Source: Laburnicola sp. R22_1
Lineage: Eukaryota; Ascomycota; Dothideomycetes; Pleosporales; Didymosphaeriaceae
Reading direction: 5' to 3'
Length of the DNA stretch: 64,000 nt
NCBI GenBank assembly: GCA_014281115.1
Contig: JACONQ010000005.1
Location: 3,348,001 to 3,412,000 of the forward strand
Shown: piece after piece, positions 1 to 64,000 of the stretch
Position numbering within the stretch: the first letter of the stretch is position 1
How the letters are laid out: every line of letters starts with the position of its first letter
Program-made: the position numbers and the translations under genes
The notes under the pieces: model-generated
Databases searched by the model: none
The model's input: the letters and a program-made list of their open reading frames with translations, nothing else
What the model was told of the DNA's origin: nothing

Positions 1-200
1 GCAGAGCGTGCTCGCTAAAGAGAAGCTCGCGACAATGCAAAAGCTCTACAATCTACCTAAAAGGGTAAGAGAAAGGCCTTGCAGCCATCTATATAGAGCA
101 ATAAGCGTTAGAAACGCGTAGTTAATACTATAACTACTTAGGAGGCTTTAGATGCCGCATCAGCAGCTCCACCTAAGACTACGCGGCACAGCCGCAATGT
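1..200 (+). mobile_element. 3' coding tail of an older Fot1-like transposon, cut by the window edge
   Basis: A degraded reading frame (AKEKLATMQKLYNLPKR, then a one-base shift) looks like the basic C-terminal tail of a fungal DDE transposase. It stops at the TA used by the intact element that starts at 203. The other half appears to continue after that element, at 2305-2479, where a terminal repeat with a 17-bp-spaced double motif is seen. Identification as an older element is inference from this nesting; its left end lies outside the window. Confidence 0.4.
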
Positions 201-202
201 TA

Positions 203-2302
203 CCGTGTTTCATCACCCGACGATCGGCCCCACCTGACGATCGATTTGGCAGGGTCCGTGCGTACAACTTTTGAAGCTGTACAACGCAATACAAATTGTA
301 TACAGGCCAGATTTTTTGGTGGAGAGCTTTTGAGAGGCATAGGAGACGATCGCGATACTTTATTAGGTGCGATAACGCTCAGGGAGCCGTAAAGAGCGAC
401 CCCGGCGTGTACGCGCTGGCGTAGGCGCCACATCTACAACAGATGAAAAGTTGTACTCTACATCCTCCTCATCAATTAAAGGAGGCGTAATAACCTTCTC
501 CTTGCCCTTGCGCGTCACCTTGGAGGTGTTTTGGAGTGGGAGAGGAGCTTCTTGGATGCCTTTGGGGGCCTTGCTTTTGGTGCCCGAAGCGCCTGGGTTG
601 ACGCCAGGGCCCTGGGCGCGCTCCTCCTCTTGTATAGCCTTTGTACGCCTCTGCTCCTCCTGGATAGCCTTCCTCTGCTCCTTCTCTTGCTCCTTAGCCT
701 TTGCCTCCTGATCTTTTTGTGCCTGGCGTTGGCGAGCTTCCTTGACCTTTGCGGGGGACCAAAATATTGCGCCGCCAGCGTAATCTGCAGGTGGTTCAAG
801 CAGTAGAGGCTTTCCTTGCGTAGGGCGCTTCTTCTGGGCTAGCGCTTCTCGTAAACGCGTATTTTCATGGTTCAGGAGGGTGTTGCGCACTGAAATTGAG
901 TGCATAGTGCGGGAGAGCTGCCGGGACCCCTCAGCGTAAGTATCAGAGACAACCTGGCGCAAGAGTCTCTCAATTTTACGCCAATCTGAAGCGCTAAGTA
1001 CAGAAGAGCTGCTGTCGCTTGAGGATGGCCGCTCTAGGTCTATATTATTAAAGCGCTGAAGGATTACTTGGGGGTTGAAAGGCACTACGCCAGTGGCCTT
1101 AAAGGCGCTGCAGATCGTGTTTTCTTGAAAGGAGCACTGCCAGGCCCTCTCAAACATAGCGAAGAAGTCGCGCTTTGTGACTCTTGAGAGGCCCTGGCAC
1201 TTATCTAAGTACTCAGTAAGTTCAGCGGAGTAGGCAGTGCTGAGAGGCTTGAATAGCGCGACGTCGAGCGGCTGGAGCGTATGGGTTGAATGAGGTGGAT
1301 AGATAGCCAGGAGGATCTTATTTTGATCGCAGTAGTCAATAAACTCCATTGTAACATGCGATCCATGGCCGTCAAGGAGTAGTAGACGATAATCGCGGCG
1401 CGCCTTTGCCTTAGTCTCCCTGTCAAACACCTGTTTGACCCATGTTAGGCCTAAATCGTTGTTCGTCCATCCACTTGGTGATACCGCAAAGAAAGCTTTG
1501 TGTAAGGAATCGTCAAAATCTTGTAACCAGGTGTCTTGTATATTGTTTGACTGCGCTTGATAAATCAAGCAAGGCGTAAGAGAGCTTCCATCAGCGCAAA
1601 TACATGCTAGCGTTGTAATCCACTCGCGATTGCCGTCCTGGAGCATTTGTTTAATGCCGCCGCTCTCATAGCGCTGTCGGGAGAAGACACGCTTCATTTT
1701 TGACAGCACCCCAATTAGGAAACCCTTCTCATCCATATTGTACATGTGGCGCTTGTCGACGTTATACTGCTCAATCTTTTTACGTAGGAGCTCGAAATAT
1801 AGGGCGTACTTGAAGGCAGAGTTGGCGCGTTTACGTGAGGCGTCTATACCAGAGGTCCAGTGGGAAAGTAGGTCGACTTTGTGGCGTCGTATAAATCGGT
1901 CAACCCAGTTTTTGCCAGCAGGCTTCCCAGCTATTTCTGATGCGAAATTTCGTATCATCTCCTTTGTAGGGGGTAATCCTTGTTCGCAAAGGCCATTAAT
2001 ATATTGTAGAAGCTTAGTTTCCTGTTGGGTGTTGAGGAGGCGCTGGCTGTCGGCCAGCGCGTCGCGCGTGCCCTGCACCCTGCGATGCTGGCGCGACAAC
2101 GTATTGCGATCGCAGCCATATTTTTGAGCGACTTTGGTGTAATTAGGCTTCTCAGAGATGCTCAGCGAGCTCAAATAGTCAAGAGCAGCACTTAATTCGG
2201 CCATATTCGTTGTATAGAGCGTTGCAAAAGGTGCCGAAGTTGGGCTGTTGAGGCGGAAAATCGATCGTCCGGTGGGGCCGATCGTCAGGTGATGAAACAC
2301 GG
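203..2302 (-). mobile_element. Fot1/pogo-type (Tc1/mariner) DNA transposon, intact copy (element A)
   Basis: The element is 2100 bp with terminal inverted repeats of about 45 bp starting CCGTGTTTCATCACC, flanked by TA at 201-202 and 2303-2304. Each end contains two GACGATCG motifs spaced 17 bp apart. Inside is a single long uninterrupted transposase gene on the minus strand. TA target duplication, TIRs and a DDE transposase are the known hallmarks of the fungal Fot1/pogo group. The lack of nonsense codons, unlike every other transposon in this window, suggests a recent arrival. It is inserted in an older remnant (1-200 and 2305-2479). Confidence 0.9.
363..2204 (-). CDS. Fot1/pogo-like DDE transposase, intact
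   Basis: Transposase of element A, 613 residues if started at the ATG at 2204 (MAELSAALDYLSS). The open frame runs further upstream to 2567, but that part crosses the terminal repeat and leaves the element, so the inner start is chosen. Order of parts: an N-terminal helix-turn-helix (KYGCDRNTLSRQHRRV), a CENP-B-like second DNA-binding helix region (TKEMIRNFASEI, GKNWVDRFIRRH), then a DDE_1 catalytic core with the three acidic residues in MDEKGFLIG, LLLDGHGSH and LQPLDVALF. The C-terminal third is rich in Lys, Glu and Gln (coiled coil) and ends in a basic tail. All key motifs are present, so it could be active; activity is not shown by sequence. Confidence 0.9.
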   Translation of the reverse strand: MAELSAALDYLSSLSISEKPNYTKVAQKYGCDRNTLSRQHRRVQGTRDALADSQRLLNTQQETKLLQYINGLCEQGLPPTKEMIRNFASEIAGKPAGKNWVDRFIRRHKVDLLSHWTSGIDASRKRANSAFKYALYFELLRKKIEQYNVDKRHMYNMDEKGFLIGVLSKMKRVFSRQRYESGGIKQMLQDGNREWITTLACICADGSSLTPCLIYQAQSNNIQDTWLQDFDDSLHKAFFAVSPSGWTNNDLGLTWVKQVFDRETKAKARRDYRLLLLDGHGSHVTMEFIDYCDQNKILLAIYPPHSTHTLQPLDVALFKPLSTAYSAELTEYLDKCQGLSRVTKRDFFAMFERAWQCSFQENTICSAFKATGVVPFNPQVILQRFNNIDLERPSSSDSSSSVLSASDWRKIERLLRQVVSDTYAEGSRQLSRTMHSISVRNTLLNHENTRLREALAQKKRPTQGKPLLLEPPADYAGGAIFWSPAKVKEARQRQAQKDQEAKAKEQEKEQRKAIQEEQRRTKAIQEEERAQGPGVNPGASGTKSKAPKGIQEAPLPLQNTSKVTRKGKEKVITPPLIDEEDVEYNFSSVVDVAPTPARTRRGRSLRLPERYRT

Positions 2303-2304
2303 TA

Positions 2305-2479
2305 AGCTTCCAAGTAAATATAAGTAGCACAGGTGAATTGTAAGCATCAAAATAGTACTCTACTACAAAATCTCGTAATAATAGCGATTTTGTGTGGCTC
2401 TGCAGCCTTATTTTAGTTAAGCTGCTATGGTGTTCAGCGGGGCGTTGACTGAATCCGGGCGTTGAGTGCACGGACACAG
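2305..2479 (+). mobile_element. right terminal piece of the older Fot1-like remnant
   Basis: This stretch continues the older element interrupted by element A. It ends CGGACACAG just before the TA at 2480-2481. Read from the end inward it shows TCAACGCCC twice, 17 bp apart, the same geometry as the other Fot1-like ends in this window. No coding capacity remains. Confidence 0.45.
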
Positions 2480-2481
2480 TA

Positions 2482-4597
2482 CCCGTTTTTCTCGCTTGAC
2501 GCACGGGCTCACCTGACGCACACTTTTCCAAAAATCCCCACAATTGAAATAGATGTAGCTCCACCAATATGGACCCGATTGAGCAGGCGCTGGCATCTTT
2601 GAAATCCTTGGAGCTTAGAGGAAAAGTTAATATCGCGCAGACAGCAAAAAAGTATGGTGTTGAACGATCTACGCTATCGCGAAGGTGGCGCGGTGTACAG
2701 GGCTCCCGTGCAGCCCAATATGAGAATCAACGACTTCTCAACAACCGTCAGGAGCTAGAGCTGGTACAATACGTTGACAAGCTCTGCCAGCGAGGGCTAC
2801 CGCCTACAAGAAACATGCTACGCAACTTTACTACTAAAATAAGCGGCAAACAAGTAGGAAGCTCTTGGCCAGATTAGTTCATTAAGCGTCACCATCTTAA
2901 CCTAGTATTAAAATGGACAAATGGCATGGACAAGGATAGGAAGAGAGCTGATTCTGCCTTTAAGTACGCACTCTATTTCGAGCTCTTGAAGCGTAAGATC
3001 GAGCAGTACGAGATTGAGCCACAGCACACCTACAATATAGACAAGAAGGGCTTCCTCATCGGCGTACTATCAAAGATGAAGCGGGTGTTCTCTCAACAGA
3101 GGTATAAGGAGGGGGGAACTAGGCAAATAATTCAGGACAGCAATTATGAATGGATTACGACAATTGCTTGCATATGCGCTGATAGATCGTCTCTATCCCT
3201 AGGCCTTATCTACTAGGCTGTCTCAGGCAATATTCAAGACTCATAGCTGCAGGATTTTGATCCTACAATACACACGGCCTTCTTTGCTTCCTCTCCTAGC
3301 GGATAAACAAACAATAACCTTAGGCTTTAATAGTTAAAGACTATCTTTAATCAAGAGACTAAATTAAAGGTTTAACCGCGACAGTATCGACTGCTTATCC
3401 TCGATGGCCATAGCTCCCACATCAATATGAAGTTTATTAAGTACTGCGACGATAACAAGATCCTCCTAGCAGTCTATCCTCCTCATAGTACTCATACGCT
3501 GCAGCCGCTTAACGTCACTCTGTTCAGGCCACTCTCACAAGCCTACTCGTACGAGGTAGCACGATTTATGGAGGAATCTTAAGCCTTCTCTACACTTACT
3601 AAGCGAGACTTCTTTCGCATGTTCTAGACTGCGTAGGAGAAAGCTTTTACTGCAAAGAATATCCTCTCTGGCTTTAAATCGTGTGGCCTTCACCCCTTCA
3701 AGCCAGAGGTCATCTTAGAACGATTTAGCCACACTAAGGCTAAGAGACCATTATCCAGCGAGAGCTCGAGGTCTGTCCTTACAGCTAACGATTGGAGGAA
3801 GGTTACTAAGATTCTATAAGTAGTTGTTGACGACGTATACAACTCCAAGGCTAAGCTGCTTTTACAAACAATCCACTTGCTCTCTACTTAAAATATAATG
3901 TTAAAACTTAAAGTTTAAGGCCTCAAAAAAGCGCTAGTTAACAAGAAGAAGCGTTGGAAGAGAGGTAAAGCGCTCCAGCTTGAGCAGCCTCTAGTTTAGG
4001 ATAGTAGTGCTATCTTTTAGAGCCTAAACAAGGTGCAGCTAGCGCGTAAGCGTGAAACTCAAAAGGCAGAGGCAGCAGAGGCAGAGAGGCTCCAAAAAGA
4101 GGAGGATAGTTAGCGCAAGGCAATTGAGAAAGCCGAGAAGTAATAAGCTTTAGAGGAGAGGCGTTGTATAAAGGCTACTGCAAAGGAGATCCGGCTTTAA
4201 GAGCAAGCGCAGAAGCAGCAGGAAAAGGAGGACAATAGACAGGCTTGGCTTGCTGCTGCGCAGCTTTAAAAAGACATCCAATTTGCTAAACAGGCTAGAA
4301 AAGCAAGGAAGCAGCAGTCTATTGTCCCTTAGGAGGTTCGTGGCAGCGAGCAATTGGTTGTTAAGGTCATTAAGGCCCCGCAGGCGACAAATCGTCAGGG
4401 GCGGCATATCAACCTCCCTACAAGATATCGTGATTAGATAATCAAGTAGACTTTTTCGCTATACTTGATTGCCTACTACTGTTCAAAATTAGACGATATA
4501 GAGATTTGTGTGAGGCTCAGTAGCTTCAAAAGCATTTGACGATGTTCGGCAAAAACCGTGCGCCAGGTGAGCCCGTGCGTCAGGCGAGAAAAACGGG
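2482..4597 (+). mobile_element. dead Fot1/pogo-type transposon (element B)
   Basis: A 2116-bp element with TIRs starting CCCGTTTTTCTCGC, flanked by TA at 2480-2481 and 4598-4599. Each TIR has two TGACGCAC motifs 17 bp apart. The interior aligns throughout with the transposase of element A but is full of nonsense codons, mostly TGG to TAG and CAA/CAG to TAA/TAG, as expected from RIP. Its right end lies only 122 bp before the LEU2 start codon. Confidence 0.85.
2569..4440 (+). pseudogene. RIP-damaged Fot1-like transposase of element B
   Basis: Starts as MDPIEQALASLKSLELRGK, with helix-turn-helix KKYGVERSTLSRRW, and can be followed in frame through recognisable blocks (DKKGFLIGVLSKMKR, LILDGHSSHINMKFI, YPPHSTHTLQPL) to a basic C-terminus. 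There are about two dozen in-frame stops. The first is at 2875-2877, where a tryptophan codon in the intact relatives is expected nearby (SSWPD then stop). The gene cannot make a full transposase. Confidence 0.85.
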
Positions 4598-4721
4598 TAA
4601 GGCGCCGAGATCGGAGCGCGCGGTTGGTGGCGGGGTCATGTACGTGGGGTAGATCGAGCGGACTCGAGCAATGTTTGGAGCGCGCAACTCCAGCTCCCTT
4701 CGTTCAACGTGATAGTGCAAA

Positions 4722-6125
4722 ATGTCTTCCTTTGATATTGTCGTGCTCGCTGGTACGTTCTTCCCGGGAGCTTCATGTATTCTTGCTGACCCATTGGCGC
4801 AGGAGATGGTGTGGGGCCTGAGGTAAGAGCCCACTGTACAATGCGGACGGCGCAAGCTCACGCGTAGCTTCCAGGTGGTGGCAGAGGCAATCAAAGTAGG
4901 CTTATATCGCCCACAAAATGTACGACATGCAAGGACTCATGGTCGTTAGGTCCTCAAAGTCGTCGAGAAGAGCACAGATATCAAGTTCAACTTCCAGGAC
5001 CACCTGTTTGGAGGCGTACGTACTCCCAACCTTGTTACAGCCTCACATCTAACGTTCCCAGGCCTCGATAGACGCTCACAACAACCCGCTGACCGACGAG
5101 ACACTCGCAGCCTGCAAATCCGCAAATGCCATCATCCTCGGCTCAGTCGGCGGCCCGGTACACGATCTACCCATTCTCCTGCATCCAAACACGCGCTGAC
5201 ACGCTCCGTAGAAATGGGGAACCGGCAAAGTGCGCCCTGAGCAGGGTATTCTGAAACTACGCAAAGAACTCGGCACTTTCGGCAACCTGCGGCCCTGCTT
5301 CTTCGCCTCGGACTCCCTCGTGGACGCCTCGCCCCTCAAAGCCGACATCGCTCGTGGCACAAACTTCACCATCGTCCGTGAACTCACCGGCGGCATATAC
5401 TTTGGCGAGCGCAAAGAAGATGAGGGCGACGGAAAGGCCATGGACACGGAACCCTACAGTGTCGAGGAGATCGAGCGTGTCGTGCGATTAGCGGGCAACC
5501 TTGCGGCCGTTGAGGACCCGCCTGTGCCAGTGTGGAGTCTGGACAAAGCGAATGTGCTCGCCACGTCTCGGCTGTGGCGAAAGACCTTCGAGCGCATCAT
5601 GAAGGAGGAGTATCCGCAGTTGAAGAGCGACACGCATCTCATCGACTCGGCGGCTATGATTATGATCAAGAACCCCCGGTCGTTGAACGGCGTCGTCGTC
5701 ACAAGCAACCTGTTCGGCGACATCATCAGTGACGAGGCGAGTGTTATCCCCGGTAGCTTGGGTCTGTTGCCCAGTGCTAGTCTGGGAGGGATCCCGGATG
5801 GAAAGACGCCCCTAAACGGTATCTATGAGCCGATTCATGGTAAGTCTGCTACTACATTACGTTTTGGCGGAGGTGCTCACGCAGAACAGGGTCGGCGCCT
5901 GATATTGCTGGCCAAGGTATCTGCAACCCCGTCGCAACGATCCTCTCGATGAGCATGATGCTCAAGTACTCGCTGTGCCGGCCCGAGATTGCACAGCAGA
6001 TAGACGCGGCTGTGAAGATTGTTATTGACAAGGGCATTCGAACGGGAGATATTGGCGGCAAGGCGAGTACGTCTGAGGTGGGCGATGCTGTTGCGAGGGA
6101 GCTGGAGAGTTTGCTCCAGAAGTAG
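4722..6125 (+). CDS. LEU2: 3-isopropylmalate dehydrogenase (leucine biosynthesis)
   Basis: Catalyses NAD-dependent oxidative decarboxylation of 3-isopropylmalate, the third step specific to leucine synthesis. Spliced model with seven exons: 4722-4752, 4803-4822, 4875-4895, 4950-5015, 5062-5157, 5212-5839, 5890-6125, giving 365 residues, the usual length of the family. Visible family blocks: [11 protein letters not shown] near the N-terminus, [27 protein letters not shown], the metal and substrate site region [38 protein letters not shown], and [15 protein letters not shown] in the NAD site. Four very short 5' exons carry the first 70 or so residues; the joins were chosen because they restore these conserved blocks in frame. 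A transposon ends just upstream (4597), so the promoter is very short or lies inside the transposon. Confidence 0.93.
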
Positions 6126-7634
6126 TATGTAAAATGGAGGACTGTTCATCAAGCCCTTGACAGAATGAAACTAATACGCCGGTTGCGCTTTGACGTCGTG
6201 CTCAATGGCAATGCTGGTATATCACATGAATATGCAGCCGCCGGGCGTCCAGAAAACTACAGAAAGGGTCGCCTGAAATGAAGGAGCTTCGTTACCGCTG
6301 CGACTTCTACCTCATTGAGTCTACTCCGAGCTCGAGGACTCTCTGCCATGAGGAGTTCTTAAGACAGCAGGTCTCAAACTGGTACAATGCGGCGTCTGAG
6401 CTCTAGACTCTTGGATGCATGTGCGACCTTTCAGTCAGCTGTTCCAGCAGCAAAGCTGTCACCAGGGTAGTTGACACCCGAATAGGACAGGAATGGCGGC
6501 CCGACTGAGGTACCTGTGTGCAGGTGCGTCTTGTGTAATGCTCGGTACCGAGTGCCGTTTTGACTGCGCCACGGAACAGCCGTCCCTTGAAGACTGTGTC
6601 GATTCCGGTGGAAGAAGATGCCAGAAGAAGCTCTAGCTGCCGTCGAACTGCCAAAACGGGCTCTTGCTGTGCAATTCGCGGCTGGGTCCAAATGAGTGAG
6701 TGAGTGAGTCTCGGTCCTCAACGTCGCCACAGATGTGCAATCTCACGGATGTGATGGTTGTGCTCGTAGGATGGGCAAATTAGATTCGGATCGTGGTGTG
6801 CTGCTCGGACATCGATACTATTGGGCCAAGGACCAAGGGCCTGCGCGGCGTTTTGGATCGCCTTGCGTAGTAAACTGACATGTAGTGATTGTCGACAAGG
6901 AGTCGTGAGACAGCGACCTGTTTGTCGTTAGGAGACGGCGGTAAGTCCCGGGGAGGGCGCAAAGGAGACTTTCCAGAAGAAGCGCCGCCATCCGAACTAG
7001 GCAAGCGTGAAACGTTGCCGCGAGGGCAACACCATCAACCAACCAACCCGACCTCCCCTCTCACACGAACATGATCGACTGGCGACAAACGCTCATTCTA
7101 CCGTGTTTCGAAACACAGCGCTAACCGAGCTCAAGGACAGCTTGCTGCAGCGAGGCGACTGCTCCCGCGCACATATTGGCTGCCGGGCATGACCATCTGC
7201 GTAGTACAATGGCCGAGCAAGACCTCTTGTTCTCCTTTGCGGTATGGTAACGCTGGGCGCGTCTTGGGCTCTTTAGCAACCCACATTAAAAGGTGAACGA
7301 CGGCTGTGGTTGTGGGCGCATCCTTTCGAGACACTCCTTTCCTCAACGGACATTCACTCCCTTGTGCATCATTCCTTTCCACAACGCGGGGTCGTTTTCT
7401 TCTTCTTTCGATTGCGCATTGCTACTTCCAGCACCTACGGTGAACGCCGATCTCTCGCACATTGTATTGTCAACTGACCAAGCGGTGACTTCTGGTGCCT
7501 GCGATTGCACAAAGCAGCCTCTTCACACTTGTTTCTTTGACGAACAACGATATAAAGAACTCTACGTTCTCTTCCGTTTTGATAAACCACCTCATTGAAT
7601 CACAAGATCACACCTACTGTCCGCACACGTCAAC
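6126..7634. other. intergenic, no gene recognised
   Basis: Only short overlapping reading frames without codon-like third-position bias or family motifs are seen. There is a short GAGT tetranucleotide run near 6693-6709. A TATA-like box (ATATAAAG) at about 7549-7556 lies some 80 bp upstream of the LPMO start and may be its promoter. Confidence 0.5.
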
Positions 7635-8687
7635 ATGTACACCAACGCATTCTCGCTGCTTGCCCTTGCAGGCACCGTTCTCGGCCATATGCATCTTCAC
7701 TACCCGCCCACCTTGAAGGGCGACAACAACCCTTACACGCAGGGCAGCCCGGATCCCTATCTTAACTATAACTACGGCTGCTGCGGTCGGGAGGTCCCCG
7801 GCCCTTGCAAAGGCCATCTTGACCTAGTCGATACCGACGAGGGACAGCCCGTCGCCACCTGGGCGCCCGGTCAAACAGTCAACTTCACCCTATCCGGCCG
7901 ACCGGTCAACATCCCGGGATCCAACGAGAAGGAAGGCGGTACCCACTACGGTGGCAGCTGCTCAGTCGGATTCAGTACCGACAAAGGAAAGTCGTTCAAG
8001 GTCGCGACGACATGGCAGGGCAACTGTCCCCTGCGCGAGGGCTCTACCGACCCGAGCACCCAGAACTTCGATTTCACTATCCCAGGAGATATCCCGGGCG
8101 GAGAGCGCGTCATCTTCAAGTGGAACTGGATTAATAGGGAGCAAGAGTACAATGAGGGTTGCGCGGTTGTCACGATCTCTGGAAATGGCGGGAGCTCTGA
8201 ACAGCCCGAGAGCCCTCAACAGGAGCAAAGCCCCCAGAAACCCGAACAAGAGCAGAGCCCCCAACAAGACGAGCGCCCCCCGCAAGAGGAACGCCCTCAA
8301 GAAGAAGAGAGCCCCGAACACGAGGAGGAAGGTTCAGGTCGATACACCCTCGAAGGCTGCACCTGCTCTTGCCCCTACGAGACCTGGAACCGCGGCTGCT
8401 ACTGCTACGAGTGCAAATCGCCCGTCACCAAGCGCCATCTCGTCGAACGCAAGGCCCTCGAAATGCACAAACGCCACTTGCAGAACGCCGAGAAGCTCAA
8501 CGTCCCCGTCCGACGCGCCGAAGCTGTGGCTTTCAGCAGCCGTCCGGAGATGCTGTCCTCGATCGATTTCCCCGGCGCAACCTGCCAGTCCAAGGGCGGT
8601 TCTTTTGAGCTTGAGTTCCCCAACCCCGGGCCCAATGTTGTTCAGGGTGATGGTGAGTATGAGCTTGCGACTCCGGATTGTAGCTAA
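7635..8687 (+). CDS. secreted AA11-like lytic polysaccharide monooxygenase with Cys-rich tail
   Basis: Intronless, 350 residues. Residues 1-17 are a signal peptide; cleavage after LG leaves His18 as the mature N-terminus (HMHLHYPP), as required for the copper histidine brace. The second brace histidine is likely His104 in GGTHYGGSCS, and the axial tyrosine is likely Tyr172 in EQEYNEGCA. The blocks GNCP and FTIPGDIPGGERVIFKWNW match the general AA11 (chitin-active LPMO) pattern. After residue 188 comes a linker of Gln/Glu/Pro repeats, then a Cys-rich patch (CTCSCPYETWNRGCYCYEC, about 247-265) that is not the usual X278 or CBM form I know, then a charged tail. Role: oxidative attack on chitin or another polysaccharide outside the cell. 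The family call is by pattern; substrate is inference. Confidence 0.78.
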   Translation: MYTNAFSLLALAGTVLGHMHLHYPPTLKGDNNPYTQGSPDPYLNYNYGCCGREVPGPCKGHLDLVDTDEGQPVATWAPGQTVNFTLSGRPVNIPGSNEKEGGTHYGGSCSVGFSTDKGKSFKVATTWQGNCPLREGSTDPSTQNFDFTIPGDIPGGERVIFKWNWINREQEYNEGCAVVTISGNGGSSEQPESPQQEQSPQKPEQEQSPQQDERPPQEERPQEEESPEHEEEGSGRYTLEGCTCSCPYETWNRGCYCYECKSPVTKRHLVERKALEMHKRHLQNAEKLNVPVRRAEAVAFSSRPEMLSSIDFPGATCQSKGGSFELEFPNPGPNVVQGDGEYELATPDCS

Positions 8688-9017
8688 GCGTGCGCTTTCG
8701 AATTTTCTTTTTCTTGAAGAGTAGACTTTTATCGGTGTTGATCATCGGAGCATTTGCTCGCTTCTTGGGCTTTAGTAGTGAGCCTCTGTTTGGATGTAGA
8801 ATTGGATTGTTGATTACATATTACTTTCTTGCCAGTGTGTTATTTTTAGTTTTATAAAAAACATGTTTTCGTGGTTTAGGATTGCTCCAGTGATTTTTGT
8901 GGATCCAGTGTTTGATTTCTTTGTCTTCTTTGTCCAACTTTTTGTTGCTTATCCCTTCAAAATAATGCTCTCATGCTTCAGAAATGGTCACGTAGGCCAT
9001 GGCCTTCGCTGGTCGTG
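8688..9017. other. intergenic spacer between the LPMO gene and the inverted-repeat element
   Basis: AT-rich 3' flank of the LPMO gene. No gene or repeat recognised. It ends at the TA (9018-9019) that flanks the large element. Confidence 0.5.
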
Positions 9018-9019
9018 TA

Positions 9020-11110
9020 AGGTGCATCCCTGGGTAGCGGGACACCCGGTGTGGCGGGACAAATGAGGGGTACTTTGACTTTCAGCCCCTGGAAAGACCA
9101 CGCGCACAACGAATATGGTCATAATTCTGTGAGAATAATCTGCTGTACCTAATCCTGAATGTCTATCACTAATTCTTCCCTAAAAATTACGTTTGCATTG
9201 TCGCCTCCACGCCTAAATTATAAAGCGCCTTCTACTGTGGCATAACAGACTTCCTACCCTATAGCACCAACACTACGTCTTTTTCGCTCTAGATTTTCGT
9301 AAAACAGCCTTGTGCTAGCCCAAAAACCTTACTCTAATGCCCACAAGTTATCTTTAGCCTTGTGCGCGCTATTGCAGGTAAATTCATATAGGGCTGTAAT
9401 GCTGATTGGTACCTCCTGCGGAAGCGAGTGCCGATCCTGGCTAGTGCAGAACAACCCTATACGTCTGACCTCATCGTTAGTGCGTAATGTATCTGTGGCG
9501 GCTGTCAGACCTGTGGCTGTGCAGCGCCGCAGCCAAGCACTGCAGGACATCTAAAATCTGGCTTAGGATTGGGAGCAGGGCCGAGGTTCTGGAGGCCCTA
9601 GCGCTTGTTCAAAGAGAACGACCGCGTCCGCCACCGAAACCGCGAAACCACAATCAGCTTCCGACACAGCCGTCGTACAACATCGTGATATGATACGACA
9701 GCCGACTACGTTTACTTCGGTGGCTTCGACAACATCTATTACGTCGCCCTTAAGCCCTGCAGACCGCTGTTGATCCCTTCGCCGACCGTACAAACCCGCT
9801 CAAACCGAATGTGCTTCCCGGGCACATTATGACCAAGACACATACTAAGCGGCGACTGGATGTCTAGCATAGATTAGGTGCGCGTCTAACATTACAGGTA
9901 TAGCGGCGGACAATAGTGATTGGCATAATAACAAGATTAAAGTCTACGCTCCGGCAAGCGGATTAAGTGTTAATGGCGGAAAGCCACAGTTGCAAGCATA
10001 TGCAAAGGTGGAAGGCGTTGCATATCTTAGTGATACAGCTGTCGCACGGTATACAACAAACAGCTTCTTGCATGGAGCACTGCAATTATTAGCGCCGCAA
10101 AGGGGTGCTCATGTTTGACCTGTACAGACTGCGGGGAGCTTAGCTTGTAAGAAGCTCACGAGGGCTGGGTAAGGTAGAGCAGAGTTGCAGGATAACAGTG
10201 GTGTAGAACTGACCACTAGGTTCTAGGCCGTTTTTATCCAAAATAGTATCTAATGGTGGCTGTGCCTGGCAAGACGCCACACTATTTGTAGCTACGCTCT
10301 ATCCTCTTCTCCTTATCAGCATATGGTCGCCTTCCGCGCAAGGTCAGTGCCGGAGCGGGTCGGCCATCCTCCCTGCTAGCGGTGGCAACTCGAAGTACTA
10401 TCTCATATACGCTGCACCTCACAATGATTTCTAAGCGAACTGCGGTACTTTGGCTATGCTACTTTTGAACTACGTCTAGCCTGCCGCTTTAGAGACCATC
10501 TTTTTGCCACGTCTATCTCTTCTAGGTCTTATTGTGACGGTTGTAGAGAGAGCCGACGGATAAGGAGATACCGATGGGTACAGAGATACCGACGTTTGAG
10601 GTGGAAAAAGCACAGAAGTCTTGGATACTGTGAGACTGCCAGAGGCGGGTATATAGCCACCTCCTCTAGTAGCACTCTAGAAATTAATACAGTCCTTTAT
10701 AGCTTCTAGCTACCGCCACACTTATTCCGCTGGCTAAGCTCTATCGCCTCTAACTGCCATGTTGCAAGAGTTTCGCGAGATAATATAGTAAAGGGATGTT
10801 GAGAACCCAAGGCTACTGTCCGCAGGCCGCAGCAGTCCTCCATTAGTGAGATTGCTTTATTTGTAAGTCCCTAGCCCTTCAACGTAAACGCGAGGTTGGC
10901 CATGCTAGTCAGCGTGTCTGGATGCTCCTCCCCAAGCACCCTCTTTCTCGTCTCCATCACTTGCACGTTCAGCTCTTCGGCCTCCTTCCACCGGCCTTGA
11001 TTCCAAAACGTCAACGCCAGGTTGGCCATGCTGGTCAGCGTGTCTGGATGCTCCTCCCCAAGCACCCTCTTTCTCGTCTCCATCACTTGCACCTCCAGCT
11101 CTTCGGCCTC
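9020..11110. repeat. left arm of the long inverted repeat
   Basis: Reverse complement of 17108-19197. The outer 1.7 kb is noncoding; the inner part covers the last two TPR repeats and C-terminus of the left NLR. In the outer part this arm keeps TGTGGCATAACAGA where the other arm reads TATAGCATAATAGA, i.e. the right arm carries CpA-to-TpA type changes there. A few short open frames occur in both arms only because the arms are copies; none shows coding signs. Confidence 0.88.
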
Positions 11111-11601
11111 CTTTCACCGCCCTGCAAGACTTGCTGCTAACCCTGCCATTGCCATACTGCTTAACGTGTCTATATGCTCTTTCCCAAGCTGCTTTTTCCT
11201 AACCTTCATTGACTTTATTGACAGTTTCGCTGCATCACCCACATTTCCTTTTTGCCACGCATACCATGCTGCATTGTACAACAGCAGAGCCCACTGTCGG
11301 AGCGATTCCTCAGACTTAGGCGACTGCGATAGCGCTGACTTGGCGTGCGGAAAGAGCGCCTGACATTGGACCCAGTTCTTGTGCTCCCCTGTTGGAAATG
11401 CTGCGCAAAGACTGCGAATATACTCTTCCTTCCACATTTCAAGTTGGTCCTGCTCTTTTAACCACTTCCGCATGGCTAGCTGCACAAGCCTGTGCATTTC
11501 GAACGTGCTAGAATTGGTGGTAACCCCGATAAACGAGTAATTTCTTAGCGTGACAATGTCCTCTTCAAATCTGTCGTCAACGCTTGCTTCTGATTCGTTA
11601 T

Positions 11602-11602
<1 letters not shown>

Positions 11603-11650
<48 letters not shown>
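11603..11650. repeat. hexanucleotide microsatellite (GTCGCT)8 inside the left NLR
   Basis: Eight perfect GTCGCT units on the plus strand, read on the minus strand as alternating Asp-Ser codons between the NB-ARC region and the TPR part of the left NLR. The unit length keeps the frame, so length changes would only lengthen or shorten an acidic linker. Confidence 0.95.
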
Positions 11651-11651
<1 letters not shown>

Positions 11652-12989
11652 TCTTCACCGTCTCTATGAATGGCTGCTTCATCACTGCGTCTGTTGTCTG
11701 CCCTATCTTGGTTGCGAAGGAGCGCCTCAGGAATCCCTTGCCGGTCAAAAAAGCTCATTAATGACAGCAGGTCTGCTGCTGACCGCCTTGCTTGGAGGAT
11801 GTGCTCAAACGAAATTTGCCATGTTATAAGGATAGAGTTCTCAGCTTCTTCGTCTCTCCGGAGACGGCCTCCGTCGTGCTCTAGTAGGCCTGTTCTTTTC
11901 TTGTCGCTCTTGTAGAACTCCTCTAGGTATTGCTGCACCGTACACCTGGGTGCTCGTTGTCGGATGTACGCCGCCGCCTGCACGAGAGCAAGTGGCATGA
12001 ACTCGAGGGCCCTTGCTAGCTCAGTAATGCTGTCCTCGTCCACCTCCGCTCCCAACTTCTTTCGTAAAAGCTCTTGGCCGCTCGTGTCATCCATGGGCTC
12101 AATAGATAGGATATCGTTCTCCTCCACTAGCTGCAACGCCACGCTCTTCGTCCGACCAGTCACTAGCACCGAGCCGTTCTTACTCTGGGGTAGATACGAC
12201 GAGAGGAGCCGTGGACGAGAGCCATCTCCGCTGCTCGCCTGTGTCGTTATGTCATTGCTTACTGGCAGAGTAAGGGCAGCAGCGTTGTCGGCATTATCGA
12301 GGACCAGCAACCAACTGCCGTTCTTCTCGTTACGCAACCAGTTATGAACCAGCTTGAAAATGTCTGCTTGCGGATCGTTCCGGCCAGCCAGCCTGACCTG
12401 GTCTGCAATGTCTCGGTAGCCTTGTTCGATGCGGGCCGCGTTGCTTGCATGGACCCAGAACACCCACGTCTCTGGAGATGCCTCCTCGGTTCGATAGCAG
12501 TGCTCGATGGCGAGTTGCGACTTTCTGTCTCGGCGTTAGCAAGGTGCACTGGCCTCAGATTCTCCTAGCTCACCCCACACCGCCCAGGCCCACCAGTGCT
12601 ATGCGCGATCCCGGGGCAGCGCATTTCTCGCGTATCTGATCGAGCAGCGTTCCGCGGTCGACGAAGTCCGGGTCGCGGCGGAAGGGGATGGCGCAGGAAG
12701 GGACCGGCGGGGTCTCTGGTCTAGCTAGAGATGGTATTAGCTATGGCCAGGAGCGCGGCGACTTGCCTGGAGCGACCAGTAAACAAGCGCACCCATTTTA
12801 ATAGCATTCAAGGCCGAGTTTACCTGGTGGTAGATGGATATGTGCTAACACAGGTACGGTTAGTACGGATTTGTCAAAGTGTACTGTACTAGGCACGCTA
12901 TGAACAGATGCTAGTGAAGTAAGAGACACTGCCTCAATTAAGAAGTTGGTGTGACTACGTGAGAAGGATAACTACGTACTCGAAGGGCC

Positions 12990-13097
12990 CTCATTGTATA
13001 CCCTAGGATTGTTGATCTGCCGGTTGTTGCTTCCACCAACTAAATAATTCGTAGGACTGCCGCCTTCATTGGCAATAATGTTGCCTGCTCCAGTGTG
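12990..13097 (-). other. candidate amyloid-type signalling motif in the SesA NLR
   Basis: Residues about 168-203 of the left NLR, between the SesA-like domain and the NB-ARC linker: GNIIANEGG followed by NYLVGGSNNRQINNPRVY. It is rich in Gly, Asn, Ser and Thr with spaced hydrophobics. Sigma-type and HET-s-type motifs in fungal STAND systems have this kind of composition. Similarity is by eye only; it could be a plain flexible linker. Confidence 0.35.
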
Positions 13098-13598
13098 TGT
13101 ATACTTGCCGTCCTCATTATTCGCTAGTGCTTCCGTAACTTGCTGCAGTGCATCCAGCTTGTCGCCAATAACATAGATCTCCTTCTGCTCCAAAAGTCTT
13201 AAGTTGTCTTGAATAGTCACCAGAAGCTTCTGTACCTGGCTGTCTCGGCCGAAGAAGACAGCCTTTGCGCCTCTCCAGATGCGCTTGGTACGATTCTCCC
13301 CATCTTTTGGGCAGGCTTTCCTAAATATGTCCCTTAGTCCACCCAAAGCCTCCTCGCACTGTTTCAAAATCGGCTGTGCGCTCTTGCTAGCATCCTCCGT
13401 GATCCTCCCTTCCTCGCAGCTCTCCTGCGCACTTTCTAACAGTTCTTGGATCGCTGGTAGCTTTTCGAGCAGGTCTCGAAGCTTTGGTGGTAATCCTTGA
13501 GCATCGTGGACGGCACGCCCGATGTCGATGATTGTATTAGCGATGCCGATGCAAGCGTCGATCAGTTGGATGGCGGTAATGGCTTCGGCACCAGACAT

Positions 13599-14230
13599 TT
13601 CGGATCATCGGTGCGTACACAAGCTGGGTGCGGCGGGCAGGTATAGGCGCGTATTCCAAAGGCAGGAGGGTACACTTATAAGTAAAACCACCAAAAATAG
13701 TGAAAATGATTGTTGAAGATAGGCTGTGAAGGCGGCATCTCGAGGCTGTGTACTAGAGGCGCTCGGTGGGCTCAGCCCCGCCCGGCTGACTTGCTCAGGC
13801 TCAGGCTCCCAGTTGTGGCTGGAGGTTGCGGACCTGAGGCGCGCAGCAGGACAGGCTCGCCTCTTATCAATATCACTCCACCCAGCCGGTAGGATGCTAA
13901 GCCTGCAAGGCTTATTTCCTCAATGCCGCATCGATTAAGTTAAATTAGCAAGCAGATAAAATTTGTTGAATTGCTTGCGCATGTTTGCGGGCGAACACGA
14001 GACAAGAGCGCTCGCCTGAGCAAGTCAGCCGGGCGCGGCTGAGCACGTCGAGCGCCCCCTGTGCACAGCCTTGGGAGGCCGCCCTCGCAACCCATACTCG
14101 GCCATCATATTCCACCGACCGCGCTTTCTCCCACAATCCATATCCACCCATCTTAGCCAGTTCCTAACAGCGCCTTGCCCTGGATTGTCTGTATTTTCTG
14201 CTTCCTCGACTGAGAAACGATGTGGTAACG
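13599..14230. promoter_or_regulatory. bidirectional promoter region of the two NLR genes, with a central inverted repeat
   Basis: About 630 bp separate the two divergent start codons. Within it, 13741-13802 and 14012-14082 are imperfect inverted copies sharing GGCTGACTTGCTCAGGC and its complement, with further matches outward (GGCGCTCG, GGCTGTG). This could be a small palindromic MITE of about 340 bp or the trace of an inverted duplication of promoter DNA. Promoter elements themselves were not recognised. Confidence 0.5.
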
Positions 14231-15031
14231 ATGCGGCTTCTTCACTTCAATCATTCCAAGAGACTCGTCTTGACCAACTTCAGCGGGAAGACCATTCCAC
14301 GCTATGCTATCCTTTCACACAGATGGGGAGATTCTGAGATTCTCTTCGAAGATATCGGAGGCAACACCTACAAAGAGAAGAAGGGTTATCGAAAGATCGA
14401 GTTCTGTGCGGAACAGGCGGCCAAGGACCAGCTTCAGTACTTCTGGATCGACACGTGTTGCATTGATAAATGGAACCTTCGTGAGCTCTCGAGAGCAATC
14501 AACTCGATGTTTCGTTGGTACAGAGATGCAGCAAGATGCTATGTTTTCCTACCAGATGTTTCAGCACCCACTGCAGCTGACATGCGCGAAGAACGTGCGT
14601 GGGAGGCATCCTTTCGGGCGAGCGAATGGTTCACTAGGGGCTGGACGCTTCAAGAGCTTATTGCTCCAGCATCAGTCGAGTTCTTTTCTTTCGAAGGACG
14701 GCGGATAGGCGATAAACAATCCCTCGAGCAGCTACTACACGACATTACTGGCATTCCAGTCCAGGCCTTGCGGAACTGCCCATTGGACGGATTTACTATA
14801 CCCAAGCGAATGGAATGGGCCAAACATCGCCGGACAACTGAAGAGGAAGACGGGGTATACTGTCTTCTCGGACTTCTCGACGTCTTTATGTCTACTTCCT
14901 ATGGCGAGGGAAAGGAGCAGGCGTGGAGAAGACTCCAAATTGAAGTGGAAGCAGCCGGTTCAGCTCCGGCTATCATCCCGTTTTCCCAGAACGACCATTT
15001 TGTTGGCCGGGGTCACAGCTTGCCGAACTAG
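14231..15031 (+). CDS. HET-domain protein, N-terminal part of a HET-NB-ARC-TPR gene
   Basis: Begins MRLLHFNHSKRLVL, the usual start of this family; an in-frame ATG at 14222 is possible. HET (heterokaryon incompatibility) motifs are clear: IPRYAILSHRWG, QYFWIDTCCIDK, MFRWYRDAARCYVFLPDV, SEWFTRGWTLQELIAP, then the C-terminal part EEDGVYCLLGLLDVFM and YGEG. HET domains trigger cell death when non-self is sensed. The frame ends at 15031 shortly after NDHFVGR. Reading one base out of frame from 15013 continues directly as SQLAELEATLF into the NB-ARC domain, so this and the next feature are probably one gene split by a single-base loss in the GGGG run at 15009-15012. Confidence 0.85.
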   Translation: MRLLHFNHSKRLVLTNFSGKTIPRYAILSHRWGDSEILFEDIGGNTYKEKKGYRKIEFCAEQAAKDQLQYFWIDTCCIDKWNLRELSRAINSMFRWYRDAARCYVFLPDVSAPTAADMREERAWEASFRASEWFTRGWTLQELIAPASVEFFSFEGRRIGDKQSLEQLLHDITGIPVQALRNCPLDGFTIPKRMEWAKHRRTTEEEDGVYCLLGLLDVFMSTSYGEGKEQAWRRLQIEVEAAGSAPAIIPFSQNDHFVGRGHSLPN

Positions 15032-15066
15032 AAGCAACGCTCTTCACGGGCAAGGAAACCACAAGG

Positions 15067-17511
15067 ATGGCAATAACCGGACCACCGGGGACAGGCAAAT
15101 CACAGCTAGCGCTCGAGCTTGCATACCAGACAAGACGGAAGAATAAGAGCTGCTCGGTCTTCTGGATTGATGCAAGCAACGCAGACAGCCTCTATCAGTC
15201 ATATGCGAGCATTGCGCAAAAGCTTGACATTCCTGGCTGGGCAGATGAGAAGGCGGATATCAGGCAGCTGGTCAAACTTCATCAAAGCAGAAAGGGGTCA
15301 AGGCAGTGGTTGCTCATTTTCGACAACGTGGATCGCATAGACCTGGGGTCCAGCGGGATGCCCACAGCACCAGGGGCCGCCAACTTGATCGACTACCTGC
15401 CACAGTCCGAACTCTGTTCGATCATCTTCACGACTACCAACAGCAAGATAACTGAGAGGCTAGAACTACAGAAGGTTGTGCAGCTTAGGGAAATGACGCC
15501 CGATGTAGCAAGAAGGACGTTGCAGAACTATTTAAAAACTCCAGTTTCAGAAAGTGAGCAACAGGAGGCGAGACTTTTGCTGCAAGAGTTATCGCATCTT
15601 CCCCTAGCAATTGTCCAAGCAGCAGCGTACATCAACACCAGAAACACTACGCTAGAACACTACCGATCACAATTGCTGAAGCAAAAGGGGGAAGCTCGCG
15701 AGCGTAGCCGTGTACCATTAGAGGGCAGGCTACAAGAATATGACACAACAGGTCCTGTAGCCACCACACTTCTTATCTCAATGGACCAGATCCGCGGTAG
15801 TGATCCACTAGCAGCAGAATATCTGTTTCTTGCGGCCTCGGTAGACCGAAAAGACATCCCGCTCGATCTTCTAGAAGCATTATCGCCTTGTGAAAGGGAA
15901 GCTGCGATACAAATCCTCAACAGCTACGGGCTTGTTACTAGGCGACCTGCCGAATCTGCGCTCGATGTTCACCAGCTAGTACATAGTGCTCTACGGGGAT
16001 GGCTCCAAAAGCACGAGAGGCTAGAGCAATGGAGTCAACACGCTATTGCACGACTACTTAGAATGTTCCCAGACAATAATCACGGAAATCAAAGCAAATG
16101 GAGACGATTAATTCCCCATGCTAGGTATGCTCTATCTCACGATGTTCCTAAAGAAGAGAAGGGAGATAGGATAGACCTAGCATGGAAATGCGCTATGGCA
16201 TTGCTCACTGACGGACGATATGACGAGGCCGAAGAGCTGTTTGTGCAAGTGATGGAGACGTTCAAGAGGGTGCTTGGGGAGGAGCATCCAGACACGCTGA
16301 CCAGCATGGCCAACCTGGCGTCGACGTACAGGAATCAAGGCCGGTGGAAGGAGGCCGAAGAGCTGGACGTGCAAGTGATGGAGACGAGAAAGAGGGTGCT
16401 TGGGGAGGAGCATCCTTCCACGCTGACCAGCATGGCCAACCTGGCGTCGACGTACAGGAATCAAGGCCGGTGGAAGGAGGCCGAAGAGCTGGAGGTGCAA
16501 GTGATGGAGACGAGCTCGAGGGTGCTTGGGGAGGAGCATCCTTCCACGCTGACCAGCATGGCCAACCTGGCGTTGACGTTTTGGAATCAAGGCTGGTGGA
16601 AGGAGGCCGAAGAGCTGGAGGTGCAAGTGATGGAGACGAGAAAGAGGGTGCTTGGGGAGGAGCATCCTTCCACGCTGATCAGCATGGCCAACCTGGCGTC
16701 GACGTACAGGAATCAAGGCCGGTGGAAGGAGGCCGAAGAGCTGGACGTGCAAGTGATGGAGACGTTCAAGAGGGTGCTTGGGGAGGAGCATCCTTCCACG
16801 CTGACCAGCATGGCCAACCTGGCGTCGACGTACAGGAATCAAGGCCGGTGGAAGGAGGCCGAAGAGCTGGACGTGCAAGTGATGGAGACGAGAAAGAGGG
16901 TGCTTGGGGAGGAGCATCCAGACACGCTGAGCAGCATGGCCAACCTGGCGTCGACGTACTGGAATCAAGGCCGGTGGAAGGAGGCCGAAGAGCTGGACGT
17001 GCAAGTGATGGAGACGAGCTCGAGGGTGCTTGGGGAGGAGCATCCAGACACGCTGACCAGCATGGCCAACCTGGCGTCGACGTACAGGAATCAAGGCCGG
17101 TGGAAGGAGGCCGAAGAGCTGGAGGTGCAAGTGATGGAGACGAGAAAGAGGGTGCTTGGGGAGGAGCATCCAGACACGCTAACCAGCATGGCCAACCTGG
17201 CGTCGACGTACAGGAATCAAGGCCGGTGGAAGGAGGCCGAAGAGCTGGAGGTGCAAGTGATGGAGACGAGCTCGAGGGTGCTTGGGGAGGAGCATCCAGA
17301 CACGCTGACCAGCATGGCCAACCTCGCGTTTACGTTGAAGGGCCAGGGACTTACAAATAAAGCAATCTCACTAATAGAGGACTGCTGCGGCCTGCGGACA
17401 GTAGTCTTGGGTTCTCAACATCCCTTTACTATATCATCTCGCGAAACTCTTGCAACATGGCAGTTAGAGGCGATAGAACTTAGCCAGCGGAATAAGTGTG
17501 GCGGTAGCTAG
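15067..17511 (+). CDS. NB-ARC-TPR part of the HET NLR, with nine near-identical TPRs
   Basis: 814 residues from the ATG at 15067; the same frame is open from 15013, joining the HET part. Walker A GPPGTGKSQLALELAYQ, Walker B RQWLLIFDNVDR, IIFTTTNSK (RNBS-B like), GLPL-like LSHLPLAIVQAAAYI, and an MHD-like HQLVHSALRGWL region place it in the NB-ARC STAND ATPases. From about residue 387 come nine TPR units of 42 residues (pattern EAEELxVQVMETxxRVLGEE), then a diverged last unit (GQGLTNKAISLIEDCC) and the C-terminus. It would work as ligand sensor (TPR) plus nucleotide-switched oligomer (NB-ARC). If translated alone without HET it would lack its effector. The 3' end lies inside the right inverted arm and matches the 3' end of the left NLR. 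Confidence 0.88.
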   Translation: MAITGPPGTGKSQLALELAYQTRRKNKSCSVFWIDASNADSLYQSYASIAQKLDIPGWADEKADIRQLVKLHQSRKGSRQWLLIFDNVDRIDLGSSGMPTAPGAANLIDYLPQSELCSIIFTTTNSKITERLELQKVVQLREMTPDVARRTLQNYLKTPVSESEQQEARLLLQELSHLPLAIVQAAAYINTRNTTLEHYRSQLLKQKGEARERSRVPLEGRLQEYDTTGPVATTLLISMDQIRGSDPLAAEYLFLAASVDRKDIPLDLLEALSPCEREAAIQILNSYGLVTRRPAESALDVHQLVHSALRGWLQKHERLEQWSQHAIARLLRMFPDNNHGNQSKWRRLIPHARYALSHDVPKEEKGDRIDLAWKCAMALLTDGRYDEAEELFVQVMETFKRVLGEEHPDTLTSMANLASTYRNQGRWKEAEELDVQVMETRKRVLGEEHPSTLTSMANLASTYRNQGRWKEAEELEVQVMETSSRVLGEEHPSTLTSMANLALTFWNQGWWKEAEELEVQVMETRKRVLGEEHPSTLISMANLASTYRNQGRWKEAEELDVQVMETFKRVLGEEHPSTLTSMANLASTYRNQGRWKEAEELDVQVMETRKRVLGEEHPDTLSSMANLASTYWNQGRWKEAEELDVQVMETSSRVLGEEHPDTLTSMANLASTYRNQGRWKEAEELEVQVMETRKRVLGEEHPDTLTSMANLASTYRNQGRWKEAEELEVQVMETSSRVLGEEHPDTLTSMANLAFTLKGQGLTNKAISLIEDCCGLRTVVLGSQHPFTISSRETLATWQLEAIELSQRNKCGGS
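16225..17358 (+). repeat. tandem array of nine 126-bp TPR-coding repeats
   Basis: Nine copies of exactly 126 bp, each encoding 42 residues. Nearly all differences fall at a few codons: the residue before VQVMET (Phe/Asp/Glu), the pair before RVLGEE (FK/RK/SS), DT or ST after EEHP, and the STYR/LTFW/STYW block. The rest is almost invariant, which points to recent unequal exchange or gene conversion. The left NLR holds two such repeats in inverted orientation at about 10880-11115. Confidence 0.95.
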
Positions 17512-19197
17512 AAGCTATAAAGGACTGTATAAATTTCTAGAGTGCTACTAGAGGAGGTGGCTATATACCCGCCTCTGGCAGTCTCACAGTATCCAAGACT
17601 TCTGTGCTTTTTCCACCTCAAACGTCGGTATCTCTGTACCCATCGGTATCTCCTTATCCGTCGGCTCTCTCTACAACCGTCACAATAAGACCTAGAAGAG
17701 ATAGACGTGGCAAAAAGATAGTCTCTAAAGCGGCAGGCTAGACGTAGTTCAAAAGTAGCATAGCCAAAGTACCGCAGTTCGCTTAGAAATCATTGTGAGG
17801 TGCAGCGTATATGAGATAGTACTTCGAGTTGCCACCGCTAGCAGGGAGGATGGCCGACCCGCTCCGGCACTGACCTTGCGCGGAAGGCGACCATATGCTG
17901 ATGAGGAGAAGAGGATAGAGCGTAGCTACAAATAGTGTGGCGTCTTGCCAGGCACAGCCACCATTAGATACCATTTCGGATAAAAACGGCCCAGAACCTA
18001 GTGGTCAGTTCTACACCACTGTTATCCTGCAACTCTGCTCTACCTTACCCAGCCCTCGTGAGTTTCTTACAAGCTAAGCTCCCCGCAGTCTGTACAGGTC
18101 AAACATGAGCACCCCTTTGCGGCGCTAATGATTGCAGTGCTCCATGCAAGAAGCTGTTTGTTGTATACCGTGCGACAGCTGTATCACTAAGATATGCAAC
18201 GCCTTCCACCTTTGCATATGCTTGCAACTGTGGCTTTCCGCCATTAACACTTAATCCGCTTGCCGGAGCGTAGACTTTAATCTTGTTATTATGCTAATCA
18301 CTGTTGTCCGCTGCTATACCCATAATGTTAGACGCGCACCTAATCTATGCTAGACATCCGGCCGCCGCTTAGTATGTGTCTCGGTCATGATGTGCCCAGG
18401 AAGCACATTTGGTTTGAGCGGGTTTGTACGGTCGGCGAAGGGATCAACGGCGGTCTGCAGGGCTTAAGGGCGACGTAATAGATGTTGTCGAAGCCACCGA
18501 AGTAAACGTAGTCGGCTGTCGTATCATATCACGATGTTGTACGACGGCTGTGTCGGAAGCTGATTGTGGTTTCGCGGTTTTGGTGGCGGACGCGGTTGTT
18601 CTCTTTGAACAAGCGCTGGGGCCTCCAGAACCTTGGCCCTGCTCCCAATCCTAAGCCAGATTTTAGATGTCCTGTAGTGCTTGGCTGCGGCGCTGCACAG
18701 CCACAGGTCTAACAGCCGCCACAGATACATTACGCACTAACGATGAGGTCAGACGTGTAGGGTCGTTCTGCACTAGCCAGGATTGGCACTCGCTTTCGTA
18801 GGAGGTACCAATCAGCATTGCGGCCCTATATGAATTTACCTGCGATAGCGCGCACAAGGCTAAAGATAACTTGCGGGCATTAGAGTAAGGTTTTCGGGCT
18901 AGCACAAGGCTGTTTTACGAAAATCTGGAGCGAAAAAGACGTAGTGTTGGTGCTATAGGGTAGGAAGTCTATTATGCTATAGTAGAAGGCGCTTTATAAT
19001 TCAGGCGTGGAGGCGACAATGCAAACGTAATTTTTAGGGAAGAATTAGTGATAAACATTTAGGATTAGGTACAGCAGATTATTCTTACAGAATTATAACT
19101 ATATTCGTTGTGCGCGTGGTCTTTCCAGGGGCTGAAAGTTAAAGTACCCCTCATTTGTCCCGCCACACCGGGTGTCCCGCTACCCAGGGATGCACCT
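17108..19197. repeat. right arm of the long inverted repeat
   Basis: Inverted copy of 9020-11110. It contains the last two TPRs and stop codon of the right NLR, then about 1.7 kb of noncoding DNA with no recognised gene. Small transitions against the left arm, such as TGG to TAG type and CA to TA, look like light RIP. It ends AGGGATGCACCT before the TA at 19198-19199. Confidence 0.88.
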
Positions 19198-19393
19198 TAG
19201 TCATCATGATTGGCAAACGCAGTCGACTTTTTAGAATCATCACATATCGCACAAAGTACACAAGATCATGATTTAACCTTCATTCATTCATTCAATAGTT
19301 CACCTAAGAGCCGATGCCGACGCCGGCGTACGATGTCACTCATACCTGCGCCCAGCACGCCCTACCCAAGGATATCCGACTAATCTCACGTTC

Positions 19394-19678
19394 CTACGAG
19401 CTCTGCCCTCCCTTCCTCCCAGCTTCCTTGGCTTTCTCACTACCTGGTTCGAAGCTGCCCGAGGAGGCTTTTCCTCCCATGGAAGCGATCTCGCGCTGTA
19501 CACATTACGAACCCGCTACAAGTAATGTTGTAGAGGGGTGTGTGTAGCTCACCTGTTTATCGGGGTCCATGGAAGCGAAGCCGCCGGAGTGCGAGGCTTG
19601 GCCGCCTTTGGAGGCGATGGATTGGACCTCTTCTTTGGGGCGGTTAGCGAAGTTTCCGGGGTTGTCGTTGCCTGACAT
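19394..19678 (-). CDS. con-10: conidiation-specific protein 10 homologue (KGG-repeat stress protein)
   Basis: Small hydrophilic protein of 75 residues in two exons (19553-19678 and 19394-19495; intron GTGAGC..TACAG). Sequence starts MSGNDNPGNFANRPKEEV and carries three Gly-rich KGG/MGGK repeats (IASKGGQASH, IASMGGKASSG, AGRKGGQSS). This is the known con-10 / stress-induced KGG family, expressed during spore formation and under stress. The intron was chosen because it joins DPDKQ to REIASMGGKAS, as in the family. A longer overlapping open frame (to 19893) is out of frame with these motifs and is not used. Confidence 0.88.
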
Positions 19679-20361
19679 TTTTGGTGGATTGGTAGAGTGG
19701 TGTAAGGTGTGGTGTAGGGTTGAAATGTGTTGATGTGTTGTTTGGAGTGTTTTGACTCTTGATGGAGATATGAGGGCATACGATAAGACGGTTTATATGC
19801 GTGCGGAGACGGCGTGGTTGTCGTCATAGAGTGGTAAGAGGTATGCCACATGCACCGCGTTTGCATCAGTGCTGCATCGCTGGCGCATCGCACATCGCAA
19901 GTATGATGACATCCTGTCCATAGACGTCAACGAACAGGTAGTGGTACCTCCTTGCAGGACGAACGCACCCCGATTCCGATCACCGCAGCTTCCCAACCCC
20001 ACAGGTGCCTCTCTCCGCCTCCCAATTTCGCCATCTACATCACCATGACTCTCCCCATCGAGCACAACTCCGGAATCGCGAAACAGCACCGTAATAACAT
20101 GACGTCTACATGTCGCACACTAACCGCACAAGACACCCCGGTAGCTGGGTACTTCAGATACTGAAAATAGGGTTGAGCTAGTGAGCCATTTAGTTGATGA
20201 TCTGGGCGTCGAAAAGTGGAGAAGTGCTTGTTTAGAGGCCCTGGTGGCTGGGCGGATCGGCGGCGCTAGACTTGTTCCTGGTAGAGCACGTGACGGCGTG
20301 ATGTCGCGTTTACGTGAACGTGATGGTTGGTTTTGGGTTGGCTGGCAGTTAAGCTCGGCTA
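19679..20361. other. intergenic, no gene recognised
   Basis: 5' flank of con-10 up to the first base of element C. No convincing reading frame. The right end reads into AAGCTCGGC, half of a palindrome that seems to be the insertion target of elements C and E. Confidence 0.45.
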
Positions 20362-21868
20362 TAAGCTTGGCGACCTAGAAGCTGATCAGGCCTAGAAGCT
20401 GATCACCCCACCAAAACGCGCACCCCTCAGAAAAGACGCGTTTTCTATCAACACCCTTCATGAATACGGACGTACGCGAGCAGGCTATACAATTAGCTAT
20501 TGACGATTTGAATGCAGGCATTTATACTAGCCAGCGCGCAGCTGCTCGGGCGTACGGCATCCCTCAGTCTACTCTCTCGACCCGTATCCATGGCTCAGCT
20601 AGCCGACGCGCTGCTCACCAACACCAGCAGCGGTTGACACCGGAGCAAGAGAGCTTCTTAGTAGAATGGATCCTTGAGCAGGATATAAACGGCTACCCTC
20701 CCTCACACGCGCGCGCGCGAGAAATGGCCAGCCAAATCCTTCAAATGAATGGCGACCTCGAACCTCTAGGCCAGCGCTAGCTACTATACTTTATCAAGCG
20801 CAACCCACGCGTCGCCTCTGTTATTGGGAGAAAGCTGGATACTAGTCGCGCTGAGGCAGCTACTCCAGAACAGATCCACGCGTTTCTTGAGCTCTTTGAG
20901 CGCGTCAGAATCAGGCTAGGCATACAGGCAGAGAATATCTAGAATATTAATAAGACTGGTATTGCCCTCAGTGTAGGTGTCAACTCCAGAGTGCTCGCAA
21001 ATAGCCAGAAAAAGAAGGCTTACATCAAGTCGCCAGAGAATCGCGAGTGGGTCTCAATAATTGAGGCTGTATCAGCTACAGGGCGGAAGCTACCCTGCGC
21101 CGTTATATTCAAAGGCCAGAGCCTACAGACAACCTGGTTTCCAGCATCTATACCAAATTGGCTCTATACAACCTCAGAGAATGGGTGGACCTCGCAGGAG
21201 ATAGGCCTTGAGTGGTTGCGCCGGCTCTTTCTACCAGGAACAGCGCCTATAGGTAGTCAATACCGACTACTTCTCTGCGACGCGCATAGTAGCCACGTGC
21301 ATATTAATTTCCTCTGGGCTTGCAAGCAGGCTCGAGTACACCTTCTATTTCTACCAGCTCATTCAACACACCTCCTACAGCCACTAGATCTATCAGGGTT
21401 CTCAGTTATTAAGTCAAACTATAGAAATCGAATACGCGACCTAGCGAGCCTCGACGACGCCGCGCCTATTAAGAAGGAGCGATTTATTTCCTACTACCAC
21501 CTAGCTAGAGAGGAAGGCCTCTCAGAGAAAGTGATTCGGGCTGGCTGGCGCGCTGCTGGCTTTATTCCCTACAATCCTAATCGGGTGATTCAATCCTCAC
21601 AGGTTATAGGCAGGCCAGTAACGCCACAACGCCTACCTCAGGACGTCAGCGCGATCGATACGCTCTATCGCACCCCTCAGAAACCCCAGGACGTGTACGC
21701 GGCTCAGAAAGCTATTGAAAGGTCAGAAAATCTATCAAAACCTACGCGCCGACTACTCCAGAAAGCAAGCAAGGCAATACCGTGGGTCACCACCTCGTGC
21801 ACGGCCCCACCTCGTGCACGGCCAACACCAAATCTCTCGTACTTTCAGAATCGCTTTACACCACCAAT

Positions 21869-23887
21869 ATACACCCAATAGAGGCTGCCCTAGAGTCGTT
21901 AAAATTGCTAAAGCTTAGAGAGAAGCCTAATTATACTCAGACTGCGAAAAAGTACGGTGTTGATCGAACGTTGCTGTCGAAGCGTCACCGCGGGGTTATC
22001 GGCAGCTATGCGGAGAAAGTCGATAATATGCGCCTTCTTAACTCTACACAGGAAACTAAGCTCGTACAATATATTGATAAGCTCTATGTACAAGGGCTAC
22101 CACCTACAAGGGAGATGATACGGAATTTCGCAGCAGAAATAGCAGGAAAAGAGCCAGGAAAAAACTGGGTTGATCGCTTTATTGCGCGGCATCACATTAA
22201 GCTTGTATCTTGATGGGCATCCAGCATCGATTCCACACGCCACAGAGCTAACTCTGCCTTTAAATACGCCCTATTTTTTAAGCTCCTGGACCAGAAGATA
22301 ACTCAGTACGATATCGAGGCTCGCAATATCTACAATATGGATAAGAAAGGCTTCTTAATCAGGGTGCTGTCAAAAATGAAGCGCGTGTTCTCCCGCCATT
22401 GATATGATCACGGAGGCGTTAAACAAGCACTCCAGGACAGCAACAGGGAGTAGATAACTACGATAGCCTGTATTTGCGCCAACGGCAGCTATCTCACGCC
22501 TGCGCTAATTTATCAGGCTGTTTCTGGCAAGATACAAGACTTATAGCTTCAAGATTTCGACCCTACAGAGCACAAAACCTTCTTTGCCTCATCGCCCAGC
22601 GGATAGACCAACAATAAGCTAGGGCTCGCATAGCTTGAACAGGTGTTTAATCGCGAAACAAAAGCAAAGGCAAGACGATTATATCGTCTACTTATCCTTA
22701 ACGGCCATGGCTCACATATATCGATGGAGTTTATCAAGTTTTACAACAACAATCGGATTCTTCTGGCCGTCTATCCTCCCCACGCTACCCACACCTTGCA
22801 GCCGCTCGACGTCTGCCTTTTTAAGCCTCTATCAACTGCCTACTTAAACGAGCTCTCCAAGTTCATGTATAGTTCCTAGGGCATCTCCGCGATTACAAAA
22901 AGAGACTTCTTCCGCTTGTTCTATAAGGCCTGGCATACAACGTTCAAGGAAAAGACGATCTTAACGGCTTTTAAAGTCACAGGGCTTTCGCCGTTAGACC
23001 CAGAGGCTATACTTAAGAAGTTCAAAATAGAGGAGACTGAGAGGCCCTCGTCAAGCGATAGTACTACTTCCGTACTCAGCGCTTCAGATTGGAGAAAGAT
23101 TGAGCGACTACTGCGCCAGGTAGTGGAGGATATCTGTTGGCAGGAGCCCTTGGGGCACCTGGCAGGTGCTGGTCGTCTCATTGTTTACACACTATTATGT
23201 AATAGTGCTATATAGCAGATCTTCCGATCAGCTCAATCCAAAAACATTACATTCCACTTTCTTCAATATCTACGATCGACGCTCCCAACAGCTAAGCCAG
23301 ACGATTCACGTGATGGCTGTACAAAAACAGCTCCTCCAGCATGAAAACGAGCGACTCAGAGGGGCCCTTGTCAATGAGAAGAAGCGCCGTCAACGTGGCA
23401 AGCCTCTATTACTTGAGGCACCGCAGGAGTATAATGGTGGAGCTATATTCTGGTCGCCATCCAAAGTTAAGGACGCCCGCGATCGCCAAGCACAAAAAGA
23501 TGCCGACGAGCAGCTACTACAACAACAGAAGTCCGAGGAGATTAAGCGTAGGGAGCAGCAGAAGCAGGAGAAGGCTACCATGCTTGAAGAGAGGCAGCGC
23601 ATGAGAGAGGTGGCCAAAGAAATACGCCTTCAAGAACAGCGCGAGAAGGCCGTGCAGCGCGAAGAAGCTAGGATCGCGCGCGAAGCCAAAAAGCAACTCC
23701 AACAAGACATACAATTCTCCAAAAGGGTAATAGACGCCGTCCAAAGGCCTTTGCACCACCTCCTCAAGTCGCTAAGGAGACAGAGGATGTTGGTGTGGAT
23801 ATATCATCTGTAGTTGATGTGGTGCCTACACCCGGCCCTGCCACGCGCACCCGCAAAGTACGCCTTCCACAGAGGTATCGCACGTAG
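21869..23887 (+). pseudogene. RIP-damaged Fot1-like transposase of element D
   Basis: Aligns with the transposases of elements A and B from the first residues (HPIEAALESLKLLKLREK). The start codon position reads ATA instead of ATG (21869-21871), a G-to-A change. Stops follow KLVS, FSRH and DSNRE, among others. Catalytic blocks remain readable (MDKKGFLI, LLILNGHGSH with Asp changed to Asn, LQPLDVCLF). The coding sequence is split at 23130-23270 by a solo LTR and then continues YDRRSQQLSQ to a basic tail. Confidence 0.85.
23135..23265. mobile_element. 131-bp solo LTR inside element D
   Basis: An insertion that starts TGTTGG and ends TTCA (TG..CA form) and is flanked by the 5-bp direct duplication ATATC at 23130-23134 and 23266-23270. 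Removing it and one ATATC restores the transposase frame (VVEDI then YDRRSQQ). These are the marks of an LTR retrotransposon reduced to one LTR by recombination. Only one LTR is present; there are no internal genes. Confidence 0.75.
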
Positions 23888-24425
23888 TTTATCGTTGCCA
23901 ATCGATCAAATAGATCCTTAAAAGCCGTCCACTAAAAAATCTCGCGATAATACAATATATATGCGACTCTACAGCTTCAAAAGTTGTGGGTGTGGGCATC
24001 TGGAAACCGTGCACCAGGTGGGGCCGTGCACCAGGTGGTGACCCACGGTAGCTATTGCCAATAGTCAAGCAGCAAGGCAGGAATCAGAAATCTCTCGACT
24101 ACAATATCAACTAGAGGCTACTAGCTCTCAGAGGAAGCGTAAACGGGTTACTATTGATCACAATCAGAGATTTGCCGATGTTGAGAGTATCAAGCGTGCA
24201 ATTGATCAAGCTGCTGCTACAGAGGCCCAGAACTCTAGGCCTAGGGCTCAGAGACGTGTCGCAACTACAGGGAGGGCAGCAGCTGATACTACTTTTCAAT
24301 CCATGTGTATAGAGTGGCAGCTACAATAGGCGTTGATAAAATACGCGTCTTTTTCTGAGGGGTGCGCGTTTTGGTGGGGTGATCAGCTTCTAGGCCTGAT
24401 CAGCTTCTAGGTCGCCAAGCTTATA

Positions 24426-26196
24426 GTTGCCGGCCACATAGGGATTCCGGCCACCCCACCAAAACGCGACACCTGCACAAAACACGCGATATCTCAACAA
24501 CGCCTATTACAATTGCCATTGACTACACATAGATTCAAGCGCTGCAGCTGCTGTAGCTACTGCAGCTCTCTCTGCAGTGCTTGATATAGTAGATCTACTC
24601 TGTTGAGCAGCTGAAGCCTTAGCTGCGTGTATAGCCTCTCTAATACTCTCTACCTCTGCAAAGCGTTGATTTGGGTCTACTTAAACGCGCTTTTGAGGAC
24701 GCTGAGAGCTAGAAGTCTCTAGCTGCTGCTCAAGGCGTCTTTTCTCTGCTTCTAGTCCTGCAGCTCGAGTATTTGCAGCTGCTAGCGCCTTACCTGCTTT
24801 CTGTAGGAGTAGCTGGGTGCTACGACCTAGGTTTTCAAGGCTCTGGATGTCGCGCTGCGCTAAGTATAGATCCCGAGGGCCTTGAGGGGTAGAGAGGAAG
24901 CTCTGAGGCTGCTGCTGGGGCTGCTGCTGAGGCGTAGGCGTTGTAGGCCTCTGAGAGACCTGCGACGAGCTGAGCACGTGATTGATGTTGAATAGGCAGA
25001 GACTAGTAGCCTGCCAGCCAGCTCGAATCACACGCTCTGTGAAGCCTTCCTCCCTAGCTTGATAGTAGCAGGCAATAAAGCGCTCTTTCTTAACAGGCGC
25101 GGCGTCGTCGAGCGACTCGAGCGACGCGAGCTCCTGGATCTGGCGTCAGTAACTAGACTTGATAATAGAGAAAGGAGTAAGATCTAGAGGCTGTAGGACG
25201 TGTGAGGAGTGCGCAGGTAGGTATAGGAGCTTGATTCGATACTATTTATAGAGCCATAGGAACTCTATACTAATATGGCTGCCGTGCCCGTTAAGAATAA
25301 GGAGGCGGTACTGGCTATTACCTACAGCCGTCTTAGGTATAAATATGCGCTGTAGCCACTCAACACCTATTGCATTTAACGTCTATCCGTTCTCTAAGGT
25401 TGTATAGAGCTAGCTAGGTACATAGGACGAGGGGAACTAGGTAGTCTATAGGCTCTGGCCCTTAAAGATGACTGCGCAGCGTAGTTTCTGCCCTATCGCC
25501 GATACACACTTGATTATAGAGACCTACTTGCGATTTTCTAGAGACTAAATGTAAGCCTTCTTTTTCTGACTACTAGAGAGTACTCTAGTGTTTGTACATA
25601 CTCCTAGAGCAAGCCCTGTCTTATCTATATTCTAGATATCCTTATTGCGTATATTTAAGCGCTTTCTAGTCCTCTTAAAGAGCTCTAGAAAGGCGCGCAC
25701 CTGCTCTGGAGTCGCTGCCTCAGCTCTCTGAGCCTCTAGCTTTCTACTGACTACTAAGGCGACGCGTAGCTGGCGCTGGATGAAGTGTAAGAGCCAGAGC
25801 TTGCTGACAGGCTGATCGTCGCCGTTCATACGCAGGATTCGATTCGCCATTTCTTGAGCGCGAGTGTGTGAGGGAGGGCAAGCGCGCGCGTCTTCTTCGA
25901 GGATCCAGTCTACTAGGAAGTCCTCCTGTAGAGGAGTTAATCGCTGCTGGTGTTAATGGCTGAGCGCACTGTTTGTCGCGCCACCTAGTCGGCCTTAAAG
26001 CGTGGATCGAGGGATATTATATGCCTTTGCTACAGCGCGTAGACTAGAATAAAGACCTGCGTTGAAATCGCTGATAGCTGATTGTATAGCTAGCTCACGG
26101 GCGTCCATTTTGATGAGCGTTGTTGGGAGATATCGCGTGTTTTGTGCAGGTGTCGCGTTTTGGTGGGGTGGCCGGAATCCCTATGTGGCCGGCAAC
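24426..26196 (-). mobile_element. Fot1-like transposon (element E), dead, opposite orientation to C
   Basis: About 1.77 kb. The two ends are identical over about 65 bp when one is reversed (GTTGCCGGCCACATAGGG..), with CCGGCCAC twice, 17 bp apart, then the CCCCACCAAAACGCG block shared with element C. It abuts C, separated by a TA, and on the right is followed by TATATAGCCGAGCTT. Confidence 0.8.
24508..26108 (-). pseudogene. RIP-damaged Fot1-like transposase of element E
   Basis: Same family as the transposase of C. Readable blocks: ANRILRMNGDDQPVSKLW, LEAQRAEAATPEQVRAFLELF, SSQKKKAYI, LLILNGHGSHIS, HSSHVLQPLDLTPFSIIKS, and the C-terminal QKAGKALAAANTRAAGLEAE. Many stops of the TGG-to-TAG kind interrupt it, for example after RNKDI. 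The longest open pieces are 24681-25031 and 25632-25850. Confidence 0.75.
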
Positions 26197-26873
26197 TATA
26201 TAGCCGAGCTTAGTTAGCTAGTGGTTTGGATGCGTAGAGCGGTAACTGATGGATGACGAATGTGGTTGAGTACTGAACCCCACATTGCCTGAGTATGTTT
26301 GCATGGATGGAATGGAGAGTGGGGATGGTTTGGTGGGCTTGGTAATAAGTCTTGTATTGGGTTTCTGGGTGGCATTTGTTTAGAGTGCGGCGTCTCGTGT
26401 GATAAGATCGTTGTTTGACTTCGGGCCAAGTTCGTGCTTTGGGAGATATTCTACCTTAATCATATGGAATGAGTTTATAGCTACCTAAGGTACATTAGGT
26501 ACCTGGAAACTTCCGTTCCGAGGCTCTGGAATCGTTCTTCTCAGACAGCATCGTTTCGCTTGGAATTGTCATGGGGAGTTTTGGATGCCAGGGGTACTAA
26601 CTTGAAACAGGTAAGCGCATCACGCAATGAGCTTCGGTCCGAGCTGGCTACCCAGAACAACGAAACCTTTGCTGGTATCATCAACGGTCATCTTCAACGA
26701 ATATGGAATTTGGCCTGATCATGACGTTACCCGAATTGTAGCGCCCCCTTTCCACCTTCCCAATGGAATTCGCGCATTGTCGTGGAACCGCGTGCCGTTG
26801 AGGCTGACTAGTCCCGATACGCGAGCACGACATTTCGAAATTTTCCTCGTTATCTCCGTACAAAAGACTGAGG
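26197..26873. other. intergenic, 5' flank of the permease gene
   Basis: Begins with half of the palindrome shared with the left side of element C. No gene recognised. The proximal part should contain the permease promoter, but no specific site was identified. Confidence 0.45.
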
Positions 26874-28833
26874 ATGCCCGGTCGCGATGATTTTTCCGGA
26901 AGCAGTACGCGCCTGATCGACACATCTTTTAACCAACACCAGTACAGCACTTTTGCGACGCAAGGAGATAGTTTCGACGATATCGGAGAGTCGAGCTCAA
27001 GCGAGGCAAGTGCGGTTATGGCATACAACAACAAGAATGACATCGACGTCGGCGTCAACTCAAGCACAATCCATGGCGCGGATCTCGAAGCATCCCGGAG
27101 TCGTGGCCATGTTCAGGAAGGCGACTTTGTCACGGAGCTGGAAAACAGCAGACTGCAAAGAGGTCTTCATCAACGCCATATCCAAATGATTGCTATTGCC
27201 GGCGCCATCGGGACTGGCCTCTTCCTCGGCTTGGGTGGCTCTATCCAAACCGGTGGACCACTAGGAGCCCTCTTGGGATACGCCACAGTGGGCTTGATTG
27301 TGTGCGCTGTGCAGTTTGCGCTGGGAGAAGTTGCAGCATTGCTTCCCGTGACTGGATCTTTCGTCCGACACGCCGAGTTCCTCGTCGATCCTGCTTTTGG
27401 ATTTGCGATAGGGCTGAATATCGTATATGGCAATCTGCTATCTGTGCCTGCGGAGATCAGTGCAATTTGCGTCTTATTTCAGTACTTCACGGATCTCAAC
27501 TCATCAGTCTTCATTTGCATATTCATATTCATCACTTTCGTGGTCGGCATCTCGTTCGTGGGCATTTACGGCGAGATTGAATTCTGGTTCGCTTGTCTCA
27601 AAATCCTCCTCGTCGTCTTTCTGATTATTCTCGGGTTGGTCATTGACCTTGGCGGTATCCCAGGACAAGATCGCATCGGTTTCAGATACTGGAAGCATCC
27701 TGGTCCATTCGTCGAGCATATCGCCACTGGATCTTGGGGCAAATTCCTTGGTAAGCACGTTGTGACATTTCAGAATTCCCACTAATGTGAACTACTAGGC
27801 TATTGGTCCGTCATGACGAGCGCCGTGTTTAGTTTCGCAGGCGTGGAGAGTTTGGCCATGGCTGCAGCTGAAACACAAAACCCTCGGAGGAACATTCCCA
27901 AGGCATGCAAGAAGGTCTTTGCAAGGGTTTTAATATTCTACGTTCTTGCTGGTAAGCTCTCTCGAAACTTTCAAATCCATATTCAATCTGAACTGCGTGT
28001 ATAGTCCTCGTCGTAGGCATGATTGTAGCCAGTGATGATCCTCGCCTAAACGACTCCACGGGCAACGCGACTCAATCGCCTTTCGTCATTGTCGCTTCAG
28101 CAGCAGGCATTAAAGCGATACCGTCCATAGTAAACGCCGTGGTCATCACATCCGCCTGGTCATCCTCCAATCAAGCACTCCTATCCGGCACTCGTGTGCT
28201 CTACGGCCTCGCCATCAAAGGCCAAGCACCCAAGATCTTCTTGCGCACCACCTCGTGGGGCGTTCCGTATGTGTGCGTATGCTTCAATACGTGCTTCATG
28301 TTTTTGGCTTTCATGTCGCTGTCAAGCAACGCCATGACGGTCTTTTGGTGGCTGGTTGACTTGACGGCTGCGGGTGTGCTAGTTTCTTGGTCGAGCATCC
28401 TGCTCAACCACACGAGACTCTGCTTGGCGATGAAGAAGCAAGGTATACCGCGCAAAGAGCTTCCCTTTTACAATTCTTGGACCGAATATAGTTCCCCCGC
28501 CGCACTAGTTATGTGCCAGATAATCCTTTGGACAAGTGGATTCTCGGTGTTCACAAAAGGCGGATGGGATGCTGCCTCCTTTGTATCTGCTTATCTGTAA
28601 GTTCTTGCTCTCTAGTAGTGCTGATGTGATATTGGGTCTGACTGACGTAACGCAGGGATATTCCGCTCGTTATCGCTGCCTTCTTGCTTTGGAAGTTCAT
28701 AAAGGGCACGAAGTTTGTGAACTTGGCCGATGTACCAATTAGTCAAGCCTTGGAAGAAATTTTGAAGCATCCAGAGCCGCTAGAGCCTAAGGGAAATGGC
28801 TGGAAACGTGTCATGGGAATTTTGTGGGATTGA
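26874..28833 (+). CDS. amino-acid permease, dicarboxylic (DIP5-like)
   Basis: Plasma-membrane amino acid:proton symporter of the yeast amino acid transporter (APC) family. Four exons (26874-27750, 27799-27951, 28005-28596, 28656-28833) give 599 residues. A soluble N-terminus of about 100 residues is followed by the family signature at the first membrane helix (LQRGLHQRHIQMIAIAGAIG, then GTGLFLGLG) and about 12 membrane helices, e.g. FICIFIFITFVVGISFVGIYG. Other family blocks: VLAVLVVGMIV after intron 2, SSSNQALLSGTRVLYGLA, GVPYVCVCF. The pattern is closest to the dicarboxylic (Glu/Asp) permease group, but substrate specificity is inferred. Introns have standard borders and restore the helices in frame. 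Confidence 0.88.
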
Positions 28834-29307
28834 AATGATTTGCAGAGACAACTAGTTTGAGGTAATTAAATCCGAATATCAATATCTATACACATTGCTC
28901 CTTCACCACACAGTTATGGTCGTTGAAAAGTATGTATGGTAGGCTAAACATGTTGCATAAGGCACATGCCTCCTACGGTAGCTTACGGCATTATTCATTG
29001 TCGGATGACCTGTAGTAAAGTGCGAGCTGACGGCCTTTTCCTCAATTGACTAACTCACACTTTTATTGATGAAGGTTTGGCTTCACGTGACTTTCGATTG
29101 ACACTGTAGCGCTGTACAAAAAAGCTGAGGATCTAAGTGAAAGGATAAGTTCATGAACTAACAGGAAGGGGAACATTCTAGGTAAGAACAACCTGAAACA
29201 ACAGCCCAAAACAACAGCCCAAATCAACGCCCAGAATAACGGCCCAATATAACAAGCTATCTTTGCATGGCAACCACCCTGATCTAGAATAGTATCTCGG
29301 CAGTTAC
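28834..29307. other. intergenic, convergent 3' ends, with a short tandem repeat
   Basis: Lies between the convergent permease and secreted-protein genes. At 29197-29249 an AACAACAGCCCAAA-type unit of about 13-14 bp is repeated roughly four times with changes. Nothing else recognised. Confidence 0.55.
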
Positions 29308-31301
29308 TCAAACCGCTGGCATCTCTAATTTGTTTTTGATCTGCCCCTTGTACGTTGCCAGGACCTTTTTGTCCTCCTCAAAGTCCTGTATCACCTTCGT
29401 CACCCCGGAAGAATAGAGCATAGCCCTTTTCCTCTCCAAAACTCCATACGCCTGCGTTTCTCTGTTCAAACTCTTGTTGAGTGCTCCTAGTTCTTTTTTC
29501 AAAGAATCATTCCAGGCCGCGGTTCTCTTCTTTCCCTCGAGGGCAACGATCTTCTTCGCAATGACGGCAACCTGGTTCTTCTTGTCAGTCATTTGCTTGG
29601 TGAAAGCTTGTTGGTCCTTTTTCAGTTTATCTTTGTAACCTTGGGTGGCTTTCTTTTCCCTTGACACAAGAACGTCTTTGTGTTTCTGCAGAATGCGAAG
29701 TTGATCGTTAGTCTTCTTCTCTGCATCCTTGATCTGGACCGTGGCCCACACTCGAGCCGATCTACTCGCCTCCTCCAGGTGCTCCCTGATGAATGTCCTC
29801 CATTCGGCTGCTAGATTTGCATTTTTGGGCAGCTTTTGGCCAAAGAAATGGTCCGCGTTCTTGAGTTCTGTCTCGACATTTCGAATGGTGTTGCGCATGT
29901 TTGATTGAACCTCGGAGTTCTCCATGTACGAAAACACACCGAATGTCTGCATGGCGGTCAGTATAGCCCGTGTGCGCAAAGTCATACACCCTGCAAACGT
30001 ACCATTTTGAAAGCAGTCAGGTATTGGTTGGACGGCTTAGCCCCTTCCATCGTTTGCCGAATCAGTGGTGCCATATTGCGTAGGGCCATTGGAGCAGACT
30101 TCTTCCATATTCGAGCTTTGTATGAATTTATCTTGTCGGAGCAAAGTACGAAGTCGTCTAAGTTGACTTTTGAACCAAAGGTGTTAAAGATCAAATCGTT
30201 GAACGTAGTTTGGCCCTGGAAGGCTTTGCCGTTACCTGGTTTGTGCGGTCTTGTTGAAACAGCTGTTGTGGGAAGCTTTGCGTTCCAATACTTCATGATG
30301 AATGGGCCGAGTTTCGGATTTTTCTTCGTGACCGCTTCAAGGAACATGCCCATGGTTTGTAACTGGCACCGTTAGCTCTGAGCTATCCCGCGGTACAAGA
30401 ACTAGACAAACCTCGACAATGTGCTCGGTTGCGTAATCTGAAGTTCTCGCTGGCTTCATTCTGAGATCCTTGACTTTGGCGTCCTTGACACTGTTCGAAG
30501 AGAACGTGAAAGCGTGGTGAGCGGGTTTCTTTCCATTGAAGAGTTTTCCTGACCCGGGGTAGTCTAGGTTCTTGATGGTCAAAACTCCAGCACCAGCCAG
30601 CTTAGGCTTTTGCGTCCGGATGTCTCGCTTGTCGTTGCCATGGTCAGGGGCTGCCGTAGGCTCAGGTGCTGCAGTAATTCCAAGACCGACAACATAATCT
30701 TGAACATTCCTAGGGGCAAGATCTACGGCGGAAGCATCATTACTGCAATCGATGAAGGTACCACAGGGGTCAATGGCGGTGGTGGGGTGTGCCACAGCAG
30801 GTGTAGGCCAAACATTCTTCGGCGTCTTCGATTTGGGCTTCCCCGACTTCGCTGGCTTAGATTTTCCTGATCTTGTAGGTGATGGCCTGTGGCCTGGCTT
30901 TGGTTTGGCCTGTGGCTTCGACTTCGGTTTCGCCTTGTGCTTTGGTTTCGGTTTAGCCTTGAGCTTCGGCTTTGGTTTGCGCTGCCGTTGGGGTCTCTTT
31001 CTTGCTGGCATTGAGCCTCCCCCACGGCCTCGTCGGGCTTCTTGGACAACGTGGTGGCCCTCTTGTTCGAGTTCTTCGTCGAGCCGATGATCCTTTTCCA
31101 ACAGATCATAGCTATTTTCAAGAGTATTATGATCCACTAGCGGAAGTCCCAGGGACTCTCGACTAGGAAAAGTATTAGTGATTATACTAAGCGACAGGTA
31201 TGTCAATGTACGTACTGTTCATTAGGGATGGTCAATCCCTGCACTAGGGAAAGAAACGAAACAAAAAGCAGCAGAAAGCTGCGAAACGTAAGAGGCTGCA
31301 T
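29308..31301 (-). CDS. secreted Lys/Pro-rich protein with coiled-coil C-terminus, unknown function
   Basis: Four exons (31216-31301, 30412-31186, 30003-30362, 29308-29946), 619 residues. Exon 1 encodes a signal peptide, MQPLTFRSFLLLFVSFLSL then VQG. Residues about 90-155 are a highly basic low-complexity region (KPKPKLKAKPKPKHKAK-like). Then comes a Cys-containing segment (DPCGTFIDCS) and a globular region with ATEHIVELQTMGMFLEAV. That motif joins exactly across intron 2 and recalls the TEHI-E-Q element of fungal secreted proteins found with chitinase-type and killer-type domains. The last 210 residues are charged and predicted coiled coil (EKKATQGYKDKLKKDQQAF). Function unknown; an effector or cell-wall binding role is only a guess from the secretion signal and basic tract. 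Confidence 0.72.
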
Positions 31302-32933
31302 GTCCAAATACCAGATATAAAGGGTGGGCCAGCGCAGGTAACCGAAAAGAAGTCAAGATAAAGGCAACTAAACGAGGGTATTTCTAAAAGAGTGACTTGG
31401 GGAAAAGAAGCCCGAAAAAATGTGATATGCTCCTGTGCCAAAAGATAGTCCCTTCTCGAAATCTTATACGTCTACATAAGATTGAGAGCATCCATATTCA
31501 AGCATGCTTTCCTGTGTCCTGAAGACCAATGGCGTGAATACGCCGCCAGACATTGCCGCCAGACATTGAGACTTTCTCCGACATCACGCATGCAGGGGAT
31601 CTATTCTGAAGACCGATGGGGGTGCATTGTATATACGCCGCCTGACGTTGAGATATTTTTGGATTCGAACATGCAGGGGTAGATATCGCTCATCATTGTA
31701 AGAATACCTGTGAGGTTGAGAGGAAGCGGCATAGATCGCTCACCACAGCACATGCCTTACGTACTTAGATAGACGTCGCTGGATGTGGAAAATGTGTCGA
31801 AGTAGTGCATTGTAGCAGCATCTTTTCTATCACGACGGTCTTTCGATTTTCATAGATGATTCCGAGTCTGTCTCACACAAGATGACATTTGGAATTTGTC
31901 GTGCATGTCGCCGCAGCAGCATGTGGAAATATGCAATGCGGCGTAATCCTGGAATTCCGTGGACACGGCCACTCCGAGGTTCCCAGCGAGTTGTCTACCC
32001 GACGGCAAATAGCCGTGGTAAGTGCTAGTCGAGTTACACAAGTCACTGAGTTTTCATATAGCTCAATACATTTGAACTTCTCTTAATTCTATATTCTAAT
32101 ATATAACACTAGCTTTCAAGTAGATATTTGTTTATCTGTTACAGTTTAGCCTCTTGCTATCAAATGATTAAACTTAGTGCACCTTCGGTACACTATATAC
32201 GCTGTGAGGAGTGGAAGGACTCTAATGTTTTATACAATTTTTAGAAAAAAAACTCTTTTTCATCCTAATATCAGTAGAAAAGACGAAACAGTGCTTATCT
32301 TTTAAAGTCTATTTGTTGGAAAATACTAGCACGCGAGTGACCAAGAAGCGTAATGCTACTCTAAAAAGAACTTAATTAGATGTAAGTTTGTCGATATATA
32401 TTAAACCATTAGACTCTATTGGATTTTTGAAACTTTCATTTAAAATTCTGACCAATATTATCTACGTAATAAGCACCCCGCGGCACGAGACTGAAAAAAG
32501 CCCAGTGAGACCGCGCATTGCGGCACGGGCTGACATCGTCATCCGGATGCGATGCATAGGAATGATTGAGGTCGAAACATCTGACAGTTGTCTTAATGAA
32601 CACGTACCATATATTGAACGTTACCCTCGGACATTGCAGGCAGACGACCGATGAGAGTGAATGTGAGGACGCCTAAGCCATGTTTCAGTCCCCGCGCCTG
32701 CTGAGCTTAGTGTGGCGAAGGATACTCAGCCTTGCTACGCCATAAACATACATACGTTCTGACCCCGGGTAAATACTCAACCCCGGCCTCCCACAATCAA
32801 CTGTGAATCAGGGGTTGTCCGAACCAGCATTCAGTTCGCTTATCCTGTCAACTGGGCGCGCGCAATCTACTTCCCACGAACTTTCAACTCTGCGCTTCTA
32901 TCAACAAGTTCTTTTTATACTTCACCCAATAAT
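31302..32933. other. intergenic, AT-rich, with a degenerate tandem duplication
   Basis: No gene recognised. 31519-31600 and 31605-31680 are two diverged copies of one segment (GAAGACC.ATGG .. CCAGACATTGAGA or CCTGACGTTGAGA .. CATGCAGGGG). The stretch 32040-32440 is clearly AT-rich, like old RIP-altered DNA, but no element ends were found. Confidence 0.5.
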
Positions 32934-33651
32934 ATGGCAGTTGATTCCGACGACGGGTGGGAAACTGTTTCCGAAACTGGGTCCGAAACCGGGATGGAAA
33001 TCAAGTGGGAAAAATATTCGAAAGCCGATTCAAGCGCCGACGAGGAACCTCTTTTACCTGGAGTGGGCCCAGACTGTGTGCACATTAAGGAGGTCCTGGA
33101 GAGTGACCCTGAGCTCAAATTCGGCTTTATAATTTACCGTTGCACCTACGACAGCCAAGAGAAGTGGGATCGTTTCATGAAGAGACTCAACGAACGCACT
33201 CGGTGGAACCTCAGATACGAAGGCGTAGAACACCTCTTCGACCGCATAGACTGGTGCGTCCAAGAGGATCCGAAATTGGCTCGCGCCAGTGCTGCCAATG
33301 TGCGCAGGTACGTTACTGCGTTTATCGAAAATTTAGTGTGCTTATCTAGAGTACAGACGGTTCAGAAAGTGGATAAAGGAAACTGGAGAACACGACTACT
33401 GGCTGGGTACAGCACGGTTCATGGGCTGTGTTATGGTCGATAAGTGGGATCTCAATTCCGTCCTCAAAGGGCCGCCACCAAGCAAGTTTGACTTGGATGG
33501 GTTCGGATCCGTCACGCTAGTGTCACTGAATAAAAAAGAAGGAGAGACGTCAGTGGGACTTTCATTCCTTGTACCGCGGATATATTCATTGTGGGAAGGT
33601 TGTGGCTGGAAGAACTTTGCGGTAGAAGATGGAGATGTTGCACGCCCGTGA
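32934..33651 (+). CDS. conserved fungal protein of unknown function
   Basis: Two exons (32934-33307 and 33357-33651; acceptor GTACAG chosen because it joins NVRR to RFRKWIKETGEHDYW), 222 residues. An acidic N-terminus (DDGWETVSETGSETG) is followed by a folded-looking region: ELKFGFIIYRCTYDSQEKWDRF, LFDRIDWCVQEDP, then ARFMGCVMVDKWDLNSVL and LVSLNKKE. The block GFVIYRCTY..W..F and the following W.VQED are typical of a protein family common in plant-associated Dothideomycetes and Sordariomycetes with no known function. No signal peptide. Confidence 0.72.
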
Positions 33652-33865
33652 GGCAGAATCGCGAGAGCAAGGCTTACAGATCATTGCCCATTTTCATAAC
33701 GCTTTGAATATATACCTTGGTATATCGCTCTATCTATGGAACGCTCATTGCCGCGGAATCGACACTTATTCCCGCGGATTTTACATACACGAACGGCGGA
33801 ACTGTTTTTGGTCACACAATGTAGCTTATTGTTTGCGAGGATTGCAAAGTTTACGTATATTATTC

Positions 33866-34729
33866 CTAGGGATCTATCCCTATGCTCAAAACAAAGTTCA
33901 GCATTTTTTCATACACGCCCAGCCTCCCAAGATGAAAATTAATGTTATGCCCAATGTTAGGGAGCGTGACAGCCTCCGACCCTTGCTTTGCATTTGGGAA
34001 AAACCCCGCCAGCGCATCAGCAGCTACATCTCCACCTCCAGAAAAACAGTCACCCTGGCAATAAAAGTAGTCCTGCTGACCATTCAGTATCTGAACTATG
34101 ATCAAGAAGACTTCGCGCACTCTCGGTACAGGTTCGCTAAACGTCGGCACAGGCACATAAGCGCTGCCAAGAGTCAACGTTTCTCCGATGGCATTCGTTT
34201 GGCGAGAATCGAATGCCTTGAAGAAGACTGGAATTGTATATGAGTATTGTAATAAGGTAGGTGGTGGTGGTGTTGACTCACTGGATGCGTTGAAATAGGG
34301 GTAGTAGAAGAGTGCGAATTGTAATGCTTGCGGGATCGGGTCGAGGGTGAAATACCTGTTCGGAAGGTTCTTGAAAGCCATGGCTGGTCGGTGGGAATTC
34401 ACCCTTTCAATATCATAGCCGTCGGACGTAAAAGGTGCCCAAGAGCTCTCGGGGTGGTCCAGTGACGAGACCTCGGATGCAGGCCGCTCTGGAATTGTGT
34501 TCGCAATCTGCTGCGCTAGAGATGCGAAGCCAGCCCATGAACCTCCGTGGAAAGCAGAATGGCCAGTTAAGATCAACGCATCGAAGTCATCGGGGTAGCT
34601 TTGAGCCAGGCTCTGTGGAAGCGCCGAACCAAGCGAATGACCAACGCCGACTACCTTCGTGAACGATTGTCCTCCGACGCCGGCTCTTAGTTTTTGTATA
34701 AGGACGTGGGCGCCCTCGGCAGGCTCCCC
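33866..34729 (-). pseudogene. 5'-truncated alpha/beta-hydrolase
   Basis: The open frame starts just after an in-frame TAA at 34730-34732 and has no good start codon. It encodes EPAEGAHVLIQKLRAG, the nucleophile elbow VVGVGHSLGSALPQSLAQ (Ser of GHSLG), LILTGHSAFHGG, the acid region and the last catalytic His in PNIGHNINFH. About 130 N-terminal residues of this secreted-type hydrolase family are missing. Further upstream, pieces like LSDPAP and EDRITGVS recall the family's DRLGxGLSDHPDP but in shifting frames. This looks like a decaying gene. A hAT-type MITE sits about 230 bp further upstream. A hidden 5' exon cannot be fully excluded. Confidence 0.6.
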
Positions 34730-34953
34730 TTATGCACGAGGAGTAGGTGCGGGGTCAGATAACTGAGACTCCTGTAATGCGGTCTTCCAAATCCAAACGC
34801 AAGTCCTAGATCAGAACAAAGCCTCGTCGAGCATCATTGTAAGAAAATTTATCTTCGAATGTCTGTATAAGGGGTGTGCATATATTGTATCGTTAGCGAC
34901 TGTTGCAGATGTGCACGAAAGGTTATGTGGTATCGTCTGTGTCGCTGTTCGTT
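34730..34953. other. decayed 5' part of the hydrolase
   Basis: Fragments of the missing N-terminal hydrolase sequence appear in more than one frame. No intact exon was found. Confidence 0.35.
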
Positions 34954-34961
34954 GCGTAGGG

Positions 34962-35121
34962 CAGCGTTGACAACGTACTGTAGCGAGTACGGCCGCAAGT
35001 ACGGCCGAGCCGTGCACAGATTGTATGTTGGCTAATTTCAAGGTTGAAAGCGCACTCTATACACCGTGCACGGCTCGGCCGTACTTGCGGCCGTACTCGC
35101 TACGGTACGTTGTCAACGCTG
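34962..35121. mobile_element. 160-bp hAT-type MITE
   Basis: Nearly perfect terminal inverted repeats of about 57 bp (CAGCGTTGACAACGTAC at both tips) around a loop of about 45 bp. It is flanked by the 8-bp direct duplication GCGTAGGG at 34954-34961 and 35122-35129. The 8-bp target duplication and the CAGCG tip fit the hAT superfamily. Each arm also has AGTACGGCCG repeated 12 bp apart. Too short to code for anything. Confidence 0.85.
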
Positions 35122-35129
35122 GCGTAGGG

Positions 35130-35791
35130 GATTGAACGAACGCGAAACCAAGGTGTTTATATAAGAGAACCTAGACACACAAGCTCTTCATCACTCACAC
35201 ACTCTATCATACACATGTCTTTCTCTCTCTCTCAAAAGGGTTATCCTGGACAGCCTAGCACCATACTAGCAACAGAAGACCGCAAATCACAAAGACAAGA
35301 TGCATAGAAGTAGACACGATATCTCGGAGATTAGAAAACACACGCTTGAATTTTTTGGTATCATCCATCCAAATCGGCTACTTCCACTGTGCTGCAAAAC
35401 CTGCAACCGATGAAAGATCCTAGGCGATGTCTTCCGTCTATGCTGCAAAACTTGCAGCTGATGGACTTGCCGGGCGCTGACTTCCGTCAAGTCTGGGATA
35501 CTATGCAGAGACATGCATGTGCTGGAGCCATGTATTCGCTGGTCAGGTGGAGCGAAGATTGTAAGCGTGATTCGCGGAGCCTGAGAGAGAGCTAGTGGTG
35601 CATAGTCCTAGGGGTATAGTGCGTGAACAAAGGTCTCGAGGTAGCCGCATGTTGAATGGTAGCTGATGCGAACACTGACAGTAAGAGATTTTTCGTCCTG
35701 ACGCTCTAAGTCAGAAGAAGTCAGCAGAAGTCAGCTTAAAGCTAGGGCATGCGCTTACCGAGAGCCATGTCAAGCCTTAGAATGGGTTGAC
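35130..35791. other. intergenic, no gene recognised
   Basis: Contains the twice-used phrase CTGCAAAAC(C/T)TGCA near 35389-35460 (a diverged direct repeat of about 45 bp) and no coding signal. Confidence 0.4.
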
Positions 35792-36578
35792 TCAGAGATG
35801 GAACCTAGTCTTGTAGCATGGTCGACCACTTGTGGTATGGTCGTGATAGTGACATGGATCTTTCTCAGCGAAGAATTCCTCAATGCTCATCGTAGGTACG
35901 CCCTTAGACAACTCTGGACTCAATGCTACAAGCATATCTAGAAGGTATTCCATGGGTGTTAGCGGATTGCGCAATTTTTCATATGAATTAGAGTCCCGGT
36001 TCCAGATCGAGATGGCGATATCTCGTGCATACTTCCGGTGTAGAGAGTCTTCTCGGCTATACGGATAGATAAATTGACCGAGTTGGAGAGGATCCCTCCC
36101 AGTATTGACCATATTCTCGGTAAATGCGTCGATGACGGCGTCTTTGAAGTCAAGATCTTGCAAGAAATCACCTAGCTGATAGCATTCCGCTAGACGGCCC
36201 CAGAGCCAGCTGCCTGTAGTGGTGTCATCGGTCTCTTTCGAGGAGTACATTCGACCCGTGTACAACCACTTGGAATAGATTGTGAAGGTCTCGGTGTCGG
36301 CGTCCAGAAGCTTGATAGTGTGCTCGCTGCCTTCCTCCCATTCGTCCTTCAATGCATTCTTGAAGAAGTCGGAGCTCGAAACCAAGAGTTGGTTAGGCGC
36401 CATGAAAAGATTCTCGGCCTGGCCCACTAGGACCCTGATATATTCGGAAGCAACTCTAGATCACATTAGTGTCTGCACGACGGGGCGGCAGGAAGTATAC
36501 TTACACAGGCCCATCATTGAAAGGAAGGATGAACTTCGCTTTCGTGGCGCCGGGGTCTGCATTGTTGTTCGAAGTCAT
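35792..36578 (-). CDS. BTB/POZ-domain protein
   Basis: Two exons (36505-36578 and 35792-36455), 245 residues. Begins MTSNNNADPGATKAKFILP, then the BTB core: VRVLVG-type strand (EYIRVLVGQAENLFMAPNQL), SSDFFKNALKDEWEEGSEHT, IKLLDADTETFTIYSKWLYTG, and a helical C-terminal part (LAECYQLGDFLQDLDFKDAVIDAF). This is the short fungal BTB form without Kelch or MATH. Such proteins can link substrates to cullin-3 ligases; that role is inference here. The intron joins GPV to VASEY in frame. Confidence 0.83.
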
Positions 36579-36958
36579 TGCGGAAGTGCGGTTATCCCCT
36601 CGTGTGCGTTGAGGGTGGCGGTTGAAGGTTGAGATGTGGGGCAAAAGACTTTATAGGAGTCGCGCAATAGTTAACAGGGCAAATGCTTGGCGAGGCGAGG
36701 CGAGGTGGAGGGAGGGTGAGAGTGGAGGGTGAGAGTGTGAAAGCAAACCCAGACGAAGTTCCAGCGGACCATAACTGTGCCGTCCGACACAATGAATACA
36801 GAACGCGTTTACCCTTCTAACACCAACCCTCCGGTCATCTTTCCTCTCCCCAGCTACATCTAATAGAACGGTAACATCTGGACACCACTACCGGAAATTG
36901 AACTCAAGGAGGAGATGATTGAGGTATAATTGACTATGGCCATATCCTTTTAACGCTT

Positions 36959-37584
36959 TCAATCTAGAACCGCCCCCGAGAATTCGCTTTTGTAATACTG
37001 CCATGTACATTAGCACATATACTCTCACCGGATCTGTCTCATGGGGGCCGGACATTCAGGAAGGCAGAACTCACCTCCGACACGTCGTTTGCCAGCTTCT
37101 TGCTCTTCAGACTGTCCTCCTTGGGTGGTGCCCAGTTGTTTACGCCCCACCACCACCTTCGTATCCGCGCGCCCACGCTCTGGCCACTGAACTTGGACGA
37201 CCGATTCGCGTACCGCCAACCATTCAGGGCCAGCGTCCACAGCACACCCTGCGCGAAGCACAGCAGAACATGGTCCTTGAGCGTAATCCACAACACGCCC
37301 TTCCACGACTCGGCACCCTCTATGCTCTTCAGGTAGCTCTGTTCGAAGCGCAGGTCTGGCAGCGGGGGCATCGCGTTCCGCCGCGGGATCGGCTGGAGCA
37401 CGCTGATGGGGATCTCATCTTCGTCGACGTCGGAGGCATCGGGGTCGGGGTGTGGGGAGAGGTGAACGGGCTGCCTCTCGGACGCGGCCGTGGACGGGTT
37501 GAGATGGTGGCGCGGGGAGGGATGGCGCTTGATGTGGGCGGACGGGAGCAGCGAGGCGATCTCGGAGGTGGCGTTGGAGTCCAT
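36959..37584 (-). CDS. DUF1770-family fungal protein
   Basis: Two exons (37075-37584 and 36959-36997), 182 residues from MDSNATSEIASLLPSAHIK. Family-like blocks: ISVLQPIPRRNAMPPLPDLRFEQSYLKSI, ESWKGVLWITLKDHVLLCFAQGV, WTLALNGWRYAN, then a short C-terminal exon YYKSEFSGAVLD. One hydrophobic segment around GVLWTLALNGW could associate with membranes. Function unknown. It is divergent from calcineurin B with about 270 bp between the starts. An upstream in-frame ATG-like extension to 37653 exists but is unlikely. Confidence 0.75.
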
Positions 37585-37853
37585 GGCGGGTTGGATGGAC
37601 GGATTGGGCCTCGGTGATGCCGCACGAGGTACGTACTGACGAGAGAGGTGCAATGATGTCGACGGTGACGGGTGAAGGGGTGACTAAGCGTCGGCGCGGA
37701 GAAAGGCTAGCGGCCGCGGCAGGAGCTAGACAGGCGGCGGGGCCCAGCTCGCCCTCGCCAACCCCACGATAGTGTTCAGTGTTCACCCACGCACATAGCC
37801 AGCGCCGCCTCTTCTCACCACCCCACCCCACCCCGCCCACACACGCCGCCGCA

Positions 37854-38511
37854 ATGGGGAACCAGCCGTCAGCGATACTGGACAACATCGCCTCCGGGTC
37901 GAATTGTACGTCAGCCGCCCTCTGCGCATCGCGGGGCTGAAAATCCGAGGCTGACCAGAATACGCTGCAGTCGACCGCGAAGAGGTAGACCGCCTGCGCA
38001 AGCGCTTCATGAAGCTCGACAAGGACAACTCGGGCACCGTCGACCGCGACGAGTTCCTCGCCCTCCCCCAGATCTCCAGCAACCCGCTCGCGACGCGCAT
38101 GATTGCCATCTTCGACGAGGACGGCGGCGGCGACGTCGACTTCCAGGAGTTTGTCTCGGGCCTGTCGGCCTTTAGCAGCAAGGGCAACAAGGAGGAGAAG
38201 CTGCGCTTTGCCTTCCGCGTCTATGACATCGACCGCGATGGCTACATAAGCAACGGCGAGCTGTTCATCGTGCTGAAAATGATGGTTGGGAGCAATCTGA
38301 AGGACCAGCAGCTGCAGCAGGTACGCATGCCGCGCTTCTGGGCAGACTATGACCATTCGAGTAGAAGAGGCGCGCTGACGCAGTGTAGATCGTCGACAAG
38401 ACCATCATGGAGGCCGACCTGGACCGCGACGGCAAGATCAGCTTCGACGAGTTCACCAAGATGGTCGAGAGCACCGACGTGACCATGAGCATGACGCTAG
38501 ACCAGTTCTGA
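37854..38511 (+). CDS. CNB1: calcineurin regulatory subunit B
   Basis: Three exons (37854-37905, 37971-38320, 38389-38511), 174 residues. MGNQPS gives an N-terminal Gly for myristoylation. Four EF-hands are present: [39 protein letters not shown] and [13 protein letters not shown]. Together with the catalytic A subunit it forms the Ca2+/calmodulin-dependent phosphatase that controls Crz1-type stress responses, growth and virulence in fungi. The length and all four loops match the family. The first intron joins GSN to FDREEVDRL. Confidence 0.96.
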
Positions 38512-38810
38512 ATGTACTATACGGCTAATGAACGGCACGGCATTCTTGGGTTTCCATTCTGGCGAGGAGTCTGGGGTTACGGGCTACTGTTTGGGAGGCC
38601 CAAGTATCTGATACCACAATGCAGGATCAAGATTCTTATCGCGCTGATGCACTTTGTGGTGCTACTAACTGCGCCAAAAAATTTATTGCTGACACTTTGC
38701 AGAGCTAACTGACGGACATGGTGTGAAATGTGATATAATATCTCTATCGGATTGCCTAGGCAGGCGAGAGGGCAAGAGCCGCGTCTTCGCAAATTTCCCT
38801 ATGCGATCCT
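38512..38810. other. spacer between convergent genes
   Basis: 3' flanks of CNB1 and the small minus-strand gene. Nothing recognised. Confidence 0.4.
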
Positions 38811-39354
38811 TTATCCAATCGCCTGCGCCTCGTTTTCACAGATTTTCCTATGCGACTCTTCATCTACCAGGAAGAGCTCCTTGAGAACCATATCGCGCAG
38901 CGCCTGGATCGCTTCGTACTCGTTCGGCATAGTCGAAGTTTGACGACACGGCTTTGGGTTGCCGTGCATCTCCAAGCTTACAAGAATCGCAATGTAATGA
39001 CGTTGGGAGCGAGAGCCTCGTTGGCGGGTAACAACCTCGTAGCTACATATGTATTCATCGAACTCGCTTCGCGGCCGCTATATAACGCTATCAGTCTAGC
39101 CGCCTCGGAGGGAATTTTCCAAGGCATTGGGGAAAGAACGTACTGCACACTGTGTCGCGTTGGACGGCCATCCGTCGACCCTTTTCTTCTTCCGTATATT
39201 CGATCGCGTCAGATACATCGTCCGTTGTCTCGCATGCCTCGGTGGCCTTGTCTTCGTGGGTGACTTTGCTGTTTTGTTCGGGCGCAGTATTTGGACTGGG
39301 GGTGCATTTGGCGATGAGTTTCTTGAACCCGGAGGTACGGAATTTGGACGGCAT
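38811..39354 (-). CDS. small hypothetical protein
   Basis: Proposed two-exon model (39151-39354 and 38811-39077), 156 residues: MPSKFRTSGFKKLIAKCTP, an acidic middle (IEYTEEEKGRRMAVQRDT), then EFDEYICSYEVVTRQRGSR, VSLEMHGNPKPCRQTS, and MPNEYEAIQALRDMVLKELF. The second exon has coding-like composition and an EMHGNPKPCR block that looks conserved. The donor (GTGTGC) is unusual, so the junction is uncertain. No function recognised. At 38787-38870 the DNA also holds a short diverged direct repeat (TTTCCCTATGCGA / TTTTCCTATGCGA). Confidence 0.45.
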
Positions 39355-40215
39355 TTCCGTGTGCGACGAATGATTTCTGGGTATGATATAGAGGCAGTGA
39401 GGTGGATAGTCTGAATGGCGATTTAGGAGAGGACTGCGGAAGATGTTGTTAGAATGTGGGGAGGGTGGCTTTAAAGGAGCAGCTAGGTGACTCGATCTTC
39501 GTGAATTACGCACGGTTAGGTAGGTGCGTGACACCTGGGTGTGGGCTAAGTATCCTTCCATATGCACCATGGAACTCGGAGTTTCAAGCTGATGAATTTA
39601 GCTTAACGTTTGCGTATCAGTACGCTAAGTGCAAACCCGCGTATGCATGGCTGTACTGTATTGTTTACAGAAGCTTTTTGAACGCGTTGGCTCCGCGTCT
39701 GGTCATGTGGCAAAGTCTGTCACTGCAATGACTCACGAAATGAGCGCGGGTGTGCAACCTTAAAAGTGGCTCGCGGGATTGTCAGTGCGCAGTAGAGGGA
39801 CATTGGATTTTTATTATTGTAAGCAGCACAGCACTGCTACTTGTGTGTACTGACTAGTGAGACTAGAAAAAGACTAGCGACTACTTGTGCGCCGGTACTA
39901 TTTGCGAGCATCCTTGCGTGAAGTTGTTGCACAGTGAGACGAATAATCTGCTTCGTCTCCCATTTATGCAAAGCATTAGTGTGAGAAATTTTGTCACATA
40001 TTGTTTTGGACTGCAGACTATACAGTATGTAATCGGGTCGAGACAGTCGTATGGATTGGTCTGACTCATTCATACCATAGGTGATGACTCTTTGTGCTAC
40101 GGCTGTTCCACCATGTCAAGAGCCAATCCTCAAACGCGAGTCAACGACATCGCAGCATATCAAATCCATGTATTGAAGTCCCATGTATTCAAGTTCTACC
40201 GCTAATCGCCTCTAC
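39355..40215. other. intergenic, no gene recognised
   Basis: Only short reading frames without coding signal. AT-rich parts near 39790-40080. Confidence 0.45.
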
Positions 40216-40777
40216 CTAGTCACCTATAATAAAGCCCGCAATCTCTCCTTCCGCCGACGCCACCGTGAAATCCGGCACACCAGGCTCCTCCTCTGCCGCT
40301 CTCATCTCCGGGTACCTGCCCGACATTTCCTTACGTGCTACCTCGATGGCTAGGACATCCCTCCACACTCGAGTTATCACATCGCGATCAAACCCCAAGC
40401 GAATATCTTCCATACCACGATACCACTCCACTAAAGACACCTCCGACTCGTTCGTTTCTGGACTCCACTTCCCCATCGGTACCTGGATGTCCTTCATATT
40501 ACACTCGATGTCGATGAGGCGCGCCATAGTGAGGAAATACGGCCGAGGAGGGTCCTCGTCGACAATAATGCCGACCTGGTAAACGACAACGTCCGCCGCT
40601 GTGAGAAGCCGGCCAATCAGGGGTTCGGCTCCCTCGTCTACGTACCACAGTCTCTCGTTGTAATATTCAACTGACAGCTCTACGCAGGTGGATTAGGAGG
40701 TGCACGGGATAGGGGCAGCGGGGCGCCGTCTTACGAATTGTCTCCTCGTCTGTCACGGGGAGGTAATCGGGCTTCAT
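40216..40777 (-). CDS. hypothetical protein, small, soluble
   Basis: Two exons (40735-40777 and 40216-40679), 168 residues, starting MKPDYLPVTDEETI and continuing QLSVEYYNERLWYVDEGAEP, LLTAADVVVYQVGIIVDED, MARLIDIECNMKDIQVPMGKW, LGFDRDVITRVWRDVLAIEV. Acidic, no signal peptide or membrane segment. The intron is supported because it restores one open frame with even composition. No family recognised. Confidence 0.6.
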
Positions 40778-41902
40778 GGCGTATGGATCTCGAGTAGCCA
40801 GTGCTTGTGTATGGCAGGGTGCATCTCTGGATGCGTTGAAACTTCGGGGCGGCGTGTAAGAATCTGGTGGCTGTGATGGATTCGGAGATGGTTATGCGAG
40901 GGGAGAAGGAGAACAGGGCTTTTTATATAGGGGCTTGTGAATAGCGGGTTACGGCTGGTTCTTGAATTTAGCATAACGTGCTGAGTCTTACGTTTGATCA
41001 AGAGGGGGAATGGTGCTATAGTGGTCGATCGACTTTGAACGTCAGGGGGTGGCGCATGACTACACCGCGATAGTGTAGTAGTCGAGCTGTGCCATGAGAA
41101 CCCCAGATACTCTCAGGCTTTTGTCGTCCATCGATACCGGTGCACGGCAATTCTCTCCCGACAATACTCGCATGCTCTTGCCCATGCGTTTATACCTTAC
41201 CTAATCATGCTTCAAGGGTTGTTGTTCGACTCACAATGTGAACTGCACCGTGCTAGTTAGCCTTCTAGATCGCACGAGGAACAGTGTAACGCGGTGACAC
41301 AACCCCGCAGCAGGCGTACTTCAGCTTCCACTGTCATCATTACTACGCGGCTTTACTTCAAGAGTCCTACAAAGAGACACCTCCGTTGAAAGGAAACTAT
41401 GCGAAATTGTGTTTGGCGAAGGGGGTTGTTCTTCCTTCAGTCTTTCAGTACGTCGGCCACTCTAGCATAGCACATCGAGCCTTTGTCCCTTGTTCGTCAT
41501 CGGCTCGCTATGTCGTCACTTTGGGTATATTACAGGCGCTTTGTGTCGTACCTGCATACGAGAATGTCCGGACAACCGCTTATAGCGATTTAAGATAAGC
41601 TGCGCGCGGGACTCCTCGACGAACAAACGGGCACATGCATACTCCATATACACAACATGCAAGCATTCATTGCTAGCACATCCGTTAGTAGAAGATGCCC
41701 TGCTTAGTCTCAACTTACATTGTGAGACATTGTTTGCTTGGTGCCCTGTTCACGCACAATACTCACAATGACATTGTTCCTGAGCACATCCCCTATATAC
41801 AGGTTCAGAACATCACCCTCCTCCCAACCAGCACAGAACAGCCACCCAGATCTCAGACACTCTAATTCCAAAGCGCATATCCTCTCAGTACAGCAAACCA
41901 CA
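40778..41902. other. intergenic, no gene recognised
   Basis: Divergent promoter space between two genes. Short reading frames here lack coding bias. Confidence 0.4.
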
Positions 41903-43081
41903 ATGTCCACCCTCGGAGATCTCCAGCAGCGCCTCCTCGCCCTCCTCGCCGACGCAAAGGCCCAAGGTTTCAACCCCGCTGATATCATCGCTCCAGAAGT
42001 GCAGGATCACTTCCCGAGCGTGGCGGCTCTACGAGACCAAAAGGAGTACATCGCCGAGCTCGAGGACAACGAGAAAGCGCTGAAAGAGAAGAACACGCAT
42101 TTAGAGCAGGAACTCAAGGATGCCAAGCAAGCCGTCGACGACATCCCAGCCGACCACGCACAGCTCAAAATCGATCTAGGGCAGGCCCACAAATCGACCG
42201 AGCTGTTCCGCAATCTGATGAACGATGCCGAGGTGCGCGCCACTCGATACCAAGAGAAGTTGCAGAAGGCGCTCGAGACGCAGACTGCGGCCGAGGAAGT
42301 CGATAAGAAGATGAAGCGGCTGGAGGACGAGAATAGGTATCTGAAAGACTGCGTGCAGAGCCTTGCTCACGAGAATAAGAACGCGCGGCTGATGTTTGAG
42401 AGCTTGCAGGACAAAGCCGAGCGGAAGTTGGAGGACAAGGAGATGCAGCTTATGGCGTTGGAGAAGGTTATTCAAGTCAAGGATGATCGATTTGCCGAGC
42501 TCCAGGATGAGAGTCTCGCGTTTCAGGAGCAGTATAATTCGCTGGTCGAATTACTGGACGCTTCGAATAATGACGCTGCTAGCGCTCTTAATACGGCGAC
42601 GGTACGTCTCCGCGCTGCCCAACAGCTTCAAAATGCCACATTCTCCGAGCTGCAACCGCTACGCCGCTTCTACGCTCGTGCCCAGGACATTCTGCACATC
42701 TACCAGAATGTGTTTGAGCAGCTGCTCAACACCACGCAGGAGAACATGACGGCCCTTCCTGATGCGCTCTGGATAAACCTAGACTCTGCAGCGGCGGAGT
42801 TCGAGGGGTTTCATTCCGTGAGGGCTGCCCTGGGCGACCAAGGCCTTGAGGAGGATGAGTTTCGTAATCAGTTGGGCGAGGTGGCGGGTTCAGCGAAGGA
42901 CATGCTGAACAGTTTCCAAGTGATTGCGTTCGACGTGTCGCAATTTCTGCAGACGCTTGAGCGGCAGCCAAATGTTTGGCGGTTGCTTAGATTGAAGAGT
43001 TTGGTCCATCCCTCAAAGAACCCTTCTTCCACTCCTTCCAGCAGAACGTATCCTCATAGTGTCCCTCCAGTCTCTTACTGA
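41903..43081 (+). CDS. coiled-coil protein, unknown function
   Basis: 392 residues from MSTLGDLQQRLLALLADAK. The upstream in-frame part to 41738 is probably leader. Residues about 45-220 are heptad-like coiled coil (AELEDNEKALKEKNTHLEQ, KMKRLEDENRYLKDCV, KLEDKEMQLMALEKVIQ). The rest is helical (LRRFYARAQDILHIYQNVFEQ) with a basic Ser/Pro tail. Intronless. No catalytic motif. It could be a structural or cytoskeletal adaptor, but no family was recognised. Confidence 0.7.
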   Translation: MSTLGDLQQRLLALLADAKAQGFNPADIIAPEVQDHFPSVAALRDQKEYIAELEDNEKALKEKNTHLEQELKDAKQAVDDIPADHAQLKIDLGQAHKSTELFRNLMNDAEVRATRYQEKLQKALETQTAAEEVDKKMKRLEDENRYLKDCVQSLAHENKNARLMFESLQDKAERKLEDKEMQLMALEKVIQVKDDRFAELQDESLAFQEQYNSLVELLDASNNDAASALNTATVRLRAAQQLQNATFSELQPLRRFYARAQDILHIYQNVFEQLLNTTQENMTALPDALWINLDSAAAEFEGFHSVRAALGDQGLEEDEFRNQLGEVAGSAKDMLNSFQVIAFDVSQFLQTLERQPNVWRLLRLKSLVHPSKNPSSTPSSRTYPHSVPPVSY

Positions 43082-43817
43082 GCAGGGTGACTTTGGAATG
43101 CGGCTCATAAATAGACATTGTTCTTGAATGTAAGTTTGCTCTCAGCTCTGCGCTGCGGGCCTTGTAAATGTGTCCCGCGACCGCTCGAGTGGTATACACG
43201 ATACGTGATATACATGTTTATCGGTGTTTCCATTTGGACAAAGGATCAAACATCTAGTTCTTGTCATTTGCTAGTTTGTAGACGAGATGAAGAGGGTACA
43301 TATAACCTTGTATTATGCAGATAGAGAATCAACCCGCTTCCATCACAACTCCTGTACCATTCCTTGTTGTACCCCTCCATCGAATTTGCCACAGCAGCCA
43401 CAGGTGCGCGAAGAGGCGCAGAAGTTCTCCCTAGAGCGCATCAGCAAGGCCCAGTAACTGTTCCCTTCTACCTACTGACCTTGCGCCTCGTATATTCTCG
43501 TATCATATATTATCACATTAACAAGAGTTCCCTCGTCGTGCCCTCGAGCTGTTTAACCCGGAATATTGGGACCGAAAACTCCTGCATGGCTTACCTGCAG
43601 TCGAAGCGTTAGAGATTGCTCCTTGGCACTAGCTGATTCCGCTGGTATCATGTACGTCATACCTTATTCACTACATTGACCTGGTTGGGGTTCCTTGATG
43701 AACCGTACACGAGGGTGGTCCCGTGCAAACGCAGCTGACTAGGCATAGTCGAGTCGCTGGCTATATACCGAATAATAACCCCACGCGAACGAGACTTTCA
43801 ACTCAAGTTCGCACGCC
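43082..43817. other. intergenic, no gene recognised
   Basis: No coding signal seen between the two plus-strand genes. Confidence 0.4.
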
Positions 43818-45500
43818 ATGCCACCCAAACGAAAAGCATCGACTTCCGGCATAAACAACAAGGCAGCGAAGATGTCGAAACTGCCTATCGACAATGTCCC
43901 CGACGACCCGCCACACCGTTTCGAATATGACCCCGCCGACGACACCGACGATGAGTATCGCAACAATTCGGATGGTGACAGCGATGGTTCCGTCTCTGGC
44001 GAAGAAGAGGATGCCAGCAGCGACCACGAGGTAGACACTGGCGCCTCCCGCGTCCGACGTAGGACGAAGGTAGCCACCGATCTCAAGGTCGCCGCCGACA
44101 AAGCCGCTGAGAAGGCTAAGCGGTATGAGGAGCTGAAGTTCATTGTCATCGCCAAAGACAATTGCCTCCCTGATCCATTCGGTACCCGTTCTACCACCAC
44201 CGGGAAACTTACAAATGCCCAGCTTCGAGACGCATACAACGCTCGTTATGGAAAGGCTGCCGGTGGTGAAAAAGACGTCTGCTCCGAAGCTGTGATGAAG
44301 CGCTATCGGAAGGGGAAGGAGCAGATCTATAAAGATTTCCCCGGGTTGCCGCAGGACGTGATATATGCGCAGCCAGCACCAAAGCCCTCGGCAAAGCAGG
44401 TTAAGAAAACCAAAAAGCAGGACGAGGCGATTCCCTTTCGTCCTACCAGTTTTCCTACTCTTCGACCCACGAACGGCGAAATGGTCATCGCCAAAGTTCA
44501 GAACGACGAGACTCTCAAGGAAAGGACGAACCACAAGAATCGCACGCCAGAGACCGCCAAAGTTATCGAAGCCGCACCGACGCCAAAGGTCCAGAGCAGT
44601 ATTAGTCGAACCCAAAAAGAGGCCATCGAAGCCGCCGACTTGAAGCTGTACCTGGAAGATCAGTGGCGTGTCTCCGATAACGAGCATCCAGCTTGGGTAC
44701 AAATTTTGCTAGCGGGCCCTGATGAACGCCGTATGGGATCTGTGATCGTACCCTCACAGGACCTAAAATCTTCTCGGGAATACTTGGACTTGCGCAAGCA
44801 TACGCGCGTACAGGAAATCCACATGACGGGTGCGCCACTCGTCGCTGTTCAGCGGTATGTGCAGTGTATCTCTCCTGTGCGATTGTCGAGGCTTCCAGAA
44901 CACGACTTCGCCCTGGAGAATTGCGATGAGGCGACTGGTGCCGCGGTTCCAGTTTGCCAACGCATCACTTGGGATTTCGGCGCGATTTTGGCGCTTTACG
45001 AGGTCGCAACGCAGCTTCGAGATAGCCATGTGCGGAACCTTGTTCTGGACTTTTGGAAAAAGCAGTCCCAGGCCAAAGGCACGTTTGAGATCGACCCAGC
45101 AGACTTGGATTCGTTGTTCGATAGGGTTGGGAGCGATGATCCCGCTCGGCACTTCTTCTCTCAGACACTGTGGGCAGGCGACTACCATCCAGAGGCTATC
45201 AAGGACGTGTTTTCCCCTGCGGTCGTAGAGGACATCGAACAGCGACGGGAGGAAGGCGTGAACACGTTCCCTTTTGAAGAGGAGGACACCGAATTCCATG
45301 GTAAATACCACCGCCATCCTAGGCCCACGACCTGCTATCTCTGGAAAAAGAACACCCGTGATCAATACAGGCTTGTCGAGGTCCGTGCCATTGTGCAGCG
45401 CCTACTTCTGTCCAAAGGTTGGCAGTTGAATAGGATCCAGGAAGCAGAGGAGCGCATCGCATTGAGCCTGTTGGAGCGATTTGGGGTGAAGTCATCCTGA
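43818..45500 (+). CDS. 560-residue protein with basic/acidic N-terminus, unknown function
   Basis: Intronless. The N-terminus MPPKRKASTSG has a likely nuclear localisation signal, followed by an acidic Asp/Glu/Ser tract (residues 35-75). A middle region, KLTNAQLRDAYNARYGKAAG with SEAVMKRYRKGKEQIYKDFP, looks like a small helical DNA- or chromatin-binding unit (compare the spaced aromatic pattern). The C-terminal half includes LRKHTRVQEIHMTGAPL, ALYEVATQLRDSHVRNLVLD and FHGKYHRHP. The whole pattern suggests a nuclear protein with a degenerate BTB-like dimerisation part, but this is inference. No named family recognised. Confidence 0.65.
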   Translation: MPPKRKASTSGINNKAAKMSKLPIDNVPDDPPHRFEYDPADDTDDEYRNNSDGDSDGSVSGEEEDASSDHEVDTGASRVRRRTKVATDLKVAADKAAEKAKRYEELKFIVIAKDNCLPDPFGTRSTTTGKLTNAQLRDAYNARYGKAAGGEKDVCSEAVMKRYRKGKEQIYKDFPGLPQDVIYAQPAPKPSAKQVKKTKKQDEAIPFRPTSFPTLRPTNGEMVIAKVQNDETLKERTNHKNRTPETAKVIEAAPTPKVQSSISRTQKEAIEAADLKLYLEDQWRVSDNEHPAWVQILLAGPDERRMGSVIVPSQDLKSSREYLDLRKHTRVQEIHMTGAPLVAVQRYVQCISPVRLSRLPEHDFALENCDEATGAAVPVCQRITWDFGAILALYEVATQLRDSHVRNLVLDFWKKQSQAKGTFEIDPADLDSLFDRVGSDDPARHFFSQTLWAGDYHPEAIKDVFSPAVVEDIEQRREEGVNTFPFEEEDTEFHGKYHRHPRPTTCYLWKKNTRDQYRLVEVRAIVQRLLLSKGWQLNRIQEAEERIALSLLERFGVKSS

Positions 45501-46073
45501 TAGAAGCACTCCCCAAAGCGAGGGGACGATTTAAGATTTGTCCTTCCCAGCGATAGGCCGTATTTCGACAATTGAAGAACGGACTCGGACATTCTCAGCG
45601 CGCGACTACGGCCAGGGATCATAGACTATGAGCGTAGATGGTAGCATTGGGTTAGCAAATACAGTCAAAATTTGATGGATGTTCGCGTGTAGGAAGTAAA
45701 AGTGAGGTTGCGAGGTTGCTGGCCTAAGGGGGAACTTTTCCCGAAGAAAACCCGAGCTGGGGCAGTATCTGATCACGTGATGTATTATTGACCTCAACCT
45801 CGGGACCTCCAGCGTCGGGACCTTCAATGCTGGAACGCTCGAACTTTCCAACTGTACCGCATCAACTACACTCACCCGCGCAGCGAATATACGGACCGTG
45901 TAGTTCTCTCTTACGATACGGTAGGCCAAGCTACCTAGGTACTTTGAGTATCAGATGGCGGTGCGTTATACCAGTCTCAGCAGCACAGCGCTGTATAATC
46001 ATGAAATATATTGTGCTGTTCCTATTAAAGCTACATAGACGCCACTAGAGACCAGGCGGTAGAGTTGTGCTTG
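45501..46073. other. intergenic between convergent genes
   Basis: No gene recognised. A direct phrase CGGGACCT repeats near 45800-45825. Confidence 0.4.
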
Positions 46074-47750
46074 CTAATCTGGATTTCGCCTGCGTACTTC
46101 CAGACTTGCCTTTGGAGGGACCGAGGTCCTGCCAACCCACTGCGTCTTCGGCCTCTCCGCGAAATTCTTGATATCATAATGCATGAACAAATGTGCAAAC
46201 ATGATCTTAAGCTCGTGTGCGACGAAAAAGCGGCCAGGACTAGGTTGCGTTAGTTTTGGTATCCTATCTCAGTTGCAAGTGACTCACCAAGCATGTCTGC
46301 CATGGCCGAACGCCTGATGCGTGTGGCTAGTTGTGACCATGCTGCTCTGCCTCAGTTTCAGCACATCGACGCCGACCTTCTCATCTTTATTCATAGCATC
46401 GAATTGCTCTCTGTCTTTTGAATACCGGAAGGCATCGTACGCAAGTGGCTCAGTGTAGAGCTCACCGTCATGAGCGACCGGTAGCCAAGCACAGGACAAA
46501 TAACAGCCATACCGGTAATGGATACCTTCCGGGCTCGTGATACCGTCCTTCGCGATGACCTTCCGGGTGATGAAGCTCATGGCCATAGCAGAATGTCGCT
46601 GTGACTCGCGGATGGCCGAGTCGAGCTTGTACATCCGTGCTAGCCCATTCTTCGTCCATTGTTTACCGTCCTCGTTGTAGATTCGGGATGCTTCTTCCCG
46701 CAGCGCCTCCGCGACACTAGGGTCTGCACTTAAAATATCGAGCAGTGCATTGTGCGCCGTTATGGCTGTCGTGTGGATGCTCGCAAAGTTCAGCGGACAG
46801 ATGCGCATCGCAATCCGGACCGGGTCTAGCTCGTCGTTCCTTCCCTCCTCCTTGGCTGTGCGAATGCTCCAAGTAATAAAGTCATTCGGCGCTTTCCACT
46901 CAGTGTATGCTGAGTCACCCTCTTCTTTCCTTCTGAAGTCCTCGAGTCGCTTTGTTACCAACGGTACCGTGTACTTACGTGTCCGCCAGAAATGGTACTT
47001 TGGGCGCAGACTGTGGAAGAAGCCAACAACGGGATGCAAAACTCGCGGTGTCATCGGAAACAGGACGAATCCGAAGACGACATCCATAGTGAAGGCCATC
47101 ATATTCTTGAGGTAGTCCTGGTTCCTGCATAGCGATTTGCCGACTAACATGCGATTTGTGATTTTTGGAATCAAGTTCATGAGAAAGTCCTCCAACAAAT
47201 CGATTTTTCTAAATTGGTCTATGTTCGTGCCGCATGCGTCTTCGATGCCGTCGCTCACTTCGTCGGCGAGATCCGGGATGATACCGTTCAGGTTGCGAGC
47301 AAGGTTCTTGTGCACGATGTGCTCGTGGTACGCATCCTTCAAGATGATCGGGTCGATGAAATTGTAGTCACCGTACAGATTGTCGTAGTGCGCGGCAGCC
47401 GTACTCAGCACGTGATCTGGCTGGTCCAGCATCCATTGCATTTGCGAGCGCGGAATCGATACTTCGGTAGGCACACCGAGCATCGAGGGCATCACGAAAG
47501 CATTTCCCTGTTTGGAGTACTTCCGATAGCCGTCTTGCAGCCACTGTTGACTGTTCGTGAAACCTCCAAAGGTGTTCTTGAGGGACCCTAGCCAGGACTT
47601 GCCATGACCGACCCATGGCAGCGCTTCGGGGTATTTGGGCGTGCGCAGAAAGCTGAGGGCCATGGAAATGGCAAAGTAAGTCAGACCAGTGGCGAAGAGT
47701 TTGAAAAGCGTGAACTGCTCCGCAATGAAGCTACTGGACTTTGATTCCAT
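46074..47750 (-). CDS. cytochrome P450 monooxygenase
   Basis: Two exons (46288-47750 and 46074-46239), 542 residues from MESKSSSFIAEQFTLFKLF. One N-terminal membrane anchor (FATGLTYFAISMALSFL). P450 marks: Pro-rich hinge YPEALPWVGHG, I-helix FASIHTTAITAHNALLD, ExxR in the K-helix (AIRESQRHSAM), and the haem-binding loop FGHGRHACPGRFF, restored across the intron (Cys codon split TG/T). It is of the type fungi use in secondary metabolism, near the ent-kaurene-oxidase-like group by general appearance. Substrate unknown. No polyketide, peptide or terpene synthase lies nearby, so no cluster is visible. An in-frame upstream extension to 47981 lacks a membrane-type start and is not used. Confidence 0.9.
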
Positions 47751-48495
47751 GGTGGCCGAAATAGCTTCAATGCGGCCCGGAGATGCCTCAGTTGAAGGTG
47801 GCGAAGGTGGTTGATGGTGTCGTGGAACAAGAGATGGATTGGTGTCGGATCGTATCGCAACCGAGGCTAGCGTCGCGGCTAAACGCCTATTCCTCCCGAG
47901 GTCGCTTTGAGCTGACCGTGAATCCGCAAGCTCTCCCTGCTGACCCATATCTATGCATCTCTTGCAATGATTTACGATCACTCCTGCTGCTGATCATACC
48001 TTCGTAGCTAGAGGGCCGCTCCCGCAGCTAACCTCTGCTCTCCTAGCAACAGATATTACTGTTGAGTTTCGGGATTGAGAGGAGAGCCGGGCAATACTTT
48101 CGAAGATGTGCGTTCGTGGTGCGATGAACGGCTTTCCCAACCGCGTAATGTGCCTTAGGTATGGCCTTTTCTCTAAAGACGCCCATGTAGTCAATGAGAG
48201 TATAGAGATGCTTAGGCCAGAGGAATAGGAGTCAACCTATTTTCGGCTTTGAGCCAGTCTTTAGATGATTGTACGAGCTCGAACAGTTGAGGCATTTGGT
48301 CTTAGAAGCGCAATTCTCATCATGTGTTAGCATTGTCAAAACCATGTTTTTCTCTATGTATTCTTTCGCTTCGGCTGAAGGGTCCACTTAGTGCAGCCAT
48401 TGCGTTGGCGCCATGACTACAGGAGAGATTGTGCATGTATATATAATTTTACAATGGCGACGAATGCCAAGCAATTTGATCCGAGCTTGCTTTCG
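47751..48495. other. intergenic, no gene recognised
   Basis: 5' flank of the P450 gene and upstream region of the tRNA gene. No other signal. Confidence 0.4.
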
Positions 48496-48604
48496 GTCTC
48501 CTTGGTGTAGTTGGTTATCACGTGGGTCTCATAGTGCTAAATGCTGTGACTGCTCCAGAAGAGCAGATATCCCAAGGTCGCCAGTTCGAGTCTGGCAGGG
48601 GACA
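48496..48604 (+). tRNA. tRNA-Met(CAT), elongator type, with a 35-nt intron
   Basis: Acceptor stem GTCTCCT pairs with AGGGGAC at 48597-48603, discriminator A at 48604. The D arm contains TGGTGTAGTTGGTTA, the T arm is GCCAG-TTCGAGT-CTGGC, and the B box GTTCGAGTC is present. The anticodon arm is TGGGT-CTCATA / A-TCCCA with anticodon CAT at 48530-48532 and a T-T (pseudouridine pair) at the stem base, as in yeast elongator tRNA-Met. The intron 48534-48568 sits just 3' of position 37, the standard place. Confidence 0.85.
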
Positions 48605-49561
48605 TGATATGACTTTTTTTGGTCATGCATATATTTTTTGATATTTTTTTGATAATAGGGCGAGCGTTTGAGTACGCAGGACATGCATGTTGACGATTTT
48701 TTTGGATGATTGTTGGCCAGAGCGCAAGGCGGAGCTTATCGATATGCGGTTATCGATAAGCTCGGATGATCGTCCGTGCCGACGTCTCTTTTATTAACCG
48801 CCCACGCCACCATGGTTCATGCCAACCCGTCTTGAGGCCTCACTATTGCCTAATAGTGCATGCAGCATTGCCCCCTGATCCTATACTTGTGCCTGTCTCA
48901 TGTCCACGTGGGGTTGCTCCCACGTGTGTGCCATTCTTGATCTGGCCCGTGGTGGTGCACGGTGCCGCGTCTGAAACCCATCTCCTACACTGCAAGCATC
49001 AACACAGAAACACACATCCTTGACCCCACGCACGCTGCGGATGCCATTGTCTGTGGCCGTTGAAAAGCTGACTGACAGATAGCCCTTCTATATTCAACTC
49101 TCATCGTTGGGAAGTCTTGCAAAGCCCTTCAGATACCTCAGTGCGCTGCGACATATGCTCGCAACAGCGTCGCGACATCCGAAACCCAATTCCGCCCACT
49201 ACAACACCCGCACATCAATCTCTTACGGAGACTGTGACGCCTATAAGATCGTTTCTAGGATTGCTGTTTGGAGTAGCACCCACCCATGTACCGGTGCACG
49301 TACCTACCGGAATGTGGCAATCGTCTCCTTGCTTGGCAGCAAGGCTCGGGCACACTGACCATTGTCAGTTTTCATCACCTGCAGCTGTTGGAGTTGACGT
49401 TTGTGATGGCCCGAGTCCCATGCAGATCGCCCAGTAACCCGTTTCATACTTGCATTTAGAATTGGAGTGACAGCTACCGAGTCATGGCTATTCATACATG
49501 TATAGATGGACGGCCATAGCACCTCTCGCCTGACTCACTGACAGGCACATTGTCTATCATC
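48605..49561. other. intergenic, with a short perfect hairpin
   Basis: No gene recognised. At 48732-48763, GAGCTTATCGATA and its exact inverted copy flank a 6-base loop. Confidence 0.5.
48614..48620 (+). terminator. RNA polymerase III T-run terminator of the tRNA
   Basis: Seven T residues ten bases after the mature 3' end, the usual Pol III stop. Confidence 0.8.
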
Positions 49562-50910
49562 ATGTCGAACAACACTCTAGCTTTTCCGGTGCACCCGCCA
49601 GGCGACGAGCAAGGCCGCCAGAATGTTTTCATCGGCATCATAATAACAATGACCTTCATTGGCAGTACGTCATCCCATTCAACTTCCCTTCGGTCACTGA
49701 CTAGCTACAGTGGCATGCGTCGCCCTGCGTGTATACACACGTGCACTCATCGTCCGCAACATGGGCAAAGAGGACTGGACCATGATCGCGGCTATGGTAA
49801 GTGCGATTGCTCTTGGGACTACGGTTCCTAACTCCAACAGGTCTTCACACTTGTCTTTGCGATTCAATTACTCGTTGGTGCGAAGGAGTACAAGATGGGT
49901 TTCAGTGGAATGGCTCTCTCCATGTCAGAATTGGTCGAGAGTACCAAAGTACGTTCAGTCCGCAACCTATGCAGCCTGACCATTGCTCACACCTGAACAG
50001 TTGGGCCTCGCCGAAATAGTAGTGTATAAGACTACTGTGACCCTCATCAAAGTGTCCATTTTGATGATATACCTTCGCTTGGGTATGTATCTCACGTCAG
50101 CGATCTCTCTCCGTGGGACTGACAATTTCCAGCTGTCACAAAACGCTTTGAGTGGCTTTGCAAAGGCAGTATCTGCCTACTTCTGGGGCACCAGTCCATC
50201 GTCATTATCATTGTGCCCCTGCAATGCATGCCAATACAGAAGTTGTGGGATGTCACTGGCACTATACCTGGGCGCTGCATTGACACTGCAACGTTCTACT
50301 ACTGTACGGTACCTCGTCATTCATCATACTCTTCTTTCTGACCAAATTAGTTACGTCAGCGTCCCACATCGCCATGGACATATGGATTCTGCTCCTCCCG
50401 TACAAGCTGATCTTCTCAATCCCTCGCCCTAAGCGGGAAAAAATCGCCGTCTATTCCGTCTTCGGACTCGGCCTCCTCAGTACTCTCTGTGCCATCATCC
50501 GCTTCCACTTTCTCGTCGTCGCTCTTCAATCAGCGGACCCGTACTATGATTCTCTTGGCGTCAACATGTGGTCCATCATCGAGGTAAACGTCGGCATAGT
50601 CTGCGCCTCGATGCCTACTCTTCGCCCTCTCCTCTCTAGGGCCCAACGAAACCGCACAAGGAAAGCATTGAATCTCCCCGAGAAACCTATTTCCGATAAG
50701 AAGCCCTCACCGCGTAGCAATAAGCGCGGTGGCCTTTTGCAAGCAAAGGAAATGTTCATTAGCTTGGGTGCTTTGACGCTTAAGACTAGCAAAGAGACGA
50801 AACATGATGAAGAAGACTGGTTCAGTGAGCAGCCGCCGCCGGTGCCGCCGAAGGACGAGAAGGTTTTGCCGAAGGTTTCCTATCCTGATATGGCATACCG
50901 CGGGGTTTGA
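49562..50910 (+). CDS. SAT4/rhodopsin-like seven-helix membrane protein
   Basis: Six exons (49562-49664, 49711-49796, 49841-49948, 50001-50082, 50133-50303, 50360-50910), 366 residues. Seven hydrophobic segments; family features are an extracellular N-terminus, RNMGKEDWTMIAAMV, VYKTTVTLIKVSILMIYLRL, the Cys-containing loop LWDVTGTIPGRCID, SHIAMDIWILLLPYKLIF, REKIAVYSVFGLGLLSTLCA and WSIIEVNVGIVCASMPTLRP. The C-terminal tail is cytoplasmic and Pro/Lys-rich (PPPVPPKDEK). This is the fungal rhodopsin-like integral membrane family (PTH11-related), many members of which are thought to sense surface or host cues. Ligand unknown. Every intron joins restores a conserved helix. Confidence 0.87.
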
Positions 50911-51998
50911 TCAAAGGCTTAACGACATCTAACGAGCTTTATGCCGTTGGACACAGTTATTCACCAGCCGGCTCACCATCGCACAATCTTCAGATTGCTA
51001 GCTGCAATACGTTGCTTCTAGTTCGACACCTCCTACAGCCAGTCTTCAAACAACCCTACAGGTGCGGAAACACCTCCAGCGCCGCGCACAGCAGCCTCGA
51101 GTCGCCTCGGTACAAAGCCGCGACTATCGCCGCTTCCAGCACCACGCGCAGGCGAGCTGGAAACCACATCCACAGTCGTAACCTCTTATCGGAATCGTCT
51201 TGTTATTATCAGAGCATTGGAAACCTATGAGGTCTTCATTTGCCTCACATTCATCTACTTCTTCATGTATGTATTATTTTCTTCTGCTTTGTACACTGTT
51301 ATACGCATCGAAAATGCTATGACGGCTTTCAAGAGTCGATGGTTCTCCGACTAGCACGTGGTGCTATTTTAGGATTCTACAGAGACAGTCTCTCGAAATG
51401 GTCACACCAAATTTCAATTGCGCTACCTACGCAAACAGAAACTGTCTCGACCAGATGAGTTCCACGAAGATACGATCACGTTGCCTCGTGAACCCGGATA
51501 TGCTTCGCCGCACTATTGTCTCATGTGCAAGGGCTTCAACCACTGTTGCCCAATTTCAATATAGTAACAAATCTCTACGCCGGCGCTTCACACCACTAGT
51601 CATCCCTGCACGTTTCCTTCTCCTGGCCTTTATATCGCGATCGGGTACTTCTCGATCCGCAAAACACTGCACAGACAAAACTCCTATTGACGCCTACTAA
51701 TTTACACTGACTGTTCCAATCTATGTGAACACCACATATATCCTCTAATAACACGGATGTATTGCACAGAGCTGGTACACAGAAAAAAAGGTTATAGCTA
51801 GATTTCCTTTTACTATAGTATATAGTATAGTGGCGGAATGCAGCTTTGTTCACAAAAAAAAACCCCCACGGATGTAGCCGTGCGAAAGGAGGCTATTGCG
51901 CACACTCTGTGCCCGTGTAGTGTGTCCCAATCAACACATTCACCCACAGTAGAATCCCCCGGCACGGCGGCAGCAACACCCACCCTCGCTCCTCCCAC
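50911..51998. other. intergenic, no gene recognised
   Basis: Only short frames without coding bias. AT-rich near 51760-51840, possibly RIP-altered. Confidence 0.4.
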
Positions 51999-52560
51999 TT
52001 ACCTCTTATGCATCGTAAAATCCACACACCCGATATCCGAACTCCAAATCAGCGGCTTGGCCCCCAAATACCCCGTCCCAGCCGTATTCGGACACATGGT
52101 CAGCGCAGTCTTCAACTTACTCCTGACAGAACCTCCTAGGCAACTTCTTCGCCACCGTCCCCGGCTTACACCCCTTCTGATTAGCACTCATTCAAATTCC
52201 CATCTGGATATCAAAATTGCGCCGCGTTGTGCTATGCTTTCCGCTCCAAGTCTTGCTGAGAGGCGCATTGATATCCAAGGTGGGCTTATCGCACATGTAC
52301 GCGATAGCAGCGGCGATGGCGTCGTCGTTTGCGGCGAGGGATTTCGACGCATCGGTTACGCAGTGCGGGCGATGTTCGGGGACGGTGACTTGGGGAGCGG
52401 TGCTTTGCTCGTTGGAGGCGGTGCCTTGTTGAGATTGGCGCGCGCGCCAGGTGTGCTCGTGGGGCTTTCGAGCCAGACTCTGTATACTTTGCTTGTTGCG
52501 GGGTTTTGGATTTGTGGTTTTCGTTTTGGTCGTTGGTGTAAACTTGGTTAGAATCTCCAC
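51999..52560 (-). pseudogene. broken small gene, product not recognised
   Basis: The minus strand from 52560 has clear coding composition (codons ending mostly in C or G) in EHRPHCVTDASKSLAANDD, AIAAAIAYMCDKPTLDIN, KTWSGKHSTTRRNFDIQMGI. A TGA follows (52192-52194) where Trp would be natural. The frame then continues MSANQKGCKPGTVAKKLPRR and, after a one-base shift near 52135, KLKTALTMCPNTAGTGYLG and DIGCVDFTMHK. Spaced Cys residues recall small secreted proteins, but the start and any signal peptide were not found. A GTAAGT donor after HKR would allow another exon. Confidence 0.4.
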
Positions 52561-52728
52561 ACGACAAGGATCTTCAATATAGGAGGGAAAAACGAAACAA
52601 CCAGGTATCTTTCTTTACGCACAACCTGAACACCTCGAGAAAAAAACACCCCCCCCAATACAATATACGCCAAAGCGCGCTCAGAAACTGTCACACAAAT
52701 GGTCTCGCTCACAATGTACAGACTATCA

Positions 52729-55700
52729 TCACTCCTGCGCTCCGGCACCAGTCTCATCCGGAATCCCTAAGGGAAAGGGGCTGTCGCCGAAGTACAACAT
52801 GTCATGAGGTAGATACTCCAGATCCCACGGCATCATATCAGCACCGAGGACCGACATGTCAACCTCCTGTGAATCAATGACCATGTCACCAAAAGTCTGA
52901 TCTGTTGGGGTAGAATAAGTTGAAAAGTTCGGAGAAAAAGTCGTTTGAGATGGTTGAAGTTGCTGTGCCGAGACAGTGTGGTTGTTTCCAAGTAGGGACG
53001 CGGAGTTCCGAGCGAAAGATGTGGGTTGTATAGTAGGGCGGGGGTTAGTGGGAGATGAAGAAGCATACGGGGAATGCAGGTTGAGAAGTAGGTCGGCTTC
53101 CGAGACGAGGACCGGGTCTGGAGTGGCCACGCCATGGATGTTTGTGGCTAGCGGCGGCGGCGGCGGCATGGCGCTCGCATCGAAAGACAAGAATCGTGAG
53201 GGGGGTGTCATTGTTCGAGACGGCTCAAACTTTGTGGGAGCATTCGGCATCGAGGACGCGGGTAACGAGGAATCGCTCGGAGGCAATGTGGGCCTCGACT
53301 GTACTGGCCTGCCATCGCGAGTTTTGCCGTTATCTGATGTGTACATGACGGCCACGTTTGTCGAAGGTGAGTTCATGGTACCCGTGAGCGACCAACCTAT
53401 GGCTGCTATTGCATCAGTTTTCGTTCTTTCTGGGGTTCTGAGTAGCTCACCTTGGCTGTGATTCATAGGCGACCCAGGTATTGGGGTCCTAGCACCCTTC
53501 CGTATCGCGGCAGACACTTTCACTGCGTCTGCATCCATATTTTCCGACAAGTATGTTCCCCAGCTAAGCTTACGTCGCCATCCTGGACTGGTAAAAGATG
53601 GTTCTGGTCTAGGTAGCTCCAAAGCGCTTTCCATCTCTTCTCTTGTATAGAGCAGCGGGTCACCAACGCCCTTGGCTTTCTGGTCCAAGACAGTGAGAAT
53701 GTACTTTACTCCAGCCCAATATGTCTCGAGCGACTTCAGTGCTCGATAACAACACTGATAGTTTTGATTGGCAGCTGAGGCAAGTAGGGTGTGCTTGGCC
53801 GTTTGATTCTGTTCGCGTTTAGCTGACTGGCTAATACGATCGGCACTGTTCGGCGGCGAAGTTCTGTCAAAGCTCATGTGGTCGAGCGAGATGCGGCTCG
53901 ATTCGGTGGTCGTATGATCTTCGAAAGTACCAGGACTGGAAGGGCGGGAAGGTGAATGTGAGCTGGCTGAATGGAGGGCGGTCTCTTTCAGAAAGGCGCA
54001 GGCGGCGATGTAGATGGGTTGACTAGGAGGTCAGCATGTCACAGCTCTACGGCTCGCAATGCATACCTGGTAAACGGATTACCGACTCCAGTCTTGGTGT
54101 TGATGAGATCGGTGAATGCGAGAATATCAGCCACAGTCTTTGCGGACGACATGGACAGGTCTCTGCTGTTATTTGAAAGAGGCTGTGCGTTGCCTTCGAA
54201 CGTTTTCAATAATGTGGGCTGGTGCAACAGTACGATGCATGTATGGAACCAACAGTGAAGGAGAAGAAAATTGGTGCCTTGGTTAAGCTTTACATAGTGT
54301 TGGAAGTTTACAGCGTTGAAGTGGAGCCTAGGCGAAAGGTTTTGGTATATCTCGGTTAGATGGTACACCAACGTGTCAAGCTGGGATCGAAGATCCGTAG
54401 TAATGTCTGCTCGATCAGTGATACTGTTCAGCAAATCAGTGACTCTACCATAGAGATGTACAATGCGTATCAAGGCCGGGAAAGGTAGAGGCCAACCCGA
54501 AACTGGGTCGACCTCGTTCAAGGAAGGGAAGGAGATCTCGATATCTCGATCACGAAGGGTAACAGGTCGTCCAGTGCCGGATGATATGACGCGATCAAGG
54601 AAGAAGATAGCCCAGAACGTGTCCAGTCTTTCCCGTTCAACTGCGCGTTGCTCTTCCTCTTCAGGAACAGTGCTCTCTCTTCGAAGAGCCTCAAAGATAG
54701 TTTGCGCTGGATTGCGACTCGCTGTCGGGTCCGTCTTGACAGACTTTGGCGTTGGACCATCACGGCCTTCGTACTTGAGTCCTTGGAGTGTCTGCATGCC
54801 GAGATCCTGGGCCATTCGAATAGCGATACCGAGATACATCCACAGCCCACTATCGCGGTTCGCACCGAACTCGTCATAAGCCAGAAGCACCGCGGCCTGT
54901 ACAACAGCAACACTAGGACAGGAGAATCTGCAAAGGTAGGATCTGATAAGCGCACGTTTCACATGCACTGCATATGCCGAAGTAAGTGACTCACGTGTCT
55001 GGAATGGCGGACTTGGCCCGCTGCGCAAAGGCTTGACCGTATTCGGAGGGGTGCATTCTGTTGGTTTCTTTCGCGGTCTCGGAGCGTCCAGTCAACAGAG
55101 GGTTATTAGAAAATCGAGCAGCCAATGCGCACACGGCATCAACCAGAATCGCGTCTACTTGCTTTTCTTCCAAATCACGCATGAATCGCTCTCTCTGCAA
55201 AAAGGGGAAGCTGCACCCAAGATGTATAAAGAATGTTTTGCATAGATGGGTAATTAGTGGGCTCGGGGACATGGAAGAGGTGTCGTATACGGGTATCTCA
55301 GCGGGTGAACGAGATTCAGCAGGCGGAGGTGATGCGACTGAGGAAGGCAGTCCAGGCGAGGACTCGACAGCTAGTCCAGTCAGCAAGGGGAGGGGCTTGT
55401 ACCGGAAGACATACGGTCTGACGTCGTGTAGCCGGTTCCGTGCTGCTTCCCTCTGACCTTGACGACCATTTGCTTGAAGCCGGGCATGATGGCGGTTGGA
55501 CCGAAGTAGCGAAAATAGGGCATCCGGTTGCGCGTACTCAGCGTCAGCGATGTATTTCCTGGCCAGAATCAGTGCTCGTCCGTGCCATATCTTGGCTAGA
55601 CATACTGTTGCCCTCATCCTGCCGATGCAGGCGGTGGTTTGGGGAGAGATTCGAAGTCTGCGAGGCCGTGGGCGAGGCGTGCAGCAGGTGAGGCTTCGAG

Positions 55701-56020
55701 GGCTGGGGCGCTGCTTCCGGCTTAACGGTGATGGCAGGCGCGCTCGCGGTCCCGCTTTCCCTGCGCGCAGGCTTCTTTCCATCCTTGGACACCTCGGTCG
55801 TATCGTCGCCATAGCCAGCACAGTGGTGTTTGTTGTTTTTGCAAGTGCCGCATATTGGACGCTCGCCCGAGCATCGAGTCTTCTTCTTCCGGCAGGTCAG
55901 ACAGGCTGAGTTGATCCTACGGCGCTTCGAATATGGGCCCTCATGGTTGTTGACGAAGCGAATGGGCTTTGCTTGGGGAGGAGCATTTGCAGACGCGGCC
56001 GAGGGCGTGCTTTGATTCAT
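52729..56020 (-). CDS. Zn(II)2Cys6 transcription factor
   Basis: Five exons (55606-56020, 55415-55558, 54995-55370, 54067-54927, 52729-54022), 1029 residues. The N-terminal binuclear zinc cluster is complete: RRRINSACLTCRKKKTRCSG then ERPICGTCKNNKHHCAGY (six Cys). Exon 2 gives NRMPYFRYFGPTAIMPGFKQ, a block seen upstream of the middle homology region in this subgroup. Exons 3-4 hold the fungal-specific TF domain (LCKTFFIHLGCSFPFLQRER, LGMYLGIAIRMAQDLG-like, ERLDTFWAIFFLDRVISSGTG RP). The last exon is Ser/Pro/Gln-rich with an acidic end (QEVDMSVLGADMMPWDLEY), a likely activation domain. Nuclear. Target genes unknown. It is divergent from ATP12 with 353 bp between the starts. Exon joins were chosen from conserved blocks and total length divides by three. 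Confidence 0.88.
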
Positions 56021-56373
56021 GAACGTGTGCGTGGCGGGCGCGCCTCGGTGCTTGCATTGAGTCGCCGGAGAGGTGGGGTAGCTGAGATGCGATGCCGTTC
56101 AGTAGCGGGGGGCGTGGTGAGGACGTCGTGCAGTCGGGCTGGGGAGGCTCCGAAGAGACAGGCGCATAGTCGCGAGAGTTGTCGGGCGATTGGAGTGTCG
56201 TGTCGAAGCGTGCTCGTCTATCTCGCAAGGAGAACGGCTGAAGTGATTAGAGATGGACGCTGATAAACCCCAGATGCAAGGGTTGGTGCTCGGACCCCAA
56301 ACTGGACTGCCCCAGGTAGAATTGACTTTGGTTCCTTCATCAGCTCCACCCGCCGGCTTCTATCAGCGCTGTG
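56021..56373. promoter_or_regulatory. shared divergent promoter region of the Zn2Cys6 gene and ATP12
   Basis: 353 bp between start codons of opposite genes. No specific binding sites were identified. Confidence 0.5.
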
Positions 56374-57513
56374 ATGGAGTCAATTCGCCCTGCACTGACG
56401 GCGCTCCGGCTCACCGCGCCTCGTCGCGCTCCCCGTCAACTATACCAATGCCTGCACACGTCGGCCTCGCTGCGCGCAACCCCGTTAGCCCATCCCTCCG
56501 TCCCCGGACCACCGCCTGCAACACCCGCGCCTGCCGCCACAGATGCACTGGACAGAGTCGCTAGAAAGCGGAAGCAGGCCGACCTGCTTCAGCAAGCGAA
56601 GGAGATCAGATCAACGCCCTCCAGGCCGAAGACTCTGCTGGCAAAGCGCTTCTGGAAAGACGTGTCTGTGAAGGAGACCAAAGGTGCGATCTTCATCATC
56701 AAGCTTGCCTAGATTGCGCTCACAACGGCAGCAGATGGCTTGCAGGTATTCCTCGACAGTAGACCTGTGCGGACGCCCACCAAGGAGGTTCTCACTGTAC
56801 CCGCAACCAAGCACCAGCTCGCCACGGCGATTGCGCTCGAATGGGACCTCTTGATGAGCGCACAGCAGGCGCTCAAGACGCATTACATACCTATGACATC
56901 GCTTGCTGCTCGCGCGCTGGACTTTGAAAAGGCAGACGCCGCAAGGAACACGAAACTGCGCGAAGAAGTCATCCGCATGATGATGCGCTACCTCGCCACG
57001 GACACGCTGCTATGCTGGGCACCAGAGAACGTACTCAATGAGGTTCCTCGGGGTGGATTTACTCTGCGTCAGTTACAGATGAAGCTTGCGACGCCCATCA
57101 TCGCACACCTGACGACGCATGTGTGGCCAGGCGTCGAGATCAAGCCGATTCTCGAGCCTGACAGCATTATTCCTGTCTCACAACCGGACACGACGCAGAA
57201 CGTGGTGCGCGGCTGGCTGATGGGACTACCGCCTTTTGAATTCGCTGGATTGGAGCGCGCAGTGCTGGCGTCCAAGAGCCTGCTCATCGGCGTAAGACTT
57301 GTGCACGAATGGAGTGAGGCGTTTGCGCCATCACGACAGGCTGCTGAAGGGAGCCGCTTCGGAATTGAGGAAGCCGCCGAGGCGGCCAGCGCAGAGGTAC
57401 GATGGCAGACAGGCCAGTGGGGAGAGGTTGAGGATACACACGACGTTGAGAAGGAGGACCTGCGACGACAGCTCGGAAGTGTAATAGTACTGGTTGGCGG
57501 GAATGCGTCGTGA
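56374..57513 (+). CDS. ATP12: mitochondrial F1-ATPase assembly chaperone ATP12
   Basis: Two exons (56374-56683 and 56732-57513), 363 residues. Arg/Ser/Ala-rich N-terminus (ALTALRLTAPRRAPRQLYQ) as mitochondrial targeting peptide. Family blocks: KRFWKDVSVKET joined by the intron to ADGLQVFLDSRPVRTPTKEVL; ATAIALEWDLL; PMTSLAARALDF; MRYLATDTLLCWAP; LSAFELAGLERAVLA-like segment (PPFEFAGLERAVLASKSLL). ATP12 binds the alpha subunit and helps assemble the F1 part of ATP synthase in the matrix. An unspliced reading would hit TAG at 56710-56712, so the intron is needed. Confidence 0.93.
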
Positions 57514-57992
57514 TGCACGGCCAAATGCTGGTAACCGTGGGAAGATCAGAACCAGGGCACCCAGGGTATATGCGCTGTAGACTAGCCTCATGTAATCCCC
57601 ATGTATTTTTTTGCAACAGCGGAGTCCAGCTGGTGCGTGTAGATGCGATGTAAATCTGGTTCGCGGTACCGGCCTACGCAGGGATGGTGATATACTAAGC
57701 CCCGCTGTTGCCCGCCGACGTCAGTCCGCTGCAAAGTAGCACAATTAAAGCCGCCCAGCCTGCCGCTCAACGCTCAACGCAGTCCACTCGCACGTATCCT
57801 TTGCCCAGCGATACCTCTGCCTACCACGTTCGTTTCTGCAGTCTCTGCAGTCTCGACCTGGGGGCTGTCCGCGTCGTCATGGAGGGGTGAGTCCTGTGTC
57901 CCAATGCCCCATGTCCAGCGTTTCCAAGCACCACGATTCTGCAGCCATCCGGCCCCGCAACGTGCTCAGCAACCCACGCGCGCCCCTTCACC
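57514..57992. other. intergenic, promoter and leader space of the OSBP gene
   Basis: Short frames only. No motif recognised. Confidence 0.4.
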
Positions 57993-60900
57993 ATGCCATT
58001 GGAGACACCGAGCACCGCCGCTGACAGCCTACATAGTCATAAGCGCTCCAAGTCCAGCAGCGTCAAGAACCTCCTGGGAAGAGTGTCCTCGAGAAACGAC
58101 GGCACCGACGAGGGGCTCCCGCTCGACTCTTCAGCCACTTCTCTCAACTCACCGCCATCGAGCTCCCAAAGTCACCACAGCCACCTCCCGGGGGGCACGC
58201 GCAGCGCATCTACGAAGCATCGCGCTCATCTCTCCGCCAGTATGAACGTCAATACCCAGGACGCGAATGCCGCTGCCCCCGCTTCTCCCAGCTACGCCGC
58301 GTCCCCGCTCTCGCCAAACCCCAAAGGCGCCTCGATTGAGCAGTCCGTGAAGCTTTTCCGTGTGTTCGAGTCGCTGCGAAATGGCGACACCGCAGCTATC
58401 TCCAAGGCGATCAGAGAGCAGGCCGCCGCTGCCGACGGTGACCAGAGCACTGCCTCGCTGGCGCTACCTAGCCGTGCCGAGGGCACTACGATACTGCATC
58501 TGGCGGTCCAGTGCGCCGAGGTGCCCGTGATCGAGTTTGTGCTGTCGAATGCGACGCCTGGGCCCGACTCGGTCATCGATATCAACGGCCGCGACCGCGA
58601 TGGCAACACGGCACTTCACCTCGCAGCAACGCTAGGCCGCGTGCCTGTAGTCCGGATTCTGCTAGACAAGCCAGGCATCAACGACTCCATCACGAACTAC
58701 AACGGCCAAACGCCTCTAGACCTTGCTCGTACCCCCGACATCTTCCAGCAGCTGCAGCTCGCTCGATCCATATTTATCGATACAAACGTGAGGAAGATCC
58801 AGCAGCTACTGGCTGTAGGGGACATGGAGTCTCTAGAGAAGGTACTGCAGGACCCACGGGTAAAGAGCACGCTTGATGTGAACGGTGGAGAACTCGTGAC
58901 GGATCCCGTGGTGGTAGAAGCTGGAGGTACCCTCTTACACGAGGCGGCGAAGAAGAAAGATGTGAAGCTGGCGCAGCTGCTACTTCTTAACGGAGCTGAC
59001 CCCTTCCGGAGAGACCGCAAAGGCAAGCTTCCTCAAGACTACACCAAAGACGATCGCACCCGCGCTATCCTAAAACGTTCACCTGCCGCCGCCGCCGCAC
59101 AGAGAGGCATCCAGGAAAAGACTATTCTGGCAGGAGTACCTCAGGCTGGAGCTGCACCAGAGAGCGGTATGGGTGCCAAGGAGTCGCGGGAGATGAAAGG
59201 TTACCTTAAGAAGTGGACCAACTACACCAGTGGCTACAAGCTGCGCTGGTTCGTTCTAGAAGATGGAGTGCTGAGCTACTACAAACACCAAGGTTTGTTC
59301 GAACCGACAAATTGCATTTCACAAGCTAACCAGGGTAGACGACACCGGCACTGCTTGTCGGGGTGCTATCAATATGCGGATAGCGAAGCTCTACATGGAC
59401 CCTCAGGATAAACAACGTTTTGAGATACAGGGAAAATCATCAGTGAAATACCACCTGAAGGCCAACCATCAGGTTGAAGCAAAAAGGTGGTTTTGGGCGC
59501 TGAACAATGCGATACAGTGGTCCAAAGACGAAGCGAGAGAGGAAGGAAAGCGCACCCAACAGGATCAGGAGGCTCTAAAGCAGGCGAAGATAGAGCAACT
59601 GAGCAAGGAAGGTGATTCTTTAAGCCTTACCAGCTCACGGCTCACCAGTTCTCGGAATCTAGCCCCTTGTGAGTGTTGTAGAGTTTGTTATTGCGGTCCT
59701 AGCTAACAGTTACGATAGCAACATCTCTTGGTGTACCCTTGGCAAACCAGGATACAGCGTCGCGCTCGGGTCAAAGTGTGAATGACGATGGTCCGGATAG
59801 CCTCTATGATCCTAGCGTGGCTACACACGATCTCGGCAAAATGGCCAGCCATGTTGGAACCGCCACTGTAGAAGGGGACGCCGATGATGAGGAAGAATAT
59901 GGCGATGACACCAGTAGCCGCGAGATTCGACCTCAGAGCAAAGACGCTTTCAATATCACCGCGCAGTCTGCAAAACTGCAGCTTGATCTTATGGCACAAG
60001 TCTCCACCGCACTGCAGCAAGAAAAGTCCAAGAATCCGACACTGCAGATTTCAGATCCAAGCATGCTGCAAGCGCTCGCGTCGTATGAGTCAGCAGTGGG
60101 CAATTTGAAAGGATTGATAGGCGATCTGTTGCGGATATCGCGGGATCGTGATGCTTATTGGCAATACCGACTCGATCGAGAAGCCAATGTCCGCAGAATG
60201 TGGGAGGAAAGTATGGCGAAGGTCGCCAGAGAACAGGAAGAGCTCGAGAACCGAATAGGTGAATCTGAAACAAAACGGAGAAAAACAAAGCGCGCATTAC
60301 GGGAAGCATTGGAAGAGTACGAACTGGAGGACAAAAGGGCATCGAAAGGATCAGATGATTTTGTTGAAGCTGAGGAAGAGCAATTGGCGCTGAAATCGAA
60401 GTCCAGTTCACACGGATTGAGGAGAAAGGCCACCTTTGCAAATATCGCTGCGGACATGTCTGAGTCAGAGTCGGAAGCTGACGAGGAGTTTTTCGATGCT
60501 GTAGGTGCCGGTGAGGTTGAGGTTCTTGAGATGCCCACTGAAAAGCCCGACGGCGAATCGAAGGAGATGCCCTCTGCTTATGGAGATTTGTTTGACAGCA
60601 AACACTCCGAAATTTCGACAGGCTTTATTGGATACGAATCTGGCGTTCGGAAAAAGATGGCTATGGATGATGATAATAGGCCGAAGATATCACTCTGGGT
60701 AAGTTACTCGCCCCTGCACTGCTGAATCCAACTTACTCGGTCACAGGGTATTCTCAAGTCCATGATTGGTAAAGATATGACCAAGATGACGCTTCCCGTA
60801 TCCTTCAACGAGCCCACCTCTCTATTGCAGCGCGTCGCGGAAGACATGGAATACACTGATCTACTCGACACTGCCGCCGAACGTGCCGATTCAACTGAGC

Positions 60901-61965
60901 GTCTACTCTACGTTGCCGCGTTTGCTGCTTCAGAATACGCTTCAACCATCGGACGTGTCGCGAAACCTTTCAACCCTCTTCTCGGTGAAACATACGAGTA
61001 CGCCAGACCAGATAAGGGCTATCGTTTCTTTATCGAGCAAGTCAGTCATCACCCGCCCGTCGGCGCTGCCTACGCGGAATCGAAACAGTGGGATTACTAT
61101 GTAAGCTTTGCGAATCTGAAGATGCGCACAGTGACTAATGTGCACTTAGGGAGAGTCAGCAGTCAAATCCAAGTTTTACGGCAGATCGTTCGATATCAAT
61201 CCGCTTGGAACGTGGTTTTTGCGCCTCCGACCAACGGCAACTGGCGGCAAAGAGGAGCTCTATACGTGGAAGAAGGTCACCTCGTCTGTCATAGGAATTA
61301 TCACAGGCAATCCCACTGTGGATAACTACGGCCTGATGGAGATCAAGAACTGGACCACGGGTGAGGTCTGCCAGCTCGACTTCAAGCCCCGCGGCTGGAA
61401 AGCATCCTCTGCCTACCAGGTGATCGGGAAAGTGCTCGATTCAGCGGGGAGAGTGAGGTGGAGCGTGGGTGGAAGATGGAACGACAAGATCTACGCTCGG
61501 TTCACGCCCGGTTTCGAAGACGCCGATATCGACAAGGGTGGCTCGAAACCCACCAAACACGAGGACAACAGAGCCTTCCTCGTCTGGCAAGCACACGAGC
61601 GTCCTACTGGCATCCCGTTCAACCTCACGCCTTTCGTCGTCACTCTCAACGCCATCACAGACGAATTGCGCCCCGTTGTTGCGCCTACGGATACCCGTCT
61701 TCGACCCGACCAGCGCGCCATGGAGGATGGCGAGTACGACCTCGCCGCCACGGAAAAGAACCGGGTCGAGGAGAAACAAAGAGCCACCAGGAGAAGGAGG
61801 GAAGCTCATGGCGAGGAGTTTGCCCCGAAGTGGTTCTCTAAGGGCAAGTGCGAAATTACTGGTGAAGAGTACTGGGAGTTCAATCACGAGTATTGGAAGA
61901 TTAGGCATGACGTTGCGCAGAGGAAGACGCAGTGGGAAGACCATGGATTGGAGGATATTTTTTGA
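57993..61965 (+). CDS. oxysterol-binding protein, ankyrin-PH-ORD type (Osh1/Osh2-like)
   Basis: Five exons (57993-59292, 59339-59668, 59719-60698, 60747-61100, 61150-61965), 1259 residues. Domains in order: Ser-rich N-terminus; ankyrin repeats (about 170-350: [60 protein letters not shown]); PH domain (about 400-500: [20 protein letters not shown], then the inter-exon join [16 protein letters not shown]); acidic linker with FFAT-like EEEFFDA ([15 protein letters not shown]); OSBP-related domain with the signature [12 protein letters not shown]. Transfers sterol or phosphoinositide lipids at ER contact sites. Exon joins restore each domain in frame. The [11 protein letters not shown] stretch is a plausible FFAT motif for VAP binding. 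Confidence 0.95.
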
Positions 61966-62886
61966 TCTGCTGGGGTGGTTTGATGTTGGTGGTTGATGCT
62001 TTTCATTTCGGCTTGTCCCCCCTGATATGTTTTGTGTATGAGGATTGGATAGTCAGTTTGAAGCCTGAGGTTGGAGATTGGGTATTGTACTATGAACGTG
62101 TGGTGTGCTTTGTTGTGTTGTGTGCTATTTATGTGCTTGCGTGTGTGATTTTCCAAGGTCTTGTGTAGTTTGCTATGCGGAAACGGATCGTATATATGGG
62201 CGCATGATGGATTCGTGTGCTGTGCTTGAGAAACGGGATGGAATTCGGCTCTGGCTAATTATAAAATGTATGTGGTATTCTTCTTCTACCGCCTTTCTAA
62301 ATTTGGTGTACAACTTCTTGTAATCAAAGGTGGTTTTCGGCTTACCGTGCGTTCTTACCTGCTTTATCTTGTTGTTTCTTTTTTTTTTGGTATAAGCAGT
62401 TTGCATAGCGTATCTGCTACATACACCTACCTCAGCTTCTAAGTGTAGTTATCTCGTTTTCGCCTGGGGCGCCGCCTAAGATGGTGATGGTGTGTAGATC
62501 TAGGACCTTTGCGGGCAAGCAAGTCTAGGTGGTATCGAATGCTTAGCTCGACTGTCCTCGGGCCAACTTCCAAGTTTCTAACTTCTGGTGGTATAAGTAG
62601 AGGGGAACCAGTTGGGTAGGGCTAATAGATATATGGTAAAGATTAGGAGGAGTATATACGGGGTAGATATTATAGGATAGGGTGTGCGTGAGGGGGATAC
62701 AGGGTAGAGGGGGTAAGAGGTGGATAGAGGGTAGAGGGGGAGGGTGTAGAAGGATGAAAAGTGTGGGTGGGGTTGTTTGTATGCGAGGTGATATTTGGAC
62801 TCTGGGGTGGGTAGGTGGATACATGATGCGTATGAGGACGAAGCGGAAGACGAGTTGTTTAGACAAGAAGATGCTTAACACTTGTA
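61966..62886. other. intergenic, with purine-rich simple repeats
   Basis: No gene recognised. 62640-62770 is a purine-rich stretch (GGTAGAGGGGG-type units repeated with changes). A T-rich run lies near 62378-62390. Confidence 0.5.
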
Positions 62887-64000
62887 CAGTCAACTCTCGT
62901 TATAACGATTAATCCGTGCACAGCAAATTCTATCGTTATATCGAAATATCGTTTAATCGATGATTATTAAGCTAGTCTTGGCGGACTTGCAGCCACTCCG
63001 AAATTGTTAACTGCCTCATACTTCTGATTAACTAAGCTTTCAACGACCTCTCTAGCCGCTTCATATAGGATATATCCTCATACTTTGCAGTCTCCTGATA
63101 CTCCTAATAGCAGAGTAGAACCTGTATAGCCTGAAGAGCCTCTGCAACGCTTGGAGCAGGAGGAGGTAGCACCTCCTCCTCTTCCTCTAATCCTTGAACA
63201 AGCCCTAGCTGAGCAACTACGATATCCTGTAGGGATGTATCCTCCTCTTCCTCCTCTAAATCCTCATCTACTGGATTGAGAAAGTTCTCTATAGCCATAG
63301 GATCCTGGATCTGGCCAGCCTGGGCAGCAGCCTGATATAGACTCTCTATTGGCTCCTCTCTATTAAGTCCAGAGCTAGGATCTAGCCACCTCTTCGGGAT
63401 GCACGTGCTCTTGATGTAGCAGTGTAGGATAGTAGTATCCTTAATATCGAGCAGCCATGATTCAGCTATCCAGTGGAGCGTATAGAGAATCGTCATGAAT
63501 TTGAATGGATTAAGGCCAAGGTTGTAGTGTTTAACCATGAACGCTAGCCACTGCCTCCAGTAGTAGGTCTTGAAGTTCTAGATAATACCCTGATCAAGAG
63601 GCTGATACATGCTTGTTGAGTTCTTTGGTAAGAGCTAGATTGCGATATTGGACAGAGGCGGCGATTGTTAAAGGCCAGAAAGATGGGCCGAGTAGTTGTC
63701 TATAAGAAGAACAACCTTCCTTAAGCCAATATAGCTATAGAATGCAGCAAGCCACTCAGCCATAATAGATGTGTTTACCTAGCCCTTCTTGGAGGCCCCC
63801 CAGACACAGCTAATAGCTAATATATTAACTCCTCGCAAAGCTCGAGGCTGTTTTGACTTTCCTATCACCTATGGTGCTACGCGCTCAGTACCAGTAGCGT
63901 TGCAGCAGAGCATAATAGATACCCTAGCTTTATCTTTCTTAACACCAGGCATTGAGGCAGTAGCTAGCCCTCTTGATATTGCCCACCTCTAGTATAGCCC
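62887..64000 (-). mobile_element. left end of a pogo-like transposon (element F), cut by the window edge
   Basis: After a TA at 62885-62886 the sequence begins CAGTCAACTCTCGTTATAAC, the kind of tip known from pogo/Tigger-like elements, and continues with several TATCGTT/TCGAAATA repeats. It lacks the 17-bp-spaced double motif of the Fot1-like ends. A damaged transposase runs inward on the minus strand. The other end is outside the window. Confidence 0.75.
63104..64000 (-). pseudogene. pogo/Tigger-like DDE transposase, damaged, 5' part outside the window
   Basis: Readable on the minus strand: a CNATGTERVAP-YVIGKSKQPR-like block, VLLIDNYSAHLSGL with a catalytic Asp, and MYQPLDQGII with another, then stop codons at expected Trp or Arg positions. 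The open piece 63104-63538 covers the C-terminal region (HYNLGLNPFKFMTILYTLHW) and ends with an acidic Glu/Pro-rich tail (DEDLEEEEEDTSLQDI). This family differs from the Fot1-like elements in the rest of the window. Confidence 0.7.

Follow-up and report, generated by a model that had tools for sequence, protein, structure and literature searches.

A 10.2-kb block carrying two divergent NLR-type genes in Laburnicola sp. R22_1 is, with a probability of roughly 0.85, a non-autonomous member of a multi-copy, TA-targeting family of terminal inverted repeat (TIR) elements in the Tc1/mariner superfamily, most likely Fot1/pogo-like. It lies in a 64,000-nucleotide stretch of contig JACONQ010000005.1, referred to as the window and numbered from its first base. 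The first-pass annotation had proposed a non-autonomous cut-and-paste TA element bearing an NLR pair, and this proposal is supported by the tip family, the TA ends, the empty sites of sister elements and a matching DDE_1 transposase family.

Ends and inverted arms of the window element

Flanks and arms were read directly and place the element at 9020-19197 between two TA dinucleotides, with the following end features:

9018..9019, no strand: left TA target site, read from the sequence
19198..19199, no strand: right TA target site, read from the sequence
9018..9052, + strand: left 35-nt tip, 0 mismatches to the family pattern (C22:3357018-3357052)
19165..19199, - strand: right 35-nt tip, 0 mismatches to the family pattern (C22:3367165-3367199)
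9018..11123, + strand: left inverted arm, 2,106 nt
17094..19199, - strand: right inverted arm, 2,106 nt, 97% identical to the left arm
9037..9061, + strand: GCGGGACA repeat pair at 9037 and 9054, 17 bp apart, putative transposase-binding repeats

The TA flanks and exact inverted tips described at first pass were recovered, the tip with its TA being identical at both ends, and the exact 19-nt string occurs at only these two places in the genome. The 2.1-kb terminal inverted repeats were likewise recovered as collinear arms, 97% complementary over 2,106 nt, with 65 differences (57 transitions, 30 of them in CpA context, and 8 transversions). Their alignment has no gap column, so the 1-bp net offset that had been reported does not lie inside the arms. 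Segment 9018-9480 of the left arm is conserved across the family and the inner end of this arm, from about 10722 to 11123, is homologous to the 3' coding tails of NLR genes; the inner part of the right arm coincides with the final portion of the HET-NLR frame. As the inner 400 bp or so of both arms share homology with the 3' portion of the NLR genes (TPR and tail), the inverted repeats are not purely transposon ends. An Rfam scan of the window returned only a tRNA (48496-48604), and ARAGORN, run on the window with the bacterial code, found none.

NLR genes carried by the window copy

Between the arms lie two NLR-type genes that are divergently transcribed:

12972..13604, - strand: SesA-domain exon of the SesA-NLR, open frame of 210 aa (frame and Pfam matches)
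11114..12535, - strand: NB, DUF7779 and start of the TPR array of the SesA-NLR, with a stop that is premature relative to the C20 copy
14168..15031, + strand: HET-domain frame of the HET-NLR (frame and Pfam matches)
14944..17511, + strand: NB-ARC and TPR array of the HET-NLR, in a frame differing from the HET frame (frame break)
13605..14167, no strand: upstream region common to both divergent genes

The combination of effector, nucleotide-binding and repeat domains that defines a fungal NLR is found in the C20 copy as HET-NB-ARC-TPR within one 985-aa frame; the window carries the same NLR domains as that copy but its frames are broken. The HET gene shifts frame between HET and NB-ARC, and the SesA gene is cut short by an in-frame stop near the start of its TPR array, the C20 counterpart frame being 972 aa long. 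The earlier description of two complete, different NLRs facing apart therefore holds for their divergent types but not for their completeness. The carried NLRs may function in allorecognition. The P-loop of the SesA-NLR reads as split by an apparent intron.

A tip family that carries several immune-type genes

The 35-nt tip pattern has 101 matches in the same 63.9-Mb genome against 0 for a reversed control, so the tip family is not a product of chance. Its tips have the form TA-AACGTCCNTCCCTG-like, followed by a pair of GCGAGACA-type repeats at a spacing of 17 bp, and an alignment of 28 tips also shows terminal inverted repeats common to independent copies. The search for other tip-bounded copies and their cargo that the first-pass annotation had recommended was carried out in this genome and gave 35 convergent pairs, some of them perhaps chance neighbours (two are shorter than 1 kb and several span 20-22 kb), with a listed HET, SesA or NLR match inside 16. 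The 11 elements examined measure 5-21.5 kb, have arms of up to 7.6 kb and a TA at both ends in every case, and many hold immune-type genes. Relatives of the HET-NLR with 63% identity or more occur at ten loci, nine of which lie in tip-bounded elements; C7 is among these nine, with only one tip seen. The possibility that C7 is a tipless copy of the pair was rejected, as it has a left tip at C7:1370682 that belongs to a different subfamily.

The NLR/HET cargo could be incidental, a few captures having been amplified by an ordinary non-autonomous transposon without preference for immune genes or benefit from them. The HET-NLRs in the elements belong for the most part to a single family, the copy in the window is damaged, and the remaining cargo includes an OTT_1508-like deaminase, a GRF zinc ribbon, DUF6601 and ankyrin proteins, all of which would fit. 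On the other hand a share of 0.48% of the genome holds 11 of the 150 HET matches listed, where 0.72 were expected, although related copies are counted separately here and the starting point for the family was an NLR-bearing copy, so the cargo census is not unbiased. Several types are carried (SesA-NLR, HET-NLR, HET-NACHT-WD40 and lone HET), and cargo dN/dS is below 1, at 0.19-0.41 in six pairwise comparisons, some with few changes. We regard purely incidental cargo as rather unlikely.

A candidate transposase and the reassortment of cargo and ends

Relatives with the same kind of tip contain a transposase with the Pfam domains DDE_1 and HTH_Tnp_Tc5, which together we take to be the mark of Fot1/pogo. 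Decayed pieces of it lie in both arms of C3 and in the right arm of C7, both of which are NLR-carrying relatives. Judged by co-location, the matching transposase is probably a distinct DDE_1/HTH_Tc5 subfamily that some relatives carry within their arms or a short way in from their tips. A same-strand tip was found 612-661 bp upstream of 4 of 37 rows of this transposase family, the query's own locus included, and of 0 of 113 other Fot-like rows, where the 37% cut defining the family was set after the list had been seen and two loci count twice among the 37. Any tip within 12 kb accompanies 16/37 and 5/113 rows respectively, and a HET, SesA or NLR match within 8 kb accompanies 11/35 and 9/113, a weaker excess. 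Some rows of the transposase family, C5:1362433 among them, lie hundreds of kb from any listed tip, and at C5:1359362-1365845 an open-frame transposase stands between two outward-facing NLR-type genes. A genome-wide DDE_1 search, giving 2,759 candidates at first, of which 150 were scored, was of little use for pairing. The short repeats lie at +20/+37 in the tip family and at +19/+36 and +21/+38 in two Fot1-like families nested in these loci, so that the GCGGGACA pair has nearly the position and exactly the spacing of the repeats in two Fot1-like elements.

Neither of two transposase fragments found a match in the window element (9018-19199, arms included), which is why we call it non-autonomous. 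Three other transposases were considered and set aside. The neighbour at 20350-21881 of the window, a candidate driver, has the tip TAAGCTCGGCTATA of a different Fot1-like family, nested at C4:776843-778636. As candidates for an element's own transposase, C4:776943-778604 belongs to a 1.8-kb element that is nested there and has TIRs of its own, and C4:779034-780638 appears to be nested too from its flanks in six-frame output.

The C20 carrier is a sister element with the same SesA-NLR/HET-NLR pair; compared with it, the window element shows 98-100% identity in the HET half, 82-97% in the SesA half and 50-79% at the outer ends. The two tip-proximal arms of an element are more alike than either is to any other element's in 6 of the 11, and in 5 one arm is closer to the arm of another element than to its own partner. 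C7 combines a left tip of one subfamily with a C3-type right arm from another, its right tip not being seen. Cargo and ends thus reassort between elements and, because the halves of the pair and the ends have different histories, there is no support for the pair travelling as one fixed unit.

Each arm might alternatively derive from a separate Fot-like transposon, with inverted copies that trapped the NLRs and move apart or together. Such a composite would account for the decayed transposase in the C3 and C7 arms, for the mixed ends of C7 and for two convergent tip pairs of 1,855 bp (C8:1671725 and C13:311283), which have the size of a lone element and were also considered as candidates for an autonomous partner. 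Among the loci searched, however, close transposase matches are confined to the C3 and C7 arms and the vicinity of the C3:334447 tip. The piece in the C23 arms is a more distant Fot-like one (24-34%), which indicates that other Fot-like elements nest in these loci too, and the insertion sites described below show insertion of whole elements. We consider a composite unlikely as the explanation in its own right; it is compatible with a Fot1/pogo-like TIR family and could be the origin of that family.

Empty insertion sites

In order to look for empty sites, both flanks of each of the 11 elements were joined with a single TA (222 query bases) and matched to the same genome, leaving out C4:2515300, C26:530000 and the C3:328042-334447 element. 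The joined flanks matched elsewhere for six elements, three of them cleanly. All 222 bases were matched for the C20 NLR-pair element at 2 places (identity printed as 100%), for C21 at 5 places (96-99%) and for C26a at 34 places (97-100%). C25 gave 19 rows across the junction (79-93%), C23 2 rows (82%) and C8 3 rows that cross it by only about 20 bases. The window copy and the C26b, C3, C1 and C4 elements gave no empty site in this genome. The TA target site duplication of Tc1/mariner elements is seen in the TA at both ends of the 11 elements, with the uninterrupted single-TA joins coming from the sisters C20, C21 and C26a. These sister elements inserted precisely at TA and so have moved, and by the example of its relatives the window copy presumably inserted at TA as well. 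The best row of equal length scored 401 bits and the C20 empty site 397, a difference corresponding to about one mismatch.

These sites bear directly on whether the palindromes arose by inverted or segmental duplication of NLR loci, in which case the tips would be conserved gene flanks and nothing would have transposed. Such duplication would explain why the inner arms are NLR coding tails and why the 7.6-kb arms of C26b contain whole NLR frames. At C6:161889-175900, where the palindrome runs at least 1,491 bp beyond both tips with identical flanks, either inverted duplication or an assembly effect has come into play too. Single-TA empty sites for 6 of 11 elements argue against such an origin of the palindromes, as do the printed flanks of the 11, whose two sides differ outside the tips, and the tips that bound C21, C8 and C26a, where the scans made gave no HET or NLR match. 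Duplication is largely refuted for C20, C21 and C26a and is very improbable as the general explanation.

Comparison with known systems

Elements of the Tc1/mariner (ITm) superfamily target TA, and Fot1 is described as a pogo-family element (PMC7325037). The window element and its relatives share with Fot1/pogo-like elements the TA target, the TIRs, the DDE_1 and HTH_Tc5 transposase of the relatives and, close to the tip, a pair of short repeats spaced 17 bp, which two such elements of the same genome also have. They differ in the size, long arms and frequent immune-type cargo given above, and in that the window copy is without a transposase match. ToxhAT is reportedly a hAT element, as its name also says, with TIRs and effector cargo. 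It is likewise a fungal transposon with cargo, of 14 kb (PMC12506042, PMC6737239).

Starships are also mobile fungal DNA with HET/NLR genes (PMC9815663, PMC9594970), and the NLR/HET carriers named in this literature, as far as its accessible text goes, are Starships or Starship-like. That the block is Starship cargo or a relic is scarcely credible in spite of this shared cargo, since the recombinase of Starships is a tyrosine recombinase with DUF3435 (PMC9594970) and the window element has TIRs, a TA target, a size of 10 kb and, in its relatives, a DDE-type transposase family, while the Pfam scan of four frames from the element gave no DUF3435 match, in agreement with the first-pass view of a distinct carrier. 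Icarus of Pyrenophora tritici-repentis, set beside the window element by description and not by tip, similarly has TIRs, DDE genes, NLR/HET genes and no captain; it measures 294 kb and its authors suggest that it is disabled (PMC9594970). Pyrenochaeta lycopersici shows a HET expansion with 42 HET genes near transposable elements, the available part of that report describing proximity only and no carrier that has delimited ends or empty sites (PMC6034849). The titles and abstracts listed, with subscription literature mostly outside their coverage, describe no TIR or Fot1 carrier of fungal NLRs.

Implications for NLR repertoires

The DDE_1/HTH_Tc5 transposase would act in trans on the tips and move the NLR cargo by cut-and-paste. 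Conversion within an element would keep its long arms alike, and these arms may serve as recombination handles by which the same receptor genes gain new ends and partners. We tentatively suggest, as a possibility we would not yet favour, that a Fot/pogo-like branch has become a dedicated NLR/HET carrier in which receptor pairs travel with their own transposase, and in which the long arms, the receptors' TPR tails included, serve for exchange, so that effector halves, sensor repeats and transposon ends come together in new combinations of receptors. If so, the transposase at C5:1359362-1365845, flanked by its outward-facing NLR-type genes, would be an example. As the exact tips are known the idea is testable, since copies in other fungal genomes can be catalogued by tip. 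How fungal NLR/HET repertoires expand and turn over so fast is, to our knowledge, an open question. The family described here is a much smaller and less complex vehicle than Starships: its ends are defined, its target is known, it has a candidate transposase and it carries several NLR/HET types in one genome. Its empty sites reveal the movement of carrier elements, and it may provide fungi with a way of reshuffling their sets of immune receptors.

The window element and its sister copy

The element in the window is bounded by a pair of inverted arms with a TA at both outer ends, and a search of the 63.9 Mb genome (26 contigs, denoted C1, C3 and so on; bare coordinates are window positions) located a sister element carrying the same two NLR genes.

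9018-11123 and 17094-19199: inverted arms of the window element, 2,106 nt each, ungapped, 97% identical
C20:2036595-2046934: sister element with the same SesA-NLR/HET-NLR pair

Between the window arms the SesA-NLR points left and the HET-NLR points right, and the 3' coding tails of these NLRs (the TPR end) are homologous to the inner ~400 bp of each arm. Named relatives of the HET-NLR among the best 120 of 2,311 are all fungal, and we take them to be mostly Pleosporales by taxonomy. The arms differ from one another at 65 positions (57 transitions and 8 transversions) with C preceding A in 30 of the 57 transitions, a pattern that looks like mild RIP or deamination.

In the C20 element a single 985-aa frame spans HET, NB-ARC and TPR and the NB-TPR exon of the SesA-NLR is a 972-aa frame, whereas in the window the HET-NLR frame shifts downstream of the HET domain and the SesA-NLR has a stop early within its TPR array, either of which may be a sequencing error. 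Pairwise dN/dS of the cargo was 0.19-0.41 over six comparisons, with only 7-8 changes behind each window-C20 value for the HET gene.

Elsewhere in the window, decayed Fot1-like transposase pieces lie at 20350-21881, where the tip TAAGCTCGGCTATA belongs to an unrelated Fot1-like family, and at ~22037-22864 (a DDE-type match by tblastn), and a DDE_1 match at 63416-63931 is interrupted by five stop codons and represents a decayed transposase. An Rfam tRNA at 48496-48604, long enough for an intron, was absent from ARAGORN output (bacterial code).

A family of tip-bounded elements with HET and NLR cargo

At least 38 further places in the genome match the first ~456 bp of the window arm at 69-77% identity (best 40 of 59 candidates). 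A 15-nt pattern of the tip, the conserved outer end of the arm, gave 58 matches vs 11 for the reversed pattern, and a 35-nt pattern allowing up to 3 mismatches gave 101 (100 places listed) vs 0 for the reversed control. Pairing both lists, together with tips from individual loci at C4:775391, C5 near 404959 and C7:1370682, yielded 35 convergent pairs less than 25 kb apart, two of them under 1 kb. HET, SesA or NLR matches, among those listed, fall inside 16 of the 35; for HET alone the pairs hold 11 of 150 listed matches (153 in total) vs 0.72 expected from their combined 0.48% of the genome. Ten HET-NLR loci are at least 63% identical to the C20 copy across all or almost all of the HET-NB span, and nine of them lie within tip-bounded elements, with C7:1373487 counted on its left tip alone. 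The examination for tips covered these nine; the remaining locus, C7:917866, is decayed.

Cargo elsewhere in the family includes HET alone, HET-NACHT-WD40, an OTT_1508-like deaminase, a GRF zinc ribbon, DUF6601, ankyrin proteins and a PD-(D/E)XK nuclease. The 21.5-kb element at C1:180740-202268 is a carrier of mixed conflict genes: one of its two HET matches belongs to a HET-NLR, one of its ankyrin proteins ends in an SsdA_C deaminase-like part, and it also contains a PD-(D/E)XK nuclease. At C26:694043-710616, inverted arms of 7.6 kb that are 99.4% identical flank a DUF6601 gene, and each contains one whole ~4.1-kb NLR frame.

Empty sites

For 11 elements the flanks were joined with one TA and searched against the same genome, with the best 40 of 704 candidates scored in a first search and the best 40 of 540 in a second, so that absences are weak. 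Three elements have clean empty sites across all 222 query bases: the C20 NLR-pair element at C20:3226479 and C8:1633077 (printed identity 100%, although the bit score corresponds to about one mismatch), the C21 element at five or more places (96-99%) and C26a, one of the two C26 elements among the 11, at no fewer than 34 places (97-100%) among the best 40 candidates. In the second search at least 19 rows span the C25 junction at 79-93%, at least 2 that of C23 at 82%, and at least 3 that of C8, crossing by only ~20 bases. No empty site was found among the best 40 candidates per search for the window, C26b, C3, C1 or C4 elements, and the window flanks matched only themselves among the candidates scored.

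Five empty sites of C21:1186056-1191397 (C10:1473273, C8:1649695, C3:85802, C20:3238622 and C24:2315547) lie ~0.5-4.5 kb from HET matches, and the element therefore probably jumped into another HET-carrying repeat.

Reassortment and arm history

In 250-bp bins, the window and C20 elements are 98-100% identical over the HET gene block, TPR array excepted, 82-97% over the SesA block and 50-79% over the outer ~1.2 kb; dS is ~0.02 for the HET gene vs 0.17-0.36 for the SesA gene. The C7 pair carrier has a left tip from one subfamily and a right arm from another. When the tip-proximal 450 bp of both arms were compared across 11 elements, the partner arm was closest in six (window, C23, C21, C26a, C1, C3) and another element's arm in five (C20, C26b, C8, C25, C4), with C4 and C3 probably disturbed by nested insertions. 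The pattern would fit homogenisation of arms within elements and exchange between them, among other possible histories. An exception is C6:161889-175900, whose two flanks are the same sequence for 1,491 bp or more beyond the tips, which points to a palindrome exceeding the element, a larger inverted duplication, or to an assembly effect.

A candidate transposase

Pieces of an HTH_Tnp_Tc5 + DDE_1 transposase occur in both C3 arms and the right C7 arm. The N-terminal part of the C3-arm copy returned 150 listed rows, 37 at 37% identity or above vs 113 at 24-31%, a cut-off chosen after the split was visible. Four of the 37 (the query itself at C3:315767, plus C20:1984501, C22:2808958 and C3:333463) have a tip on their own strand 612-661 bp upstream vs 0/113 of the others, and any tip lies within 12 kb of 16/37 vs 5/113. 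With two overlapping row pairs merged to leave 35 places, and a selected subset of NLR matches as the NLR list, a HET, SesA or NLR match lies within 5 kb of 11/35 vs 5/113 and within 8 kb of 11/35 vs 9/113; the 11 include both C3 arms and C7.

The family tip carries an 8-mer repeated at +20 and +37, and two Fot1-like elements nested at these loci have 9-mers at +19/+36 and +21/+38; we infer that these are putative transposase-binding repeats.

At C5:1359362-1365845 an open 598-aa frame (C5:1362433) that matches the transposase family, and also DDE_1, is flanked by two outward-facing NLR-type genes, with no tip nearby among the matches listed. Convergent tip pairs at C8:1671725-1673579 and C13:311283-313137 both measure exactly 1,855 bp, a length that fits a single Fot1-like element on its own.

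Relation to known carriers

The relevant passages of the literature describe transposon-borne fungal NLRs, with Starships as the cited case (PMC9815663), HET/NACHT/NLR genes on Horizon and Icarus, the latter having TIRs and DDE genes (PMC9594970), numerous HET genes in Pyrenochaeta lycopersici, 42 of them near transposable elements (PMC6034849), and a TA target with pogo/Fot1 placement (PMC7325037). Among the papers that literature searches listed, no title or abstract opening describes Fot/pogo-type carriers of NLR pairs. The window copy is a damaged member of the family, and we infer its own jump from the movement of its sister elements. The family itself is real, mobile and non-autonomous, most likely of Fot/pogo-like TIR type, with a marked HET/NLR cargo.
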